A stretch of DNA of 64,000 nucleotides, taken from the NCBI RefSeq assembly GCF_019670105.1, contig NZ_AP023032.1:2846972-2910971 (forward strand). Direction: 5' to 3'. Under the pieces are notes generated by a model. The model was not told the DNA's origin and did not search any database. It saw only the letters and a list, made by a program, of their open reading frames with translations. Positions 1 through 64,000 of this stretch are shown piece after piece. This DNA is from Agarivorans albus (GTDB lineage: Bacteria; Pseudomonadota; Gammaproteobacteria; Enterobacterales; Celerinatantimonadaceae). The position numbers were made by a program, and so were the translations under genes. Position 1 is the stretch's first letter; every line of letters starts with the position of its first letter.

Positions 1-2
1 AA

Positions 3-308
3 ATACTAGAGCGCGAAAGTAATATGCGAACCCGTGCTCAGCGTTTTTGGGTAAGCATCGGCAACAAAGATTTGACCTTTAACCAGCGCCAGCGTGCAGC
101 GGAATGCATTGAACGGCTTGAGCGAGTGGACCTCGTCAGATTTATGATGAGCTTAAAAAGCAAGCAGCGTGACCGGGTTATCGTATACAACCATGGAGCA
201 AGTGAGCAGCAAGCAGAGCCTTTAAATACCCACCATTTAGAGACAGTGCGAGTAGTTAAAAGCCGTAGTGAGTTTCAGAGTGATTCAGCAATTTATTGCT
301 ATAACTAA
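3..308 (+). CDS. C-terminal fragment of an insulinase-family (M16) zinc protease
   Basis: The frame is open from base 3, so the true start lies outside the window and the ATG at 24 is probably internal. The roughly 100 visible residues resemble the end of pitrilysin/insulinase-type proteases: RFWVSIGNKDLTFN, then a charged helix IERLERVDLVRFM, and a closing DRVIVYNHG strand, which in this family belong to the last, non-catalytic repeat. The HxxEH zinc motif is not in view. Members degrade oligopeptides in the periplasm. The identification rests on this tail alone; another M16 subgroup is possible. Confidence 0.55.
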   Translation: MLERESNMRTRAQRFWVSIGNKDLTFNQRQRAAECIERLERVDLVRFMMSLKSKQRDRVIVYNHGASEQQAEPLNTHHLETVRVVKSRSEFQSDSAIYCYN

Positions 309-331
309 AAGAGGTGAGAAACTAAAAACAG

Positions 332-353
332 TGAAGGCTGAATTAAGCCTTCA
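332..353 (-). terminator. Intrinsic terminator of the small membrane protein gene
   Basis: Perfect 8-bp inverted repeat TGAAGGCT / AGCCTTCA with a 6-nt loop. On the minus strand it is followed by CTGTTTTTAG. It overlaps the stop codon of the minus-strand gene that ends at 343. Confidence 0.6.
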
Positions 354-540
354 TTCGGCTATCGTTAAAACCTTGGCTGCGCTTTACGTTAAGCTTTTGA
401 TGCGTCCAGAGCAGTGGCATACACAGTGGCCCAAACAATAAGCCCACCAATGTCCAACGCCATCGCGGCAAAGAAAACTTAATAGCTTCCACGTAGAAAA
501 ATAGCCCAAAACAGACTGACAACAACAAAACGAAAAACAT
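343..540 (-). CDS. Small hypothetical membrane protein
   Basis: A 65-residue protein with a hydrophobic N-terminal helix (about 1-20), a short loop with SLPRWRWT, a second hydrophobic stretch (about 30-45) and a basic C-terminal tail. It looks like a two-helix inner-membrane protein with the tail in the cytoplasm. It is a lone minus-strand gene between the M16 protease tail and fadJ. A weak purine-rich site (AGAGCGAG) precedes the ATG, and a hairpin overlaps its end, which supports a real transcript. I do not recognise the family and assign no function. Confidence 0.5.
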   Translation of the reverse strand: MFFVLLLSVCFGLFFYVEAIKFSLPRWRWTLVGLLFGPLCMPLLWTHQKLNVKRSQGFNDSRMKA

Positions 541-600
541 ACTACTCGCTCTAATACAGACAGGGTGGAGATGTTAACAGAAATGTCTTAATTACACTAA

Positions 601-627
601 AGCCAAGGCGAATTATTCACCTTGGCT
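601..627 (-). terminator. Terminator downstream of fadJ
   Basis: AGCCAAGG / CCTTGGCT stem of 8 bp around an 11-nt loop, 23 bases past the fadJ stop. The T-run is better on the plus strand (TTTTG), so it probably works in both directions. Confidence 0.6.
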
Positions 628-649
628 TTTGTTATGCTTGCTTTACAAT

Positions 650-2773
650 TTAAGGGTAATAGCTTTGGCCTTTATCAGCCATTGCAACCAAGGCTTCGCA
701 AGGTTTAAAACGTTCACCGTAGCTTGATTCCATCGCTTGAAGCTCTTTCACCAAGTTAGCAATACCAATGCTATCCATAGCGCGGAATGGTCCACCTAAG
801 AAAGGTGGGAAACCAATACCGAAAATAGCACCTAAATCACCATCTCGAGCACTGCGTATAACCCCTTCATCTAAACAGCGCGCAGCTTCATTAAGCATCA
901 TGTAAACACAACGCTTAGACAGGGTAGCTGTATCGAGCGAGGTTTTGGGTTTAACTCCCAAAACTGAGTACACCTTTTCGTCAACTTGCTTGGCTTTGGC
1001 TTTTTTACCTTTGCCGTAGAGATAGAAACCTCGACCGTTTTTCTTACCTAAGCGCTTATCGTCGATAAGTTTGGCAAATGCATCTGGCGCTTTAAAACGC
1101 TCACCTAGCTCAGCTTCAAGAATCGGCGCAATTTTAGAACCTACATCAATGCCTACTTCGTCAAGCAAGGTCATTGGGCCAACCGGGAAGCCATAATCTA
1201 GTAGCGTTTTATCTAAATGTTCAATGCTCTGCCCTTCTAGCAACAACATGGCGGCTTCATTCATGTAAGGCGCAAGAATACGGTTTACATAAAAGCCTGC
1301 ACCATCTTTCACTACAATTGCAGTTTTACCTTGCTTACGAGCAAACTCTACCGTATCGGCTATGGTTTGCTCATTAGTGCCAGCATGCGGAATAATTTCA
1401 GCCAAAGGCATTTTTTCTACTGGACTAAAGTAATGCAGACCAATCACTTGCTCTGGACGCTCGGCTTTAGCCGCTATTTGCCCAATAGGCAATGAAGAAG
1501 TATTGCTGGCAAAAATCGTTTTTTGATTACAATTGGCTTCAATATCAGCCACCATTTGTTGCTTAAGCGCTAAATCTTCAAATACTGCTTCCACCACAAT
1601 TTGGCTATTTTGCATGCCAACAAAATCTGTTCCGCCGGTAATGTTGTTCATTTGCTGCTGCAGCTGAGCATTAGTGATAAACCGGCGTTTACGCTTTTTA
1701 TCTAACAACTTATAGGCGTAATTTAGGCCGCCTAACACACCTTTTTCGCTAATATCTTTAATACGAACTTGTGCTTTAGCTTTGGTCGCCGACACAAAAG
1801 CAATGCCCGCTCCCATTAAACCACCACCTAAAACAGCAACTTGATTAATTCTTTGTGGCGACACACCTTCAAACAAGCTTTCTTTTTTCAGTTCATTCGA
1901 CGCAAAAAACAAGCCGCGCAACGCTGCTGACTCAGGGCTTTTCACTAAGTTGGCAAAACGCTTGGCTTCTTCTTGATAAGCGGCCTCGGTATTTTTCTCA
2001 ATCCCAGCTTTAACACAGGCAATAATCTCGTTAGGCGCTGGGTAATTGCCACGTGTTTTGCTCATGGTTTGCTTAGTTACCTGAGAAAACAACACATTAC
2101 GACCAACCGGGTTACCTTCCAACAACTTTGAAATGGTACTTAGTTTAGGTTTTGGTTTACGTTTAGCTTTACCAGCATACTTCTTGGCAACATCTAGCAG
2201 CACGCTGTTTGGTACCATTTCATCCACTAAGCCACTTTTAAGGGCTTGCTTAGGGCGTAACTGTTTCCCAGTAAGCATCATCTCTAAGGCTTTTTGAATA
2301 CCAACTAGCTTTGGTAAGCGCTGAGTACCACCGCCACCGGGTAACAGACCAAGCTGCACTTCGGGCAAGCCTAGGCTGGTTTTATCGTCGTTACTACATA
2401 CTCGATAATCACAGGCTAAGGCGACTTCTAAACCGCCACCTAAGCACGGACCATGAATAGCAGCAATAACCGGAAACGGTAGCTTAGCTAAGCGTGCGAA
2501 AACTTTGTGCCCGTCTTGTGAGAGCTTTTGCGCATCGGCGGCAGTATCACAGCTGTCCAACATGCCAATATCAGCGCCGGCGATAAACGAATCAGCCTTT
2601 CCGCTGTACACCACCATACCAGTAAGTTGAGACTGAGAAGCTAGGTCATCCAATATGGCATCCAGCTCGGGGCCAAATTCGGCTTTTAAGGTGTTCATGG
2701 TTTCACCATGCACATCAATTTTTAGCAGCGCAATATTCTCTTCAATCGTTAAGGTGAAAGTTTGCTGTTCCAT
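650..2773 (-). CDS. fadJ: Fatty acid oxidation complex alpha subunit FadJ
   Basis: Bifunctional 707-residue enzyme of the beta-oxidation cycle: enoyl-CoA hydratase plus 3-hydroxyacyl-CoA dehydrogenase, partner of the thiolase FadI. The N-terminal crotonase domain shows the oxyanion-hole motif GADIGML and GLPEVQLGLLPGGGGTQR with the catalytic Glu. The dehydrogenase half starts at VAVLGGGLMGAG (NAD-binding) and carries HYFSPVEKMPLAEI with the catalytic His. Length and order fit FadJ, and the gene order fadI-fadJ separates it from fadB. Its ATG overlaps the fadI stop by one base (TAATG), so translation is coupled. Confidence 0.95.
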   Translation of the reverse strand: MEQQTFTLTIEENIALLKIDVHGETMNTLKAEFGPELDAILDDLASQSQLTGMVVYSGKADSFIAGADIGMLDSCDTAADAQKLSQDGHKVFARLAKLPFPVIAAIHGPCLGGGLEVALACDYRVCSNDDKTSLGLPEVQLGLLPGGGGTQRLPKLVGIQKALEMMLTGKQLRPKQALKSGLVDEMVPNSVLLDVAKKYAGKAKRKPKPKLSTISKLLEGNPVGRNVLFSQVTKQTMSKTRGNYPAPNEIIACVKAGIEKNTEAAYQEEAKRFANLVKSPESAALRGLFFASNELKKESLFEGVSPQRINQVAVLGGGLMGAGIAFVSATKAKAQVRIKDISEKGVLGGLNYAYKLLDKKRKRRFITNAQLQQQMNNITGGTDFVGMQNSQIVVEAVFEDLALKQQMVADIEANCNQKTIFASNTSSLPIGQIAAKAERPEQVIGLHYFSPVEKMPLAEIIPHAGTNEQTIADTVEFARKQGKTAIVVKDGAGFYVNRILAPYMNEAAMLLLEGQSIEHLDKTLLDYGFPVGPMTLLDEVGIDVGSKIAPILEAELGERFKAPDAFAKLIDDKRLGKKNGRGFYLYGKGKKAKAKQVDEKVYSVLGVKPKTSLDTATLSKRCVYMMLNEAARCLDEGVIRSARDGDLGAIFGIGFPPFLGGPFRAMDSIGIANLVKELQAMESSYGERFKPCEALVAMADKGQSYYP

Positions 2774-4080
2774 TATTCAACCTCCAAAACCATTGCTGCG
2801 CCCAAACCACCTGCCGCACAGGCAGTGGTTAACCCTAAACCACCACCGCGACGACGAAGTTCGTTAAGCATTTGCGTAATCATTCGCGCACCAGTGGCGG
2901 CAAACGGGTGACCATAAGCAATTGAGCTACCCATTACGTTAAACTTCTCCATGTCAATTTCGCCCAAGGCTTTATCTCGGCCAATAGACTTAGCAAATTC
3001 GTCACTGGCAAACATTTTAACGTTCGCTAGCGTTTGAGCGGCAAAGGCTTCGTGCATTTCAATTAAGTCTAAATCTTGCAAACCAATACCTGCGCGGTCT
3101 AAAGCAATTGGGGTTGCGTAAGAAGGTCCCATTAACATGTCTTCCCATACATCGATGCCAGCAAAGGCATAACTCTTTATGTAACCAAGAATGGGTAAAC
3201 CTTGCTCTTTGGCTTTGTCTTCTCGCATAAGTAACACCGCGGCGGCTCCATCGGTAAGCGGTGTAGCGTTAGCTGCAGTTACCGACCCATGCTTGCGGTC
3301 GAATACTGGTTTTAGTTTGGCCAGCTTCTCTTCACTTGAGTCACCGCGCACATTGTTATCACGACTAATAGAGGTTTTAAAAGGCTCGGGGTAAGCGGTC
3401 ATTACTTCGTCGTCCAACTTTCCTTCTTCCCAAGCCTGATGCGCTAAGCGATGTGAACGTGCAGCTAACTTGTCTTGGTCGGCGCGTTTAATGCCATGCG
3501 TTTTGGCCATTTGCTCAGCGGTTTGCCCCATGGAAATACCGGTTGAATACTCAGCAACTGCAGGAGGAACTGGCGCTAAGTCTTTAATTCTTAGCTTTTT
3601 AATAATATTCCAACGCTGCCCTGCGCTGCGAGCTTTAGACAGCTCAAGTAAACTGCGAGCTAGCTTTTTACTCACTCCAATAGGTAACACTGAAGATGAA
3701 TCTGCACCACCAGCAATACCACAATCAATTGTGCCAGCCATAATGGACTCAACCACGTTAACCGTTGCCTGAAAACTAGTCGCACAAGCCCTAGAAACAC
3801 TATAAGCGTCAGTAGACACATCTAAAGGAGTCCCCAAAACAATTTCACGGGCAATGTTTGGCGCTGCGGGCATTTGTACCACTTGACCAAATACCAGTTG
3901 TTGAATTTCTTTCACGTCTAGATCTACACGCTTAATTAATTCATTAACCACCATTTTCCCAAGATCTACGGCTGGAACATCATGATAGGCTGTGGCTTGA
4001 CGCGCAAATGGAGTACGCAAACCCGCAACTACTGCTATGCGTGCGCCATTCGCCGTTTGTAAAGATTGTTGTTGGTGCAT
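2773..4080 (-). CDS. fadI: Acetyl-CoA acyltransferase FadI (3-ketoacyl-CoA thiolase)
   Basis: A 435-residue thiolase that releases acetyl-CoA in the last step of beta-oxidation and works in a complex with FadJ. The nucleophilic cysteine is C99 in SRACATSF. The C-terminal catalytic motifs [11 protein letters not shown] (His) and [10 protein letters not shown] (second Cys) are intact. It is the first gene of a two-gene fadIJ operon. A FadR-type operator lies 24 bases upstream of the ATG, just after a TATAAA -10-like box, so repression by FadR in the absence of long-chain acyl-CoA is likely. Confidence 0.95.
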
Positions 4081-4103
4081 TCAATTTATCCTTAACGAGT
4101 TAA

Positions 4104-4116
4104 GAGGTCAGACCTC
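4104..4116 (-). promoter_or_regulatory. FadR-type operator of fadIJ
   Basis: GAGGTCAGACCTC is a perfect palindrome around the FadR core GGTCnGACC. It sits directly downstream of a TATAAA box (4123-4128, minus strand), so a bound repressor would cover the predicted transcription start. A TTGAAT sequence lies further upstream as a possible -35, with a long spacer. FadR itself is not in the window. Confidence 0.7.
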
Positions 4117-4260
4117 ATAAGCTTTATATTAACCATTTCTTCACATAATTCAAACAAGCGATTAAAACTAGTAGTAAGCCGTCAAATTTAAAGGAAATTT
4201 TTTGAGCCTAACTGAAGAGTGTTTTATCATCCGCATGCGATGAACAATTCAGAGGATCAA

Positions 4261-5217
4261 ATGAGTAACAACACACTATCGGCCATTAGAGATTACCTTA
4301 ACCAAAGCATAGTTGGCCAAACTGAATTTATTAATCAATTACTTATCGCTTTATTAGCCGACGGGCACATATTAGTAGAGGGTCCTCCAGGGCTTGCTAA
4401 GACCCGAGCGGTAAAAGCACTATCGGAATGTATAGAAGGTGATTTTCATCGAGTCCAGTTCACCCCAGACTTATTGCCTGCAGATTTAACCGGTACCGAT
4501 GTGTTTCACCCAGAGACTGCCAGCTTTAGCTTTCAGAAAGGGCCTATTTTTCACAACTTAGTATTGGCGGACGAAATTAACCGTGCCCCTGCTAAAGTGC
4601 AATCGGCCTTACTTGAAGCCATGGCCGAGCAGCAAATCACGGTAGGTAGCAACAGCTATAAACTGCCCAAACTGTTTATGGTAATGGCCACTCAAAACCC
4701 GATAGAGCAAGAAGGTACTTACCCACTTCCAGAAGCGCAACTAGACCGCTTTATGTTTAAGCTGTGTTTGAACTACCCTGATGCAGAAAACGAACTCAAA
4801 ATTCTGCAACTTACTGAACGTGAAGCCAAGCAAGTGCACTTACGTCAGCCAGAACCGCTCACTCAACAAAAGCTATTTGCACTGCGCCGAGCGATTATGG
4901 AAGTTCACATCGCACCTCAGCTTAACCAATACATTGTTGATTTAGTGGTGGCTACTCGCCAACCAGAGCGCTACACCGACGAATTTAGTCAGTGGTTAGA
5001 GTTTGGTGCAAGCCCACGCGCCAGCATTTCATTAGCCCGCGCCGCTCGCGCCAAAGCTTGGCTTGATGGTCGAGATTTTGTTAGCCCGGAAGATATTCAA
5101 CAATTAGCTTATCCAGTATTACGCCATCGCTTATTGCTTAGCTACCAAGCACAAGCCAAAGGGATTCAAGCCGATGCGGTTATCCAACGTTTACTTGAAT
5201 TGGTGGCCTTTGCCTAA
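4261..5217 (+). CDS. MoxR-family AAA+ ATPase
   Basis: A 318-residue MoxR-type ATPase and the first gene of the Bat operon. Walker A is GPPGLAKT (41-48), Walker B LVLADEINRA, and sensor 1 is in MATQNP. MoxR proteins act as chaperone-like partners of VWA-domain proteins. I chose ATG 4261 because AGAGGA ends 4 bases before it; a GTG at 4219 and an ATG at 4240 lie in the same frame without such a site. The stop overlaps the next start (TAATG). The ATPase role is certain; its client in this operon is inferred to be the VWA proteins. Confidence 0.9.
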   Translation: MSNNTLSAIRDYLNQSIVGQTEFINQLLIALLADGHILVEGPPGLAKTRAVKALSECIEGDFHRVQFTPDLLPADLTGTDVFHPETASFSFQKGPIFHNLVLADEINRAPAKVQSALLEAMAEQQITVGSNSYKLPKLFMVMATQNPIEQEGTYPLPEAQLDRFMFKLCLNYPDAENELKILQLTEREAKQVHLRQPEPLTQQKLFALRRAIMEVHIAPQLNQYIVDLVVATRQPERYTDEFSQWLEFGASPRASISLARAARAKAWLDGRDFVSPEDIQQLAYPVLRHRLLLSYQAQAKGIQADAVIQRLLELVAFA

Positions 5218-6131
5218 TGGATACCATTAGTCGCCAATCGCCGGTAAGTTTACAGATTGAACAGTTGATTGAAGCGCGTGCTATTCATTTAAATATGCCT
5301 CCCTGGCGCCAAGTGAGTAGTAGCCGTCATGGGAATCGCTTAAGCAAAGTTCGTGGACGAGGCATGGAGTTTGACGAAGTGCGTCATTATCAACCAGGAG
5401 ATGACATTCGTTGCATCGACTGGCGAGTAACTGCGCGTACCGGTAAAACCCATACCAAGTTGTTTCGAGAAGACCGCGAGCATCCAGTGTTTATCTTTCT
5501 TGATTTATCACACTCCATGTATTTTGGCAGCGGTGACAAACTTAAGTCGGTTTTCGCGAGTGAGCTGGCGGCCTGTTTAGGTTGGAATGCTCAACAACTG
5601 GGTGAGCGCGTGGCCTTAACTCTGCACTTAGGTGAGCAGGCACACAACCAAAAACCAGCAGCCAGTAAAACCCATTGGTTAGCTCAGCTACAAAGCATCG
5701 TTGATGTGCACAATCAACAATTTGCCGCCTTAAGTGAGCAGCAACTGCAGGACTCGTCGCCAACTCACAATCTAGAGACTTTATGTCAGTTAGTTAAAAC
5801 CGGCTACCAAGTACATTTAATTAGCGACTTTTACCATTTCGACAAAGCAGCCTCCTTGCATTTACAGCGCTTAGCTAGCCATAACCAAGTGTTTGCTTGG
5901 CAAATTAGCGACCCTTTGGAGCAACAGCTGCCCAAAGCGCATACCGCAATGCAACTGCAAGTAAGCAATGGCAATAGCGAGGGATATTTGCAGCCAGATA
6001 ACAAAGCATTTAGGCAACAATTTAAGCGTTTGGCCAATCAGCGCCAACAACAGATTGAGCAAATGCTGCAACAAGCTCGCATTCCTCATCAGCATTTTTC
6101 AACAGCCTTAGAGTGGCAGGACTATGCCTGA
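5217..6131 (+). CDS. DUF58 domain protein
   Basis: A 304-residue cytoplasmic protein with the DUF58 signature: RGRGMEFDEVRHYQPGD, then IDWRVTARTGKTHTKLFRE. A VWA-like strand with a DLSHSM sequence follows (about residues 98-103). DUF58 proteins almost always sit between MoxR and the VWA membrane proteins, as here. Start and stop overlap both neighbours, so the six genes are probably one transcript. The molecular role of the family is not settled; a scaffold or adaptor between MoxR and membrane VWA proteins is a guess. Confidence 0.85.
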   Translation: MDTISRQSPVSLQIEQLIEARAIHLNMPPWRQVSSSRHGNRLSKVRGRGMEFDEVRHYQPGDDIRCIDWRVTARTGKTHTKLFREDREHPVFIFLDLSHSMYFGSGDKLKSVFASELAACLGWNAQQLGERVALTLHLGEQAHNQKPAASKTHWLAQLQSIVDVHNQQFAALSEQQLQDSSPTHNLETLCQLVKTGYQVHLISDFYHFDKAASLHLQRLASHNQVFAWQISDPLEQQLPKAHTAMQLQVSNGNSEGYLQPDNKAFRQQFKRLANQRQQQIEQMLQQARIPHQHFSTALEWQDYA

Positions 6132-6669
6132 GCAAACTAATCCTCTAGTTGATTTAAAAGACATCATTTTACCTACAAGTTACGAAACCGCCCTACCCGC
6201 CATTGGTTGGTGGATACTTGGTGTACTGGTCATACTTTCACTTAGCTTGCTGCTATTTGCAGCTTGGCGTTTTTGGTATTTAGATAAACCTCGACGTGAA
6301 GCATTACTTAAGCTCAAGCAACAACCAGCCACCTTGGCAGAGCTCAACGTATTAATGAAGCGCTTGGCCTTGAGCTATTACCCGCGCCAACAAGTCGCTT
6401 CGCTAAATGGTCAGGCGTGGTTAGCCTTTTTAGATAGTACTTCTCGAAAAAACCAAGCTGCATTCTCGGAGCTACAAGATGCTTGGCAGCAAGCCTTGTA
6501 CTCAGCTACCCCATCGGATTCTGCCCAGCAATGTATTCAACTTGGCGAACAGTGGATTAAACAGCTAAGACCGCCGCTAAGTATGGCCAGCTTATTTGGC
6601 TTTGGCAGGCATCAGCAAAACACCAAACAACACTTGAACGGCAAAAATAAGGGAGGCAGCGATGTTTGA
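6124..6669 (+). CDS. DUF4381 domain membrane protein
   Basis: A 181-residue protein with a short N-terminus (PTSYETALPAIGWW), one strong membrane helix at about 24-46, and a cytoplasmic C-terminal region containing YYPRQQVASLNGQAWLAFLD, typical of DUF4381 proteins in bat loci. It overlaps the DUF58 gene by 8 bases and the following VWA gene by 8 bases. Function unknown. The tail after about residue 150 is low-complexity and basic. Confidence 0.8.
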   Translation: MPEQTNPLVDLKDIILPTSYETALPAIGWWILGVLVILSLSLLLFAAWRFWYLDKPRREALLKLKQQPATLAELNVLMKRLALSYYPRQQVASLNGQAWLAFLDSTSRKNQAAFSELQDAWQQALYSATPSDSAQQCIQLGEQWIKQLRPPLSMASLFGFGRHQQNTKQHLNGKNKGGSDV

Positions 6670-7666
6670 GTTTGTCTGGCCTTACGTATTTGTGCTTGTT
6701 CCTGTACATTGGTTAGTAGAAAAATTTAGCCAAGCCAAACAACAACAAAGCGAAGTATTGTTAAACAGCAGCTTGCCCTTTACCCAACAACAAGCTGCTT
6801 TGGAAAAAGCCAATAGCCCACTAAAAATTGGCCTTAAATGGTTAGTTTGGATTTTGTGCATTACTGCATTAGCGCGTCCAGTATGGCTAGACGATGAAGT
6901 CCAAGGCTTAAATGAGCAAGGCCGCGATTTATTATTATCGGTTGATATGTCAGGCAGTATGCAAATCAAAGATATGCAACTTGATGGTGAAGCCGTTGAC
7001 CGGCTAACAGCCCTTAAGTTTTTGCTCAGTGAATTTATTGAACAACGCCGCGGCGACCGTTTAGGCATGATTTTGTTTGCCGACCACGCCTATTTAGCCA
7101 GCCCACTAAGCTTCGATTTAGACAGTTTACTGATTCAAGTAAAAGAGCTAGTACATGGTTTAGTTGGCGACAGAACCGCGATTGGTGAAGGCATTGGTCT
7201 AGGTATTAAACAGCTAATGAACCACCCCGCAGAGCAGCGGATCCTTATTCTACTTACCGATGGTCAAAATACTTCTGGCTCGGTTGATCCAATGCAAGCG
7301 GCAGAGATGGCAGCCAAGAATCAAGTAGTAATTTACACCATTGGTGTGGGCGCCGACGAGCTTTACCAACAAACTTTATTTGGCGCACGCAAGATAAACC
7401 CGTCGCAAGATCTCGACGAAGGCGCGTTGATAAAAATAGCTGAAATGACTGGTGGTCAATATTATCGAGCACGCAGCACCGAAGATCTTTCGAAAATTTA
7501 CCAAGAGATAAATGCCTTAAACCCAATCTCAGAGGCTCAGCAATTCTACCGTCCGCAATACGAGTTGTATTATTGGCCCTTGGCGTTAGCAACCTTGCTA
7601 TTAGTGGCTAGTTTAGCCAGCCCTATGCTAATGCGCCGTTTTAATCAGGAGGCAAGCAATGTTTGA
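6662..7666 (+). CDS. batA: VWA-domain membrane protein BatA
   Basis: A 334-residue protein with membrane helices near both ends (about 56-72 and 302-320) and a VWA domain between them. The metal-binding MIDAS motif DMSGS is intact at 95-99, and LILLTDGQN supplies the later Asp. BatA proteins are placed in aerotolerance/stress (Bat) complexes with MoxR; the exact function in gammaproteobacteria is unclear. It overlaps the next gene by 8 bases, and the AGGAG site of that gene lies inside its end. Confidence 0.88.
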   Translation: MFEFVWPYVFVLVPVHWLVEKFSQAKQQQSEVLLNSSLPFTQQQAALEKANSPLKIGLKWLVWILCITALARPVWLDDEVQGLNEQGRDLLLSVDMSGSMQIKDMQLDGEAVDRLTALKFLLSEFIEQRRGDRLGMILFADHAYLASPLSFDLDSLLIQVKELVHGLVGDRTAIGEGIGLGIKQLMNHPAEQRILILLTDGQNTSGSVDPMQAAEMAAKNQVVIYTIGVGADELYQQTLFGARKINPSQDLDEGALIKIAEMTGGQYYRARSTEDLSKIYQEINALNPISEAQQFYRPQYELYYWPLALATLLLVASLASPMLMRRFNQEASNV

Positions 7667-9389
7667 TATAAGCTTATTGCGTCCAGAATGGCTATTGCTT
7701 AGTCCACTTTTATTACTGCTGTTGTTTAAAAAGCAGCAGCGCGAGCAATCTGCTTGGAGCAAACTACTTAGCCCAGGCATTGCTAAATATTTGGTGGACT
7801 CTCCAAAACAAAGCAAAAGCTCCCAATGGTCTTTAGCCGGCTTACTGGCTCTGATTCTAATAGCCTTAAGTGGCCCAAGCATTATTAGTGACAACGTACC
7901 ACTCTACCGAGAAGGCTCTGCCCGCGTGTTAATCATGGACATGTCCTACTCGATGCGAGCGCGAGATGTAAAACCTGATAGAGTTGAACTGGCGAAGTAC
8001 AAAGCACTAGATTTACTCGAGCAATGGAAAGATGGTGAAACCGCACTTATTGCCTATGCGGGCGACGCATTTGTACTTAGCCCCTTAAGTAGCGATACCA
8101 ATACGCTTGCCAACCTAGTTCCCCACCTAAAACCAGAGTTAATGCCCGCTCACGGTTCGGCCCTTAACCTCGCCATTGAGCAAGCTGCCGAATTAATAAA
8201 ACAAGCAGGCTACGCGCAAGGCGATGTAGTAGTGATTGGAGACGGACTTACAGAACAGCAAATGCAGTTAAGCTTAAGTAGCTTGCAACTACATAATTTA
8301 CGTTTTTCTATGTTGGCCTTAGGCACCGAAGAAGGAGCGCCCATTCCTATAGAAGATGGCAGCATGCTAAAAGACCAATATGGCAGCATTGTTATTGCTA
8401 AGTTAGAAGCAGATAACTTCCTGCCCCTTTGCCAAAACACCGGCGGTATTTGCCAGCTGATTAGTGCTGATAATAGCGATATTGAGAAACTGAGTTCCTT
8501 ACGTAGCCGCAGTTTTGATAGCGAACAACAAAGCAACCAACAAGCGCAGGTGAGAAAAGATATTGGCTTTTATCTGCTGCCTTTTATTTTATTGATGCTA
8601 CTAAATAGCGTGCGCCGCGCAGAGCTATTGCTAGTTAGTTTGTGTGTTAGTATTTTTGCCCTACCAAAGCCCGCTCTGGCTAACTCGGTGTGGACAAATC
8701 AAGCTCAACAAGCACAACAAGCTTTTGAAGAAGAACGCTATGGCGAAGCTGCTGAGCAGTTTACCGACCCAAGTTGGAAAGCTTCGGCTCTATACAAAGC
8801 TGGTAACTATCAAGAGGCGCAAGCGCTATTTGCTCAAGATAGCAGTGCCAATGGATGGTTTAACCAAGGAAATGCTCATACTCAACTTGGTGATTATCAA
8901 CAAGCTATAGAATCCTATGAGCAAGCCTTAGAATTACAAAATGACTTCCCTGCCGCCCAACATAATAAGAAATTAGTTGAAGAGCTGTTAGAACAACAGC
9001 AACAAAACCAGCAACAGTCAGAGCAACAAGATTCTAGCGATTCTGATGAGCAATCAGAGTCGGACTCGTCTCAACAACAAGGTGACCAACAGCAGGACGA
9101 TTCCCAAGCAGAAGAGAATCAAGACCAACAATCGCCTTCTGAGCAACAATCCGAGCAAGAGTCTGAACAGCAACAACAGGCGCAAGCCAGCGAAGAACAG
9201 TCAAATGAAGAACAAGAGCCTGAGCAAAGCGCGCAAGCCAATAACTCGCAAGGTGAACCGAGTGACCAAGAAAAGTTACAGAAATGGCTCGAAGATCTGC
9301 CTAATGACCCAAGTTTGTTGCTTCGCAATAAAATGTATCTTGAATATCAAAAACGTCGTCGTCAGCCTAGTAATCAGGAGAACTGGTAA
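7659..9389 (+). CDS. batB: BatB-BatC type protein: VWA domain fused to TPR and acidic Gln-rich tail
   Basis: A 576-residue protein. Two N-terminal membrane helices (about 11-24 and 58-72) precede a VWA domain with MIDAS motif DMSYS (94-98). A further helix near 300-330 ends in ALPKPALA. A TPR region follows (YKAGNYQEAQALF and GNAHTQLGDYQQAIESYEQ), then about 100 residues rich in Gln, Glu and Ser (roughly 440-545). In Bacteroides the VWA part (BatB) and the TPR part (BatC) are separate proteins; here they are one chain. The TPR half is probably periplasmic. The Gln-rich tail is encoded by CAA/CAG-rich DNA prone to length change. Confidence 0.85.
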   Translation: MFDISLLRPEWLLLSPLLLLLLFKKQQREQSAWSKLLSPGIAKYLVDSPKQSKSSQWSLAGLLALILIALSGPSIISDNVPLYREGSARVLIMDMSYSMRARDVKPDRVELAKYKALDLLEQWKDGETALIAYAGDAFVLSPLSSDTNTLANLVPHLKPELMPAHGSALNLAIEQAAELIKQAGYAQGDVVVIGDGLTEQQMQLSLSSLQLHNLRFSMLALGTEEGAPIPIEDGSMLKDQYGSIVIAKLEADNFLPLCQNTGGICQLISADNSDIEKLSSLRSRSFDSEQQSNQQAQVRKDIGFYLLPFILLMLLNSVRRAELLLVSLCVSIFALPKPALANSVWTNQAQQAQQAFEEERYGEAAEQFTDPSWKASALYKAGNYQEAQALFAQDSSANGWFNQGNAHTQLGDYQQAIESYEQALELQNDFPAAQHNKKLVEELLEQQQQNQQQSEQQDSSDSDEQSESDSSQQQGDQQQDDSQAEENQDQQSPSEQQSEQESEQQQQAQASEEQSNEEQEPEQSAQANNSQGEPSDQEKLQKWLEDLPNDPSLLLRNKMYLEYQKRRRQPSNQENW

Positions 9390-10979
9390 GTGAAAGCGCT
9401 TAGTGTATTTTTTATTCTTTTACTTAGCTTTAATGCTTATGCCACGACTAAAGTTACCGCTTCGGTTAGTCAAAATCCTGTAGCAGTTGGACAAGCCTTT
9501 ACGCTAGAAATTGTGGCCGACGATACCTTGGCGGCCAGTGAATTTGACTCATCGGTGTTGTTAAGGCAAAAGTTTGTAGTCGGCAGTACTTCAACTAGCC
9601 GCCAACACACCAGCATTAATGGTGAATCATCTACCCAAACTCGCTGGACCACTACCCTATTGGTGCGCGAAGAAGGTAATTACCTTATCCCTAGTTTTAA
9701 TATTGGTGGGCAAAATACAACGCCAATTCAACTTAAAGCCAAAACCATTGCAGCCATAGAGCCAAGTAAAGACCAGGTACGTATGGAAGTAAGCTTGGAT
9801 AATGCTCAGGTTTACATTGGCCAGCCTGTAACCTATACCGCCAAGATTTGGGTAGCAAATAGCCTAGACCAAGCCAATATTATCGCGCCCAGCATGCTCG
9901 GCGCCAAAATAGAAAAGCTAGGTGACGACAAGCAAGATTTAGAGATAATTGATGGCAAACGTTATCGCACCCTTACCCGTCACTGGTTAGTCACCCCAGA
10001 AAAGGCCGGTGAATTTGAAGTAAAAGGGCCACGTTTAAGCGGCCTAGCCAACGACATCAACCGCCGAGCCAGGCCGGTAGACATTGCCGCGCAAACCTTG
10101 TCTTTAGAAGTAAAAGCACCACCGGCAAGTTTTCCTGGTACGTGGCTACCCTCTAATGACTTATTGCTATATGAAGAAATTCAACCACTGCAAAGTGACT
10201 ATCAGCAAGGCCAAGCTTTCACCCGTATTATCAACTTAACCATAGCTGGAATAACTGAAGATCAACTGCCGGAAATTGATATTGATTATGGAGAAGATTT
10301 TCGGGTTTACCCAGAAGCGTACCAAGACCGCACCATAGTTAAAGATGGAATAGTGTTTGCGCAGCGCAGTTTAAATGTGGCACTGATTCCAGTAAACGAA
10401 GGCGAACTGACTCTCCCCGGCTGGTCACTACCTTGGTGGGATTTAAGCAAAGATCAACAAGCCAGCGCCGATATAGCACCGCGAACCATTACCGTAGTGG
10501 CAGCTCCGGTCAACCAGCAGCTGCAATCGTTACCGAGCAATCAACAAGCTCTCCCAGAAGTGCAAGAAAAACCTAGCACCTCATTGTGGACTTGGTTTTT
10601 CGCCCTTGCATGGATAATTACCCTAGCATTGTTGGTATGGGTGATAAAACGTAAAAAAAGCAATGCCAAGCAAGAGGCTCAACTAGCGCCAGATGCTAGC
10701 GCAGTAGATTTAGATGATGACTATTGGTCACAGTTTGCTGCGGCCTGTAAAGCGGGCCAAAAGCTGCAAGCTGAGCAAGCATTAGCTAAGTGGATAAATA
10801 AACAGCAGCTAACTAGTAGCTTTGCCGCACTGCATAAAGAAATTAGCGCCGCGAACTGGGCGAGCGATGATAAAACAGACTTTGATTTACTCGCGTTTTT
10901 CCAGCAATGCCAAGCCTTAAAGAAGCAAGGCCAAGGCAAAAAAGAGCGAGAAGAAGGGCTCTCCTCGCTCAATCCTTAA
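9390..10979 (+). CDS. batD: BatD-family protein (oxygen tolerance)
   Basis: A 529-residue protein with a signal peptide (about 1-18, ending NAYA), a long beta-rich periplasmic region that begins TKVTASVSQNPVAVGQAF, one membrane helix near 400-420 (TWFFALAWIITLALLVW) and a cytoplasmic tail. This matches BatD. The start is GTG at 9390, immediately after the previous stop; CAGGAG at 9375-9380 supports it. It is the last gene of the moxR-bat operon, and transcription ends in a hairpin shared with the tail of yfcZ. Confidence 0.85.
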   Translation: MKALSVFFILLLSFNAYATTKVTASVSQNPVAVGQAFTLEIVADDTLAASEFDSSVLLRQKFVVGSTSTSRQHTSINGESSTQTRWTTTLLVREEGNYLIPSFNIGGQNTTPIQLKAKTIAAIEPSKDQVRMEVSLDNAQVYIGQPVTYTAKIWVANSLDQANIIAPSMLGAKIEKLGDDKQDLEIIDGKRYRTLTRHWLVTPEKAGEFEVKGPRLSGLANDINRRARPVDIAAQTLSLEVKAPPASFPGTWLPSNDLLLYEEIQPLQSDYQQGQAFTRIINLTIAGITEDQLPEIDIDYGEDFRVYPEAYQDRTIVKDGIVFAQRSLNVALIPVNEGELTLPGWSLPWWDLSKDQQASADIAPRTITVVAAPVNQQLQSLPSNQQALPEVQEKPSTSLWTWFFALAWIITLALLVWVIKRKKSNAKQEAQLAPDASAVDLDDDYWSQFAAACKAGQKLQAEQALAKWINKQQLTSSFAALHKEISAANWASDDKTDFDLLAFFQQCQALKKQGQGKKEREEGLSSLNP

Positions 10980-10993
10980 TATAAAAATACCGC

Positions 10994-11278
10994 TTAGCGA
11001 TTTAAGCCTAATTGAAAGATTAGGCTTTCTGCTTGGCAGCAAAAAGTAAACGAAGCAGCCAGTTTAAACCCGCCTTCAACAGCGGTAACTTCGCTGCTAA
11101 TTTCACAAGGATCAGACTCTGCCTTACGAGCTTTGTCTACTAAAGCGTTTAAACGGGCTTCGGCTTGTTGTTGCTCGGCAAACACTTCTTCAACTTGTGC
11201 TGTACATTCTTCGCCGTCGATAACCGCACCAACATCAACACAACAACAAGTTTTAGATTCTTCTAACTTAGTTTTCAT
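10994..11278 (-). CDS. yfcZ: YfcZ/YiiS family protein (DUF406)
   Basis: A 94-residue soluble protein with a cysteine-rich N-terminus (TCCCVDVGAVID), a central helix AEARLNALVDKARKAESDPC and the family ending FTFCCQAESLIFQLGL. Function unknown. In E. coli yfcZ lies between fadIJ and fadL; the same three blocks are present here, with the bat operon and an ECF sigma gene inserted between them. The C-terminal codons double as a terminator hairpin for the convergent bat operon. Confidence 0.9.
   Translation of the reverse strand: MKTKLEESKTCCCVDVGAVIDGEECTAQVEEVFAEQQQAEARLNALVDKARKAESDPCEISSEVTAVEGGFKLAASFTFCCQAESLIFQLGLNR
11005..11028 (+). terminator. Terminator of the moxR-bat operon, inside the end of yfcZ
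   Basis: AGCCTAAT / ATTAGGCT stem of 8 bp with a 6-nt loop, then TTT on the plus strand. It overlaps codons of the conserved yfcZ C-terminus, so coding and termination signals share sequence. Confidence 0.65.
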
Positions 11279-11362
11279 CTATTTTCCTTTCATTTACAAC
11301 AGGCCTTAGTTATAACTCTTCAATCTAAACCAAAGCGAAATCAGGTGTATAGTGTGTACCAT

Positions 11363-11378
11363 AGACCAAACAAGGTCT
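11363..11378. promoter_or_regulatory. Dyad between yfcZ and the ECF sigma gene
   Basis: AGACCaaacaaGGTCT is a 5-bp inverted repeat with a 6-base spacer in the divergent promoter region. Half-site order is the reverse of the FadR core, so it is not a FadR site. It could be an operator for an unidentified regulator; the evidence is only the symmetry and position. Confidence 0.3.
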
Positions 11379-11431
11379 CTTTGATGCGTATCATAACAGA
11401 TTAGCCTTCGACGTTTTATCTAGGAAATTAC

Positions 11432-11998
11432 ATGGTTGTTGATTTTTTTCGAAAGAAAAACCAAACCGACTCGGTCATGTCGGATATGGAAGCAAAACAA
11501 AAACGTTATGAAGCCTTAGTGCAGGCTTACAATAAGGATGTTTACCGTTACGCCTACTGGCTAGTAAAGGATAAGCATATCGCCGAAGACATAGTTCAAG
11601 AGACCTTTCTTAGAGCTTGGCGCTCGCTCGACAGCCTTAAAGATGAAAAGGCAGCCAAAGCGTGGTTAATTACCATTCTTCGTCGAGAAAACGCCCGTCG
11701 CTTCGAGCGAAAACAGTTTAACCTGGTGGATATCGAGGATCATTCAGTTGCCGATGTAAACGCTACATCTACCGAACAACAAATTGAAAATGAATGGTTA
11801 CGCCGCCAAATAGATAAGCTGGCACCTGAATATAAAGAACCGCTGCTACTCCAAGTGATAGGTGGATTTAGCGGTGATGAGATTGCCGATATGTTAGAGC
11901 TAAATAAAAACACTGTAATGACACGGCTTTTTAGAGCAAGAAATCAGCTCAAAGAAGCCCTAGATAATGACCAAGAACGAGGACAAAGCAATGGATGA
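11432..11998 (+). CDS. ECF-type RNA polymerase sigma factor
   Basis: A 188-residue sigma-70 family factor with regions 2 and 4 only. Region 2 contains YRYAYWLVKDKHIAEDIVQE followed by TFLRAWRSL; region 4 contains LAPEYKEPLLLQVIGGFSG and the helix-turn-helix IADMLELNKNTVMTRLFRAR. It directs RNA polymerase to a specific regulon. The stop overlaps the start of the DUF3379 gene by 8 bases, the usual layout of a sigma factor and its membrane-bound control protein. A TAGGA site lies 6 bases before the ATG. The inducing signal cannot be told from sequence. Confidence 0.9.
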   Translation: MVVDFFRKKNQTDSVMSDMEAKQKRYEALVQAYNKDVYRYAYWLVKDKHIAEDIVQETFLRAWRSLDSLKDEKAAKAWLITILRRENARRFERKQFNLVDIEDHSVADVNATSTEQQIENEWLRRQIDKLAPEYKEPLLLQVIGGFSGDEIADMLELNKNTVMTRLFRARNQLKEALDNDQERGQSNG

Positions 11999-12713
11999 GC
12001 TAGAATTTCGCCGTCAGTTGTATACCAATCCTCGAGAGCGTAGCGATACGCTTATACAGGAAGCAACGCGCACACCTAAAAATAAAAAACTGTATGACGA
12101 GATGCAGCAGTTTGAGTGCAAGTTAGAGCAAGCACTAAACGTAGATGTGCCAGACGCACTTGCAGAGCGACTAATACTGAGCCAAAGCTTCGACGATTCA
12201 CAACTGGAATACCGCCGTAAAACCCGAGTACATATTGCTATGGCTGCATCCATTGCCTTTGTAGTGGGATTAAGTTTTAGCTTAGTTAATTGGCAACTGC
12301 CTACCGGGCAAGTAAATATGGGCCAAGTAGCTTTAGAACATGTTTATCACGAAATGCCTTATACCAGCGGTGTTGATGAACAGCCAAGCCTGCAAACAAT
12401 TAATGCTAAGTTAGCCCGTTATGGTGCAAGCTTTGACCAACTTCCTGGCGAGGTTGTGTATGTTAACCACTGTGCTTATGCAGGTGCGCCAGCTTTTCAT
12501 ATGATTATGAAAGGAAAAATGGGCTCAAACATAAATGTATTTGTAGTGCCTAAATCCACCGAGTTGCAAGCGGTTGAAAGCTTTGCCGATAAAAAGATGC
12601 ACGGGATGGTTTCTAAACTATCTAATGCCAACCTTGTCGTGGTGGGTGAACGTAACGAACCTATAGAAAAAGCACTTGATACGCTCACCGCAGATTTAAA
12701 TCAATCTATCTGA
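11991..12713 (+). CDS. DUF3379 membrane protein, probable anti-sigma partner
   Basis: A 240-residue protein: cytoplasmic N-terminal part (about 1-72, MDELEFRRQLYTNPRERS), one membrane helix (about 75-92, IAMAASIAFVVGLSFSLV), then a periplasmic domain with YVNHCAYAG and HMIMKGKMGSNINVFV. The architecture and coupling to the ECF gene suggest an anti-sigma factor; that is inference. I chose ATG 11991 rather than 11967 because GAGGA lies 7 bases before it and the family starts MDELEFRR. A strong terminator follows. Confidence 0.8.
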   Translation: MDELEFRRQLYTNPRERSDTLIQEATRTPKNKKLYDEMQQFECKLEQALNVDVPDALAERLILSQSFDDSQLEYRRKTRVHIAMAASIAFVVGLSFSLVNWQLPTGQVNMGQVALEHVYHEMPYTSGVDEQPSLQTINAKLARYGASFDQLPGEVVYVNHCAYAGAPAFHMIMKGKMGSNINVFVVPKSTELQAVESFADKKMHGMVSKLSNANLVVVGERNEPIEKALDTLTADLNQSI

Positions 12714-12729
12714 TTTAATTAAAATAAAG

Positions 12730-12768
12730 TCAACTCCTATTGTCTTATCAATGGGAGTTGATTTTTTT
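12730..12768 (+). terminator. Terminator after the ECF sigma / DUF3379 pair
   Basis: TCAACTCC pairs with GGAGTTGA and the stem continues through a G-T step into ATTG/CAAT; the hairpin spans 12730-12761 and is followed by seven T. Confidence 0.85.
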
Positions 12769-12886
12769 GTTTGTGAACTAGCAATAAAGCTCAACAATCC
12801 CGCTTGATGTTTCGAAACAATCATTTATATTTCTTAGCTCACCAAGATTAAACAAGTGTTTAACTTTTGTGCAGCAGCTCCAACTT

Positions 12887-12953
12887 TTGACACAAAGCAA
12901 TAACAAACGCTTAACAATTATTTTATTTACTCTTAATCTGGTCAGAGGTCAGC
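12887..12953 (+). promoter_or_regulatory. fadL control region with FadR-like site
   Basis: TTGACA at 12887-12892 is a good -35; an AT-rich stretch about 17 bases later (TTAACAATTA) may hold the -10, though no clear TATAAT is present. TCTGGTCAGAGGTCAGC at 12937-12953 matches the left half of the FadR consensus (TGGTCnGA) and is imperfect on the right. The site would lie downstream of the start of transcription, as FadR sites do in E. coli fadL. Apart from this and the preceding terminator I see nothing else in the ~300-base gap. Confidence 0.5.
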
Positions 12954-13011
12954 GCTCTTACTAAGACCCATACATAACTAAACGTTTAACCCCGTAATTA
13001 GAGAGGGAACG

Positions 13012-14265
13012 ATGAAAATAAGGAAATTACCACTCGCGCTTCTTGCCGCGTCAGCTACATTTACTGCCGCCCATGTAAACGCAGCCGGTTTTCAACTAGT
13101 GGAACACTCTGCTTCGGGGCTAGGCCGCTCGTTTGCGGGTGAAGCTGCTATTGCCGACAACGCTGCCGTTATGGCACGCAACCCTGCTGCAATGTCGATG
13201 TTCGACACCATTGCGGTATCGGGTGCTTTAAGTTATATCGCGCCTGACGTTTACGTTAGAGGTAACACAGGCGTAGATTCAATAGACCAAGCCTTAACCA
13301 ATAACGATGTAGTGCCTGGTGCAGCAGTACCGGCTGGCTATTTCATCCAACCGCTTAATGACAAGTGGGCCTGGGGTGTAGGCATGTTCTCAAACTTTGG
13401 TTTATCTACAGATTATCCAGAAGATTACGCTGCTGGAGCCCTTGCTGGTCAAACAGAGTTAATTACCTTAAACCTAAATCCAAACGTGTCGTACCGCATC
13501 AATGACCAATTTAGTATTGGTGCCGGTGTAAACGCCGTTTACGGTACCGCTAAGCTAGTACGTAACTTTGGTACTGGCGGTCCATTTCCACCAAGCGGCA
13601 CAGCTGCCTCTTTAGAAGGTGACGGCTGGGGTTTTGGTTGGAACATCGGCGGTATGTGGGAAGTAAATGAAGATCACCGCTTCGGTATTAGCTACCGCTC
13701 AAAAGTGGACCTTAAGTTTAAAGGTGACTACCACTCAGACATTCCTGAAGGGCTAAGTGATAACCCTTACGGAACCGGCGGACAAACCATTGGTGGCGAG
13801 CTAACTCTAAATCTTCCAGACATTTTTGAAGTATCTGGTTACAACCGCTTAAATGATGCTTTTGCCGTTCACTACAGCTATGTTTGGACTGGCTGGAGTA
13901 CCTTTCAAGAAATTGACGCCACCTCAGAAGGCATTGGCAGCGTACTAAACAAACAAGAGCAGTTTAGTAACTCCTACCGCGTATCTTTTGGTGGAACTTG
14001 GTACCTTAACCCTGCTTGGGAATTGCGTGCTGGTATGGCCTTTGACCAAAGTCCATCTCGCACCCATAAAACCATCAGTATTCCCGACAACGACCGCTAC
14101 AACTACGGCATTGGCTTTACCTACCATTTGAGTGAGAAAGGCAGTATCGATACCGGCTTTACCTACATTCAAGGTAAAGAAGGAGCGTTTAACGAAGAAG
14201 GGGTTGAGTTTGTATCAAAAGGCGATGCTTACATTGCCGCTATTCAATACAACCACAGCTTTTAA
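13012..14265 (+). CDS. fadL: FadL-type outer membrane fatty acid transporter
   Basis: A 417-residue beta-barrel of the OmpP1/FadL/TodX family that imports long-chain fatty acids. A signal peptide (about 1-24, ending HVNA) is followed by the classic mature start AGFQLVEHSASGLGRSFAGE and the hatch segment NAAVMARNPAAMSMFD. The C-terminus ends in an aromatic residue (YNHSF), as barrel proteins do. GAGAGGGAACG precedes the ATG as ribosome-binding site. A FadR-like site upstream ties it to fadIJ. Confidence 0.95.
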   Translation: MKIRKLPLALLAASATFTAAHVNAAGFQLVEHSASGLGRSFAGEAAIADNAAVMARNPAAMSMFDTIAVSGALSYIAPDVYVRGNTGVDSIDQALTNNDVVPGAAVPAGYFIQPLNDKWAWGVGMFSNFGLSTDYPEDYAAGALAGQTELITLNLNPNVSYRINDQFSIGAGVNAVYGTAKLVRNFGTGGPFPPSGTAASLEGDGWGFGWNIGGMWEVNEDHRFGISYRSKVDLKFKGDYHSDIPEGLSDNPYGTGGQTIGGELTLNLPDIFEVSGYNRLNDAFAVHYSYVWTGWSTFQEIDATSEGIGSVLNKQEQFSNSYRVSFGGTWYLNPAWELRAGMAFDQSPSRTHKTISIPDNDRYNYGIGFTYHLSEKGSIDTGFTYIQGKEGAFNEEGVEFVSKGDAYIAAIQYNHSF

Positions 14266-14275
14266 GTCTTGAAGA

Positions 14276-14298
14276 GCAACCGGCAACACGCCGGTTGC
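14276..14298 (+). terminator. Terminator of fadL
   Basis: GCAACCGG / CCGGTTGC, 8-bp GC-rich stem with a 7-nt loop, 11 bases after the fadL stop. The T-run is poor (TTG), so termination may be partial and could let transcripts enter the MerR gene. Confidence 0.6.
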
Positions 14299-14360
14299 TT
14301 GACCTAAGCTTAAGTTTCACCCACGCTTCAGTTATTCAACCACACGTACTGAGGGCAGCC

Positions 14361-14753
14361 ATGGTAAATACCCCTACCCCCTATTCAATTAGCGAACTAG
14401 CCCAAGAATTTACCATAAGCACTCGCAGCATTCGCTTCTACGAAGACCAAGGCCTATTGCAGCCTGTTCGCGATGGCACTAAGCGGCTTTATTCCAAACA
14501 CGACAAACTTCGACTCAAACTCATTTTACGCGGCAAACGATTAGGCTTTTCTTTAAAAGAGATAAAAGAGCTGTTCGATTTATATGATGCCAAACTAAGT
14601 AGTAGCAAAGAGGTAACAGGATTAATTGACAGTATTAAACTAAGAAAGTTGAGTTTATTGCAGCAGTTAGAAGATATTCAAGTGGTGTTAATGGAGTTAA
14701 AATCAGCAGAGCGCCGCTGTAACGACGCTCTTAATAAGCTAACTAAAGATTAA
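14361..14753 (+). CDS. MerR-family regulator, LiuR-like
   Basis: A 130-residue protein with the MerR winged helix: YSISELAQEFTISTRSIRFY, then EDQGLLQPVRDGTKRLYS, followed by LKLILRGKRLGFSLKEIKEL and a C-terminal coiled-coil dimerisation helix. The RLGFSLKEIKELFDLYD stretch is typical of LiuR, which controls branched-chain amino acid and fatty acyl catabolism and senses acyl-CoA. No liu operon is adjacent; it follows fadL. I start at ATG 14361 (GAGGG 5 bases upstream); the upstream in-frame TTG at 14295 lies inside the fadL terminator. Its stop overlaps the convergent tdk stop. Confidence 0.75.
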   Translation: MVNTPTPYSISELAQEFTISTRSIRFYEDQGLLQPVRDGTKRLYSKHDKLRLKLILRGKRLGFSLKEIKELFDLYDAKLSSSKEVTGLIDSIKLRKLSLLQQLEDIQVVLMELKSAERRCNDALNKLTKD

Positions 14754-15334
14754 TGCTCGCCTGCATTACCTTGAATAAAGTGCTTACGGCATAGCGAAAC
14801 ATAACGCTCGTTGCCACCAATTTCAATTTGCTGCCCTTCACTCACTACCTGACCATGTTGGTCAATACGAGCATTAAAGTGGCCTTTATTGCCACACCAG
14901 CAAATGGTTTTAAGCTCTTCGAGCTTATCGGCTAAACACAGTAAATGGTAAGCACCTTCAAATAGTTCCCCCATAAAGTCTGTTTTTAAACCATAAACCA
15001 TTACTGGTATGTGCAAGTCGTCAACTACTCTAGCCAGTTGATACACTTGGTCTTTACGCAAAAACTGCCCTTCATCCACAATAACGACATCTTGCTTGTT
15101 TTGCTGATTTTTAGTGCTTACCAATTCAAACAAGTCCTGCTCTGCACAAAAGGTTTCAGCCTCTAAGGACAAACCTACTCGAGCTTTAATGGTACCCACA
15201 CCGTCGCGGGTATCCATTGCAGGGATCAGCGCCAAAGGATTCATACCGCGCTCTTGATAATTAAAATGAGCTTGAATAAGTTGGGTTGATTTTCCCGAAT
15301 TCATAGCGGCATATTTAAAATGTAGTGAAGCCAT
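14750..15334 (-). CDS. tdk: Thymidine kinase
   Basis: A 194-residue type II thymidine kinase that phosphorylates thymidine to dTMP in the salvage pathway. The P-loop is AAMNSGKST near the N-terminus; the Asp-Glu of VIVDEGQFL matches the catalytic/Mg site; ICWCGNKGHFNAR carries the zinc-binding cysteines. It ends overlapping the convergent MerR gene. It starts only 19 bases after the NhaC-family gene on the same strand, so it may be co-transcribed from the lysine-riboswitch promoter. In E. coli tdk also neighbours hns. Confidence 0.95.
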   Translation of the reverse strand: MASLHFKYAAMNSGKSTQLIQAHFNYQERGMNPLALIPAMDTRDGVGTIKARVGLSLEAETFCAEQDLFELVSTKNQQNKQDVVIVDEGQFLRKDQVYQLARVVDDLHIPVMVYGLKTDFMGELFEGAYHLLCLADKLEELKTICWCGNKGHFNARIDQHGQVVSEGQQIEIGGNERYVSLCRKHFIQGNAGEH

Positions 15335-15353
15335 TTACAGCGCAGTTCCTTGT

Positions 15354-16934
15354 TTATTTACTGTTTAGTGCCAAAGCTGAATTTTGCTGGCGATGGTACA
15401 AAGTTGCGATTGTAATGGCAAATAATAACAAACCAACAGCAAGTGAAGCGATCACACTTCCGGTCATTCCCATTACCAAGTAACAGCTAATGCTTATTTT
15501 GGCGACTAACAAAGCGTAAGGGAGCTGCGTGGCTACGTGGTCAATGTGGTGACAAGCTGCGCCGGTAGATGACAAAATAGTGGTATCGGAGATAGGCGAA
15601 CAATGATCGCCAAATACCGCACCCGCTAATACTGCAGACAACATAGGCAGTATTAAGCTCACATCACTGGCTACTGACATATCGGCAGCAATTGGCAACA
15701 TAATGCCAAACGTGCCCCAACTAGTACCAGTAGAAAAGGCCATTAAACCCGCTAATACAAATACTAACACTGGCAAAATAGCTGGGCTAATCGCGCCATC
15801 TAATTTAGAGGCTAGATACTTGCCGGTTTCCATATCGCCGATTACGCCACTAATAGACCAAGCAAACACCAGAATAAGAATGGCTGGGCTCATAGCCTTA
15901 ATACCCACCCAAATGGCATGAGCAAGTTGAGACAAGCTAAGCTGTTGCTTAAACGCAAACCCCACGCTCACCAATAAGCCCACTACGCCACCAGTGACCA
16001 AAGACAGGGTGACATCGGTATTCTCTAATGCGGCTAACAGGCTAAAGGCTTGTCCTTCTTCCAATGCCGTAGCGCCTGTAACCACAAAGCTAGCAAATGT
16101 CACCAAGGTTAAAATAGCGATAGGTAATACTAAACCAAGCGGTGAGCCGTTATCGGCTTCAAAGTCATGGTTCACACTACCTGCGGGTATACCCTTGTTC
16201 TCATCAAACAATTGCCCCTTCTCAGCGTTTCTCTCATGCTGCTTCATTGGACCAATATTAATATTGAGATAAGCAACCACTAAGGCCATTAACAAGGCAA
16301 ACACGGCATAAAAGTTTAGTGGGATCATGGTGGCAAACGCAGCCAGCGGTGTGATGTCAGTGATATTGTGAGTAACCAACAAACCACCTACTAAGGCAAT
16401 AATATAAGCCCCCCAACTCGATAATGGCATCAGTACACACATTGGCGCAGCCGTTGAGTCAAGCAAGTAAGCGAGCTTGGCGCGCGATACCCCTACTTGG
16501 TCAGTAAGCGGACGCGCAACGCTACCCACCGCTAAACTGTGGAAATAGTCATCGACAAACACCACAAAGCTTAACAAGGCAGTGGTAACAGTAGCATGAC
16601 GCTTGGTCTTAATCCGTTTTTTAGCCCATTCTGCAAAGGCTGTGGTTGCGCCAGTAGCAGTCATTAAGCTAGTCATGGCGCCTAGCAGCAGGAGGAAGAT
16701 AATAATTTGCAGATTCCACCAGTTTGGCGCACCGTCATCCCACGCTAAGCCTGCTGCAAGCTGTGACAAATAAATGCCAGAATCTACAAAAGAAAAGTTA
16801 CTGAGTAACAAAGCACCCGTGATGATGCCGCAGCTAAGTGCAATAATTACGCGTCTAGTTGCTAAGGCAACCAACAGCGCAATCACCGGTGGAAGAATAG
16901 ATAAAAATGAATCGGTATAAGAAATGGTTTGCAT
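15354..16934 (-). CDS. lysW: NhaC-family antiporter, probable lysine transporter LysW
   Basis: A 526-residue polytopic inner-membrane protein of the NhaC superfamily with about 11-13 hydrophobic helices; conserved stretches include FVVFVDDYFHSLAVG, STAAPMCVLMPLSSWGAYI, STGTSWGTFGIMLPIA and GDHCSPISDTTILSSTGA. NhaC proteins are annotated as Na+/H+ antiporters, but a complete lysine riboswitch in the leader points to lysine as the substrate, the arrangement for which the name lysW was proposed. ATG 16934 (MQTISYTD) is preferred over an upstream TTG at 16964 because the riboswitch sequestering stem ends at its ribosome-binding site. Confidence 0.85.
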   Translation of the reverse strand: MQTISYTDSFLSILPPVIALLVALATRRVIIALSCGIITGALLLSNFSFVDSGIYLSQLAAGLAWDDGAPNWWNLQIIIFLLLLGAMTSLMTATGATTAFAEWAKKRIKTKRHATVTTALLSFVVFVDDYFHSLAVGSVARPLTDQVGVSRAKLAYLLDSTAAPMCVLMPLSSWGAYIIALVGGLLVTHNITDITPLAAFATMIPLNFYAVFALLMALVVAYLNINIGPMKQHERNAEKGQLFDENKGIPAGSVNHDFEADNGSPLGLVLPIAILTLVTFASFVVTGATALEEGQAFSLLAALENTDVTLSLVTGGVVGLLVSVGFAFKQQLSLSQLAHAIWVGIKAMSPAILILVFAWSISGVIGDMETGKYLASKLDGAISPAILPVLVFVLAGLMAFSTGTSWGTFGIMLPIAADMSVASDVSLILPMLSAVLAGAVFGDHCSPISDTTILSSTGAACHHIDHVATQLPYALLVAKISISCYLVMGMTGSVIASLAVGLLLFAITIATLYHRQQNSALALNSK

Positions 16935-16997
16935 GTTTTCTCTGTTTTTAAATTCAGAGAGCAAATTGAGTGACTAGAAGCCGATAGGCTTTCACTC
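16935..16997 (-). promoter_or_regulatory. Expression platform of the lysine riboswitch
   Basis: After the aptamer, a hairpin GAGTGA...TCACTC with inner AAGCC/GGCTT (16968-16997) is followed by GCTCTCTG (16955-16962). TCTCTG can pair with CAGAGA at the ribosome-binding site (16939-16944). GAGAGC in the aptamer 3' strand (17003-17008) can instead pair with GCTCTC. This gives two exclusive states: aptamer closed with the ribosome-binding site masked, or aptamer open with it free. That fits translational shut-off by lysine; the folding is my reading, not computed. Confidence 0.6.
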
Positions 16998-17156
16998 TGT
17001 AGCTCTCCATAGTTGGACTATGACAGTGTCGTATCTATTAAATCCGACACCAGTAATTAGCCTTGATAATGCTAGTTACTTCGGCGCGGGCCCCTTTCAT
17101 ACAGAATCATTGGAATCACCCCACTCTGCACTACTTTTGACCAGCGCTCCTCTACA
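16998..17156 (-). promoter_or_regulatory. Lysine riboswitch aptamer
   Basis: Minus-strand leader of the NhaC-family gene. It carries the conserved lysine-aptamer blocks in order: TGTAGAGGAGCGC, AGTAGTG, GAAAGGGG, GCCGAAG, ACTGTCATA and TGGAGAGCTACA. The closing stem P1 is TGTAG (17152-17156) with CTACA (16998-17002). The agreement with the LYS element consensus leaves little doubt. Confidence 0.95.
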
Positions 17157-17175
17157 ATATAGCGTTAAGCGCTGT

Positions 17176-17203
17176 ATTATACCCAACAATACGGCACATT
17201 CAA
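17176..17203 (-). promoter_or_regulatory. Promoter of the lysine-riboswitch transcript
   Basis: On the minus strand TTGAAT (17198-17203) and TATAAT (17176-17181) are separated by 16 bases, and the predicted start is a few bases before the aptamer. Confidence 0.75.
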
Positions 17204-17267
17204 CCAAAACCATTGGGCAACTAAAACTAAAAGTAGCAACTAATACTGTTTATTTAAGTTTAGTTTA

Positions 17268-17296
17268 TTGACAAGTTTTATTTAGTAATTAATATT
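17268..17296 (+). promoter_or_regulatory. Probable hns promoter
   Basis: TTGACA at 17268-17273, 17-base spacer, then AATATT at 17291-17296, in a very AT-rich stretch about 43 bases before the hns ATG. AT-rich DNA here would also suit H-NS autorepression. Confidence 0.5.
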
Positions 17297-17338
17297 TTGT
17301 AATAGATTAACCAATACTAATAAATAGATAGGATTAAC

Positions 17339-17746
17339 ATGAGCGATTTCGTTAAGGTATTTTTAAACGCAAGAAGTCTTAAAGCTGCTACAAAAGAATT
17401 ATCAATTGAGCAATTAGAAGATAGCTACAATAAACTTAAAGTCATTTTAGATGAACGCTTCGCACAACAAGCTGAAGAAGAGAAACAACAGCAAGAAAAA
17501 CGCGAGAAGCTAGAGAAATATAAAGCATTACTCGAACAAGATGGTATCGACCCAAGTGAATTACTATCGATGATTGGTGACGCGCCAGTAAAAGAACGAA
17601 AAAAACGTCAACCACTGCCAGCTAAATACAAGTTTGTTGATGAAAATGGCGAAGAAAAAACCTGGACAGGCCAAGGAAGAACACCTTCTCCGATCCAACG
17701 TGCAATTAAAAATGAAGGCAAAACTAAAGAAGATTTTCTTATCTAG
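17339..17746 (+). CDS. hns: H-NS family nucleoid protein
   Basis: A 135-residue H-NS. The N-terminal helices and long Glu/Gln/Lys-rich coiled coil (about 1-65) mediate oligomerisation. A linker with basic ERKKRQ leads to the DNA-binding domain with the AT-hook-like core TWTGQGRTP (108-116). It silences AT-rich and acquired DNA. AGGA lies 7 bases before the ATG. The neighbourhood tdk...hns...galE recalls the E. coli tdk-hns-galU order. The apparently AT-richer glycan block at 34-39 kb would be a natural target; that is inference. Confidence 0.95.
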   Translation: MSDFVKVFLNARSLKAATKELSIEQLEDSYNKLKVILDERFAQQAEEEKQQQEKREKLEKYKALLEQDGIDPSELLSMIGDAPVKERKKRQPLPAKYKFVDENGEEKTWTGQGRTPSPIQRAIKNEGKTKEDFLI

Positions 17747-17763
17747 TTATCATCTAAATTAAA

Positions 17764-17787
17764 AAGGAGCCTTAAGGCTCCTTTTTT
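17764..17787. terminator. Bidirectional terminator between hns and galE
   Basis: AAGGAGCC TTAA GGCTCCTT with T-runs on both strands (six T on plus, five on minus). It lies between the convergent ends of hns and galE and serves both. Confidence 0.9.
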
Positions 17788-17799
17788 ATTCCAGCAATA

Positions 17800-18813
17800 T
17801 TAAGAGGAAAAACCATTTGGATTGCCTTGTTGCCAGCGCCAAGAGTCTTCGGCCATATCATCCAAACTTAATTCAGCCTGCCAAGATAACTCCTGTTTAG
17901 CTAAGCTAGGATCTGAATAACATGCTGCAATATCACCTGGGCGACGAGGTGCTATTTTATAAGCAATTGATTGTCCGGATACCTTTTCAAACGCTGCAAC
18001 CATTTCTAGTACACTGTAACCTTGACCAGTTCCTAGGTTGTAAGTAACCAACCCAGCCTTAGCATCAAGTTTGTTTAGCGCTTTTAAGTGGCCTTTCGCC
18101 AGATCCACTACGTGAATGTAGTCACGAACTCCCGTACCATCTGTGGTATCGTAGTCATCGCCAAATACACTTAATTGAGCTAAGCGCCCTACAGCTACCT
18201 GGGTAATGTAAGGTACTAGATTATTTGGAATACCGTTTGGATCTTCACCAATTAAGCCTGACTTATGCGCCCCAACAGGGTTGAAATAACGCAATAAAGC
18301 TATATTCCAGCTATCATCAGATTTATATAGATCAGTCAACATCTCTTCTACAATTAACTTAGAGCGCCCATAAGGATTGGTAGCACCGGTAGGAAAGTTC
18401 TCCAAAATAGGGACTGTGTGCGGGTCACCATATACGGTCGCAGAAGAGCTAAAGACTAAGTTTTTAACCTTATGTTCAGCCATTACTTCACATAAGGTTA
18501 AAGTTCCAGAGACATTATTTTGATAATAATGTAGAGGAATAGTTGTCGATTCGCCAACTGCTTTTAAACCCGCAAAATGAATAACAGATTTAAACTTATG
18601 CTTAGAAAATACCGTGTTTAACTCTGACTTATCCCGAATATCTACCTGATAAAATGTAGGGCGTTTTTGGCAAATTGTCTCAATTCTTTCGATTGATGCA
18701 GCATGAGAATTACAAAGGTTATCTACAATAACCACTTCTTCGCCTTGGTTTAATAATTCAACCACTGTGTGGCTACCTATATAACCTGCTCCACCCGTAA
18801 CTAAAATAGTCAT
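17800..18813 (-). CDS. galE: UDP-glucose 4-epimerase
   Basis: A 337-residue extended short-chain dehydrogenase that interconverts UDP-glucose and UDP-galactose, feeding surface polysaccharides. NAD-binding [10 protein letters not shown] is at residues 6-15; the catalytic pair is in SSSATVYG and the YGRSK motif (Tyr-x3-Lys). The C-terminus ([13 protein letters not shown]) is typical of GalE. It stands 47 bases after queE on the same strand and ends at a shared terminator with hns. A GalE homologue acting on the N-acetylated sugar cannot be excluded. Confidence 0.93.
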
Positions 18814-18860
18814 AATAATCCTTTATAAGATAATATATTTGGCTAGCTCTATCGGAGCTG

Positions 18861-19538
18861 CTATTCAATTCCAATAAACTTATGCGTTTGTAAAGACAAG
18901 CGCCAATTATTTTCAATACAAGCTTGAATACATAACTCGGTAGCTCTTTGCTGTTGACTAATGGGTTGCAAACACACCAATACATCTAAGTTACTAGTCA
19001 TACCAGTTAATAAAGTTTTTAAATTAGTTAAGTCTCGCTCACGGGCTACCGGGTGTTTAATTTCGTTCGCTCGGTGTAAGGCTTGTTCAATAACCACCTT
19101 ACCGCCTTTCATATCAACCTTTGGAGAAACCGTTACCCACGCTTTGGCTGCGGCCTTTACTGGATAGGTGCCACTGGTTTCAATTTGCACTGAATAACCT
19201 GCTGTAATTAAGACATTGGTAAGTTCATGTAAATCGTAGATACATGGCTCACCACCGGTAATAACAATATGTTTCGCCTGATAGCGAGTTTTAAACTGTT
19301 CTAGAAGTTGATTAGGGGTGAGCATTGCCCAACGAGCAGTGTCTCCGCTGGCGCCAATAATTAGCTCGGGTTGCACGCGGTCAGATTCTAAAACTTGCCA
19401 GGTATGTTTAGTATCGCACCAAGAACAACCAACATCACAGCCCTGTAAACGAACAAATATTGAGGGAACTCCAGTATGAAAACCCTCCCCTTGGATGGTT
19501 TCAAACACTTCATTAACAGGTAAAGCAAGAGATGCCAT
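18861..19538 (-). CDS. queE: 7-carboxy-7-deazaguanine synthase QueE
   Basis: A 225-residue radical-SAM enzyme that rearranges carboxytetrahydropterin to 7-carboxy-7-deazaguanine on the way to preQ0 and queuosine. The cluster cysteines C34, C38 and C41 (GCDVGCSWCDTKHTW) follow EVFETIQGEGFHTG. VITGGEPCIYDL is the SAM-binding GGEP motif. It is divergent from queC with only 66 bases between their starts, so the two steps of one pathway may share a control region. Confidence 0.95.
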   Translation of the reverse strand: MASLALPVNEVFETIQGEGFHTGVPSIFVRLQGCDVGCSWCDTKHTWQVLESDRVQPELIIGASGDTARWAMLTPNQLLEQFKTRYQAKHIVITGGEPCIYDLHELTNVLITAGYSVQIETSGTYPVKAAAKAWVTVSPKVDMKGGKVVIEQALHRANEIKHPVARERDLTNLKTLLTGMTSNLDVLVCLQPISQQQRATELCIQACIENNWRLSLQTHKFIGIE

Positions 19539-19604
19539 TTGTATCCCAGATCATAATAAGCGAAAATCTAAGGCAGTATTAAAACATATTTTAAAGAGCA
19601 AATA

Positions 19605-20261
19605 ATGAAAGAAAAAGCGGTAGTGATTTATTCAGGTGGAATGGACTCGTTCACTGTTCTCCATAAAACCTTGCAATTGGGCCTACAACCTTATGCTCTT
19701 AGCTTCAACTACGGTCAGCGCCATGTTAAAGAACTGGAATATGCTCAAAAGGTAACTGAAGAGCTTGGTATCGAACATAAAATCGTAGATATCACTGCTA
19801 TCAATCAATTGCTTGCAGGCTCCTCACTCACTTCTGACATTGATATTCCGGAAGGTGATTACCAAGAAGAATCGATGAAATCAACGGTTGTACCAAACCG
19901 TAATATGATTTTGCTATCTCTGGCTATCGGCTACGCCGTGTCTATAGGTGCTAAGAAAGTATTCTATGGCGCGCATTCTGGCGACCATGCAATCTACCCC
20001 GATTGTCGCCCAGAGTTTGTGAAGAAGATGAATGACGTAAGCCTAATAGCTAACTACGAGGCCGTAGAAGTAATTAGTCCCTATCTAGAGCAATCGAAAA
20101 TAGACATATTAAGCGATGGCTTAGCCATGGGTTTAGATTACGCTAAAACATGGACCTGTTATAACGGACGCGAGCAAGCCTGCGGCAAATGTGGAGCCTG
20201 CCAAGAACGTCTAGAAGCCTTTAAGCTAAACGCTGTTACAGACCCTCTAAACTACGAATAA
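19605..20261 (+). CDS. queC: 7-cyano-7-deazaguanine synthase QueC
   Basis: A 218-residue ATP-dependent enzyme that converts the carboxy-deazaguanine made by QueE into preQ0. The PP-loop SGGMDS is at residues 10-15. The C-terminal zinc site is in [19 protein letters not shown]. Divergent from queE. The following rhombosortase gene begins 3 bases after its stop, so they are probably one transcript even though the functions are unrelated. Confidence 0.95.
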
Positions 20262-20263
20262 AC

Positions 20264-20842
20264 ATGCTAAAGTATTTTGTGAGCCGATTTTGGTTCCTGC
20301 TTATTGTAATAAGCTGCTCGTGGCTTTTTCTCGCGCATACCGAACTAATGAGTTGGAACAAACAGCTAATTAGTCAGGGAGAGTATTGGCGCATTGTGTC
20401 GGGTAACTTAAGCCACAATAACCTTATTCATTGGCTAATGAATATTGCAACCTTGGTGCTGGTGTATTTTGTTTTTGATGACCGATTATCTAATCAGCAC
20501 TTCATGTTGATTAGCATTAGCTTATGTTTACTAGGCGGCGGGCTATTATGGTTTGCAAAATATGATGAGTATGTAGGACTCTCGGGCGTAATCCATGGCT
20601 TAATAGCCTACGCGGCAATGGCTGATTTGTTCACCGACAAGAAACGCGTCGGTGCCATCATATTGACAGGCTTAAGTGCGAAACTGCTCATGGAGCAATT
20701 ATATGGCGGTGACCCGTGGGTAACGGATTTGATAGGCATTGATGTTGCCATCGATGCCCATCTATTATTTGCGGTACTTGGGATTAGCTTTGCTTTGCTG
20801 CTTTGGTGGCCGTTATGGCGAAGCTATAAGCTAAGCACTTAG
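20264..20842 (+). CDS. rrtA: Rhombosortase (rhomboid-family intramembrane protease)
   Basis: A 192-residue, six-helix rhomboid-type membrane protein. The catalytic serine is S107 in GLSGVIHG and the catalytic His is H166 in [10 protein letters not shown]; the [19 protein letters not shown] loop is also typical. Rhombosortases cleave GlyGly-CTERM sorting signals on secreted proteins. No GlyGly-CTERM protein is encoded in the window, so substrates must be elsewhere. Its end overlaps the convergent pyrF end by 12 bases. Confidence 0.88.
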
Positions 20843-21529
20843 CTCTGCGTTAATAGTGGTTAGTACCTCTGCAGGTGAGTCGGCTTGAGTAATCGGCCGG
20901 CCTATAACCAAATAGTCAGAGCCTGCAGTAACTGCTTCAACCGGTGTCATAATCCTTCGTTGGTCGCCTTGCGCACTGCCTGTAGGTCGAATTCCCGGGG
21001 TTACCAGAGAAAATTCTTCACCAAGTAGCGATTTTAGCATTTTGGCTTCATGAGCTGAGCACACCACTCCATCCAAGCCAGATTGCTTAGTGAGTGTCGC
21101 CAAACGCTCTACTTGCTGCATTGGGCTAAGCTCAATACCCAGTTCTAATAAGTCAGATTGGTCCATGCTGGTTAACACAGTTACTGCGATCAACTTAGGT
21201 CGTTTATCACCATAAGGTTCTAACGCAGCTTTTGCCGCTTCCATCATTCTACGGCCGCCACTGGCGTGCACGTTGACCATCCATACACCTAACTCCGCAG
21301 CTGCGGCTACTGCTTTAGCCACTGTGTTAGGAATATCATGAAATTTTAGGTCTAAGAACACTTCAAAACCTTTATTATGAAGCTCTTTTACCAACTGAGG
21401 ACCGAACAAAGTGAACATTTCTTTACCCACTTTAAGACGGCATGAGCCCGGCTCTAATTGCTCTACAAATGCCATACATTGATCGATATCTGCATAATCG
21501 AGGGCAACTAATACCTTTGGGTCTTGCAT
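20831..21529 (-). CDS. pyrF: Orotidine 5'-phosphate decarboxylase
   Basis: A 232-residue TIM-barrel enzyme that makes UMP in the last step of pyrimidine synthesis. The catalytic segment [17 protein letters not shown] (Asp-x-Lys-x2-Asp) and the phosphate-binding end TPGIRP...[11 protein letters not shown] are intact. It follows lapB by 5 bases; lapA-lapB-pyrF is a common order in gammaproteobacteria. Confidence 0.96.
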
Positions 21530-21534
21530 TGTTT

Positions 21535-22704
21535 CTACTCTCCGTCTAATCCCACTATTGGTTTAACTGTGCCCCAACTCTTACATGATGGACAATGCCA
21601 ATATATTGAATGAGATGAAAAGCCACAGCGTCGACACTGATAGTGAGGTTTAATCTTTAATTGTTGGGTAACTAAGCCACGCAAAACTTGCAGGCTTTGT
21701 TTAGCTTGACCTTCTTCAGCAGAAGCTAGATGAAGGCCCATTAAGTGATGAAATCCTTTCATGGTAGGGTTGCGTTTCAGCTCAACTACCAACAAATCCT
21801 GAGCTTGCTCAGCGCCGTGCGCCTCCCGATAAATAATCGAAAGCTCTACCACTACGCTGGCAATACTTTTTATTGATAAGCAGTACTCTAAAAACTGCTG
21901 ATAGTACTCGGGCTTTGCCAAATTATCACTACAGGTTTTGTATAGAGATAAAGCATCGGAGGCAAAGTCGATATCTTGCTCTGGGATCTTATTTAAATTT
22001 TTAAGTGCTGCTTTATAATCGCCTTCTGCATTTTGAATTTGAGCTAAATGCAAACTAGCTCGAACACACTTCTTGTCTGCGCTAAGCGCTTTTTTTAGTA
22101 GCGCTTGGCTCTTTGAAAGCTTCCCGGCAGTTTCTAACTCTTGCGCTTGCTCGCAATAAAAATGCGCAATTTGACGATTAACATCACTCAGTTCTTTAGG
22201 GTCTATTTTTTTAGCCACACCAATCGCTTGTGGCCATTCTCGAGTTTGTTGATAGATACTGAGTAATTGTTTTAAGGCTAACTGGCGGTAATCTGGCTCT
22301 TCTTGCAATTCAATGAGCAAAGCTTCTGCTCTATCAAATAAGCCTGCGGCTAAATAATCTTTTGCTAATTGTTGTAGAGCTAGGTTCTTTTGGTCGATGT
22401 CGATGCCTTCGCGGGCAATCAAGTTTTGGTGAATTCGAATAGCTCGGTCAACTTCACCACGCTGTCTAAATAAATTACCGAGTGCAAGATGGGTATCAAT
22501 GGTTTCTGAATCTACTTGTAGCAGTTCTACAAACAGGTCTACTGCTTTATCAGATTGATTAGATAAAAGGAGGTTTAAGCCTTCTACGTATTGCTTAGAT
22601 ACGTGATTTGCTTGCTGTTGCTGATTTTGCCTAACGCTGCGCTGCCCCATATACCATCCATAAGCGGCAGCTACTGGTAACAACAAAAACAACAAGCCTA
22701 GCAT
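21535..22704 (-). CDS. lapB: Lipopolysaccharide assembly protein LapB
   Basis: A 389-residue protein with an N-terminal membrane anchor (about 1-18), a series of TPR repeats on the cytoplasmic side and a C-terminal rubredoxin-like metal site, CRRCGF...CPSC. LapB (YciM) links LPS synthesis to FtsH-dependent turnover of LpxC. It starts on the last base of lapA. Length and domain order match the family. Confidence 0.95.
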
Positions 22705-22994
22705 TAACTATCCTTGACCGTCTCGTCTTGCAACTTATTTAGTTGTTTTTGCTGCTTAGCCAATCGACGCTTCAAGCCAGCGCTTTCTAAACGAATACGA
22801 GTATAAAAAGCCAACAAAAATAAAAGACAAGTAATAAAGCCGGCTATGAACAAACCAGCCATAAGCCATGACAAGCGCATATCCGATTCGGCAATAAGGT
22901 AATTGACACTTACTACTTCATCATTTTGCGCGCCCACAGCAAGTGCAGTAACGAACAGTACAACTAATAACAGCGTTGAGAAAATTGCTTTCAC
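22704..22994 (-). CDS. lapA: Lipopolysaccharide assembly protein LapA
   Basis: A 96-residue membrane protein with two helices (about 2-21 and 44-66) and a basic coiled tail. It carries the conserved LapA stretch GAQNDEVVSVNYLIAES. I set the start at GTG 22994 (MKAIFSTLL) because GGGAGG lies 4 bases before it and this matches the LapA N-terminus; an upstream in-frame start at 23039 adds 15 unrelated residues. Translationally coupled to lapB. Confidence 0.9.
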   Translation of the reverse strand: MKAIFSTLLLVVLFVTALAVGAQNDEVVSVNYLIAESDMRLSWLMAGLFIAGFITCLLFLLAFYTRIRLESAGLKRRLAKQQKQLNKLQDETVKDS

Positions 22995-23088
22995 ATAACC
23001 TCCCAGAGCCAAACAAAAGCTAGGGAAATTATGCAGCAATCACGTTAATTTAACCAGCCAAGATCACCTAATTGTAAAAGAAACAATA

Positions 23089-23373
23089 CTATAGGCCAGC
23101 GTTTACGCGCTCTCGCAACTCTTTACCAGGTTTAAAGTGGGGAACATGCTTCCCAGACAACTCTACCTTTTCACCTGTTTTAGGATTTCGGCCCACTCGG
23201 GGTGCACGGAAGTGCAGTGAAAAACTACCAAAACCACGAATTTCAATTCTATCGCCTTCCTGTAATGAACAGGTCATTTGCTCAAGAATTTCTTTAATTG
23301 CCGACTCAATTTCTTTACTGGTAAATTGAATATGTTTACTAGCGAGTATTTCAATCAAATCAGATTTAGTCAT
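23089..23373 (-). CDS. ihfB: Integration host factor beta subunit
   Basis: A 94-residue DNA-bending protein of the HU/IHF family. It begins [17 protein letters not shown] and carries the beta-arm signature [21 protein letters not shown]. With IhfA it bends DNA, including at sigma54 promoters, which are frequent in the flagellar part of this window. ATG 23373 has GGAG 5 bases upstream; the longer reading from 23460 would run through the G7/C7 hairpin and is rejected. It follows rpsA, the standard order. Confidence 0.95.
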
Positions 23374-23426
23374 GGATTCTCCAAGCCATTGATAAAGGGA
23401 ACTAATACCAGTGTAGATAAAGAAAT

Positions 23427-23447
23427 GGGGGGGAACAAGTCCCCCCC
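23427..23447 (-). terminator. G7/C7 hairpin between rpsA and ihfB
   Basis: Seven G and seven C around a 7-nt loop, extended by A-T pairs outside. On the minus strand the tail is ATTTCTTTA, so it is a plausible terminator or attenuator separating abundant rpsA mRNA from ihfB. Confidence 0.7.
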
Positions 23448-23485
23448 AATATTCAATCACATAAATCTAAAAAAAGATTTAAAGA

Positions 23486-25159
23486 TTATTCGCCTTTAAG
23501 TGCAGATTTGAATGCATCAGCCATAGCGTTACCAATCTGAGCGTCTTCTTTCTTGTTCAGAGTAGCCATTGCTTCTTTCTCGTCCGCTTCATCTTTAGCA
23601 CGGATAGAAAGGCTGATTACACGGTTCTTACGGTCAACACCAACGAACTTAGCTTCAAGTTGGTCGCCAACAGAAAGAACAAGTGATGCATCTTCAACAC
23701 GGTCACGGCTAACATCGCCAGCACGTAAGTAACCTTCAACGCCACTTGCTAGTTCAACAGTTGCACCTTTAGCATCAACTTCAGTAACAGTACCGTTAAC
23801 TAAAGCACCTTTCTTAAGGTCAGCTAGGTAGTTGTTGAACGGATCTTCAGCAAGCTGTTTAACACCTAGGCTAATGCGCTCACGTTCTGCGTCAACTTGT
23901 AGTACAACAGCTTCGATTTCGTCGCCTTTCTTAAAGTCGCGAACCGCTTCTTCACCTTGAGCATCCCAAGAGATGTCAGATAGGTGAACAAGACCGTCAA
24001 TACCGCCGTCTAGGCCGATGAAGATACCGAAGTCAGTGATAGACTTGATCTTACCTGAAACTTTGTCGTTCTTATCATGAGTGCTAGCGAATAGCTCCCA
24101 TGGGTTAACTTTACACTGTTTCAAACCAAGTGAGATACGACGACGTTCTTCGTCGATATCCAATACCATAACTTCAACAAGGTCACCCACGTTAACAACT
24201 TTAGATGGGTGGATGTTTTTGTTAGTCCAATCCATTTCAGAAACGTGAACTAGACCTTCAACACCGTCTTCGATTTCAACAAAACAACCGTAGTCAGTTA
24301 GGTTAGTTACGCGACCTTCAAGACGTGCACCTTCTGGGTAACGGTTAGCAATTGCTACCCATGGATCTTCACCCAGCTGCTTAAGACCTAGAGATACACG
24401 AGTGCGCTCACGGTCAAACTTAAGTACTTTAACGTTGATTTCGTCGCCAACATTAACAATTTCGCTTGGGTGCTTAACGCGTTTCCAAGCCATGTCAGTG
24501 ATGTGTAGAAGACCGTCAACACCGCCAAGATCAACGAATGCACCGTAGTCAGTAAGGTTCTTAACGATACCTTTAACTTCTTGACCTTCTTGTAGGTTCT
24601 CAAGAAGTTGATCACGTTCAACACTGTTTTCAGTTTCGATAACAGCACGACGAGAAACAACTACGTTGTTACGTTTTTGATCTAGTTTGATAACTTTAAA
24701 TTCAAGCTCTTTACCTTCTAGGTGAGCAGTATCGCGCACAGGGCGAACGTCAACTAGTGAACCAGGCAAGAATGCACGGATGGTGTTAACTTCAACTGTA
24801 AAGCCACCTTTAACTTTACCGTTAATGATACCAACAACCGTTGCTTGCTCTTCGTAAGCACTTTCAAGTTGGATCCACGCTTCGTGACGTTTCGCTTTTT
24901 CGCGAGAAAGAACAGTTTCACCGAAACCATCTTCTACAGCGTCTAACGCTACGTCTACTTGCGCGCCTACTTCAATTTCTAGTTCGCCAGCAGAGTTTTT
25001 GAACTGTTCTGCAGGGATAGCAGATTCTGACTTAAGGCCAGCGTCTACTAGAACCATACCGTTTTCGATACCTACTACAGTACCTTTAACAATCGAACCA
25101 GAACGGAATTCTAGGTCTTGAAGTGACTCTTCAAAGAGTTGAGCAAAAGATTCAGTCAT
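23486..25159 (-). CDS. rpsA: 30S ribosomal protein S1
   Basis: A 557-residue protein with six S1 RNA-binding domains (approximately 20-90, 105-170, 190-260, 275-345, 362-432 and 449-518), each with repeats such as [20 protein letters not shown]. It binds mRNA leaders and helps place them on the 30S subunit. Codon choice is highly biased, as expected of an abundant protein. S1 usually represses its own translation through its leader (25160-25263 here). Order cmk-rpsA-ihfB is conserved. Confidence 0.97.
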
Positions 25160-25263
25160 TATTTAATTACACATATAAGAACGTCCACTTAGCAATCCGG
25201 CTAAATGGGGTTAATAATAAACACCTAATTCATCCTTGGTATAGGTGCGCCAAATCCCAGAGA

Positions 25264-25944
25264 TTACTGGGTTAATTTACTGTCGATATACTCTATCGAC
25301 ATTTTCACCACTTCCTCAATAGAAAGTGATGTAGAATCAATAACTAACGCATCTTGAGCAGGAACTAAAGGCGCTACACTACGATTTCTATCGCGGTGGT
25401 CACGCTCTTCAATTTCGCTCAAAAGGTGGTCAAAACTAACACTAAAGCCTTTTTCTTGCAACTGATTATAGCGTCGCTGCGCCCGTTCTGCTGCGCTTGC
25501 ATCTAAAAAGATCTTCGCCGGAGCGTCAACAAAAACTACCGTTCCCATATCTCGCCCATCGGCAATCAAGCCAGGCTCTTCTCGAAATGCGCGCTGGCGT
25601 CTTAATAAAGCTTCGCGCACTCGCGGAAATGCAGCAACTTTTGAGGCGGCATTGCCAGCTGTTTCTTTACGAATTTCCAGGGATACATCTTCCCCTTCCA
25701 AAATGACTAAAGTATTGCCTTCTTTAGCTTCAAATCGCACATCAAGGTGAGCAGCTAAAAGACTTAACGCTTCTTCATTGCCTAAAGCTACTTCATGATG
25801 CAAAGCAGCTAAAGCCAAGACTCGATAAATGGCTCCGCTATCCAGAAGTTGCCATTGATAATGCTGAGCTAGCTTTTGGCATAAAGTGCCCTTACCAGAA
25901 CCACTAGGCCCGTCAATTGTCACCACTGGAACGTTTTGAGTCAT
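25264..25944 (-). CDS. cmk: Cytidylate kinase
   Basis: A 226-residue kinase that phosphorylates CMP and dCMP. The P-loop GPSGSGKGT lies at 12-20; [13 protein letters not shown] and [13 protein letters not shown] bind the nucleotide. It is upstream of rpsA on the same strand. GGAGG lies 5 bases before the ATG. Confidence 0.96.
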
Positions 25945-25976
25945 GAGTCCTCCATAATGTCCAAAGCAAAATGCGA

Positions 25977-26024
25977 GTTCTTATCGGGGGATAGATAAGA
26001 ACTAAAAAATTCGGCGGCATTATA
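25977..26024 (-). promoter_or_regulatory. cmk promoter box and leader hairpin
   Basis: TATAAT at 26019-26024 on the minus strand (TGCCGCC downstream) is a strong -10; no clear -35 is visible. In the leader, GTTCTTATC / GATAAGAAC (25977-26002) form a 9-bp stem with a C-rich loop. Confidence 0.5.
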
Positions 26025-26099
26025 CGTGAAAAGCCGGCAAGAAGCCTCACTAATTTATTAACAAAAAACAAAATAAACCGAACGCTTATCCCACTTTTA

Positions 26100-26140
26100 A
26101 ACAAAAAGCAGTATATCATCTGGATATACTGCTTTTTGTT
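26100..26140 (-). terminator. Long terminator after flrC
   Basis: Two perfect 18-base arms (26100-26117 and 26123-26140) around a 5-base loop; the 3' arm on the minus strand ends in TGCTTTTTGTT. It separates flrBC from cmk. Confidence 0.85.
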
Positions 26141-26158
26141 AATAGTGTCTGCTATTTT

Positions 26159-27490
26159 TTAGGCGGGAAGCTCTACACCAGAATCTTTGATGCGCGCCAA
26201 CTTATAGCGGAGTGTTCTAGGACTAATACCCAACTTTTCCGCGACATCCTTACGCTTACCATGACACGCTTTAAGCGTATCTAAAATGATTTGTTGTTCT
26301 TGCTGGCGTAACTCGTTACCTAAAGGTTCATTTACTAGTGATGACTCAACCACGGGTTCAACCTGTAATGGCTCTAACTGATTTTCTATGACTAAGCAGT
26401 CACTATCAATCACGTTACCGTTAGCTAGAATTAGCGCCCTTTGCATAACATTGTCTAGCTCGCGCACATTACCCGGCCAGGAATGATTGAGTAATTTATG
26501 CTGCGCACTTAAGCTCAGCTCATAGTTTTGTGCACTATGGCGATTGAGCAAATGCGTCGCTAAAGGCAATACATCTCCTTTACGTTGCTCTAATGGTAGC
26601 CAATTTAGTGGAAATACATTTAGTCGGTAATATAAATCTTCTCTAAACTGACCTAGCCTAACAATTTCTCGCATATCTCGGTTGCTGGTAGCAATCACGC
26701 GAACATCTAGTTTTATCATTTTGCGGCTGCCCAAGCGCTCAACTTCCCGCTCTTGTAACACTCGCAGTAGCTTAGCTTGTAAGCCAAGATCCATTTCACT
26801 GATTTCGTCTAGCAAAATAGTTCCGCCTTGCGCCTGCTCAAACTTACCAGGACAAGCTTTAATGGCACCAGTAAAGGCACCTTTCTCATAACCAAACAAT
26901 GTTGCTTCGAGCATATTTTCCGGGATAGCAGCACAGTTTATAGCAACAAACTCATGTTCTTTACGTGGTGAACAGTCGTGAATATAGCGTGACAATACCT
27001 CTTTACCTGCACCACTTGGCCCGCTAATCAATACCGACGCCTCAGACGCTGCAACTTTCTGGCTCAACTTTAATAACGCTTCGGTAGAAGCATCACCATA
27101 AACAGGCTCGCGTTTTTCTACCTTAATAGAAGGTGCATAGCGGCCAACCTGGTTTAATAATACTTCTGGTGAAAAAGGTTTTGATAGGTAGTCAATGGCA
27201 CCATCGCGCATTGCCGAAACGGCATCGTCAATTTTGGCGTAAGCGGTCATTAACAAAACTGGCGTTTGAGGCCATTTTTGTTTGATATTTTTAAGTAGAC
27301 TTAAACCATCCATGCCACTCATTTGCACGTCACTCACCACTAGATCAACGGGTTCTTCCGCTAAGGCAATAAGTGCAGACTCTGCACTATCCGCTTGTTC
27401 ACAGTGATATCCCGCTAATTGCAAGGTATCTACCAATGCTTCTCGCAGACCGGCATCATCTTCAACAATAAGGATTGTAGATTGACTCAT
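26159..27490 (-). CDS. flrC: Sigma54-dependent flagellar response regulator FlrC
   Basis: A 443-residue NtrC-type activator: receiver domain (phospho-acceptor D54, conserved K104), AAA+ domain with Walker A GPSGAGKE (about 157-164) and the sigma54-contacting GAFTGA loop (204-209), and a Fis-type helix-turn-helix at the end (DVAEKLGISPRTLRYKL). Phosphorylated by FlrB, it switches on class III flagellar genes such as hook and basal-body operons. Sigma54-type promoters in this window before flgF, at 52310 and at 45079 are candidate targets. It follows flrB by 2 bases. Confidence 0.95.
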   Translation of the reverse strand: MSQSTILIVEDDAGLREALVDTLQLAGYHCEQADSAESALIALAEEPVDLVVSDVQMSGMDGLSLLKNIKQKWPQTPVLLMTAYAKIDDAVSAMRDGAIDYLSKPFSPEVLLNQVGRYAPSIKVEKREPVYGDASTEALLKLSQKVAASEASVLISGPSGAGKEVLSRYIHDCSPRKEHEFVAINCAAIPENMLEATLFGYEKGAFTGAIKACPGKFEQAQGGTILLDEISEMDLGLQAKLLRVLQEREVERLGSRKMIKLDVRVIATSNRDMREIVRLGQFREDLYYRLNVFPLNWLPLEQRKGDVLPLATHLLNRHSAQNYELSLSAQHKLLNHSWPGNVRELDNVMQRALILANGNVIDSDCLVIENQLEPLQVEPVVESSLVNEPLGNELRQQEQQIILDTLKACHGKRKDVAEKLGISPRTLRYKLARIKDSGVELPA

Positions 27491-27492
27491 GG

Positions 27493-28536
27493 TTATTGCC
27501 CTCCTACAGCAAGATCATGATGGTGTGCCTCAGGAAGTGGTAAACGCACTGTAAAACATGAGCCTTTTGAATTTGATTCAAGCTCAATGCTTCCGTGATG
27601 CGCCTTCACGACAGAGTTCACTACCGCTAAGCCTAAACCTGTTCCGTTTTGCTTAGTGGTATAAAAAGGTTCAAAAATCTTATGTTTATTCGCTTCATCT
27701 ATCCCACCAGCGTGGTCTTCGACGCTAATGAAAAGCTCCTCACCAGAACAACTAATGTGTACTTTTAGTTCACTTCCCTTAGCACTTAACTGCGCGGCGT
27801 TTTCGACCAAATTAGATAAAGCAGACACCAAGGCATTAGCATTCACTAGAACTTCTGCATGTGGTGTACTTACTACGCAGGACAATTTAACCTGATGTTG
27901 ACGCACGCAAGCCTCAGTAGCAGCTTGCAATTGTTCTATGATTTGCTGAGCACTGACCTGATTGACCACCATCCTTTCGCCACTTTTTGCAAACAACAGC
28001 ATATCGTTCACTTGTGTTTCTAAGTCATTAAGGCGGTCCATCATTTTATTCTGAAAGTTATCGCGGGCATTATCCGACAAGGTTTTATTCGATAAATTCG
28101 ATCCATACAGCATGGCAGCGGAAAGTGGTGTTCTAATTTGATGGGCTAGTGAGGCCACCATATTTCCTAACGCAGACATACGCTGCAACTTTGCAACATT
28201 GGCTTGTAGTTGGCGGGTATGTGTCATATCGGTCAACACAATAAGCTGACCTTGAGTATCTTGTAAAGGCGAGAGACTTAGTTTTACCCGCCTGCCATCA
28301 ACCAATGAGAGTTCGTGTCCATCATCGGCCTTTGGCGAGAACAGTCTTGGTACCGCCTCTAACCAACGTTGTTGCTCTATATCATCTCCCAGCAATTGCT
28401 TAGCCACCGGATTTGCCCTAGAGACAAAACCTTTGTTATCAAGCAATACTAAGCCCGATGGCATAACGTCGAAAATCTGCGACAAGTTATGCTCAGATAA
28501 GCTGGTTGGCTGTTGTTGAAGTTGCACTGAGGGCAT
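27493..28536 (-). CDS. flrB: Flagellar sensor histidine kinase FlrB
   Basis: A 347-residue soluble kinase: PAS-like domain (about 16-110), dimerisation/phospho-acceptor region with H132 in ASLAHQIRTPLS, and an ATPase domain with NLVENAAQLS and GTGLGLAVVNSV. No membrane helix is seen, so it senses an internal cue, in keeping with FlrB/FleS. It phosphorylates FlrC. A sigma54-type promoter precedes it, after the flrA terminator. Confidence 0.95.
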   Translation of the reverse strand: MPSVQLQQQPTSLSEHNLSQIFDVMPSGLVLLDNKGFVSRANPVAKQLLGDDIEQQRWLEAVPRLFSPKADDGHELSLVDGRRVKLSLSPLQDTQGQLIVLTDMTHTRQLQANVAKLQRMSALGNMVASLAHQIRTPLSAAMLYGSNLSNKTLSDNARDNFQNKMMDRLNDLETQVNDMLLFAKSGERMVVNQVSAQQIIEQLQAATEACVRQHQVKLSCVVSTPHAEVLVNANALVSALSNLVENAAQLSAKGSELKVHISCSGEELFISVEDHAGGIDEANKHKIFEPFYTTKQNGTGLGLAVVNSVVKAHHGSIELESNSKGSCFTVRLPLPEAHHHDLAVGGQ

Positions 28537-28579
28537 GAAATAAGCTCCGCGTCATAAAACCGTTAACAGTGCTTATCAA

Positions 28580-28594
28580 TCAATATTCGTGCCA
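28580..28594 (-). promoter_or_regulatory. Sigma54-type promoter of flrBC
   Basis: TGGCACGaataTTGA on the minus strand: complete -24 block, correct spacing, and -12 with A in place of C. It lies 44 bases before the flrB ATG, as expected for FlrA-dependent flrBC transcription. Confidence 0.75.
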
Positions 28595-28623
28595 TATAAA
28601 AAAGGCTCTGAATTCAGAGCCTT
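28595..28623 (-). terminator. Terminator of flrA
   Basis: A perfect 22-base palindrome (28602-28623, centre GAATTC) followed on the minus strand by a run of T ending in TTTTTTTATA. It isolates flrA from flrBC. Confidence 0.85.
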
Positions 28624-28641
28624 AATATAAGATTAATGTGT

Positions 28642-30123
28642 TTAGCTATCTTTGTTCAAACCGTACTTACGCATTTTTTCAACCAAGGTTGTTCGCCGCA
28701 TCCCCAGTTGTTCTGCCGCTCTAGCAACCACACCATCTTGTTGCTCAAGCGCTTGGCGAATTAAATCTACCTCAAGGTCTGCCAATAACTCTTTTAAGTT
28801 AACACCTTCATCTGGGAGCTGCTGTACCGTTCCCCAGCCTTCTTCATCGAGCTCTTGATCTTGCTCCCCATCAGGAAATAGCGCTTCGGGGCTTGGATCA
28901 GAAAATACCGAGGCATCTTCATCACTAAAAATAGCTAACAGCGCATCGCGTTCAGCCAGCTCAGGGCTGTAATTAGGCTCAAAGGTTTCGGCATCAATAT
29001 GACGATACTTCGGCGGCAAATCGTTTACGTCGACAATTTGGTCAGGATGCAAAATTAGTAGACGTTCGACCAAATTGGATAACTCACGTACGTTACCTGG
29101 CCATTGATGCTGCATTAAGGACTCAACTGCGCGTTGGGTAAACCTAACCACTGCCGAATGTTCGTCTTCATGACGATTTACCAACTCTTGAAGCAGCAGA
29201 GGAATATCATCTTGGCGCTCTCGCAACGAAGGCATTTCAATGGGGAATACGTTCAAGCGATAGTACAAATCTTCTCGAAACTTCTCTTGCTCAATCATCC
29301 GCTCTAGCTGGCGGTGCGTTGCCGCTACCACTCGCACATTTGCGGTAATCGCTTTACTTCCACCCACTCTCTCAAACTGACGCTCTTGCAGCACACGTAG
29401 TAATTTAACCTGCATAGGCATTGGCATGTCACCAATTTCGTCTAAGAACAGCGTGCCACCTTCGGCCAATTCAAAGCGGCCTTTGCGCATAGCAAAAGCG
29501 CCTGTAAATGCGCCTTTTTCATGGCCAAACAATTCACTTTCGAGTAAATCGGGAGGAATAGCACCACAGTTAATTGGCACAAATGGCCCTTCGCTGCGCA
29601 CTGAATGGTCGTGAATAGCTTTAGCTACCACTTCTTTACCCGTACCCGATTCACCGAGAATAAGTACATTAGCCTCTTTAGTTGCCACCTGTTCTATCAA
29701 GTGACGTACTTCTTGAATAGCGATACCTTTACCAATCAAGTTCTGGCGTAGGCGCTCACTTTTAGCAGGGCTTGCTTTACCAGGTAGATGAGTTAAGTAT
29801 GCGTCACAGTGATGTAGCAACTGAGTAAGCTGCTCATAATTAAAAGGCAGATCTAAATGGCCAATAAGGTTAGGTAACACCTCAACAATGCTGCCCTCAC
29901 CTACTGTTAAAAATGGACAATGAGGATGTTTAGCAATAATGCTTTGCACATCCTCTAACTGTTTACTGATTAGTACAACTTTATCTGCGTTACTCGCCAA
30001 AGCACTTAGCTCGTCGGTATTGCATACGTTAAATTGTTGGCCAATAAAACCAAGTACCGTTTCTAGTTGCTTAGCTCTCTCTTGGTCACTTTCACAAACT
30101 AAAACGCTATTGGATGCTTGCAT
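28642..30123 (-). CDS. flrA: Flagellar master regulator FlrA
   Basis: A 493-residue FleQ/FlrA-type activator. The N-terminal FleQ domain lacks a phospho-acceptor; the AAA+ domain has [33 protein letters not shown] and FLDEIGDMP; the C-terminal Fis-type helix-turn-helix is [20 protein letters not shown]. With sigma54 it starts the flagellar cascade, including flrBC. In relatives its activity is blocked by cyclic-di-GMP. I start at ATG 30123 (AGGGGA 6 bases upstream) instead of TTG 30138, which overlaps that site. Confidence 0.95.
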
Positions 30124-30177
30124 CCCTATCCCCTGCAAAAAATAAGCTACCTTGCGACAAACTTATGGCTAGTTACC

Positions 30178-30205
30178 CTATTAAATGATTGTAAACAGGC
30201 GTCAA
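30178..30205 (-). promoter_or_regulatory. Possible flrA promoter
   Basis: On the minus strand TTGACG (30200-30205), 16-base spacer, TAATAG (30178-30183), 55 bases before the flrA start. The rest of the ~317-base gap to pseB holds a dyad ACTTGT-N13-ACAAGT (30248-30272) and no other feature I can name. Confidence 0.4.
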
Positions 30206-30437
30206 AAATACGCAAGGTATAAGCCGTAAAAGCGACAAAAATATGACACTTGTTCAGTATTATGTGACAAGTACAGCCCCACTCACTCGGTAATTTGTGG
30301 ATTGCGTAGAAGATTTGAACAAACAGTCACGGGGTCTCTTGTTTAATAGATTAATTTGGATAGGCTTCTAGGTATAAGCTTTGCATAGAGCAATATAGAT
30401 TAAAGTATCTAACAACAATTAGTGGAAACGGGAATAG

Positions 30438-31427
<990 letters not shown>

Positions 31428-31429
31428 GC

Positions 31430-32587
31430 ATGAGCAGTCCAATTCATTACGGTAAGCAGCAAATTGACCAAGATGATGTTAAAGCGGTAGTCGATACACT
31501 CAATTCAGCGTTTCTCACCCAAGGACCTCAAGTTGCTCAATTTGAACAAGCCTTAGCAAACTACGTAGGTAGTACGCATGCCATTGCCTGCAGCAATGGA
31601 ACCGCAGCCCTACATTTGGCTTGCTTAGCCTTAGGCATTGGGCAAGGTGATACCGTCTGGACATCTGCTATTAGTTTCGTGGCATCAGCCAACTGTGCGC
31701 TTTATTGCGGTGCAAGTATTCGCTTTATTGATATTGACCCTAACACTGGCAATATCTCACTCAAGGCTTTAGCCGCTAAGCTACATCAGTCGCATAAAAC
31801 CAACACTCTTCCCAAAGCTATCGTTGTTGTTCATTTAGCTGGGAACAGTTGCGACATGCAAGCTATATATAAGCTCTGCAACCCCTTAGGTATTAAACTG
31901 ATAGAAGATTCCTGCCATGCTCTTGGTGCCAGTTATCAAGGAGCTAAAATAGGAAGTGGTAAATATAGTGACTGCTGCGTATTTAGCTTTCACCCAGTAA
32001 AAAGCATAACCAGCGCTGAAGGTGGGATGATTACCGCTAATGATGCAAATTTGGCTAATCGCCTAAAACAGCTTGCATCCCACGGCATTACCAAAGATCC
32101 ACAAGAGCTAACAGTGTCTGGACAACCACAGTGGTATTATGAGCAACAAAGTTTAGGCTACAACTACCGATTATCTGACTTACAAGCTGCTCTGGGTTTA
32201 AGTCAATTGGCTAAACTCGATACTTTTATCGAACGCAGACAACAAATATTCAATATCTACCAAGAAGCATTTAGTGCCCATAACTTAAGCCTCCTTGAGC
32301 AAAATAAGGAGGGGGAAAGTGCTCACCACCTCGTTGTGTTACTCATTCCAAACAACCAACGAGATACTGTGTATCGACAGTTAGCTGACATAAACATTCA
32401 TTGTCAGTTGCATTATATCCCTATTTATCGCCAGCCCTATCATCGTATAAGTAATGCAGAGATAGAAAAATTTGCTGGAGCTGAACAATACTTTAAGAGT
32501 GCCTTATCTCTGCCGGTGTATCCCGACTTAAGCCATCAACAGCAACAACGCGTGATTAATTCCTTGTTGGAGATTATTAATGAGTAA
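31430..32587 (+). CDS. pseC: UDP-4-amino-4,6-dideoxy-AltNAc aminotransferase PseC
   Basis: A 385-residue PLP-dependent aminotransferase of the DegT family acting second in pseudaminic acid synthesis. The PLP-binding Lys is in SFHPVKSITSAEGG, and CSNGTAALHLACLALGIG and EDSCHALGASYQG are typical. It overlaps pseF by 8 bases. Complete and close in length to known PseC. Confidence 0.95.
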   Translation: MSSPIHYGKQQIDQDDVKAVVDTLNSAFLTQGPQVAQFEQALANYVGSTHAIACSNGTAALHLACLALGIGQGDTVWTSAISFVASANCALYCGASIRFIDIDPNTGNISLKALAAKLHQSHKTNTLPKAIVVVHLAGNSCDMQAIYKLCNPLGIKLIEDSCHALGASYQGAKIGSGKYSDCCVFSFHPVKSITSAEGGMITANDANLANRLKQLASHGITKDPQELTVSGQPQWYYEQQSLGYNYRLSDLQAALGLSQLAKLDTFIERRQQIFNIYQEAFSAHNLSLLEQNKEGESAHHLVVLLIPNNQRDTVYRQLADINIHCQLHYIPIYRQPYHRISNAEIEKFAGAEQYFKSALSLPVYPDLSHQQQQRVINSLLEIINE

Positions 32588-33272
32588 AAGCTTGTGTGTA
32601 ATCCCAGCAAGGGGGGGAAGCAAACGTATCCCCAAAAAAAACATCCGGGATTTTTGTGGTAAGCCAATGATCGCTTGGTCTATTGAAGCAGCTCTTAATA
32701 GTCAATTATTTGATGATATCATCGTTTCAAGTGATAATGCGGAAGTCATTGAAATTGCAAATCAATATGGTGCTAGTACCCCTTTTGTTCGCCCAGCAGA
32801 ATTAGCTAACGATCATGCTGGTACAACTGCGGTGGTTAAACACGCAGTGAATGTCGTTGACCCTGATAGGTCCCGATACACAAGCATTTGCTGTTTATAT
32901 GCCACAGCCCCATTTGTGAACGCTGATGGATTACAGCAAGCAGCAAAGAACTTAGATAAGCCAAAGTGCAAAACCAGCTTTTCCGCATCAAGCTTTGCCT
33001 TTCCGATTCAACGTGCGATCAAATTGGAAAGTGAAGGAGTAAGCCCTTTTCAACCAAATTTAATGGGACAGCGTTCTCAGGATTTGGAGCCGGCTTATCA
33101 TGATGCAGGACAGTTTTATTGGTGGACCCGGCAAGCACTTGACGAAGATGCTGGAATGTTTTCCAACACATCATTTCCAGTCATTCTTCCAAGAATGCTA
33201 ACTCAAGATATCGATGAGCCAGAAGATTGGGAAATGGCACAGTTTTTGTTTAATTATTTACACAAGCCTTAA
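32580..33272 (+). CDS. pseF: Pseudaminic acid cytidylyltransferase PseF
   Basis: A 230-residue CMP-sugar synthetase that activates Pse with CTP. The nucleotide-binding start is VIPARGGSKRIPKKN, followed by DDIIVSSDNAEV. It forms an operon with pseB and pseC. The genes for the middle steps (pseH, pseG, pseI) lie on the opposite strand about 9 kb to the right, so the pathway is split by the accessory glycan block. Confidence 0.95.
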   Translation: MSKSLCVIPARGGSKRIPKKNIRDFCGKPMIAWSIEAALNSQLFDDIIVSSDNAEVIEIANQYGASTPFVRPAELANDHAGTTAVVKHAVNVVDPDRSRYTSICCLYATAPFVNADGLQQAAKNLDKPKCKTSFSASSFAFPIQRAIKLESEGVSPFQPNLMGQRSQDLEPAYHDAGQFYWWTRQALDEDAGMFSNTSFPVILPRMLTQDIDEPEDWEMAQFLFNYLHKP

Positions 33273-33349
33273 AGTTTGGCGCTGTATACCAACTAAAGTT
33301 TTTTGCTGGCAGACCGATAAATAGACAATCTAACGAGTAGGGATCAAGA

Positions 33350-34465
33350 ATGACGATACGAAACAGAAACGAGCCGCTTCTTGTTCAATGTCCCTGCTTA
33401 CCCGACCGCAAGCTGCTCGACCACTACATTGACCAGATATATGATGCAAAGTGGATTACAAATAATGGGCAACTTGTTCAACGCTTAGAAAAAGAACTAA
33501 CAGATTTTTTAGATGTACCTTATTTAGTTCTAACCGCAAATGGAACTTCTGCTCTTCAACTGGCGCTTAAGTTGTATGATATCGACCAAGAAGTCATCAC
33601 TACTCCATTCACCTTCGCTGCAACCGGCCAAGCAATCAAATGGGTAGGAGCGGAACCCATTTTTGCAGATATTGATAAAAAAAGCCTCTGCCTTTCACCT
33701 AAAGCAGTAGCAAAGAAAATAACTAAAAGAACTCAAGCCATACTCCCGGTTAATGTATATGGAAGAACTGCACATAACCAAGAATTTGAATCGTTAGCAA
33801 AAACACACAAGCTAAAACTTATTTTCGATGGCGCGCAGAGTTTCTCCCCGCCTAGTTTGCACCAAAGGCTAGCTCTAACGAGCGGAGATGCCACCGCACT
33901 GAGCTTTCATGCCACTAAAATATTCAATACTATCGAAGGCGGTGCGCTAATTCTTAAAAGTGAAGATGATTACAAAAAAGCTAAATCACTAATTAACTTT
34001 GGATTTAGAGTAGGACTTCCAAGCGAAAATGGTACAAATGCAAAAATGAACGAATTTGAGGCAGCATTTGGATTAGCCAATTTAGAAACGATTAATAAAC
34101 AAATTGAAATCAGAAAACACTTGACGGAAGAGTACAAACAACAATTAGCGGACGTTGAGGCATCAGGAAAAATAAGGCTGATAAAGTCACCCAATTATGC
34201 CTATTTACCCATTCAATTTTCCGATGAAGCGACGCTGCTTAGCATTGATAAAGCGTTGCAAGAGCAAAATATTTTTGGTCGCCGCTATTTTCACCCGCTG
34301 CAACCAGGCTGTGAGCCAAGTTCTGTCCCCAAAGCCAGAGCAATATCAAACCAAGCGTATTGCTTACCCTTACACGGGAACATGTCGGTCGCAGATACCC
34401 ATGAAATAGCACTGATACTTAAAGCGGCTCTCGCCTCACCTAGCGTTAGTTCTTTAGCCTTATAA
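33350..34465 (+). CDS. DegT/DnrJ/EryC1-family aminotransferase
   Basis: A 371-residue complete DegT-type PLP enzyme: TANGTSALQLALKLY, EVITTPFTFAATGQAI and the PLP lysine in SFHATKIFNTIEGGAL. Enzymes of this group aminate nucleotide-linked keto-sugars. It lies 77 bases after pseF. Because PseC already does the Pse amination, this one probably makes another amino sugar or a Pse variant used on flagellin. Exact substrate cannot be read from sequence. Confidence 0.8.
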   Translation: MTIRNRNEPLLVQCPCLPDRKLLDHYIDQIYDAKWITNNGQLVQRLEKELTDFLDVPYLVLTANGTSALQLALKLYDIDQEVITTPFTFAATGQAIKWVGAEPIFADIDKKSLCLSPKAVAKKITKRTQAILPVNVYGRTAHNQEFESLAKTHKLKLIFDGAQSFSPPSLHQRLALTSGDATALSFHATKIFNTIEGGALILKSEDDYKKAKSLINFGFRVGLPSENGTNAKMNEFEAAFGLANLETINKQIEIRKHLTEEYKQQLADVEASGKIRLIKSPNYAYLPIQFSDEATLLSIDKALQEQNIFGRRYFHPLQPGCEPSSVPKARAISNQAYCLPLHGNMSVADTHEIALILKAALASPSVSSLAL

Positions 34466-34550
34466 GCACAATGGTAAACCAACGCTAAGCGTTAAGCGCT
34501 AGCCGGCAAACCAAATCATCTTTCCAGCGAAGGTTGGAATAAAGGCAAGC

Positions 34551-35366
34551 CTAATAAAGAAAACGCTCTAGCCTTGTTCCTTTAAGATCAGCATAAACCT
34601 CATCTATGATGAACTCGTCTAGCTCTTCTCGCCAAGGCTGGCTAGCTAATACTTGTTGGTTTTTGTATACCGAATAATAGTCATCAGAATGACTTTCTCC
34701 GCTGGACACAACAAACTGCTCTGTACTCTCATGCCAATTTAACCCTACAAATTTAAACAAATTTTTCATTTTCGCGCAGGTATCATCTAACAGGTCTTCA
34801 TAGTGCTGCACTAGAAACCTTGTTGGGTACTTGTCTGCCAAATCTAAATACATATTAGTGACTTCTTTCCATTTGTAATACCCAAAAAAATCTTCACTTC
34901 CTTGATTTTTACAATTGCCAAAACGCCACTCCTTTAAAATCTCAGCTCCCTTAGGAAACTCCTTTTCATTTTTCATCCAAGAACTTAATACTGCACAAGG
35001 GTGTCTCACCAAACCAACACCATGCACATAAGGCACCTTTCTTAGCATCGGTTCAATCACCGTTTGATATCGATTTTCTTTAAACACCAAAACAGAAGAC
35101 GAATCAGATTTTTCGAACTGAGGGTATCTACCTGACGCCACTTTATCTATTTGTGTAAGAAAAGAAGAGTCATTTGCAAACATATTTTCAAATAACAGCT
35201 CAAACTCTTCAGCATTTGAATCTTCATTTATTACATTTTTAAACTCATAAGCAAAAAGAGGCTGAAACCTAAAAGTAACCTCTGGTGAACTATTAAATAC
35301 CTGCCCAAGCCAACTAGTACCACTTCGTGCCACTCCGGCAATATAAACTACTTTATCTACTGTCAT
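34551..35366 (-). CDS. Sulfotransferase family protein
   Basis: A 271-residue protein with the PAPS 5'-phosphosulfate loop GVARSGTSWLG (11-21) and the 3'-phosphate motif VRHPCAVLSSWMKN. It would transfer sulfate from PAPS to a hydroxyl group, most likely on a sugar. It is the last gene of a minus-strand set with a methyltransferase, two DegT-like proteins and a WbqC-like protein, with overlapping starts and stops. The region looks AT-richer than its flanks. A sulfated flagellin or surface glycan is the likely product; that is inference. Confidence 0.8.
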   Translation of the reverse strand: MTVDKVVYIAGVARSGTSWLGQVFNSSPEVTFRFQPLFAYEFKNVINEDSNAEEFELLFENMFANDSSFLTQIDKVASGRYPQFEKSDSSSVLVFKENRYQTVIEPMLRKVPYVHGVGLVRHPCAVLSSWMKNEKEFPKGAEILKEWRFGNCKNQGSEDFFGYYKWKEVTNMYLDLADKYPTRFLVQHYEDLLDDTCAKMKNLFKFVGLNWHESTEQFVVSSGESHSDDYYSVYKNQQVLASQPWREELDEFIIDEVYADLKGTRLERFLY

Positions 35367-36058
35367 TTTTTAGTCGCTTTAAAATCAAACCTAAAATGCG
35401 AATATATCTGTTCCATGGGCTGTTCAATGGCAAATGTATGACTAAAGCCCGCGTATTCACTTAGCTTTAGCAACCATTGCTTATCAAACCATGTCCCCAC
35501 AACATCATTATTATTTTCACAACTTTCAAAATAAAAAGCTTCACGTTCAGGAGAGTTATAAAAATTCCATGTTTTGGAGATATCAGGGATATCCCCAATA
35601 AACAAACGGCCACCTGGCTTAAGCCAATACGCAAACTTTTTAAACAAACTAACCACTTCAGCTAGCGAGAAATATTGTATTCCTGCATAGATAATGATGA
35701 TTGAAAAGCTTCCCTTCGGGAACTCCAACTGCGACACGTTAGCGCATACAGTTTCCACATTAGGTAAGTCCAGCTTAGACAAACTGTCCACAAACTCAGG
35801 GGTAACATCGACACTAACAACCTTAGAACACTCAGGGGCTATATATTGAGAAATAAGCCCATTTCCACAGCACAAGTCAAGTACGACATCATCTCTTTGA
35901 AGTTCTAAATGATCAGTGATGTATTGCAGAGTGTTGCTCCACACCGTCTCAGATACTGCTTGCTTGTTGTAAGTTCTCAAAACCTGCTCTTGCATCGACG
36001 ATGATTTTGATACTTGCCCGTGTTCTTTCCAGAACGCTGTCCATTTTTCCGAAGACAC
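35363..36058 (-). CDS. Class I SAM-dependent methyltransferase
   Basis: A 231-residue methyltransferase with motif I VLDLCCGNGLISQYI and the acidic strand KVVSVDVTPEFV. The later FPKGSFSIIIIYAGIQYFS is the post-motif region. I place the start at GTG 36058, two bases after the previous stop, with GGAG 7 bases upstream; the longer reading from 36151 overlaps the neighbour by 92 bases and adds an unrelated hydrophobic stretch. It probably methylates a sugar precursor or glycan; the target is unknown. Confidence 0.75.
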   Translation of the reverse strand: MSSEKWTAFWKEHGQVSKSSSMQEQVLRTYNKQAVSETVWSNTLQYITDHLELQRDDVVLDLCCGNGLISQYIAPECSKVVSVDVTPEFVDSLSKLDLPNVETVCANVSQLEFPKGSFSIIIIYAGIQYFSLAEVVSLFKKFAYWLKPGGRLFIGDIPDISKTWNFYNSPEREAFYFESCENNNDVVGTWFDKQWLLKLSEYAGFSHTFAIEQPMEQIYSHFRFDFKATKK

Positions 36059-36059
36059 A

Positions 36060-37025
36060 CTAGTTCTCCACTTGATCGAGAATTGCAGACAATACATCCA
36101 CCATAGATTGCATATCCTCAACGCTATAGCGATGATCAATAGGCAAAGCAATTAGATGCTGTGACCATTCTTTTTCTAACAAAAATCCACGCTCTTTTCT
36201 CTTCAATACATCAGCCCATAGCCTAGGAACAAAAATTCCGTTTTCATGAAGCAAAGATAGCTCAATGCCATTTTGAGGTAATAAAGGATAACAATAAGGA
36301 GACGAGGATGATTCAATAGCCAAAGTATTGTAGCGTTCCAATCCTTTATGCAAAATGGAAAAATTCTTTAACCTTTGTTTCATCGCCCAAAACAAATCGA
36401 CATTCTGCATTAGTTTTTCTGTCTCGCTAGACATACGGCCTATACTGCAATCTAAACTCGCTTCATATGTTTGATAAGCTGCGAATGCTTCTTGTTGATG
36501 GCCAGCCAAACGCAACGCACAATGTTGAGTCGATGATTCAAATTGCGGATAAACAGATACGTCTATCGGTTTAGGCGCATACAACAAAGCCCCGTCTCCT
36601 ACCCCAAAATATTTACGAACCGAAGTAAACGACCAGCAGCCTAAATTTTCAAACCCGAAAAAATTATGAGTATCGTCTAGAATGACTTTCTCCTGTCCGT
36701 AGGTGTTGATTATTCTTTTAGATATATCACTCTTAAGTCCGAAGTAGTTGGTCCATAAAAAGTACTCGCCGTCTAATAAATCTGGCTGAACCTTAGGTGT
36801 CAGGTCACCATTTAACTCATAGTATCTGATATTTATTCCCAGCAGCCTAAAGGGTTCCAGGGTGGCATCGCAGGTATAAAACGGAACGTACACTAACTTA
36901 GGGTTGATTGCTTTTAGTAAAACCATTAAACAGGCTCGGCCGGTCGACAGAGCGTAAAATGAAGAATCCTGCAAATACCCTTTGTTGGCTATTTCTAACT
37001 CAAAGAAGCCGCCAATATTCTTCAT
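36060..37025 (-). CDS. Divergent DegT-like PLP enzyme
   Basis: A 321-residue protein with a reduced DegT-type fold: STGRACLMVLLKAI replaces the usual SGTxAL segment, VILDDTHNFFG holds the PLP-contacting Asp-x-x-His, and SFTSVRKYFGVGDGALL carries a Lys in the expected position. It overlaps the start of the neighbouring DegT-like gene by 4 bases. The pair may work as a heteromer or as two steps on one sugar. Function is not known. Confidence 0.6.
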   Translation of the reverse strand: MKNIGGFFELEIANKGYLQDSSFYALSTGRACLMVLLKAINPKLVYVPFYTCDATLEPFRLLGINIRYYELNGDLTPKVQPDLLDGEYFLWTNYFGLKSDISKRIINTYGQEKVILDDTHNFFGFENLGCWSFTSVRKYFGVGDGALLYAPKPIDVSVYPQFESSTQHCALRLAGHQQEAFAAYQTYEASLDCSIGRMSSETEKLMQNVDLFWAMKQRLKNFSILHKGLERYNTLAIESSSSPYCYPLLPQNGIELSLLHENGIFVPRLWADVLKRKERGFLLEKEWSQHLIALPIDHRYSVEDMQSMVDVLSAILDQVEN

Positions 37026-37963
37026 ACACGCAACTCCCTTAGTTTCTGTTTCACACTAGTACAAATGTAATCAATCTGTTCATCGTCAAGATCTTGATGT
37101 AAAGGTAAGTTAAGAATACTCCGAGAAACGCTATAAGAGTCCGCGTATACATCCGGGTCAATGTTTGAAATCAACCTGTAATAAAGCGCTATTGTGGGTA
37201 CATTTAGATCGAATAACGAAAAGTAAAGTTTCTCCCGTAAACCACCGTGAATAACGAGTGGAAATGAGTGCGGAGTAATGTTCTCGATTTGTTCGTACAT
37301 TACAGTTAAACCTTCAACCCCTTTCAATTGTTCTAAATAACGCTGATAGTGTTTTTTTCGTGTTGACCTTACTTTTTCCATATCTGTAAATAGCAGCTCT
37401 GACACAACTACAGGTTCACACATTTCGGCACTAGGGATTGCTGGTAAAGGCAATTCTGAATTGTTACACCGTAGCATCCCACCGGTGGGAACAGCTAATG
37501 ATTTGTGCAGACTGTAAAATGCGTAGTCACCATATCCACCGAGAGTCACATTGGTATCAATCAATCCCGCCACATGGGCACAATCTTCAATTAAAATAAT
37601 GCTGTAAGTATCACACAGCTGTTTTACACGCTTAGTATTTGATTGCTCAATACCAAAATAATGTACGAGTAACATTACTCTAAACTTACCTGATTTCATT
37701 TGTAACTCTAAACTGCAATAATCAATTTCTAGCCGTTGATTTAGAGAGTAAAAATCATAAGCCAAGTCTAAAGACTCAATCGGGTCAAAAATGCCGGAAC
37801 CTTCTCTGTCAGTTATCCCGATGTAAGCAGGTAGCAACACATTTTTATTTGTCCTACACACCTCAGCTAAAATACGCCCCCATGCTGTTCTGGCTGAATT
37901 GGTGAATGCCAGTCTGGTGTTATTCGACACCTGTTTAGACGGGTTAGTTTGCACTGAAATCAT
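37022..37963 (-). CDS. DegT-like aminotransferase
   Basis: A 313-residue PLP-type protein, shorter than most DegT enzymes. It shows FTNSARTAWGRIL, LIEDCAHVAGL (Asp-x-x-His) and the PLP lysine in YSLHKSLAVPTGG. Neighbours are a second DegT-like gene and a WbqC-like gene with 4-base overlaps on both sides, so the three are translationally coupled. Probably amination or transfer on a glycan precursor; the exact reaction is not evident. Confidence 0.65.
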   Translation of the reverse strand: MISVQTNPSKQVSNNTRLAFTNSARTAWGRILAEVCRTNKNVLLPAYIGITDREGSGIFDPIESLDLAYDFYSLNQRLEIDYCSLELQMKSGKFRVMLLVHYFGIEQSNTKRVKQLCDTYSIILIEDCAHVAGLIDTNVTLGGYGDYAFYSLHKSLAVPTGGMLRCNNSELPLPAIPSAEMCEPVVVSELLFTDMEKVRSTRKKHYQRYLEQLKGVEGLTVMYEQIENITPHSFPLVIHGGLREKLYFSLFDLNVPTIALYYRLISNIDPDVYADSYSVSRSILNLPLHQDLDDEQIDYICTSVKQKLRELRV

Positions 37964-38700
37964 TCACTTAATACCTCATTTTGCGAGCAGATTCTAAAAT
38001 CATCACTCAGCATTCTTTGAACCTCTTCAATTGAATTCCACATCAGTACATCGATGATGGACAAGCCAGGAACAAATTGATTTCTCCTTTGGCTATAAGC
38101 TTTGAGTTCCGGCCGCAGAAATTTCAACTGAATATTGTGTTCATCAAACTCCTGTTGCTTGAAAATAACAGCACCGCCACAAGGGTTAATATACTCATCT
38201 GCGCCATAATGCTTTGCAATTTCCAAAGCCCATTGCCCCGCATGCTCTACACTATCAATTGGCATATTTTCTTTAGATTGCACCACTAAAGGGGTTGATA
38301 TTCCAAGATATTGATTGGTTGTTGCAAGGCTGTGAGCAAGTAAGTCGCCTAGAGAATCTGTTTCCAATGCCAGGCACTCGTCTAATAGCTCCATAGAAGC
38401 CTTGAAATATGGCGCTTTTTTACGCCAGTAATCAAATTTGCCTCTAATCTGTTTTTTCCATTTTGCGTCATTATGTATAGATAAAGTATTAATATAATCA
38501 AATTGACCACGTTTACTCAGCGGAACAGTAATAAACTGCCACTGCTTACTCTCATCTGGATGTAAAATACGATTTCGGTTTACCCACCCTTTATCAATAA
38601 ATTGAACTTGATCGAAAATCACCCATATATCCACATGAGCCATTAACTGAAAGTAACCAAGATAAGGAAGAAAATAGGGTTGCATGATCCCAATTTTCAT
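37960..38700 (-). CDS. WbqC-like family protein
   Basis: A 246-residue protein starting MKIGIMQPYFLPYLGYFQL, followed by FDQVQFIDKGWVNRNRI, both hallmarks of the WbqC family found in O-antigen and glycan loci. The biochemical role is not well established; an acyl- or aminoacyl-transfer role has been suggested from context. ATG 38700 is chosen because GGAG lies 6 bases upstream; the alternative at 38724 overlaps that site. First gene of the minus-strand accessory set. Confidence 0.8.
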   Translation of the reverse strand: MKIGIMQPYFLPYLGYFQLMAHVDIWVIFDQVQFIDKGWVNRNRILHPDESKQWQFITVPLSKRGQFDYINTLSIHNDAKWKKQIRGKFDYWRKKAPYFKASMELLDECLALETDSLGDLLAHSLATTNQYLGISTPLVVQSKENMPIDSVEHAGQWALEIAKHYGADEYINPCGGAVIFKQQEFDEHNIQLKFLRPELKAYSQRRNQFVPGLSIIDVLMWNSIEEVQRMLSDDFRICSQNEVLSE

Positions 38701-38830
38701 CAAAAGCTCCTTTTTAAGAGACACAAAAATTAAATATAAAGAAAAAACACAGCAATAATTGAACCATCATTTTAAGCTAGTTACACTAAATTTTATAAAT
38801 CCTAGCATGCAAAAATATAAAGAGTGATAA

Positions 38831-40018
38831 ATGAAAAATTTAGCTCCTATCATGGTCTCAACGTATAGTCGCTTAAACCATCTAAAAGCAACTATTCAAG
38901 CACTGCAAAACAACAATCATGCAGTCGACACTCCTTTATATATTTTTTCGGATGCAGCGAAGCCTGGCGATGAAGAAGCAATTGCAAAAGTTCGTTCTTA
39001 CCTTACAACTATCAAAGGCTTTAAATCAGTCACCATTATTGAACGAAAAACCAACGGTAGAGTACAAAACAATCGACAAGGAATAGCCCAACTATTAAAG
39101 CAATACGGTAGGGTTATTTTTATAGAGGATGATATCTTCACTGCGCCAGGCTTTATTACATTCATGAATCAAACACTGGATCTCTATCAAGACTCACCTG
39201 ATATATTAAGTGTAAGTGGGTATATTCCAGAACTAGATACTGATAGCCACCATGTTGACGCTCTACTGCTTAAACGTTTTTCTGGCTGGGGAGTCGGTTT
39301 CTGGAGTGGAAAGTATGAACAAATAAAAGCCATTAGCTTAGATGATTTTGAGAAAATTAAAAATTCAAAAGAACAGACAAAGCGCTTAAATGAGCAATTT
39401 GGTGAAGATCTGTTTAATCGTTTTCGAGCGGAAGCTTTAGGCCACCTTGACGGCGTTGATACCCGAGCCTGCTATCTACAATTCGTTAAAAATATGTACA
39501 GTGTGCATCCTAAACGTTCATTGGTTCAAAATACCGGTAACGATGGTTCAGGAGTGCATAGCAGCATCAACGACAAGTATGAAGTTAAGCTTTGGGACAA
39601 AACCGAGAACTTTGTACTCCCTGCTAAACTAAATTCTACAGCGATTATCGACAATAAAGTTGCAAGCTTTTTTCGCCCAGACCATCGAGATTTAAACCCA
39701 ATGGTTATCACCAACATTATTGAACAGCTCAATCATAAAGGCATTAAGGACATCTGCCTTTGGGGCACAGATATAATGACGGACTTATTTCTGCAAGAGG
39801 CCACCAATTATAGCTTTAATATCCGATGCATTATGGATTCGTGGGCAGAAACGCAACAAACACACCGTGGTTACCCGCTCATTACTCCAAGCCAAGCTAT
39901 ACAGCAAGGAGAAGATAATTTTGTTATTTTGTCTTTCGCGTCTCGATTAAAAATGAAATCTATTGCTAAAAAACTTAGCCCAAACATCACTATCATCATT
40001 TATGAAGACAAACTGTAA
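38831..40018 (+). CDS. Glycosyltransferase with extra C-terminal domain
   Basis: A 395-residue protein. The N-terminal ~270 residues form a GT-A-like domain: PIMVSTYSRLNHLKATI, then the metal-binding IFIEDDIFTAPGF (Asp-Asp) and GWGVGFWSGKYE. Residues about 295-395 form a separate small Rossmann-like part (DICLWGTDIMTDLFLQ, NFVILSFASRLKMKSIA), resembling the regulator/sensor domains attached to some glycan enzymes. Divergent from the WbqC-like gene, isolated on its strand. Likely builds the accessory glycan; acceptor and donor unknown. Confidence 0.7.
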   Translation: MKNLAPIMVSTYSRLNHLKATIQALQNNNHAVDTPLYIFSDAAKPGDEEAIAKVRSYLTTIKGFKSVTIIERKTNGRVQNNRQGIAQLLKQYGRVIFIEDDIFTAPGFITFMNQTLDLYQDSPDILSVSGYIPELDTDSHHVDALLLKRFSGWGVGFWSGKYEQIKAISLDDFEKIKNSKEQTKRLNEQFGEDLFNRFRAEALGHLDGVDTRACYLQFVKNMYSVHPKRSLVQNTGNDGSGVHSSINDKYEVKLWDKTENFVLPAKLNSTAIIDNKVASFFRPDHRDLNPMVITNIIEQLNHKGIKDICLWGTDIMTDLFLQEATNYSFNIRCIMDSWAETQQTHRGYPLITPSQAIQQGEDNFVILSFASRLKMKSIAKKLSPNITIIIYEDKL

Positions 40019-40068
40019 ACCCAACAGTTATGGGTAACAGATTTCGTGACACCAACACTCGCTGTTTG

Positions 40069-40800
40069 CTAGGCGGTGCTACCAGCATCAACAGTAATGG
40101 TAGTGCCAGTAATTGCACTGGCCTCCGAACTCAATAAATAACACACTGCAGAAGCAGCTTGCTGTGGGCTAGCGAGGCTTTTCAATGGAGTTCGACGACG
40201 TATTTTATCTAGCTTGTCCCCTTCTAGTTTTTCTGTCATCTGGGTTTCTAGAAAGCCTGGTGCAACGCTATTGACGGTTATATTCGCTTTGCCTAACTCT
40301 CTAGCCAGTGAACCAGTAAAGCCTTGCAAGGCAGCTTTAGAAGCGGCATAAACACTAAGTCCATTAAACCCAGTATTGGCTATAATAGACGAAATATTAA
40401 TAATCCTTCCCTCCTGATTTAACAGCATTGGCCTGGTCAAGTATTTGGTCATCAATATTGGTGACTGAACGTTAAGGCGCATTACTTGGTCAATTTCGCT
40501 ATCGTGCATTGTCGCCAATATACCGTCATGGCCAACAGCGGCATTGTTAACAAGAGCGTAAGGGCGGCCAAATTGTTTAACGATATCCCGGCATAATTGT
40601 GGGATATTCGCTAAGTCAGCTAAATCGCACTGTAGCCAGTCTAGCTGTTGAGAGTAGAGATTAGCTAGCTCGATGAACCCATCACTATGTTTACGTGATA
40701 AGCCAAGCACCTTGTAGCCTTGCTTCAGTAAAGACTCACAAATAGCCAAACCAAGGCCTTGACTAGCGCCACTTACCACTACTAATTTACTATTATTCAT
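40069..40800 (-). CDS. Short-chain dehydrogenase/reductase (FabG-like)
   Basis: A 243-residue classical SDR: cofactor loop SGASQGLGLAI, NNAAVGHDG, catalytic Ser in NISSIIAN and YAASK (Tyr-x3-Lys), ending GTTITVDAGSTA. It resembles 3-ketoacyl-ACP reductases. It overlaps the AMP-ligase gene by 8 bases, and an ACP gene is next, so it may reduce an ACP-bound acyl group made for the sugar acyl decoration. Confidence 0.85.
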   Translation of the reverse strand: MNNSKLVVVSGASQGLGLAICESLLKQGYKVLGLSRKHSDGFIELANLYSQQLDWLQCDLADLANIPQLCRDIVKQFGRPYALVNNAAVGHDGILATMHDSEIDQVMRLNVQSPILMTKYLTRPMLLNQEGRIINISSIIANTGFNGLSVYAASKAALQGFTGSLARELGKANITVNSVAPGFLETQMTEKLEGDKLDKIRRRTPLKSLASPQQAASAVCYLLSSEASAITGTTITVDAGSTA

Positions 40801-42001
40801 TTCGTTTTACTTTACCTGTCAATGCTATATCAATGCTGTCTAGCCACCTGAAAAACATCGGTATTTGATAGCGTTGTAAGCTCCGATTACAGTGTTCAAG
40901 TATGTGCTGTTGAGCTAGTTTGGGATCTTTCTCTGTGCACACAATATCTGCAGCAACCAATTGCCCCATAATTGGATTTGACTTGGGGTAAACCCTTGCA
41001 TGAAGCACCAGAGGGCTTTGATGTAATACGTCTTCGATATATTCGGGATAAACTTTGTTACCACCAACATTTATCAAGCCGCTGCTGCGCCCTTGAAAAT
41101 AGACTCTACCCTCTTTGACAGCCACTTTATCACCGGTATTAACATACTCGTGTTCGGCGTTAACTTTTAGCAATAAACAATCATCACTATCAATGCTTAA
41201 CATTGGAAATCGCTTAGCGTTATTAAGCCAAGTTAGAGGAAACCCAGCTTGTCCGTCAGAAACCGCAAAACCCACCCCCAACTCAGAAGCTGCAAAAATA
41301 TGAGAGACTTTGGCTTTGGGGAATAGACCCGTTATTTGGTCTAACAAACTTTGTTCCGCAATTTCCCCGCCAAGGCTAACAAACTTTGGATGTAAGGAAT
41401 CAATACCTTCAGCCATCATAAAGCGCCGATAAATTGATGGAGTTGCAGAAATGGCATCCACACCGTTAGTAAGCATAATGTCTAACGATGTTTGCGGATT
41501 TGCATTAACGGCATCAACCAGTTTTGCACCGCTTAACAGGCTCTGCAACACAACTTGAATACCAGCAAATCGAGTCGCTTGATAAAGTAGCCCCCAACAT
41601 AGGTCATTTTGCACCTCTCCGGTAACAACTGCCCTACTTAACTGTTGCAAAGTATGTGCATTCCAGCTCGGTATCCCAGTTGTGCCAGAGCTGGCAAACC
41701 ACCACTTAGTTTCCTGCGAGTTATCGCTTTGCTTATCTGCATCAATCCTGCGTAACGCTTCCTCAGCATTTACCCCATCTGGTAACAGCAGCAGATGTGC
41801 AACGTGACCATCAAAAGCCAGCAACTCGGTGACAAACTGGTGAATATTCTCAAAACTAACCACAGTTTTATCGCGTGCAGGGCGAACTCTTCTTAATTCC
41901 TGCGCCGCGTTAATTAAGCTACGAAAACTGACATTTCCATCAAAACCAAGAGCGATGCGATCAGCAAATTCAGTCACTACTTGTTCAAGGTTTTTGTACA
42001 T
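40793..42001 (-). CDS. AMP-binding acyl ligase (ANL superfamily)
   Basis: A 402-residue short member of the acyl-CoA/ACP ligase family. The P-loop region is FASSGTTGIPSW, with the usual Lys missing; later motifs are YVNTGDKVAV, RSSGLINVGGNKVYPE and the C-terminal catalytic LTGKVKRNE. The N-terminal part is shorter than in most ANL enzymes. It shares one base with the ACP gene stop, suggesting it activates a small carboxylic acid and loads it onto that ACP. Substrate unknown. Confidence 0.8.
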   Translation of the reverse strand: MYKNLEQVVTEFADRIALGFDGNVSFRSLINAAQELRRVRPARDKTVVSFENIHQFVTELLAFDGHVAHLLLLPDGVNAEEALRRIDADKQSDNSQETKWWFASSGTTGIPSWNAHTLQQLSRAVVTGEVQNDLCWGLLYQATRFAGIQVVLQSLLSGAKLVDAVNANPQTSLDIMLTNGVDAISATPSIYRRFMMAEGIDSLHPKFVSLGGEIAEQSLLDQITGLFPKAKVSHIFAASELGVGFAVSDGQAGFPLTWLNNAKRFPMLSIDSDDCLLLKVNAEHEYVNTGDKVAVKEGRVYFQGRSSGLINVGGNKVYPEYIEDVLHQSPLVLHARVYPKSNPIMGQLVAADIVCTEKDPKLAQQHILEHCNRSLQRYQIPMFFRWLDSIDIALTGKVKRNE

Positions 42002-42252
42002 TATTTATTGGCGCTTTGCTGATAAATAGATAGAAATTCACCAAAAGTGCGAGGGTAAACCGCCATTTCCATTTCACTAAATGGGTCAAGACCTAGCTCT
42101 TCTTCTAATTGAGCAACTAACAATGCAAAACCCAATGAATCTAAACCGCTTTCTAATAACACAGTTTGATTATCAATATTTTCAATTAAGGTACAGCCAC
42201 AAAGTTGAGCTGCACTCTCGAAACACCCGCGAATACGTTGTTCTAAATTCAA
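42001..42252 (-). CDS. Acyl carrier protein
   Basis: An 83-residue acidic carrier protein with the phosphopantetheine site LESGLDSLGF (S39). It is not the housekeeping AcpP, whose sequence and setting differ. It lies 9 bases after pseH and is coupled to the AMP ligase, forming an acyl-loading cassette inside the Pse locus. The acyl group may be passed to the amino sugar by the neighbouring GNAT enzyme. Confidence 0.85.
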   Translation of the reverse strand: MNLEQRIRGCFESAAQLCGCTLIENIDNQTVLLESGLDSLGFALLVAQLEEELGLDPFSEMEMAVYPRTFGEFLSIYQQSANK

Positions 42253-42261
42253 AATTATTCC

Positions 42262-42921
42262 TTATAAAGTAAAACTAATATACTTTGCAGCTTCGGTAAT
42301 CTGTTTTGGCAATTTAGCTAACACTCTCTCACGCTGCGCCTGCCACCTTGAAACCGGATACCTAAAATCATGAAGCAAGCAGCTACTCTCGGTTTTGATA
42401 CCCTCTATATTAGTGCTAGCGTTAAGCTGGTACTCAAATACTTTTCGGAGTTTTAACACTGAGAGATTGGTCGACAATACTTCAGCTTTCAACTGGTCTA
42501 CAAATTGTTTCTGGTAGTTGGCGCTGTAGTCTAGGGCAGCTACCTCTAACAACAAACCAGAGCCAGGCCAAACATCTGTTTCACCAAGATAACAGCCCCA
42601 CTCAAGTAATCCGGGCCCGGCGATATCAAAATTAAGCACCCCAATAGGTCGATTATCTTGATAAAAAATAAAATAGTCGCAGTTTTTCTTTTCAGATAAA
42701 CCGGCAAACCAAGCTTGATGATTTTCAAATGAGATAAGCTCACTATTTCTCATCATATTACGAACGCGATCTTGATTGCGCCAGCCAAGTACCAACTCCA
42801 ATTGGCTAGATTCTATAGGACTAAATGTAGAACGGGGATAATGCTTGCTCAAAAAAAGGGTTCCATGATTACGGTTGTTTGTATAATACTTTTTTTGTTG
42901 GCCATATAGGAACAGCCACAC
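42262..42921 (-). CDS. pseH: GNAT acyltransferase, PseH-like
   Basis: Up to 219 residues. From about residue 32 (FSPIESSQLELVLGWRNQD) it matches PseH, which acylates the 4-amino group of the UDP-sugar in pseudaminic acid synthesis; PIGVLNFDIAGPG is the GNAT core. The N-terminus is odd: the only start with an upstream ribosome-binding site (AGGTGA, about 11 bases) is GTG 42921, which adds about 30 residues. An ATG at 42865-42867 is out of frame and leads into a run of seven T; one more T would join it to this frame. The adjacent ACP cassette suggests that the acyl donor may not be acetyl-CoA. Confidence 0.75.
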   Translation of the reverse strand: MWLFLYGQQKKYYTNNRNHGTLFLSKHYPRSTFSPIESSQLELVLGWRNQDRVRNMMRNSELISFENHQAWFAGLSEKKNCDYFIFYQDNRPIGVLNFDIAGPGLLEWGCYLGETDVWPGSGLLLEVAALDYSANYQKQFVDQLKAEVLSTNLSVLKLRKVFEYQLNASTNIEGIKTESSCLLHDFRYPVSRWQAQRERVLAKLPKQITEAAKYISFTL

Positions 42922-42944
42922 AAAATCTGAATCACCTTTTGCCG

Positions 42945-43940
42945 CTAAACTTGCCTAATATCACGATTGCTTCGACTGATCCTTTCCATCGCAGTGATAA
43001 TTCGCTTAGGGCCGTATACATCCACAGTTTGTTTTGCAAAATTATGCATTTGTGATAAATCACTAGCCAACAAACAATCGAGCTTATCACTAAGTTGTTG
43101 CTTTGCTGAGCCCACGCGAATATCAAAGGCAAGACACCAGCCAGAAGCTTCAAGCTCGCAGGCGGCTGTAACTTGGTTATCGGCCACAATCGCAAATACT
43201 GAAGGTACGCCTTGGCTAGCGAGTTCAAACATAGTTGAGCCAGCGGCTCCCATAGCAATCTTAGCTCTCCCCATTAAATTCGCCATTTCTTTGGCGCTAA
43301 GGTTGCGATGTAGCGTAACCTTAGCAAGATTGGTGTTATTAAGATTGATATTCATCGCATCGGTCACAACTAAGTGAATATCGGTAAAGCCTGCACTGAT
43401 GAGCGCTTCAACGGCATCCCAACTTAGGTTGGCTACGTCTGCCCCACCAAAACTAACTAACGCAATTTTTCGCTCGGAATAGTTTAAAAAGCCTTGTTCA
43501 AATTCTGAACGAAGTAAAACGTAGGGCAAACCTAGAAGTAACTCTGCGCGTGGGAAGGTTTCACAATAAAACGCTTTAAAAGCTTCTCCGTTAGGACTAA
43601 CCAACAGCTGACTATCTAGTTGATAGGCTTGTTGTAAATCATCAATATGAGCAAGCTGATCTGCAACACGATTAAATATCTCACATTGTTGTTGTGTAAA
43701 ATGGTAGCCGTCGATAAACAACCACTCTGGCTTATTTATTAACGATTGATTAAGCAGTTGCTGTTCACTATCGACATAGTTGAGCTCTACGCTTGTTGGT
43801 AAGTTAATGGTTATACGGCTAGTGGTGAACAGCTTCACTTTCCAGCCTCTTGCTGTGGCAGCACTAGCCAAGGCAGACATTCTTACCAAATGACCAAAGC
43901 CAATAGATGGGTTGGCATCAAGCCTAATCCACAATTCCAT
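42945..43940 (-). CDS. pseG: UDP-2,4-diacetamido-trideoxy-altrose hydrolase PseG
   Basis: A 331-residue GT-B-fold hydrolase that removes UDP in pseudaminic acid synthesis. The start WIRLDANPSIGFGHLVRMSA contains the conserved Gly-x-Gly-His motif; AKIAMGAAGSTMFELASQGV binds the nucleotide. It begins immediately after pseI and is followed by pseH. The order pseI-pseG-pseH is common. Confidence 0.92.
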   Translation of the reverse strand: MELWIRLDANPSIGFGHLVRMSALASAATARGWKVKLFTTSRITINLPTSVELNYVDSEQQLLNQSLINKPEWLFIDGYHFTQQQCEIFNRVADQLAHIDDLQQAYQLDSQLLVSPNGEAFKAFYCETFPRAELLLGLPYVLLRSEFEQGFLNYSERKIALVSFGGADVANLSWDAVEALISAGFTDIHLVVTDAMNINLNNTNLAKVTLHRNLSAKEMANLMGRAKIAMGAAGSTMFELASQGVPSVFAIVADNQVTAACELEASGWCLAFDIRVGSAKQQLSDKLDCLLASDLSQMHNFAKQTVDVYGPKRIITAMERISRSNRDIRQV

Positions 43941-44993
43941 TTAGGAAAATAACTCCCAGCTAAGCGGAGTACCTTTATCTAAATCTTTTATGGCTTTGCG
44001 CCCCTGCACCACTTCCCAGTATTTAGGTGGCATCCCTAAACCAGGTCTAACAATCTTTAGGTTTTGCGACGTTAATATATCACCGGCTTTGATATCACAG
44101 CTGACATATATCGAGCGGCGGTACATCTTCGATTGTTCTTCCGCTGCGGTTCCACCGTAACGTACCTCACCTAAGGCCAGCTTGGCACTATTACATTCTG
44201 TAACTAAGCTCTTCAGCTCGCCAGGCTCTAGTGAAAAGGCGGCATCAACCCCTCCTGCATTACGGTCAAGTACGAAGTGTTTTTCAATAACACAAGCTCC
44301 CATGACCATACTGGCAACACTCACTCCTATACCTAAGGTATGATCAGACAGCCCTACCAAACAATCGAAGCTTTGCTGCATGTGCGGAATGGTGGCTAAG
44401 TTAGTATTTTGAGCCGATGCCGGATAAGTACTAGTGCACTTAAGTAAGATAATTTGTTGATTGCCCTGTGCACGAATAGTACGCATTGCTTCATCTATCT
44501 CCGCTAAGCTAGCCATGCCTGTCGACAGAATAATCGGTTTGCCAGTTTTCGCTATACACTCAATCAAAGGTAAATCGTTGTTCTCAAAAGATGCGATTTT
44601 GTAACAAGGCACATTAAGATCTTCCAACATATCTACTGCGTCTTTATCAAAAGGGGAACTAAAAGCAATCAGCCCTAGTGAATTTGCATAAGAAAATAGG
44701 GCTTCGTGCCATTCATACGGAGTAGCAGCCTCTGCGTATAACGAATGTAAATTTCGGCCTTGCCATAAATTGCTACCTTCGTTAATAACGAAACCTTCTT
44801 TATCTGTGTCTAAAGTCATACTATCAGCGGTATAACTTTGCAATTTTATCGCATCTACCCCAGCCTCTGCTGCTTGTTTAATCATTTCCTTGGCAATTGC
44901 AAAATCTTGCTGATGATTACCCGAAAGTTCGGCAATGATAAAAGGCTTATCTTCACTGGATATGGTTTTACCAGCAATCCTAATTACTTGCAT
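43941..44993 (-). CDS. pseI: Pseudaminic acid synthase PseI
   Basis: A 350-residue NeuB-type enzyme that condenses the trideoxy sugar with phosphoenolpyruvate. The TIM barrel shows AELSGNHQQDF, VDAIKLQSYTADSMTL, FSSPFDKDAVDML and LSTGMASLAEI; an antifreeze-like SAF domain closes the protein (SIYVSCDIKAGDIL). First gene of the leftward pse operon. Downstream order: pseG, pseH, ACP, ligase, SDR. Confidence 0.94.
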   Translation of the reverse strand: MQVIRIAGKTISSEDKPFIIAELSGNHQQDFAIAKEMIKQAAEAGVDAIKLQSYTADSMTLDTDKEGFVINEGSNLWQGRNLHSLYAEAATPYEWHEALFSYANSLGLIAFSSPFDKDAVDMLEDLNVPCYKIASFENNDLPLIECIAKTGKPIILSTGMASLAEIDEAMRTIRAQGNQQIILLKCTSTYPASAQNTNLATIPHMQQSFDCLVGLSDHTLGIGVSVASMVMGACVIEKHFVLDRNAGGVDAAFSLEPGELKSLVTECNSAKLALGEVRYGGTAAEEQSKMYRRSIYVSCDIKAGDILTSQNLKIVRPGLGMPPKYWEVVQGRKAIKDLDKGTPLSWELFS

Positions 44994-45078
44994 TGTTAAA
45001 ATCTTACGAAGGTTACTTTGCTAAGACACTAGCAAGAACCACACCCAAAAACATTACTTTTTTGACACATTTCGACAG

Positions 45079-45093
45079 TGGCGTCATTCTTGC
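45079..45093 (+). promoter_or_regulatory. Sigma54-type promoter of the hypothetical gene at 45152
   Basis: TGGCGTCattcTTGC has GG and GC ten bases apart, a full TTGC -12 box and TGGC in the -24 box. The predicted start near 45105 leaves a 47-base leader. Confidence 0.6.
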
Positions 45094-45151
45094 TTTTTAA
45101 TTCACTAAGCTTCGGTTAAGGTTAAATAAAGAAATTAAGAGGACACACCTA

Positions 45152-45553
45152 ATGGACGCAAAAGAGTTTACCGAGTTGATGCAGAACTCAGCTAAAGATG
45201 CCGTGCTTTTTGCAAAAGAAGAATATCAGATTGAGCTCGACTTTAGCTTAAACAGCATCGCTGATATCGACAAAATAATTGCTCAGTTAAGCATTCAAGC
45301 TCTAGATGATAAAGCGCTATTCACCTACTCCTTTTTACTCGGTTCTTATCTGGGCGAAGTATACATACAATCTTACAATGGGCATTGGCTTTATGAAGAA
45401 GAGACCGAAGATGAGCCACCGCAAACTTTTGTAGTAGATGGCGATAAGACTTTTGCTTTCCCCAGCAAAATATACCATTCGCTGGTAGGAACCGAAGAAC
45501 ACTCAATAAATGAATATTTTGAGAAAATAGCTGAACAAACGAGCGTTCAATAG
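45152..45553 (+). CDS. Hypothetical protein, probably in the flagellar regulon
   Basis: A 133-residue soluble acidic protein: helical N-terminus (MDAKEFTELMQNSAKDAV), a central helix with YSFLLGSYLGEVYIQSYNGHW and a C-terminal part with DGDKTFAFPSKIYHSL. The LGEV...W pattern recalls small DUF3806-like proteins, but I am not sure of the family. It is a lone plus-strand gene between pseI and maf, with AGAGGA before the ATG, a sigma54-type promoter upstream and a terminator downstream. That context suggests a flagellar or glycosylation accessory role. Confidence 0.6.
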   Translation: MDAKEFTELMQNSAKDAVLFAKEEYQIELDFSLNSIADIDKIIAQLSIQALDDKALFTYSFLLGSYLGEVYIQSYNGHWLYEEETEDEPPQTFVVDGDKTFAFPSKIYHSLVGTEEHSINEYFEKIAEQTSVQ

Positions 45554-45563
45554 AACAGAAGTT

Positions 45564-45594
45564 GAATAATCCGCCTTTACAAGGCGGATTATTC
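45564..45594. terminator. Bidirectional terminator between the hypothetical gene and maf
   Basis: A perfect 13-bp stem starting GAATAATCCGCCT with a 5-base loop, between convergent genes. Confidence 0.8.
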
Positions 45595-45596
45595 AC

Positions 45597-48467
45597 TTAA
45601 CCTTTCGCTTGTCGCTCCCAAGTTGCCTTTTGAGTAGTCACATCCCAAGAATCAAAGCTCTCGACATAATAATCTCTCGCATCTTCAATGTATTTACGCC
45701 AAATCTCTTTCCCTTCTTTAAAGCGCTCGATACAAAGCTCTTCATCTTCAGATGAGAAAGCCAAACGAGTAAGATAGGTTAAACAAAATGAAGCGCTTCC
45801 TCGCATCAATGCAAAAAACAGCGAATGTTTATTTGCAGAGCTTTGCTGTACAAATCTAAATTGGGTGTTCAGCAAATTTAGAATATCTTGCCAACTCTCC
45901 GTTGGCGCATCTAGAGTACCAAGAAAATGCTCACAATTATCGACAAACTCTTGCTGTTGGTATTGTTCAGAGAATAGTTGATACCAAGTATTGGTTTCAG
46001 AAGTGTATGCGTGTTGCTTTAGCAAGGTTTTCAACGCAATTTTATCAATGCTTTCGCTCAGAATAATGTTTTCACTTAATAACGCTTGTGTACCACCTAT
46101 ATGTGCACCATCACTACAATTAAATACATCCACATCAGCGTACTCAGCAATGGTTTCTTCCATCACCTCGCGCGCAAAGCGAAACTCGTATTTAGTGCTA
46201 ACCCATTCTTGAAAGTTGCCTTTAGCCCTTATTCCGGTTCCATGCTTTGCGTAATTGTACAACTCTTTCCCTGATTTTTCATGAAAGTAAGCGGAGTGCT
46301 TACTATGATGCTGGCTAGGATCCTTGAAGCCTAAGTCAATTCCAAACATGAAAATTTGCTTAAAGCCAAGCTTTAAGGCGTAAGCTAGGGCACTATTTGA
46401 CACTGTAGGATAAGAATAAAGAATATCCTCTAAATCATTAGTCCCTTGAATCGTATCTTGATACATCAGGGTGGCAGCTTCACCACGCTTAAAACATATA
46501 AATGCTTGATTAAACATTGAAACAACGTCGGGGTGAACGCCGTTAACACTAAGCAAGTCAATACCTTTAACCCACTCGGGATCATTTACCTGCTCAATCC
46601 ACTCAACCGTTGCTCTTGTTTGTTCAACTTCTGCGTGAAAATCAGGTTTGATACCCAACTTGTAAAGAGTCTTTAAACAAGTACCACAAGAAATAATAAT
46701 TGCATGATCTTGATGTTGTTTTAAGTGCTCAATATTGTCATCCAGCGATGGTCCATTACCTACGATAAAAACTGGCGTATTTGATAGAGCAGTTGCCACC
46801 TTAGTGCCTTTATGCTTTTTCAAGTGATAGCAGTTTCTTTTAAATGCTTCGTTAGTATGTGAAATATTAAACATTGCATGATCAAAGTACTCACCAATGT
46901 TCATTAATACCCTAAATTGCTCTCGGGTACTGCGGATTGCTTCGTCCATAACACGATGGAAGTAGCTCACATAGAAAAAAGTATATGACAGTATATTTAT
47001 ACCTTGCTGCTGAAGCCGGGTATGTAAATCGTTGAACATGTTACTGCCATCATCACCAATATTTAGATAGATGTTTTGCTCATTGTCTTCAACTTTTTCT
47101 AATATCGCGCTCCAATCGGTCAACATTAAAGAAGCTGTAAAGTAATCAATATTGGGCTCGTACAAAATGAAATAATCGACGTCATGGCCAAGCATGATAG
47201 ATTCTATTTGGTACCCTGCCCCGCAGCCGTACATAATGAAAGAAGGCAAACGCTTGGGTAACTGAGTTCTAGACTCCTGTGGTAAAGCAGATACTAACTC
47301 TTTAAGTTCATCTGAACGTTTGTAATGAATATATGGGCTCGGCTTTCGAAGACTCTTACGCGCATCTAAGGTCTCTAACTTAGGGTTAGAACTATAGTAG
47401 TCAAAGTAAAGCTGGCTTTCATCTTTGGGGCTATTGTTAAACAAACAAACCCCATAGTCTGTATCCAGTAGATTTACTTCACCGCTAGGCATTACAAAGG
47501 GAATCCAACGCTGTTGTTGATAAGTTAAGCACTGCGAGTAGATGTCAGGCATTCTCTCAGCGAAGGCAAGCAAGTTACGTTCTCTGCGAGAGTTTAGCTC
47601 TTCAGACAGCTGGTCGATTTCTTGCTCAGATTTATCGCAACCAAGATAGCGATTAAGTTCAAAGCAGCACTCAAAGCCTCTATCTTCATCTTCATTTGGC
47701 CAACGAATTTTATCAATATTCGAGAAGCTTAAACTGCGTGTTGCAAAACCAAACTCTAGTGCATTAAAAGGAGCGTAATTGTAGTGCTTAAATAAGAAAA
47801 ACTTAGACTGGTCTGTTTCTTCTTGCCACTGCTGCAAAGATTGCAACATCTGTTGATCGGTTTCCCCTGTTATTAAGGTCAATTTACAGTCTTGATTTTG
47901 TAAGTAATTAACAACTCTCAACCAATTGGCACTGTATAAGGAGTCGGCTAAGAGATCCCATTCGGGCTCGATTAACAGTACTCGCCTCCAAGCCTTCATT
48001 TGCAACAATCGATCGATATGCAAACCTAAACCACAGCCCAATATGACCAAACAATCAGACTGTTCATTAACTCCACAATACTGAGTCTTTATACCGGGGT
48101 ATATGTTTTCAATAGTGCCAAAAACATCTCGCCTCTCTATTTCAGCAAACTGATTCTTTGTATCGACCAACAAACCTCTATGTTGAAAATCAGCTAATTG
48201 CTGGTTAACTTGAATCGTAGGAGAAATATCATAAAGAGCGCGACCTTTAGTTACGTTTACAATATTAAGGTGCTTCTTTCGAGTAATAAAAGGTGAATAT
48301 TGAGCCGGAGGGTGACGGTGTAACTTCTCAGCTAACTCAGGAGAGTATTGCGCTAATGCATTAAGATTAATTTGAAACTTTCGTTTGATGACTGGTGTTA
48401 CAGTGGCTTCTATTTTTTGTTGAATTTCATCATCGCCACTAATTTGAAAATCAATATTTCTTAGCAT
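45597..48467 (-). CDS. Maf-type flagellin glycosyltransferase
   Basis: A 956-residue motility-associated factor. The middle holds the DUF115/MptE-like core PVFIVGNGPSLDDNIEHL and ISCGTCLKTLYKLGIKPDFH; the N-terminal region has another Rossmann-like part (LVILGCGLGLHIDRLL, RVLLIEPEWDL). Maf proteins transfer pseudaminic or legionaminic acid to Ser/Thr of flagellin. It sits between the Pse genes and the fliD/fliS/flagellin genes, which fits. The two related nucleotide-binding-like parts (~120-330 and ~400-830) make it one of the larger Maf forms. Confidence 0.88.
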   Translation of the reverse strand: MLRNIDFQISGDDEIQQKIEATVTPVIKRKFQINLNALAQYSPELAEKLHRHPPAQYSPFITRKKHLNIVNVTKGRALYDISPTIQVNQQLADFQHRGLLVDTKNQFAEIERRDVFGTIENIYPGIKTQYCGVNEQSDCLVILGCGLGLHIDRLLQMKAWRRVLLIEPEWDLLADSLYSANWLRVVNYLQNQDCKLTLITGETDQQMLQSLQQWQEETDQSKFFLFKHYNYAPFNALEFGFATRSLSFSNIDKIRWPNEDEDRGFECCFELNRYLGCDKSEQEIDQLSEELNSRRERNLLAFAERMPDIYSQCLTYQQQRWIPFVMPSGEVNLLDTDYGVCLFNNSPKDESQLYFDYYSSNPKLETLDARKSLRKPSPYIHYKRSDELKELVSALPQESRTQLPKRLPSFIMYGCGAGYQIESIMLGHDVDYFILYEPNIDYFTASLMLTDWSAILEKVEDNEQNIYLNIGDDGSNMFNDLHTRLQQQGINILSYTFFYVSYFHRVMDEAIRSTREQFRVLMNIGEYFDHAMFNISHTNEAFKRNCYHLKKHKGTKVATALSNTPVFIVGNGPSLDDNIEHLKQHQDHAIIISCGTCLKTLYKLGIKPDFHAEVEQTRATVEWIEQVNDPEWVKGIDLLSVNGVHPDVVSMFNQAFICFKRGEAATLMYQDTIQGTNDLEDILYSYPTVSNSALAYALKLGFKQIFMFGIDLGFKDPSQHHSKHSAYFHEKSGKELYNYAKHGTGIRAKGNFQEWVSTKYEFRFAREVMEETIAEYADVDVFNCSDGAHIGGTQALLSENIILSESIDKIALKTLLKQHAYTSETNTWYQLFSEQYQQQEFVDNCEHFLGTLDAPTESWQDILNLLNTQFRFVQQSSANKHSLFFALMRGSASFCLTYLTRLAFSSEDEELCIERFKEGKEIWRKYIEDARDYYVESFDSWDVTTQKATWERQAKG

Positions 48468-48494
48468 TTTGTTCCCTAAAAAAGAATAAGCTAG

Positions 48495-48809
48495 CTATAT
48501 ACCATAGGCCTTTTTAATTTTTTCACTTCGCTTAATGGCACCAAGCTTAAGCGAGACATCATCTTTACCTTTTTCACACTCCGTTACAACAGCTTGCATT
48601 ATCTGCAAATGTTTTTTGAGATCTTCAGTTTGAGAGTTTGATAAAGAATCGGCACCAGAGCAAAGGTCTTTCAGAAGAGTCTCGTGCTGAGATAGCAAAG
48701 CTTCCAGCACAGAGACAGCAGATGCCTCTTTTAAGAGCTCACCTTGAATGGTTGTTAACAAGTGTTCAGCTTGAAGTAAACTCTTAGTAAAGTTTAACGC
48801 TTCAGCCAT
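48495..48809 (-). CDS. FliT-like flagellar chaperone
   Basis: A 104-residue helical protein with leucine-rich helices and a basic end (GAIKRSEKIKKAYGI). It follows fliS with no gap, the position held by FliT or the Vibrio FlaI protein. FliT-type proteins chaperone the cap protein FliD. Sequence similarity to classical FliT is weak, so the call leans on position, size and helical character. Confidence 0.65.
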   Translation of the reverse strand: MAEALNFTKSLLQAEHLLTTIQGELLKEASAVSVLEALLSQHETLLKDLCSGADSLSNSQTEDLKKHLQIMQAVVTECEKGKDDVSLKLGAIKRSEKIKKAYGI

Positions 48810-49223
48810 CTACTCGCCGCGCATCTGATAAGCTTGCTGTTTATCAGCCTCGGGGATTTGATCCCATGCAGATTTAATTGGCAGCATAAGTTCGATCACT
48901 TCTTCAACGATTGCAGCGTCATTCGCTATAGATGCTTCAGACAACCTAGTGAGCATGAACTCATAGAGGTCATTTAAGTTTCCAGCTATGTCACCGCCAC
49001 GCTCAAAATCCAGCGTGTTTTTTAACGAGGTTAAGATAGAGGTTGCTTTTGCTAATGGCTTGCCTTTATTTTGATAATCAGCGCGCTCAATGCAGCCTTT
49101 TGCAACAGCAAGGTTTTCTAATGCTGTTTGCATCAAAATCTGAGTAATTCGATGAGGATCAGCGGTCGCAACTTGGTCTTTTACACCCACCTGACGATAC
49201 TGATTAATGCCTTTTTGATACAT
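48810..49223 (-). CDS. fliS: Flagellin export chaperone FliS
   Basis: A 137-residue helical protein with the FliS landmarks YQKGINQYRQVGVKDQVATA, HRITQILMQTALENLAVAKG and IAGNLNDLYEFMLTRL. It binds the flagellin C-terminus before export, and so would handle the two flagellins encoded upstream. It lies 10 bases after fliD on the same transcript. Confidence 0.93.
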   Translation of the reverse strand: MYQKGINQYRQVGVKDQVATADPHRITQILMQTALENLAVAKGCIERADYQNKGKPLAKATSILTSLKNTLDFERGGDIAGNLNDLYEFMLTRLSEASIANDAAIVEEVIELMLPIKSAWDQIPEADKQQAYQMRGE

Positions 49224-49233
49224 ACTTTTTCCG

Positions 49234-50631
49234 TTAACCTAATTGGCCTAAAACGTATTGCATTTGGCTATTAAGACTACCCATTGTCACATCAAAAGCG
49301 GTATATTTCGAACGTAACGTAGACTCATAAGAAGCCATCCTCTCTTCAAAATCCAACATTTGACGCTCTAAGTCTTTCTTTTGACTTTTAACTGAATCTT
49401 CACGGGTAGCTAATACACCACCAGACTGCTCATAGCTTTTCACCGTAGACAAAAAGCTGTCAGCCACACCACCATCCATTGCAAAAAGCTCGCCAACACC
49501 ATCTAGATTAGAGTTAATAGCTTTCTTAAACTCTGTTTCATCAAGCGTTAACAGGCCATCTTCATCCATTTCTATACCAATACCATAAAGAGTTCGCATT
49601 CCTGGAGCAGCGTCATCGTAACCATTAGTAGAAAGGCCACCTAGGCTGTAGCGTAAGGTCCTAAACATCGGGTCACCGCTCAATTCTTTGCGGTTACTGT
49701 TATCATCGCCCTCAGAAACACCGGTTGCTTTAGTATGCTTATCAATTTCTTTGATTACATTATTGTAGGCGTCGATAAATGCTCTAACATTTGCAACTGA
49801 TTCTTCTTCGCTGGGTTGAATATCAAGAGCGACGGCGGATGATGTCACTTTATTGACGTTTATAGAAACACCAGAAATAACATTTTCAAAGGTATTCGTC
49901 GAACTAGTCGCTTCAATACCATCGATAGTGATCCTAGCCGAAGACGCATCAGTAACGTCCATCTTGCCACCAGCATTGGTAAAATTATCTAACTCGGCAT
50001 TCGCTCCAGTATTTGTAACCAGTAGAGTATTTCCATCACCAGTTTCATCTGAGGTCATCGACAAGCGGATTTCCGAACCGGTATCAATTAGGTTTGCAGA
50101 GACACCAAAGTTATCTTCGTGATCATTAATTTGTTCACGTAACTGTTTAAGTGTTGTGCCCGCAGCAACGTCAAGAACCATCGACTCTCCACTAGCAGTG
50201 GAAAAAGTTAATTGTCCGTCGGTAGTTGCTACAACATCATCTTCAGAGGTATATAGTGGTGTTCCACCATTAGCAGTGGCATCAATTGATGTTAAAGATG
50301 AACCTTTAGCAAGCTCTTGAACCTCAATGGCGTAATTACCATTTGTGGCGCTAGTGGCTAGGTCAACAGAAAAAGACTCATTACCTTCACTTTCATTAGT
50401 GGTGGCTGTGCGAGGAAAAAAGGTATCCTGGTTTTGGGCTTTTTCAAGAATCTTACGGAATTCACTAAGAGTAGACTTAATACTACCCACAGCAGACAAA
50501 GTGACCTCTAGTGTAGTTTTAGTCTTTTCAAAGCGAGCATCTTTACCAGCACGCTCAGCATTAATTGACACTTCAATTAATGCTTCTAAATCTAAACCAC
50601 TACCAATACCTGCTGCTGTTATTCCAGTCAT
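49234..50631 (-). CDS. fliD: Flagellar cap protein FliD
   Basis: A 465-residue hook-associated protein 2, which caps the filament tip and assists flagellin folding. The N-terminus ITAAGIGSGLDLEALI and the C-terminal coiled coil (QKKDLERQMLDFEERMASYE and SLNSQMQYVLGQLG) are diagnostic. It follows flaG by 21 bases and precedes fliS. Confidence 0.94.
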   Translation of the reverse strand: MTGITAAGIGSGLDLEALIEVSINAERAGKDARFEKTKTTLEVTLSAVGSIKSTLSEFRKILEKAQNQDTFFPRTATTNESEGNESFSVDLATSATNGNYAIEVQELAKGSSLTSIDATANGGTPLYTSEDDVVATTDGQLTFSTASGESMVLDVAAGTTLKQLREQINDHEDNFGVSANLIDTGSEIRLSMTSDETGDGNTLLVTNTGANAELDNFTNAGGKMDVTDASSARITIDGIEATSSTNTFENVISGVSINVNKVTSSAVALDIQPSEEESVANVRAFIDAYNNVIKEIDKHTKATGVSEGDDNSNRKELSGDPMFRTLRYSLGGLSTNGYDDAAPGMRTLYGIGIEMDEDGLLTLDETEFKKAINSNLDGVGELFAMDGGVADSFLSTVKSYEQSGGVLATREDSVKSQKKDLERQMLDFEERMASYESTLRSKYTAFDVTMGSLNSQMQYVLGQLG

Positions 50632-50652
50632 GAGTCTTTACCTACAAATAAT

Positions 50653-51075
50653 TTAGACCAACTGATCAACAAACAAGCCTGTAGTTTGACCAATCGCATC
50701 TTGAAATTTTCTTAATCGTTCTTCCAATTGGCGATACTCCTCTGTAGGAATTTCGCGAATTAACTCATCAGTACTTCTATTGAGTACTGAAGTAAAAAAT
50801 TGACCATCTCTTTCGTCTACAACAAACTTTACATCTCTATCTTGCACTTCAAGCAACTGGTTAAGCGAGGCTACAACATCTTCAACTTGAGATTTGTCTT
50901 CGTCTTGACGCTTCTCTTTCTCAGCTTGTTGTTGAGCTTTGGCCTTTTCTTGCTCTTTTTGAAGCGATAACTGTGCCACTTCCATCTTGTCAGCAGCACT
51001 TAAGTTTTGCTCCTGACTCTTCTGAAGGTTAGTTGTAACCGTTGAGGTGGATATTGAACTAACATTACTATCCAT
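50653..51075 (-). CDS. flaG: FlaG family protein
   Basis: A 140-residue protein: variable Ser/Thr/Gln-rich N-terminus and the conserved FlaG core VKFVVDERDGQFFTSVLNRS followed by TDELIREIPTEEYRQLEERL. FlaG influences filament length in relatives. It lies 79 bases after flagellin A; a weak hairpin stands between, so it may be reached by readthrough. Confidence 0.88.
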   Translation of the reverse strand: MDSNVSSISTSTVTTNLQKSQEQNLSAADKMEVAQLSLQKEQEKAKAQQQAEKEKRQDEDKSQVEDVVASLNQLLEVQDRDVKFVVDERDGQFFTSVLNRSTDELIREIPTEEYRQLEERLRKFQDAIGQTTGLFVDQLV

Positions 51076-51099
51076 ATTCCAGACTCCTTAAACAAAGCA

Positions 51100-51128
51100 A
51101 GCCACACCTATACAGTATAAGTGTGGCT
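51100..51128 (-). terminator. Hairpin after flagellin A
   Basis: AGCCACAC / GTGTGGCT stem with inner ATAC/GTAT pairing; the following minus-strand TGCTTTGTTT is only modestly T-rich, so this may attenuate rather than stop transcription into flaG. Confidence 0.6.
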
Positions 51129-51154
51129 GCGTATTTCTTCACTATTATTAACGA

Positions 51155-51976
51155 TTAAACTAGAGCTAACGCAGCCTGTGGGCGTTGGTTTGCTTGAGCA
51201 AGAATCGAAGTACTAGTCTGTTGAAGAATCTGAGCTTTAGTTAAGTCAGCAGTTTCTTTAGCAAAGTCAGTATCTTTAATTCGAGAGCGAGCACCAGAGA
51301 TATTCTCTGAAATGTTAGACAAGTTACGAATCGTAGATTGGAAACGGTTTTGAACCGCACCTAATGAAGCTCGTTCAGAGTCAACCAGTTTAATGGCCGA
51401 ATCTAAAGCAGCCATAGCAGCACTAGCACCACCAACAGTAGATACTGATAGTGAAGCCAAGCCTAGGCCTGATGCGCCCCAACCACCTGAACGAGAGATA
51501 TTAACGCTAATATTTTGGCCAGCGTTTGCACCTACTAGGAACGCAGCTGAATAACCGCCGTCAAGAAGGTTAACTCCACCAAACTGAGTTGTGGTAGCAA
51601 CACGGCTCATTTCAAGCTTAAGTTGTGAAACCTCAGCTTGTAGTGCAGCGCGGTCACTAGAGTTGTTAATACCATCTTGAGATTGAACCGCTAACACACG
51701 CATACGCTGCATCATGTTAGTTAACTCGTCCATTGCACCTTCAGCAGTTTGTGCCACTGAGATACCATCTTGAGCATTCATCACAGCACGGTCTAGACCC
51801 TGAATTTGCGATGTCATACGGTTTGAGATTTGTAGACCTGCAGCATCATCTTTTGCGCTGTTAATTCTGAAACCAGAACTTAAGCGTTGATACGCAGTAT
51901 CTAGTGCGTTGCCTGAGCTTGATAGCTGGCGTTGTGCGTTCAATGACGACACATTGGTGTTGACAACTAATGCCAT
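51155..51976 (-). CDS. Flagellin (here flagellin A)
   Basis: A 273-residue flagellin with only the conserved D0/D1 regions and a very short middle: N-terminus MALVVNTNVSSLNAQRQL, then NSAKDDAAGLQISNRM, and C-terminus ending QTSTSILAQANQRPQAALAL. The exposed central part (about 140-190, rich in Ser) is where Maf could attach Pse. The leader has a near-consensus sigma28 promoter. Its ribosome-binding site (AGGAGG) lies in a 15-base sequence that recurs, in antisense sense, inside the predicted RNA at 52336-52531. It shares most residues with flagellin B. Confidence 0.95.
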   Translation of the reverse strand: MALVVNTNVSSLNAQRQLSSSGNALDTAYQRLSSGFRINSAKDDAAGLQISNRMTSQIQGLDRAVMNAQDGISVAQTAEGAMDELTNMMQRMRVLAVQSQDGINNSSDRAALQAEVSQLKLEMSRVATTTQFGGVNLLDGGYSAAFLVGANAGQNISVNISRSGGWGASGLGLASLSVSTVGGASAAMAALDSAIKLVDSERASLGAVQNRFQSTIRNLSNISENISGARSRIKDTDFAKETADLTKAQILQQTSTSILAQANQRPQAALALV

Positions 51977-51979
51977 ATT

Positions 51980-51994
51980 TTGAGCCTCCTAAGA
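51980..51994. repeat. 15-base repeat, copy 1: flagellin A ribosome-binding site
   Basis: TTGAGCCTCCTAAGA on the plus strand; on the flagellin A mRNA it reads UCUUAGGAGGCUCAA, from 18 to 4 bases before the AUG. An exact direct copy lies at 52453-52467. Confidence 0.9.
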
Positions 51995-52122
51995 AATTGT
52001 TCATCCTGATTGAACTATGTCAGGACGACCAAAACCATTTGTTAGTTGTTGAACCCCTGGTCTATGAACCGTAAACCAAGACAACTTTGAAATGGACCAA
52101 AGTTTTAATAACTTCATATTTG

Positions 52123-52149
52123 TTAGCGGCAATGGAGGAAAAAGCTTTA
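52123..52149 (-). promoter_or_regulatory. Sigma28 promoter of flagellin A
   Basis: On the minus strand TAAA, 15 bases, GCCGCTAA: one mismatch to the GCCGATAA -10 consensus. Predicted start near 52115, leaving a leader of about 140 bases. Confidence 0.8.
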
Positions 52150-52285
52150 GAAAAAAAGAGGAAAAAAGCGGAATTTTTTTGCCGCTTTTACGGCAAGCCT
52201 TGTAAACACTGGCCTTAAGCGCCAGAAAAAACTTCTGAACTCTGTTAAAAAACGGTATATTTACGTTGATTGAGTAATAAATAAA

Positions 52286-52301
52286 CGCCAAATTATTGCC
52301 A
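52286..52301 (-). promoter_or_regulatory. Weak sigma54-like element on the minus strand
   Basis: TGGCAATaattTGGC: GG and GC are ten bases apart, but the -12 box is poor. It overlaps the symmetric CCAATTATTGG next to the strong plus-strand promoter and may be chance. Confidence 0.25.
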
Positions 52302-52309
52302 CCAATTAT

Positions 52310-52324
52310 TGGCACGCACATTGC
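52310..52324 (+). promoter_or_regulatory. Consensus sigma54 promoter of the intergenic RNA
   Basis: TGGCACGcacaTTGC matches the -24/-12 consensus at every fixed position and points away from flagellin A, with no protein gene downstream on this strand. Predicted start about 52336. Confidence 0.85.
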
Positions 52325-52398
52325 TTTATTACATTCGCAGCCTGAACCGCTGCGAAAAAAAGGCCAAGTGAGTATGCATCACTTGACCGTATCGCTCG

Positions 52399-52418
52399 AA
52401 ACGATAGGAGATTGAGAG
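52399..52418. repeat. 20-base repeat, copy 1: flgE leader sequence in the intergenic RNA
   Basis: AAACGATAGGAGATTGAGAG on the plus strand. It is identical to the flgE mRNA from -20 to -1 (inverted copy at 62650-62669). It sits in the loop of a stem formed by TCGCTC and GAGCGA. Confidence 0.9.
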
Positions 52419-52452
52419 CGAAACTAAAGCGCTACTTATTATTGGTATGGAA

Positions 52453-52467
52453 TTGAGCCTCCTAAGA
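52453..52467. repeat. 15-base repeat, copy 2: anti-flagellin A segment
   Basis: Exact direct copy of 51980-51994. As part of the plus-strand RNA it can form 15 continuous pairs with the flagellin A ribosome-binding site, plus one flanking G-U. Confidence 0.9.
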
Positions 52468-52493
52468 GTACTAATAGCGCTACTGCAGTCTGA

Positions 52494-52531
52494 GGACGGT
52501 GGATTGAACCCCCACCGTCCTTTCTTTTTTT
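52494..52531 (+). terminator. Plus-strand terminator of the intergenic RNA
   Basis: GGACGGTGG / CCACCGTCC, 9-bp GC-rich stem, 9-nt loop, then TTTCTTTTTTT. The T-run exists only on the plus strand, although the nearest gene end (flagellin B, 52533) is on the minus strand. Confidence 0.85.
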
Positions 52532-52532
52532 A

Positions 52533-53357
52533 TTATCCAAGTAGAGATAGTGCAGCCTGAGGACGTTGGTTTGCTTGAGCCAAGATAGTTGTCGAGGTTT
52601 GCTGAATAATCTGGTTACGTGTTAGTTCAGCAGTCTCTTTTGCAAAATCAGTATCTTTAATTCGAGAGCGTGCCGCAGTTACATTTTCAGAAATGTTAGA
52701 CAAGTTACGAATGGTTGATTGGAATCGGTTTTGAACAGCACCAAGCTCCGCACGCTTACCGTCAATTTGCTTAATTGCAGAGTCAATAGCTGTCATAGCT
52801 GCACTTGCGCCACCAACTGTAGATACCGACAATGCACCTAAACCTAAACCAGATGTACCCCACCCTCCAGTACGAGAGATATTTACACTGATGTTTTGAC
52901 CGGCATTTGCACCAACCAAGAAACTCGCCGAGAAAGTACCATCAAGTACATTCACGCCACCAAATTGAGTGGTTGTAGCAATTCGGCTCATTTCAGCTTT
53001 AAGTTGAGAAACCTCTTGCTGCAATGCGATACGGTCATCTGAGTTGTTAATACCATCTTGTGATTGGATGGCTAATACACGGATGCGCTGTAAAGAGTTA
53101 GTTATTTCGTCCATCGCACCTTCAGCTGTTTGCGCTAATGAAATACCATCTTGAGCATTCATTACTGCACGATCCAGACCTTGAATTTGCGAAGTCATAC
53201 GGTTTGAAATTTGAAGACCAGCGGCATCATCCTTTGCACTATTAATACGCAAACCAGATGATAAACGTTGGAATGAAGTGTCTAATGACCAGCCAGACTG
53301 CGTAAGTTGGCGTTGAGCGTTAATAGACGACACATTAGTATTTACGTATAAAGCCAT
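52533..53357 (-). CDS. Flagellin (here flagellin B)
   Basis: A 274-residue flagellin close to flagellin A: start MALYVNTNVSSINAQRQLTQ, core NSAKDDAAGLQISNRMTSQI and end QTSTTILAQANQRPQAALSL. The short centre keeps the same Ser/Thr-containing segment. GATAGGAGAAATATC precedes the ATG; its 9 bases GATAGGAGA also occur in the flgE leader. It has a sigma28 promoter upstream and a long 3' UTR that may be regulatory. Differences between the two flagellins are spread through the chain, so they are old paralogues rather than a fresh copy. Confidence 0.95.
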   Translation of the reverse strand: MALYVNTNVSSINAQRQLTQSGWSLDTSFQRLSSGLRINSAKDDAAGLQISNRMTSQIQGLDRAVMNAQDGISLAQTAEGAMDEITNSLQRIRVLAIQSQDGINNSDDRIALQQEVSQLKAEMSRIATTTQFGGVNVLDGTFSASFLVGANAGQNISVNISRTGGWGTSGLGLGALSVSTVGGASAAMTAIDSAIKQIDGKRAELGAVQNRFQSTIRNLSNISENVTAARSRIKDTDFAKETAELTRNQIIQQTSTTILAQANQRPQAALSLLG

Positions 53358-53436
53358 GATATTTCTCCTATCTATATCTTAACCATTTATAGGTTGTATT
53401 AGTTGTCAGTTATTTTATGTTTCTGACTTACCCTAT

Positions 53437-53463
53437 ATAACGGCAGCGCTTCAATATTCTTTA
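53437..53463 (-). promoter_or_regulatory. Sigma28 promoter of flagellin B
   Basis: On the minus strand TAAA, 15 bases, GCCGTTAT. Two mismatches to GCCGATAA, spacing exact. Predicted start near 53429, leader about 70 bases. Confidence 0.75.
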
Positions 53464-53508
53464 GCAATTATTTAAATTTTATTTTCAGCTACAAAAGCAT
53501 CAAATGAA

Positions 53509-53538
53509 AAAGGTTGCTTCAATATTGAAGCAACCTTT
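53509..53538 (-). terminator. Terminator of flgL
   Basis: A perfect 30-base palindrome (left arm AAAGGTTGCTTC, centre AATATT) followed on the minus strand by TTTCATTTG; counting the stem end, five T in a row. Confidence 0.85.
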
Positions 53539-53565
53539 ATAACGGCAGCAATGAAATAAACTTTA
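53539..53565 (-). promoter_or_regulatory. Second sigma28-like promoter abutting the flgL terminator
   Basis: TAAA, 15 bases, GCCGTTAT: the same boxes as the flagellin B promoter, and both share ATAACGGCAGC on the plus strand. A transcript from here would begin inside the terminator hairpin. Confidence 0.55.
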
Positions 53566-53568
53566 GTG

Positions 53569-54780
53569 TTATAGGTAATTAAATAAAGATAATTGGCTAA
53601 TGCGGCTATAAGAGGAGTAGGAGGTGTTTAAAGCAAGCTCTGCTTTTTGCAGGTTACTTACCGCTTCAGCAAAGTCAACTTCGCTAATGGAGGCCCTTGA
53701 TTGCTGGTTGATGATGTCCATAGACGAAGATGCATTCCTTACAGATTCTAAAGAGTTTCCCCTCGCACCAATAGAGCCCAAGGTTAAGTTTACGCTTTCT
53801 AAAGCGTTATCAAGGCCCACCAGGAAATCACTTTGAGCTTCGACGTAGTCTCCTTGAGGCAGTGAAGTATCTTCTAGCGCGATAATAAAATCGCTCAGCA
53901 TATTAAGTACATTATCTTTTTCTGGAGGGGCTAACTCAAACTGTTCGTTTGATGGCGCAGCACCAGTAACTGTAATATCAATCCCATTAAAGTTAATTGC
54001 TTCACCAGGAGTGTAATTCCCCGTAACAGGAGGAACTAAAGAGGTACCAGTATTATCTAATACTTCATAAGTATCGGGTGCACCCGCCGTTGTTTGAACT
54101 TGATAAGTATTATTAGCTGGCGTTATCGGGTCATAATTTAGCTTATGGAAACTATCATAAGCCTTTTGATCATTTATTGTTGTTGATATATTCGCAGTTA
54201 AATCGTTTGTCACAAACCGTTTAAATACATTATCAAATACTTCTTGCCCGGTATCATTACTTTGAATATATACTGAAGAAGATACTTTTAATTCATTTAC
54301 GCCCGCATCGCCTTGGTAGTTATAATTTGTGCCATCAAACACATAAGGCTTTTTCTGAGTTTGAAAGCCCGAAAATACGTAACTACCATCAGCGTTTTGA
54401 CTGTTCATAAAATCCAGCATTTGGTTTTGAATCTGACGTAACTCCTGTGCGAGCGAAGCTCGTTCAGTGTCGCCATTAATACCATCACCAGATTGAACCC
54501 CCAATACTCTTGCTCGCTGCATCGCATTGATCATCCCGTCCAAGGTTGACTCTTCGAAGTTAAGCGCGTTTTCCAACAAGGTGCCATTCTTTAAATGCTG
54601 CTCTGTTAAGGTTATTTCCGTGGTCAAAAACATGGTTTTACTCATGTCTGAAGGACCGTCAGCAGCGGTTAGCAACTTCTTATTAGTGATAAGATGTTGG
54701 TTCATCTTCTCAACTTGTTGCTGAGAGTTGAGCACACCGTTTAGTGAGTTTTGATACAAGTTAATACTGGAAACTCGCAT
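53569..54780 (-). CDS. flgL: Hook-filament junction protein FlgL
   Basis: A 403-residue hook-associated protein 3. The flagellin-like ends are clear: MRVSSINLYQNSLNGVLNSQ and the C-terminal AVSNLQKAELALNTSYSSYS. The middle contains FLTTEITLTEQHLKNGTLLENA, and SQNADGSYVFSGFQTQKKPY is typical of FlgL. Last gene of the flgF-to-flgL series, 7 bases after flgK; a terminator follows. Confidence 0.94.
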   Translation of the reverse strand: MRVSSINLYQNSLNGVLNSQQQVEKMNQHLITNKKLLTAADGPSDMSKTMFLTTEITLTEQHLKNGTLLENALNFEESTLDGMINAMQRARVLGVQSGDGINGDTERASLAQELRQIQNQMLDFMNSQNADGSYVFSGFQTQKKPYVFDGTNYNYQGDAGVNELKVSSSVYIQSNDTGQEVFDNVFKRFVTNDLTANISTTINDQKAYDSFHKLNYDPITPANNTYQVQTTAGAPDTYEVLDNTGTSLVPPVTGNYTPGEAINFNGIDITVTGAAPSNEQFELAPPEKDNVLNMLSDFIIALEDTSLPQGDYVEAQSDFLVGLDNALESVNLTLGSIGARGNSLESVRNASSSMDIINQQSRASISEVDFAEAVSNLQKAELALNTSYSSYSRISQLSLFNYL

Positions 54781-54786
54781 AATTTA

Positions 54787-56760
54787 TTACCTCACTGAGC
54801 TTAATAGAGTTTGAAAGGTTTCTTGCGCGGCACTAATTACTTGCGCTGAAGCTGCATAAGCCTGTTGGAATCGAATCAAATTAGATGCTTCTTCATCCAA
54901 ATTGACGCCAGAAATTGAATTGTGCCGTTGGGTACTTTGTTCTAGTAAGGAGTTAGCTGCCGATGCCGCCACCCTCGCCTCACTAGTCTTGCCACCAACA
55001 AAACTTACCACGCTGGCATAAGCATCGTTCATCGTCATTTTGTTGTCGCCACTGGTGGCTAAACTTTTACGTACCAAGTCTTGCTGCTGCAAATCAACGA
55101 GACGCAACGCATTGTAGTTATCATTAAAACCATCGGTATTGTAACCCATGGTGAATACATCACCTTCTTGTACGTCACCATCTATGTTTATTTCGTAGCC
55201 TGGCGTTAATGCAGGCACTGCGTTTGAAAACAGCTGTTGGCCAGCACTGGCAGCAGGAGCGGTGGCCATTAATACGCCCAAACCGTCATAAATTTCGTAA
55301 TCGCCCACGGCATTGATGCGCACTTCGGCGGGGCCATTTACGTCATATCCACCAGGTGAGGTAAAATCTGACGTTGTAGGGTCTGTGTCATAAATAGAAT
55401 CAATAGAAACCGTTGCATTTCCACGGTTATTAAGCTCCCGCTCAACACGTATTGGCGAGGCCAAAGCAAGTTTCTCTGGTTGGCTCATACTCACTGTCAT
55501 TGAAGCAGCAGCATCTCGCACCGGTTGAATAAGGTGTCGATCACCTGCGGCAAAGGGGCCTGAAGAAAAATCCCAATCCATGCCATCAAGTTGAAAGTTG
55601 GTTGGTGGGATAGTCCCAGCAATCGCCGCCTCAATGGGTTGGTCACCATCATAGCGCTGAACTTCAAAGGTTGTCGCTGAAGTAAAGGTAACTCGGTAAT
55701 CATAAGGAGTAACTTCGCTACCACTGCCAGCAATAAAACTTCCGCTTATGGTGCCAGCTGTAGTATTGGTAGAAAACTCCTTACCATTAAAAGTTGGCAA
55801 AGTGAAAATGTCTCCACCAATATCGCCATTTAAGTCCATACCCAGTCTATTTTGAGTATTAAACGCATCTGTCATTGCTATCGATAACTGACCTAACTGG
55901 TTACGACTAGTATCTAAAGTGGTTTTACGGTATTCCATCAAACCACCAATGGTACCGCCAATATCCTCTCGACCAATGATACGTGTAGAGCCTGCCAGGC
56001 TCAACGTCATCTCTTTCTGAGTGCTATCTGGATCGCCATCAACAATAGAAAGCTGAGTATGGTCATCTTGCAATACTAAGGCTTGGCCTGAGCGCATAAA
56101 TACCAGAGTTGAACCATCATCTTGAACAATGGTATTGATATCTATCAATTCAGCTAATTCTTTAATCGCTTGATCTCGTTTATCAGACAAGATTGCATTA
56201 TTGCCATCCAGTGGGCTTCCGCCAGCCGCCACAATTTCTTTGTTAATCTCAGCTATGTTGGTAATCAGTGCATTGGCTTCATCAGCCTTTTCAACAATAT
56301 CTTGGCTGATATTTTTCTCTTGGACTTGGTACTGCTCGTTTAGGGTGCGGTAGCGGTCAGTCAAAGCATGGAATTGAGACAATGCTAGCTCTCGAGTCGA
56401 AAGTGCAGTGGGATTATCAGTTGTTGCGTGCAGCTGAGTAAAAGTATCGTCAAACTTGCTACTTAAGGATAGTGAGTCATCACTGAGGATCGCATCAATA
56501 TGGCTGACCGACTCAAGGTAGGCATTACGGTTAGCGTAGGTAGAGGTATCACGAAACATTTGTGCTTGCGCAAATCCGTTTAACACTCGCTCAGTATAAC
56601 CTTCGCGAACGCCGCCTAAGGTATCGGCGGTGTAAAAGGTGCGCTGTAAGCTGTAACCAGGCGTATTAACATTGGCAATGTTGTTACCTGTGGTCATCAA
56701 TAAACGTTGATGCGCGGCAACCCCAGAAGAACCAATAGTAAGTAGGTCGTTCATTGCCAT
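54787..56760 (-). CDS. flgK: Hook-filament junction protein FlgK
   Basis: A 657-residue hook-associated protein 1. The N-terminus has the rod/hook signature LLTIGSSGVAAHQRLLMTTG and NIANVNTPGYSLQR; the C-terminus ends GVNLDEEASNLIRFQQAYAA, then SAQVISAAQETFQTLLSSVR. The variable central part is larger than in enteric FlgK (about 550), as in many marine relatives. Lies 8 bases after flgJ. Confidence 0.95.
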   Translation of the reverse strand: MAMNDLLTIGSSGVAAHQRLLMTTGNNIANVNTPGYSLQRTFYTADTLGGVREGYTERVLNGFAQAQMFRDTSTYANRNAYLESVSHIDAILSDDSLSLSSKFDDTFTQLHATTDNPTALSTRELALSQFHALTDRYRTLNEQYQVQEKNISQDIVEKADEANALITNIAEINKEIVAAGGSPLDGNNAILSDKRDQAIKELAELIDINTIVQDDGSTLVFMRSGQALVLQDDHTQLSIVDGDPDSTQKEMTLSLAGSTRIIGREDIGGTIGGLMEYRKTTLDTSRNQLGQLSIAMTDAFNTQNRLGMDLNGDIGGDIFTLPTFNGKEFSTNTTAGTISGSFIAGSGSEVTPYDYRVTFTSATTFEVQRYDGDQPIEAAIAGTIPPTNFQLDGMDWDFSSGPFAAGDRHLIQPVRDAAASMTVSMSQPEKLALASPIRVERELNNRGNATVSIDSIYDTDPTTSDFTSPGGYDVNGPAEVRINAVGDYEIYDGLGVLMATAPAASAGQQLFSNAVPALTPGYEINIDGDVQEGDVFTMGYNTDGFNDNYNALRLVDLQQQDLVRKSLATSGDNKMTMNDAYASVVSFVGGKTSEARVAASAANSLLEQSTQRHNSISGVNLDEEASNLIRFQQAYAASAQVISAAQETFQTLLSSVR

Positions 56761-56767
56761 AGCTTAA

Positions 56768-57778
56768 TTACTCCCCTTCAACCGCTTGTTGACTAAATTC
56801 CGCAAAATGTTTGCCGTCTAAAATCTGGCCAATCTTATTGGCATATTGAGGATCGGTAGCATAACCAGCAGCTTGTAATTCTTTAGCGTACTGTTTTGCG
56901 TCCATTCCGTTGGCTAAAGCTTGTTGGTAACGCGGCCCTTCTACAAACGATAAGTAGTCTTTAACACTGTCTTCAAATGAGTCATATGAGCGAAAGGCAG
57001 CTCGCTCTTGATTGGCTTGACCATTTCTATACTCTAAAGTGTTCACTACTGCCTTATCTCCCTGCCAGCGATTATCTGCTTTTATCCCAAATAGGTTGTG
57101 GCTACTTGAACCGTCACTATTTGCGATAACCTTTTTACCCCAACCCGACTCAAGCGCAGCCTGTGCAACAATTGCCATCGGTTCAATGCCTTTGTCAGCG
57201 GCCAACTTTTTGGCTACGGGCAAGATTGCTTGAATAAACTCTCCAGGAGAGGCAAAACTTTGCCGACTTATTGCCGCTGCTTCCTCAGCTTTTCCACTAA
57301 CGGCTGCGCTGGCATTATCTTTTTCTAAAGTTTTGCTACTTGCGGCCGTTACACTAGTCGATTGAGCAATATTCTTGCCAGTTGTATCTGAGGCATTTAA
57401 AGAACGCTGTTGAAGATCAATATTTTGGCCACCACGCAATACAGATGCTGGCGTAACATTGGCTGCAGCGGGGTCGAGCTGGGCCACTATTAAATCGGCA
57501 AGTCCTAAAGCGCCAGAAGAAGATAATTCCAACGCCATTTGGTTATCATGCATGTCTCGGTAAGTTTGCGTGTGGCGATTATTTAATGGCGTATCACTTT
57601 CAAACAATTCATTACTCTTACGCATCTGTTTCATCAACATCTGCATAAACAATGACTCAAACTGACTGGCAACTTGCTTTAGTGCCTTGTTCGGATCTTT
57701 TTGAGCAGCACTTCTTAGCTCATCTAAACTGGCTAAGTCGTGGTAGTTTGCTGATTGTTTGACTGCGTCCATTGCCAT
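56768..57778 (-). CDS. flgJ: Flagellar rod assembly protein / muramidase FlgJ
   Basis: A 336-residue two-domain protein. The N-terminal part (about 1-110: ASQFESLFMQMLMKQMRKSN) caps the growing rod; a Ser/Ala-rich linker follows; the C-terminal GH73 glucosaminidase domain (about 175-330) has AQAALESGWGKKV with the catalytic Glu and HNLFGIKADNRW. It opens peptidoglycan for the rod. One base separates it from flgI. Confidence 0.95.
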   Translation of the reverse strand: MAMDAVKQSANYHDLASLDELRSAAQKDPNKALKQVASQFESLFMQMLMKQMRKSNELFESDTPLNNRHTQTYRDMHDNQMALELSSSGALGLADLIVAQLDPAAANVTPASVLRGGQNIDLQQRSLNASDTTGKNIAQSTSVTAASSKTLEKDNASAAVSGKAEEAAAISRQSFASPGEFIQAILPVAKKLAADKGIEPMAIVAQAALESGWGKKVIANSDGSSSHNLFGIKADNRWQGDKAVVNTLEYRNGQANQERAAFRSYDSFEDSVKDYLSFVEGPRYQQALANGMDAKQYAKELQAAGYATDPQYANKIGQILDGKHFAEFSQQAVEGE

Positions 57779-57779
57779 G

Positions 57780-58880
57780 TTAAATCACCAACAACTCGCC
57801 TTGAATAGCACCAGCTTGTTTTAGCGCTTCTAAAATAGAGACCAAGTCACCAGGAGCAACCCCTACACGATTAACAGCACGCACTAAGTCGTCAAGCGAT
57901 GCGCCGGGATCAAAGTTGAACATTCTTGAGTCTTCTTCCGTTGCTTCAATTGTGCTCACGGTAGTTTCTACCGTCTCTCCATTGGAGAATGCATTAGGCT
58001 GAGAAATTAACGGGGTTTCTGCAATTTTAACGGTTAAACCACCGTGAGTAATCGCAGCAGGTAACAAGCGAACGTCTTTACCTATTACAATGGTACCAGT
58101 GCGCGAGTTAACAATAATTTTGGCTGACTCTGAGGCAGGTTCAAAGGTCAAGTTTTCTAAAGTAGATAAGTAGGCAACGCGCTGTCCGGGGTCACGTGGA
58201 GCGAATACTTGTACAGAAGCTGCGTCCATTGGCGTAGCAGTATTGGGGCCTACTAAGCCATTAATGGTATCAGCTAAACGTTTTGCAGTAGTGAAGTCGG
58301 AACGCTTAAGGTTAAAGGTGATCGTATCGCCGCTCATAAACGGCGAAGGAACCGAGCGCTCTACAATTGCGCCGTTTGGAATGCGGCCAACAGTAGGTGT
58401 ATTAGAAATCACCTTAGAGCCATCAGCTCCCTCTGCGCCGAAACCACCTACAATTAAACTCCCCTGAGCCAAGGCATATACTTCACCGTCGGCACCTTTT
58501 AGAAAGGTTTGAATTAAACTTCCGCCACGTAAACTTTTCGCTTCACCAATGGCAGACACGGTAATATCGATAGTTTGGCCGGGCTTAACAAAAGCGGGTA
58601 ATTCGGCATGTACAGCTACAGGCGCAACGTTCTTAATTTTTAGGTTAGTTCCTGGAGGAACCGTAATCCCAAAGTTACGTAACATTGTTGCAAAAGACTG
58701 CTTGGCAAAATCACTATTTTTTTCACCTGTGCCAGGCAGGCCTACCACTAAGCCATAACCGGTTAATTGGTTAGAACGCACACCGGCAATGTTTGCTACG
58801 TCTTTAACACGTGCGGCATTTACCGAATTTGCAACTAAGCATAAACCCAAGCTCAAAATTACAATGCTTCGTTTAAACAT
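57780..58880 (-). CDS. flgI: Flagellar P-ring protein FlgI
   Basis: A 366-residue periplasmic protein forming the P ring. Signal peptide about 1-22 (ending VNAA), then [20 protein letters not shown] and [12 protein letters not shown]; the end [20 protein letters not shown] is also conserved. It lies 24 bases after flgH. Length as expected. Confidence 0.95.
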
Positions 58881-58904
58881 AAGATTACTCCTAAAACTCA
58901 GGGC

Positions 58905-59579
58905 TTAGAATGGCCAAACAGGACCATTAAAGAATTTAGATAACCATCCCTGATTAGTGGTATTAGCAAAATCGCCGGTACCACCATATTGAATGCGTGC
59001 ATTGGCAATGCGTAACGATGTAATAGAGTTATCTGGTGCTACGTCTTCAGGGCGTATAATGCCCGTTAAGCGAATATACTCATTACCGTTATTCAACATT
59101 AGCCATTTTTCGCCGCTAATGATTAGATTGCCGTTGGCCAATACTTGAACAACATTAACCGAAATATTGCCATTTAAGCTGTTACTTTGAGCAGCATCGG
59201 CTTCACCTGTAAAATCGCTACTTTGGCTCAAACCAAGTTCTATTGGATTACCATTAATTGTAGCTACACCACCAGGTACTGTGATTTGGTTTAGATTTAA
59301 GTTCTTGTCTTTAGCTAACTCGTTACTGGCTGATTTGCTGGCCTGAGTACGCTCAGCTAAGGTCACCACAATAATGTCACCAATCCGATGGGCTTTTTTA
59401 TCTGAATACAGATTATTGGCGCCATTTTCGGTGAATAGTGAACCAGTAATTCTTGCTTCTACGGCCACGTCTTCTGGATATACCGGCGCAAACTCAGGAT
59501 CATCGGGCACTACGGCGGTATTTACGCTGGCACAGCCAGCCATTGCCATACAGGTTGCTACTACCATTAGTTTATTCAT
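58905..59579 (-). CDS. flgH: Flagellar L-ring lipoprotein FlgH
   Basis: A 224-residue outer-membrane lipoprotein. The lipobox MAMAGC (acylated Cys in AGCAS) follows a short basic start MNKLMVV. KAHRIGDIIVVTLAERTQAS and GEKWLMLNNGNEYIRLTGII are FlgH signatures. ATG 59579 is preferred to a TTG two codons earlier; GAGGGA lies 7 bases before it. Confidence 0.94.
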   Translation of the reverse strand: MNKLMVVATCMAMAGCASVNTAVVPDDPEFAPVYPEDVAVEARITGSLFTENGANNLYSDKKAHRIGDIIVVTLAERTQASKSASNELAKDKNLNLNQITVPGGVATINGNPIELGLSQSSDFTGEADAAQSNSLNGNISVNVVQVLANGNLIISGEKWLMLNNGNEYIRLTGIIRPEDVAPDNSITSLRIANARIQYGGTGDFANTTNQGWLSKFFNGPVWPF

Positions 59580-59605
59580 GAGCAATCCCTCTCTCTAAAC
59601 TTTGA

Positions 59606-60394
59606 TTACAGTTGTTGCGTTGCGAAGGTCAACATTTGGTCTACGGTTGAAATTACCTTTGAATTCATCTCGTAAACCCGTTGCGCCTCAATTAAGTTAA
59701 CCAGCTCCTCGGTCACATTCACGTTTGAAGTTTCTAAAGAACCTTGGCGGATAGCGCCTAAACCATTCTCCGATGCAATACCATTTTGAGGAGCACCACT
59801 AGCGCCGGTTTCTAAATACAAGTTTTGGCCACGAGGCTCTAATCCAGAAGGATTAACAAAGTCAGTAATGGTAATTTGGCCAATAACTTGACTGTCGGTT
59901 TGTCCAGGTAAGCGAACACTTACCTCGCCGTCTTCACCTACTGTAAAGCTTTGTGCATCTTCAGGTACTTGAATTTCTGGCTGTAAGGGATAACCAGATC
60001 CAGGTGTAACAATAGTGCCTTCATCGTTAAGACCAAATTGGCCATTACGGGTGTAAGCTGTTGTACCGTCGGGCATCAAAATTTCGAAGAAACCACGCCC
60101 ATCAATCATTAAATCAAAAGCGTTATCGGTAGTTTGCACATTACCTTGGTCATGGTTTTTTTGAGTGGCGATAACTTTAGCACCGGCACCAATCATTAAG
60201 CCCGATGGCATTGTCGTGTTCTGAGACGAACGGCCACCCGGTTGGTTAATCGTTTGGTAAAGCAAGTCTTCAAATACTGCGCGACTTTTTTTATAACCGA
60301 CAGTACTGGCATTGGCTAAATTGTTTGAAATAACCGATACGTTGGTTTGTTGGGCATCTAAGCCAGTTTTACTAATCCATAATGCGGGATGCAT
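59606..60394 (-). CDS. flgG: Flagellar distal rod protein FlgG
   Basis: A 262-residue rod protein: ALWISKTGLDAQQTNVSVIS, NNLANASTVGYKKSRAVFED, and the C-terminal LVNLIEAQRVYEMNSKVIST typical of FlgG. It joins the proximal rod to the hook. It follows flgF by 16 bases and shows the common ancestry of flgF, flgG, flgE and flgK at both ends. Confidence 0.95.
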   Translation of the reverse strand: MHPALWISKTGLDAQQTNVSVISNNLANASTVGYKKSRAVFEDLLYQTINQPGGRSSQNTTMPSGLMIGAGAKVIATQKNHDQGNVQTTDNAFDLMIDGRGFFEILMPDGTTAYTRNGQFGLNDEGTIVTPGSGYPLQPEIQVPEDAQSFTVGEDGEVSVRLPGQTDSQVIGQITITDFVNPSGLEPRGQNLYLETGASGAPQNGIASENGLGAIRQGSLETSNVNVTEELVNLIEAQRVYEMNSKVISTVDQMLTFATQQL

Positions 60395-60410
60395 AATACG
60401 CTCCTTATAC

Positions 60411-61157
60411 CTAGCTTAATCGCAACAAGTTATTGGTTGCTTTTTCGTTTTCTTCAGCGGTTTTCATCATTTTTATTTGCATTTCAAATTGACGTTGCAT
60501 GCTGATCATATGTGTCATTTCTTGCACTGGGTTCACGTTACTTCCCTCCAGCGCTCCCTTAACCAACTCAACGGTGGCATCGGGCTGATAAGGTTGACCA
60601 TTAGTGGCACGAAATAAACCGTCATCGCCTTTAGTTAACTCGCCAGCAAAAGGATTGCTTAGCTTAATACGGTTAACTTCTTCCAAGGCATCGGCAGGTG
60701 CGCCTTCTGGCCGAATCTCAATGGTGCCATCTTCGTTAATTTCTAGCTTTTCAACAGGTAGGGGAATAATAATTGGCGCGTCTTGATTACCTAATACGGG
60801 CTGCCCTTGCATGGTTTGTAAAACACCAGCGGCTGAAATGGTAAAGTTACCATTTCGAGACAACGCTTCATTACCATCCTTGTCTTGGACCGAAATCCAA
60901 CCTTCACCTTTAATCGCCACATCTAGATCCCTACCAGTGGTTTTTAACAGGCCATCGGTAAAGTTTTGAGTTGGGCGCTCGGTCATAGCAAATACCCGAG
61001 ATGGCATGCCCGGGCCGAAAGCCTGCATAGAGCGTGCATTCTCTAAATCGGCTTTAAAGCCTGTGGTATTTGCATTTGCAAGGTTGTTACCACGTACCGC
61101 GAGCGAGTGCATGTTTTGTTTTGCACCGGTCATCGATATATAAAGTAGTTGGTCCAT
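60411..61157 (-). CDS. flgF: Flagellar proximal rod protein FlgF
   Basis: A 248-residue rod protein: MDQLLYISMTGAKQNMHSLA, NNLANANTTGFKADLENARS and the end MISMQRQFEMQIKMMKTAEE. It starts the second half of the flg cluster; a sigma54-type promoter lies 42 bases upstream and the flgE terminator just before that, so flgF-L are a separate transcript. Confidence 0.95.
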   Translation of the reverse strand: MDQLLYISMTGAKQNMHSLAVRGNNLANANTTGFKADLENARSMQAFGPGMPSRVFAMTERPTQNFTDGLLKTTGRDLDVAIKGEGWISVQDKDGNEALSRNGNFTISAAGVLQTMQGQPVLGNQDAPIIIPLPVEKLEINEDGTIEIRPEGAPADALEEVNRIKLSNPFAGELTKGDDGLFRATNGQPYQPDATVELVKGALEGSNVNPVQEMTHMISMQRQFEMQIKMMKTAEENEKATNNLLRLS

Positions 61158-61198
61158 GTCTATTTCCTACGTCAATTAGCTGACTCAAAGGAAACAAA

Positions 61199-61213
61199 GC
61201 AATTAGAATGCCA
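61199..61213 (-). promoter_or_regulatory. Sigma54-type promoter of flgF-L
   Basis: TGGCATTctaaTTGC on the minus strand: perfect -12 box, GG and GC ten bases apart, two mismatches in the -24 box. Predicted start about 61187, 30-base leader. Confidence 0.7.
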
Positions 61214-61265
61214 GAAGATAAAAAATGATAAGCGAGAATAGAAAAGCCAATTAAATCAATAAAAT

Positions 61266-61291
61266 AAAAAGGCAGCCAAGGCTGCCTTTTT
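61266..61291. terminator. Terminator after flgE
   Basis: AAAAAGGCAGCC aa GGCTGCCTTTTT, near-perfect palindrome with T-runs on both strands. Confidence 0.9.
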
Positions 61292-61311
61292 GCTCAAATG
61301 CTAATTGGCTA

Positions 61312-62649
61312 TTAACGTATCTGAATAATAGTTTGCTGTAGCGTTGAGTTAACTTCTAAGGCACGAGAGTTAGCCTGGAAGTTACGCTGAGCACTAATCA
61401 AATTAACCAACTGCTCGGTTAAGTTAACGTTAGCTTGTTCTAAAGAAGCAGAGTTGATTTTACCGAAAGTCCCCGAGTTACCTTCACCGGCAATCGCTTC
61501 ACCACTTAACTGGGTTTGCTGCCATGAGGTATCACCGATTTGCGCTAAACCTTGGTTATTGGCAAATTTAGCAACCGATACTTTAGCAATATTGGTTGTT
61601 TGACCATTACTGTAAGAGGCAACAACCAAACCATCTGGGCCAATATCAATACCTGTCAATTTACCAACGGTAGAACCATCTTGCGACAAACTAGATACTT
61701 CAAAGGCTGAGTTGTACTGAGTTGGGCCATTTAGGTTAAAAGTAATGGTTTGCGTTGGATCTACAGAACCCGTTACCGGATCCCATACACCACCTGGGCC
61801 GTTTGGTGGAGCAGTACCAAGCGCTACAGTCTCAATAATAAGTGGCGCTGTAGATGCTAATGCACCGGTATTATCAAAAGTTAAAGTCGCTGATGCAGGG
61901 ATATTTGGATTAGGGTTACCCGCGTTAGGGGTATTAGCTGTACCACCTGCAACATCTACTGGCATACCGTCAATGTATATCAACTTGTGCCATGTGTTAG
62001 CCGTAGTGTCATCTTTAATAAAGAAGGTCTCAGCGACATGCGAGCCACCCTGCGAATCATACACCGTCACCGAAGTGGCAGAAGTGTAGGTATTGCTGTC
62101 GGTTGGGTCGAAATCGCCTATATCGTGAGTAGTACCGCTCGACGGCAAGTTAAAGCTCATATCAACTTGGCTTGTCATGGTAGGGTTACCTACTTCAGCA
62201 CTAATTTGAATTGCGCTGGTTGCAGCCATACTCACCGCTGAAGGCGTGCCGCTGTTGTTCACGGTATAACCTTGTAGGTATTGACCTTGCGAGTTAACAA
62301 TAAAGTTATCAGCGTTTAACTTAAACGCACCCGCACGAGTAAACTCTCGTGTTTGAGTGGTTAAGTCTGATGCGGTAACAAAAAAGCCTTCGCCACTGAT
62401 CGCCATATCTAAGGCATTCTGGGTAAAGTTAAGACTACCTTGGTGGAATTGCTGAGCTACATCTACAGTTTTAACACCATTACCAACTGCGGTACGAGCA
62501 TTTGAGAAAATCGATGTTGCATACACATCGGCAAACTCAGCACGCGACTCTTTAAAACCAATGGTGTTGACGTTAGCAATATTGTTCGCCGTTACGTCAA
62601 GATCCTTTTGCGAGGCATTGATGCCGCTTAGAGCGATATTAAATGACAT
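61312..62649 (-). CDS. flgE: Flagellar hook protein FlgE
   Basis: A 445-residue hook protein: MSFNIALSGINASQKDLDVT, NNIANVNTIGFKESRAEFAD, and the C-terminal LVNLISAQRNFQANSRALEV. The leader immediately before its ATG (20 bases) recurs exactly in the intergenic RNA between the flagellin genes. That makes flgE the probable target, or the protected mRNA, of an RNA switch. It follows flgD by 32 bases and ends at a strong terminator. Confidence 0.95.
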   Translation of the reverse strand: MSFNIALSGINASQKDLDVTANNIANVNTIGFKESRAEFADVYATSIFSNARTAVGNGVKTVDVAQQFHQGSLNFTQNALDMAISGEGFFVTASDLTTQTREFTRAGAFKLNADNFIVNSQGQYLQGYTVNNSGTPSAVSMAATSAIQISAEVGNPTMTSQVDMSFNLPSSGTTHDIGDFDPTDSNTYTSATSVTVYDSQGGSHVAETFFIKDDTTANTWHKLIYIDGMPVDVAGGTANTPNAGNPNPNIPASATLTFDNTGALASTAPLIIETVALGTAPPNGPGGVWDPVTGSVDPTQTITFNLNGPTQYNSAFEVSSLSQDGSTVGKLTGIDIGPDGLVVASYSNGQTTNIAKVSVAKFANNQGLAQIGDTSWQQTQLSGEAIAGEGNSGTFGKINSASLEQANVNLTEQLVNLISAQRNFQANSRALEVNSTLQQTIIQIR

Positions 62650-62669
62650 CTCTCAATCTCCTATCGTTT
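62650..62669. repeat. 20-base repeat, copy 2: flgE ribosome-binding site
   Basis: On the minus strand AAACGATAGGAGATTGAGAG lies directly against the flgE ATG and contains its Shine-Dalgarno AGGAG. The inverted exact copy is at 52399-52418. Confidence 0.95.
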
Positions 62670-62681
62670 TACTATTCTTTG

Positions 62682-63353
62682 TTAGGCCTTGGCTACTTCA
62701 AGAACATCGCTCATTGCAATGCCGCCTAAGCCTTCTAAATTGACGACTACGCCAGATGTGCCACCTGCTAAGCTCACGCTACCTACGCTTGCATATGTTG
62801 CGGTGGGTAAACTGATCTCTTTACCGCCTTGAACACCATTAACTTTAATGTTGTACTTACCTTCTGGCATTGGATTCCCATTGGAATCGGTGCCGTCCCA
62901 AGAGAATGGCATGTTGCCACTTCCCTCACCTAAATCGATAACTTTGACGACTTCACCCGCCGCGTTCTCGACCGAAACTTTTACATTGGTTGTTGCCGCA
63001 CCAGTTACCGCTACACCATCAAAACCAGTACCACCGTTATGTCCGTAATCTAACGGGACTAACACTTTCTGGCCCACTAAAGTTGACGCCTGCAAGGCAG
63101 CCGATGAATTCATGATCGAGTTCATGGTGTCAAACTTAGTACCAAGCTCAGCAATCCCCTCGGAAGTCTGAAAGCTCGCCATTTGCGCAATCATCTCGGC
63201 GTTATCCACGGGTTTACTGGGGTCTTGATACTGCAACTGAGTAGTAAGCAGTGAGAAGAAGTCTTCTTGCCCCAATGACTGATTATTATTGCTCTCTGGA
63301 ACAACCGACTCTGGTTGCCAATAATTATTTTGTAACGGATCAATAGTAGACAC
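62682..63353 (-). CDS. flgD: Hook assembly protein FlgD
   Basis: A 223-residue hook cap protein. The N-terminal export/scaffold part has LGQEDFFSLLTTQLQYQDPS and NAEMIAQMASFQTSEGIAEL; the C-terminal part has a FlgD Ig-like domain with FSWDGTDSNGNPMPEGKYNI. It caps the growing hook and is discarded when FlgK is added. Lies 10 bases after flgC. Confidence 0.95.
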   Translation of the reverse strand: MSTIDPLQNNYWQPESVVPESNNNQSLGQEDFFSLLTTQLQYQDPSKPVDNAEMIAQMASFQTSEGIAELGTKFDTMNSIMNSSAALQASTLVGQKVLVPLDYGHNGGTGFDGVAVTGAATTNVKVSVENAAGEVVKVIDLGEGSGNMPFSWDGTDSNGNPMPEGKYNIKVNGVQGGKEISLPTATYASVGSVSLAGGTSGVVVNLEGLGGIAMSDVLEVAKA

Positions 63354-63363
63354 TGGCTACTCC

Positions 63364-63783
63364 TTAACTTTTACCCAGATTGAGCGTGCTATTTAGCATT
63401 TGCTTAGCGGCTTCAGTTACTTGAACATTGGCCTGATAGGAGCGAGAAGCACTCATCATGTCGGCCATTTCTTCAATAACGTTGACGTTTGGCTTGAAGA
63501 TATACCCTTCTTCATTAGCCATGGGGTGTTCTGGGTAATACTCTTTACGTAACGGAGCATCTGATTCAACTATGCCCGCTACTTTAACTTGTGCAGATTC
63601 AACTTGTGCTTGAGATGCTTTATTTAACTCAGCCTCAAACACTGGTTTTCTTGCTCGATACGTTTGATCGATACTTGAACTAATACTGTCGGCATTGGCT
63701 AGGTTACTGGCAGTGGTATTTAAACGTACCGACTGCGCTTTCATGGCCGAAGCTGAAATATCAAAAACATTAAAAAAGCTCAT
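63364..63783 (-). CDS. flgC: Flagellar proximal rod protein FlgC
   Basis: A 139-residue rod protein: MSFFNVFDISASAMKAQSVR, ASNLANADSISSSIDQTYRA and NVIEEMADMMSASRSYQANV. Its ATG overlaps the flgB stop by one base (TAATG). Confidence 0.95.
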   Translation of the reverse strand: MSFFNVFDISASAMKAQSVRLNTTASNLANADSISSSIDQTYRARKPVFEAELNKASQAQVESAQVKVAGIVESDAPLRKEYYPEHPMANEEGYIFKPNVNVIEEMADMMSASRSYQANVQVTEAAKQMLNSTLNLGKS

Positions 63784-64000
63784 TATTGACCTCCCTTAAT
63801 TGCATTTCGTAAGCCACTAAATTTGCTTGAAAGAAAGTTAATACCTGCTTGATATTCCAAGCCATTCTGCATAAATGCGGCTTTCTCTTTTTGTACATCA
63901 ACGGTATTACCGTCACCGGTGTCTGGTTGATCCGGCACTTGAAAGCCTAGTTCGGCAAACTGGCTGTTACCGCCGCTGATGTGGCGCTCATTAGTAATGT
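63783..64000 (-). CDS. flgB: Flagellar proximal rod protein FlgB, C-terminal part
   Basis: Only the last 71 or so codons lie in the window; the start is beyond its right edge. The translated end contains TNERHISGG, then KEKAAFMQNGLEYQAGINFL and SSKFSGLRNAIKGGQ, the FlgB C-terminus. The stop overlaps flgC. The promoter for flgB-E must lie outside. Confidence 0.9.
   Translation of the reverse strand, partial: ITNERHISGGNSQFAELGFQVPDQPDTGDGNTVDVQKEKAAFMQNGLEYQAGINFLSSKFSGLRNAIKGGQ

What the first reader, a model, noticed from the sequence alone, without database searches (positions are those of the whole stretch)
52336..52532. Model: two mutually antisense RNAs form a hook-to-filament switch
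The plus-strand RNA (sigma54, hook-stage timing) can block flagellin A and carries the flgE sequence in sense. The minus-strand RNA (3' UTR of sigma28-dependent flagellin B) can block flgE and carries the flagellin A sequence in sense. The two are complementary over about 178 nt and would titrate each other. When sigma54 dominates, hook is made and flagellin A held back; when sigma28 takes over after hook completion, the balance flips. The geometry (separate terminators on both strands, each targeting segment in a loop) suits this. It is a hypothesis built on visible matches.
Basis: inference. Interest (0 to 1): 0.95.

Follow-up and report, generated by a model that had tools for sequence, protein, structure and literature searches.

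The report
Antisense RNA pair between flagellin genes
Between two flagellin genes of a marine bacterium lies a conserved small-RNA gene with a hook-stage type of promoter that looks built to block one flagellin's translation, while the RNA of the opposite strand looks able to pair with the hook protein's start site; neither RNA has been seen in a cell here.

Summary
Observation confirmed; switch model partly supported. The gap between two sigma28-type flagellin genes of an Agarivorans-like genome holds a plus-strand RNA unit (about 52336-52531): sigma54 motif, five hairpins, terminator. One loop is a 15-nt antisense of the flaA ribosome-binding site (RBS), another a 20-nt sense copy of the flgE RBS; each core occurs only twice in the genome. 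All 12 held genomes of the family have the unit. flaA and flgE have the most conserved leaders of 11 comparable genes. A covariance model finds similar RNAs, antisense in flagellin gaps, in Marinomonas- and Alteromonas-type loci; there the "flgE" loop mostly resembles a flagellin RBS, not flgE, so the hook link is family-specific. Best reading: a sigma54-timed repressor of flaA (works like Vibrio FlaX, from the other strand), convergent with and probably antagonising a flaB 3'UTR that could pair with the flgE and flaB RBSs. No expression data; the minus-strand half is inference.

The parts
52310..52324 (+). sigma54 motif TGGCACGCACATTGC, proposed promoter of the plus RNA
   Evidence: TTGGCA[CT]-N6-TGC present in 12 of 12 family genomes
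52336..52531 (+). plus RNA (sigma54-type sRNA), predicted start to end of T-run
   Evidence: start inferred from the motif, not mapped
52337..52353 (+). hairpin 1, GCAG/CUGC stem, loop with invariant UGAACC
   Evidence: invariant columns; G.U on plus 6, A.C on plus 2
52362..52388 (-). hairpin 2: minus-strand terminator of the flaB transcript, U-run 52361-52355
   Evidence: 9 A.C cells on plus = G.U on minus, against 3 G.U on plus; U-run in 12 of 12; 4 pairs with changes on both sides
52392..52421 (+). hairpin 3, UCGCUC/GAGCGA stem, loop = sense copy of the flgE RBS (20-nt match 52399-52418; minus strand = antisense to flgE)
52428..52481 (+). hairpin 4, AGCGCUA/UAGCGCU stem, loop with the anti-flaA-RBS segment 52453-52467
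52494..52520 (+). hairpin 5: plus-strand terminator, loop with UGAACC
52355..52532 (-). flaB 3'UTR (minus RNA), complementary to the plus RNA
   Evidence: no transcript mapped
52533..53357 (-). flaB, upstream flagellin (sigma28-type motifs 53463-53438 and 53565-53540)
51155..51976 (-). flaA, downstream flagellin, predicted target of the plus RNA
51977..52117 (-). flaA 5' leader: RBS 51980-51994 and three (G)GUUCA copies (plus-strand TGAACC at 52065-52070 and 52050-52055, TTGAAC at 52010-52015); sigma28-type motif about 52150-52124
61312..62669 (-). flgE with its RBS 62650-62669

Best explanation
The locus makes a sigma54-dependent small RNA at the hook stage. Two of its loops (UGAACC) are predicted to kiss GGUUCA segments of the flaA 5' leader, and its fourth hairpin then pairs with the flaA RBS, so that the sigma28-transcribed flaA mRNA is not translated while sigma54 transcription dominates. 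The opposite strand is the 3'UTR of flaB, a sigma28-type flagellin gene; it holds an anti-RBS loop for flgE (14-20 nt in 10 of 12 genomes, 11 and 10 nt in two) and, more weakly, for flaB itself (9-10 nt). The two RNAs are complementary over about 178 nt and so should remove each other, making the output depend on the sigma54/sigma28 ratio. Shown by sequence and comparison: promoter motifs, terminators, folds, complementarities, conservation. Inferred: transcription of both, translation block, kissing, mutual antagonism, and the action on flgE. My confidence by step: plus RNA exists 0.93; it represses flaA 0.8; it antagonises the flaB 3'UTR 0.6; the flaB 3'UTR acts on flgE 0.4.
For: 12 of 12 held family genomes carry the unit with the sigma54 motif and both T-runs. 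With a fixed structure 92.7% of cells pair and the covariation score is 0.138 against 0.082 shuffled (0 of 500) and at most 0.031 when slid. Unique partner sites in the genome. By duplex energy flaA is the best of 74 leaders for the plus RNA and flgE the best of 74 for the minus RNA. The exact match is longer to flgE than to flaB in 11 of 12 genomes and equal in one; the antisense match to flaA is 12-16 nt in 12 of 12. In 8 family loci ranked against all their ORF leaders (8 of 12 held) flgE is the best or tied sense match in 8 and flaA the best antisense match in 7, second in the window only to a spurious ORF that overlaps the element. Compensatory change in G006. GTTCA occurs three times in the flaA leader in 12 of 12 and at most once in the other 74 of 75 upstream regions of the window. 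flaA and flgE leaders are the two most conserved of 11 comparable (mean identity to the window in other genera 17.0 and 15.2 of 18). Similar RNAs in other families keep the antisense place.
Against: No RNA-seq, end mapping or mutant was available. Hairpins 3 and 5 never vary in the family, so they give no covariation; one of the five structure measures is not above shuffles (further pair types, 165 of 500) and the number of pairs with changes on both sides is reached in 9 of 500; RNAalifold's covariation term is only -0.36. In G007 the flgE leader and the loop share only 10 nt, no more than flaB; in G008 11. Outside the family the loop does not match flgE (13 of 13 loci). In five Marinomonas loci with the motif (L049, L051, L055, L057, L080) and in L052 the best antisense match is not a flagellin leader. 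The duplex-energy margins are small (-39.7 against -36.7; -39.5 against -37.2) and that method ignores internal structure. In the minimum-energy folds the second and third GUUCA copies are partly or wholly paired in 3 of 12 genomes, the window among them.
Confidence: 0.6

Rival explanations
1. The minus-strand loop is first of all a self-control of flaB: the flaB 3'UTR pairs with the flaB RBS (as in icaR of S. aureus), and the sigma54 RNA covers this 3'UTR and frees flaB early while it blocks flaA. The filament would then begin with FlaB. The flgE match is a later addition in this family.
For: Outside the family the hairpin-3 loop resembles the RBS of a flagellin, in most cases the one just upstream: L053 12 nt, L057 11, L045 11 to the second flagellin and 10 to the one just upstream, L180 10, L049, L051 and L055 9, L054 10, L080 9. 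In the family flaB shares GATAGGAGA with the loop in 12 of 12. Precedent: PMC3868564 (abstract and outline read).
Against: In the family the exact match to flgE is longer than to flaB in 11 of 12 genomes and equal in one, and the flgE leader is more conserved than the flaB leader by an ungapped count.
Confidence: 0.3
2. Only the plus RNA matters. Its RBS-like loop is a decoy for a protein such as CsrA (GGA in a loop), or an internal lock: the UAGGAG of loop 3 can pair with the CUCCUA of loop 4.
For: TAGGAG and CTCCTA are both invariant in 12 of 12; a CsrA gene is present; CsrA RIP-seq recovered 30 flagellar genes in Pseudoalteromonas fuliginea (PMC11882849, passages).
Against: Neither role needs 14-20 nt identity to one mRNA. 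CTCCTA is absent from the Marinomonas RNA of L049 (sequence). The loop follows changing RBSs between lineages, and hairpin 2 is built as a minus-strand terminator.
Confidence: 0.2
3. The region is only a two-way terminator, and the RBS-like pieces are copies left by recombination with neighbouring flagellar genes.
For: Hairpin 2 is a listed terminator and hairpin 5 has the form of one; 52475-52506 resembles the flaB 3' end (32 nt, 81%).
Against: sigma54 motif, hairpin 1, both loops and paired changes conserved over four genera; 16 of 141 flagellin gaps outside the family carry an antisense sigma54 motif against 0.17 expected from mononucleotide shuffles.
Confidence: 0.04

Closest known systems
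FlaX sRNA of Vibrio cholerae (Dong and Mekalanos 2012; Ghandour et al. 2025; neither paper held)
   Same: Flagellin-gene region; tied to the sigma54-dependent gene flaA, and said to regulate flaA translation negatively (PMC12607845 passages). I recall multi-site pairing with flaB mRNA and ProQ binding. In two unnamed Vibrio-like genomes the flaA-like 3'UTR holds 12-13 nt complementary to the 5' leader of the next flagellin.
   Different: FlaX is derived from the 3' end of an mRNA (PMC12559287 passage). Here the sigma54 RNA has its own promoter motif on the opposite strand; no antisense sigma54 motif was found in the flagellin gaps of the four Vibrio-like loci.
CJnc190 / CJnc180 of Campylobacter jejuni (PMC8687705)
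   Same: Two overlapping RNAs on opposite strands; one represses an mRNA at its RBS, the other antagonises it (abstract and section 16 read).
   Different: There a trans role of the antagonist remains open; here each strand carries an anti-RBS segment for a different flagellar gene.
FlmE / FlmR of C. jejuni (PMC11187230)
   Same: One sigma54-linked and one sigma28-linked sRNA with opposite effects in the flagellar cascade (abstract and Discussion part 1 read).
   Different: FlmE is processed from the flgE mRNA and represses flgM and Cj1387c; I saw no statement that the two are antisense to each other.
FliX, MotR, UhpU, FlgO of E. coli (PMC10578931)
   Same: UTR-derived flagellar sRNAs (abstract and outline); FliX comes from the fliC 3'UTR (PMC11187230 Discussion).
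   Different: sigma28-dependent; MotR and FliX pair inside coding sequences (abstract).
icaR 3'UTR of Staphylococcus aureus (PMC3868564)
   Same: 3'UTR anti-Shine-Dalgarno motif that pairs with the RBS of the same mRNA (abstract); the flaB 3'UTR loop has a 9-10 nt match of this kind.
   Different: Self target; no opposing sigma54 RNA mentioned in the abstract.
CjNC1 / CjNC4 of Campylobacter (PMC4626219)
   Same: sigma28-dependent RNAs predicted to hit leaders of sigma54-dependent flagellar genes (abstract).
   Different: Paralogs, 37 of 44 nt identical; no growth, motility or flagella-associated phenotype found there.

Membership tests
FlaX-type sigma54-timed flagellin repressor | Transcription depends on sigma54 | tested here: met
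   By motif only, in 12 of 12; dependence itself not tested
FlaX-type sigma54-timed flagellin repressor | Derived from the 3' end of a flagellin mRNA, same strand | tested here: not met
   The plus RNA has its own promoter motif on the opposite strand; the minus RNA is a 3'UTR but of a sigma28-type gene
FlaX-type sigma54-timed flagellin repressor | Pairs at several sites with the 5' region of another flagellin mRNA (recalled) | tested here: met
   By sequence only: anti-RBS loop plus two UGAACC loops against three (G)GUUCA copies
FlaX-type sigma54-timed flagellin repressor | Bound by ProQ (recalled) | not testable with these tools
   A ProQ gene is present; binding cannot be tested
Cis-encoded antagonist pair (CJnc190/CJnc180 kind) | Two overlapping transcripts on opposite strands | tested here: inconclusive
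   Signals for both; no transcript data
Cis-encoded antagonist pair (CJnc190/CJnc180 kind) | One RNA represses an mRNA by pairing with its RBS | tested here: inconclusive
   15-nt pairing, conserved, with one compensatory change; repression not tested
Cis-encoded antagonist pair (CJnc190/CJnc180 kind) | Processing by RNase III | not testable with these tools
   Needs RNA work
icaR-like 3'UTR self-control | 3'UTR segment complementary to the RBS of the same mRNA | tested here: met
   9-10 nt, GATAGGAGA(T), in 12 of 12; weaker than the flgE match in 11 of 12
CsrB/RsmZ-like CsrA sponge | Several GGA motifs in hairpin loops | tested here: inconclusive
   One clear looped AGGA (hairpin 3); a GGA before the anti-RBS segment
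Any Rfam 15 family | Match at the gathering score | tested here: not met
   Only a lysine riboswitch elsewhere in the window

The most novel reading that the evidence does not exclude
A two-sided RNA switch: one short DNA segment read from both strands gives two regulators, each carrying the anti-RBS of one assembly stage and the RBS copy of the other. The sigma54 RNA blocks filament protein FlaA and soaks up the hook blocker; the sigma28-driven flaB 3'UTR blocks hook protein FlgE and soaks up the filament blocker. Evolution keeps the geometry and exchanges the addresses (flgE here; a flagellin in Marinomonas- and Alteromonas-type genomes).
Probability: 0.3. Interest if true: 0.9.

Novelty: new variant of a known kind. 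Interest (0 to 1): 0.74.

Why it matters
How cells with several flagellins order hook, first and later flagellins beyond the two sigma factors is not well understood. This locus offers a small, testable device for that step, with target addresses that can be read off the sequence in many marine bacteria. It would extend FlaX-type control to an opposite-strand design, and would be a case in which both strands of one segment act in trans on successive assembly stages.

Tried and rejected
Rfam search: no family for the element. Promoter scan: 3 sigma70-like hits against a shuffled mean of 5.7, not used. Chance origin of the two long matches: rejected by shuffles and whole-genome counts. That GATAGGAGATTGAGAG is simply the usual flgE leader of the order: rejected; it is absent from 9 leaders of other families (13 printed, 4 of them of this family) and from 17 of 17 leaders (the first try gave 10 of 17 because it skipped reversed loci). 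That flgE mimicry is general: rejected. ORF 52001-52321 on the minus strand: set aside as spurious, since it starts inside the sigma54 motif; dropped from the counts, and it is the row that outranks flaA for the window. In L042 and L180 the top antisense row is likewise an ORF overlapping the element. In one search the start taken for the upstream flagellin of L080 was wrong, so its 9-nt match is not ranked there; searches show it. In Pseudoalteromonas- and Thalassotalea-type loci (L065, L076, L084, L085, L086) a flagellin leader is the best or tied antisense match in 4 of 5 (9-14 nt; not L085), but there is no clear RBS copy and no covariance-model hit. Leader conservation: first script failed, repeated; flaG, fliD and the fliS-like gene gave no comparison and were dropped; in that count only 7 of 18 flgE positions are invariant over 12 genomes because G007 differs (flaA 15). 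CsrA sponge: left open.

Literature: searches of the open-licence library. In their listings I saw no description of an antisense sigma54 RNA between flagellin genes in these bacteria. The two FlaX papers are not held, so overlap with them cannot be excluded. Papers seen only as passages: PMC12607845, PMC12559287, PMC13432727, PMC6504787, PMC11882849, PMC5864184. The last reports 127 chromosomal sRNAs in Alteromonas Te101; I could not see whether this one is among them. What FlaX pairs with and its ProQ binding are recalled.

Full report
WHERE IT IS. The flagellar genes run on the minus strand: flgD, flgE (61312-62649), flgF to flgL, flaB (52533-53357), a gap of 556 nt, flaA (51155-51976), a flaG-like gene and fliD (gene names by similarity and order, recalled).

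THE OBSERVATION. On the plus strand of the gap stand a sigma54 motif (52310-52324), a hairpin-rich stretch and a terminator (52494-52531). On the minus strand the flaB transcript meets a terminator only at 52388-52355. The plus stretch holds 20 nt identical to the flgE RBS and 15 nt antisense to the flaA RBS. Shuffled versions reach neither (0 of 2000; longest 15 sense, 13 antisense). Each core has a single exact partner in the 4.79-Mb genome.

THE PLUS RNA. It has five hairpins. Hairpin 1 and the terminator loop both hold UGAACC in 12 of 12 genomes. Hairpin 2 is a terminator for the other strand: A.C cells on plus, which are G.U pairs on minus, outnumber G.U on plus 9 to 3, and its U-run is kept in 12 of 12. 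Hairpin 3 shows the RBS copy in its loop, hairpin 4 the anti-flaA segment. With this fixed structure 92.7% of cells pair and 14 cells show changes on both sides against 4.9 in shuffles (0 of 500); the number of pairs with such changes (7) is reached in 9 of 500 shuffles and the number of pair types in 165 of 500. Helices 3 and 5 never vary, so they say nothing.

THE flaA TARGET. The antisense match to the flaA RBS is 12-16 nt in 12 of 12 genomes. In G006 the flaA leader has C to U where the sRNA has G to A; the sRNA change in G005 leaves a G.U pair. The flaA leader, downstream of a sigma28-type motif, holds three (G)GUUCA copies in 12 of 12. In the minimum-energy folds the first is unpaired (one base excepted in G006), the second and third are unpaired in 9 of 12. 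The hairpin around the third shows paired changes. Of 75 upstream regions of the window only flaA has three GTTCA; five have one and 69 none. sRNA UGAACC and leader GGUUCA are complementary, so I propose kissing contacts plus RBS pairing; the kissing is inference.

THE flgE LINK. The flgE leader keeps ATAGGAGATTGAGAG in 11 of 12 genomes, all but G007. The exact match between loop and flgE leader is 20 nt in six genomes, 14-16 nt in four, 11 in G008 and 10 in G007; to flaB it is 9-10 nt in all 12. By ungapped count flaA and flgE have the most conserved leaders of 11 comparable genes (means 17.0 and 15.2 of 18 positions against other genera; next flgD with 10.7 from three genomes). These are the two genes with long partner segments here. 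In 8 family loci ranked (of 12 held) flgE is the best or tied sense match, and it is first of 74 leaders for the minus RNA by duplex energy, by a small margin. Outside the family 17 of 17 flgE leaders differ, and in the 13 of these loci with a comparable RNA the best score against flgE is 5-9, not in this loop except a bare AGGAG in L057.

OUTSIDE THE FAMILY. BLAST found the element in 12 of 60 genomes, all of the family. But of 141 flagellin-flagellin gaps outside the family 16 carry an antisense sigma54 motif, against 0.17 in mononucleotide shuffles; 8 carry a sense one. A covariance model built on the family was run on the window and 60 of the loci held; it gives nine matches below E = 0.001 outside the family, all antisense to flagellins and in flagellin clusters: L052, L042 (two), L180, L049, L053, L057, L054, L045. 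Seven of the nine have a sigma54-like motif within 70 nt upstream; for L180 one lies a little farther. In 295 genomes of the order the model finds the 12 family members and six more at E of 0.01 or less, the best two in family f7 (strict filters; the other four are weak). In relatives the anti-RBS segment follows other flagellins; scores (match +1, mismatch -2) are L043 15, L065 14, L045, L084 and L054 12, L023, L041 and L076 11. The hairpin-3 loop follows a flagellin RBS: L053 12, L045 and L057 11, L054 and L180 10, L049, L051, L055 9, L080 9. Results against: L049, L051, L055, L057, L080 and L052 show no top-ranked anti-flagellin match; L065, L076, L085 and L086 no top-ranked RBS copy.

HOW IT MOST LIKELY WORKS. 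At the hook stage sigma54 makes the plus RNA, which blocks flaA translation. When sigma28 becomes active, flaB and flaA are transcribed; the flaB 3'UTR is the full complement of the plus RNA and removes it, and may itself hold down flgE and flaB through the anti-RBS loop. The order would be hook, then FlaB, then FlaA. Only signals and complementarities are shown; every step in the cell is inferred. Because the loop-3 address differs between families, I rate the flgE step at 0.4 and self-control of flaB as the main rival.

KNOWN RELATIVES. FlaX of V. cholerae is a sRNA from an mRNA 3' end in the flaA transcript, said to lower flaA translation (PMC12607845 and PMC12559287 passages; the primary papers are not held). 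In two Vibrio-like genomes I see 12-13 nt of complementarity between the flaA-like 3'UTR and the next flagellin's leader, and no antisense sigma54 motif in the gaps. So the plus RNA works like FlaX in timing and target class but fails the 3'UTR-derived criterion. Antagonistic antisense regulators are known as CJnc190/CJnc180, and opposed sigma54- and sigma28-linked sRNAs as FlmE/FlmR.

VERDICT. A real and conserved locus whose RNAs have not been observed here. New variant of a known kind.

Noticed in passing
window 16992-17162, minus strand: Lysine riboswitch (RF00168, 121.7 bits) upstream of a 536-aa ORF at 15354-16964.
   Followed up: no
L042 10885-10980 and 13509-13596; L045 8205-8400 and 11009-11101: Two copies of the antisense RNA in different flagellin gaps of one genome (the L045 8205 match is weak, E 0.003), with RBS-like loops matching flagellin leaders: possible paralogs.
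   Followed up: partly
   Followed up: partly
L065, L084 (Pseudoalteromonas): The antisense sigma54 unit between flagellins 1 and 2 carries the anti-RBS of the third flagellin (14 and 12 nt).
   Followed up: partly
window 52399-52418 loop and 52453-52467 loop: TAGGAG and CTCCTA, both invariant in 12 genomes, could pair inside the plus RNA as a lock.
   Followed up: no
G000:C1:3348594-3348606, minus strand (outside the window): The only other near copy of the flgE-RBS core in the genome, one mismatch; gene not looked at.
   Followed up: no
window 53438-53463 and 53540-53565, minus strand: Two sigma28-type motifs before flaB, the nearer one in 12 of 12 genomes and the farther one in 8 of 12.
   Followed up: partly
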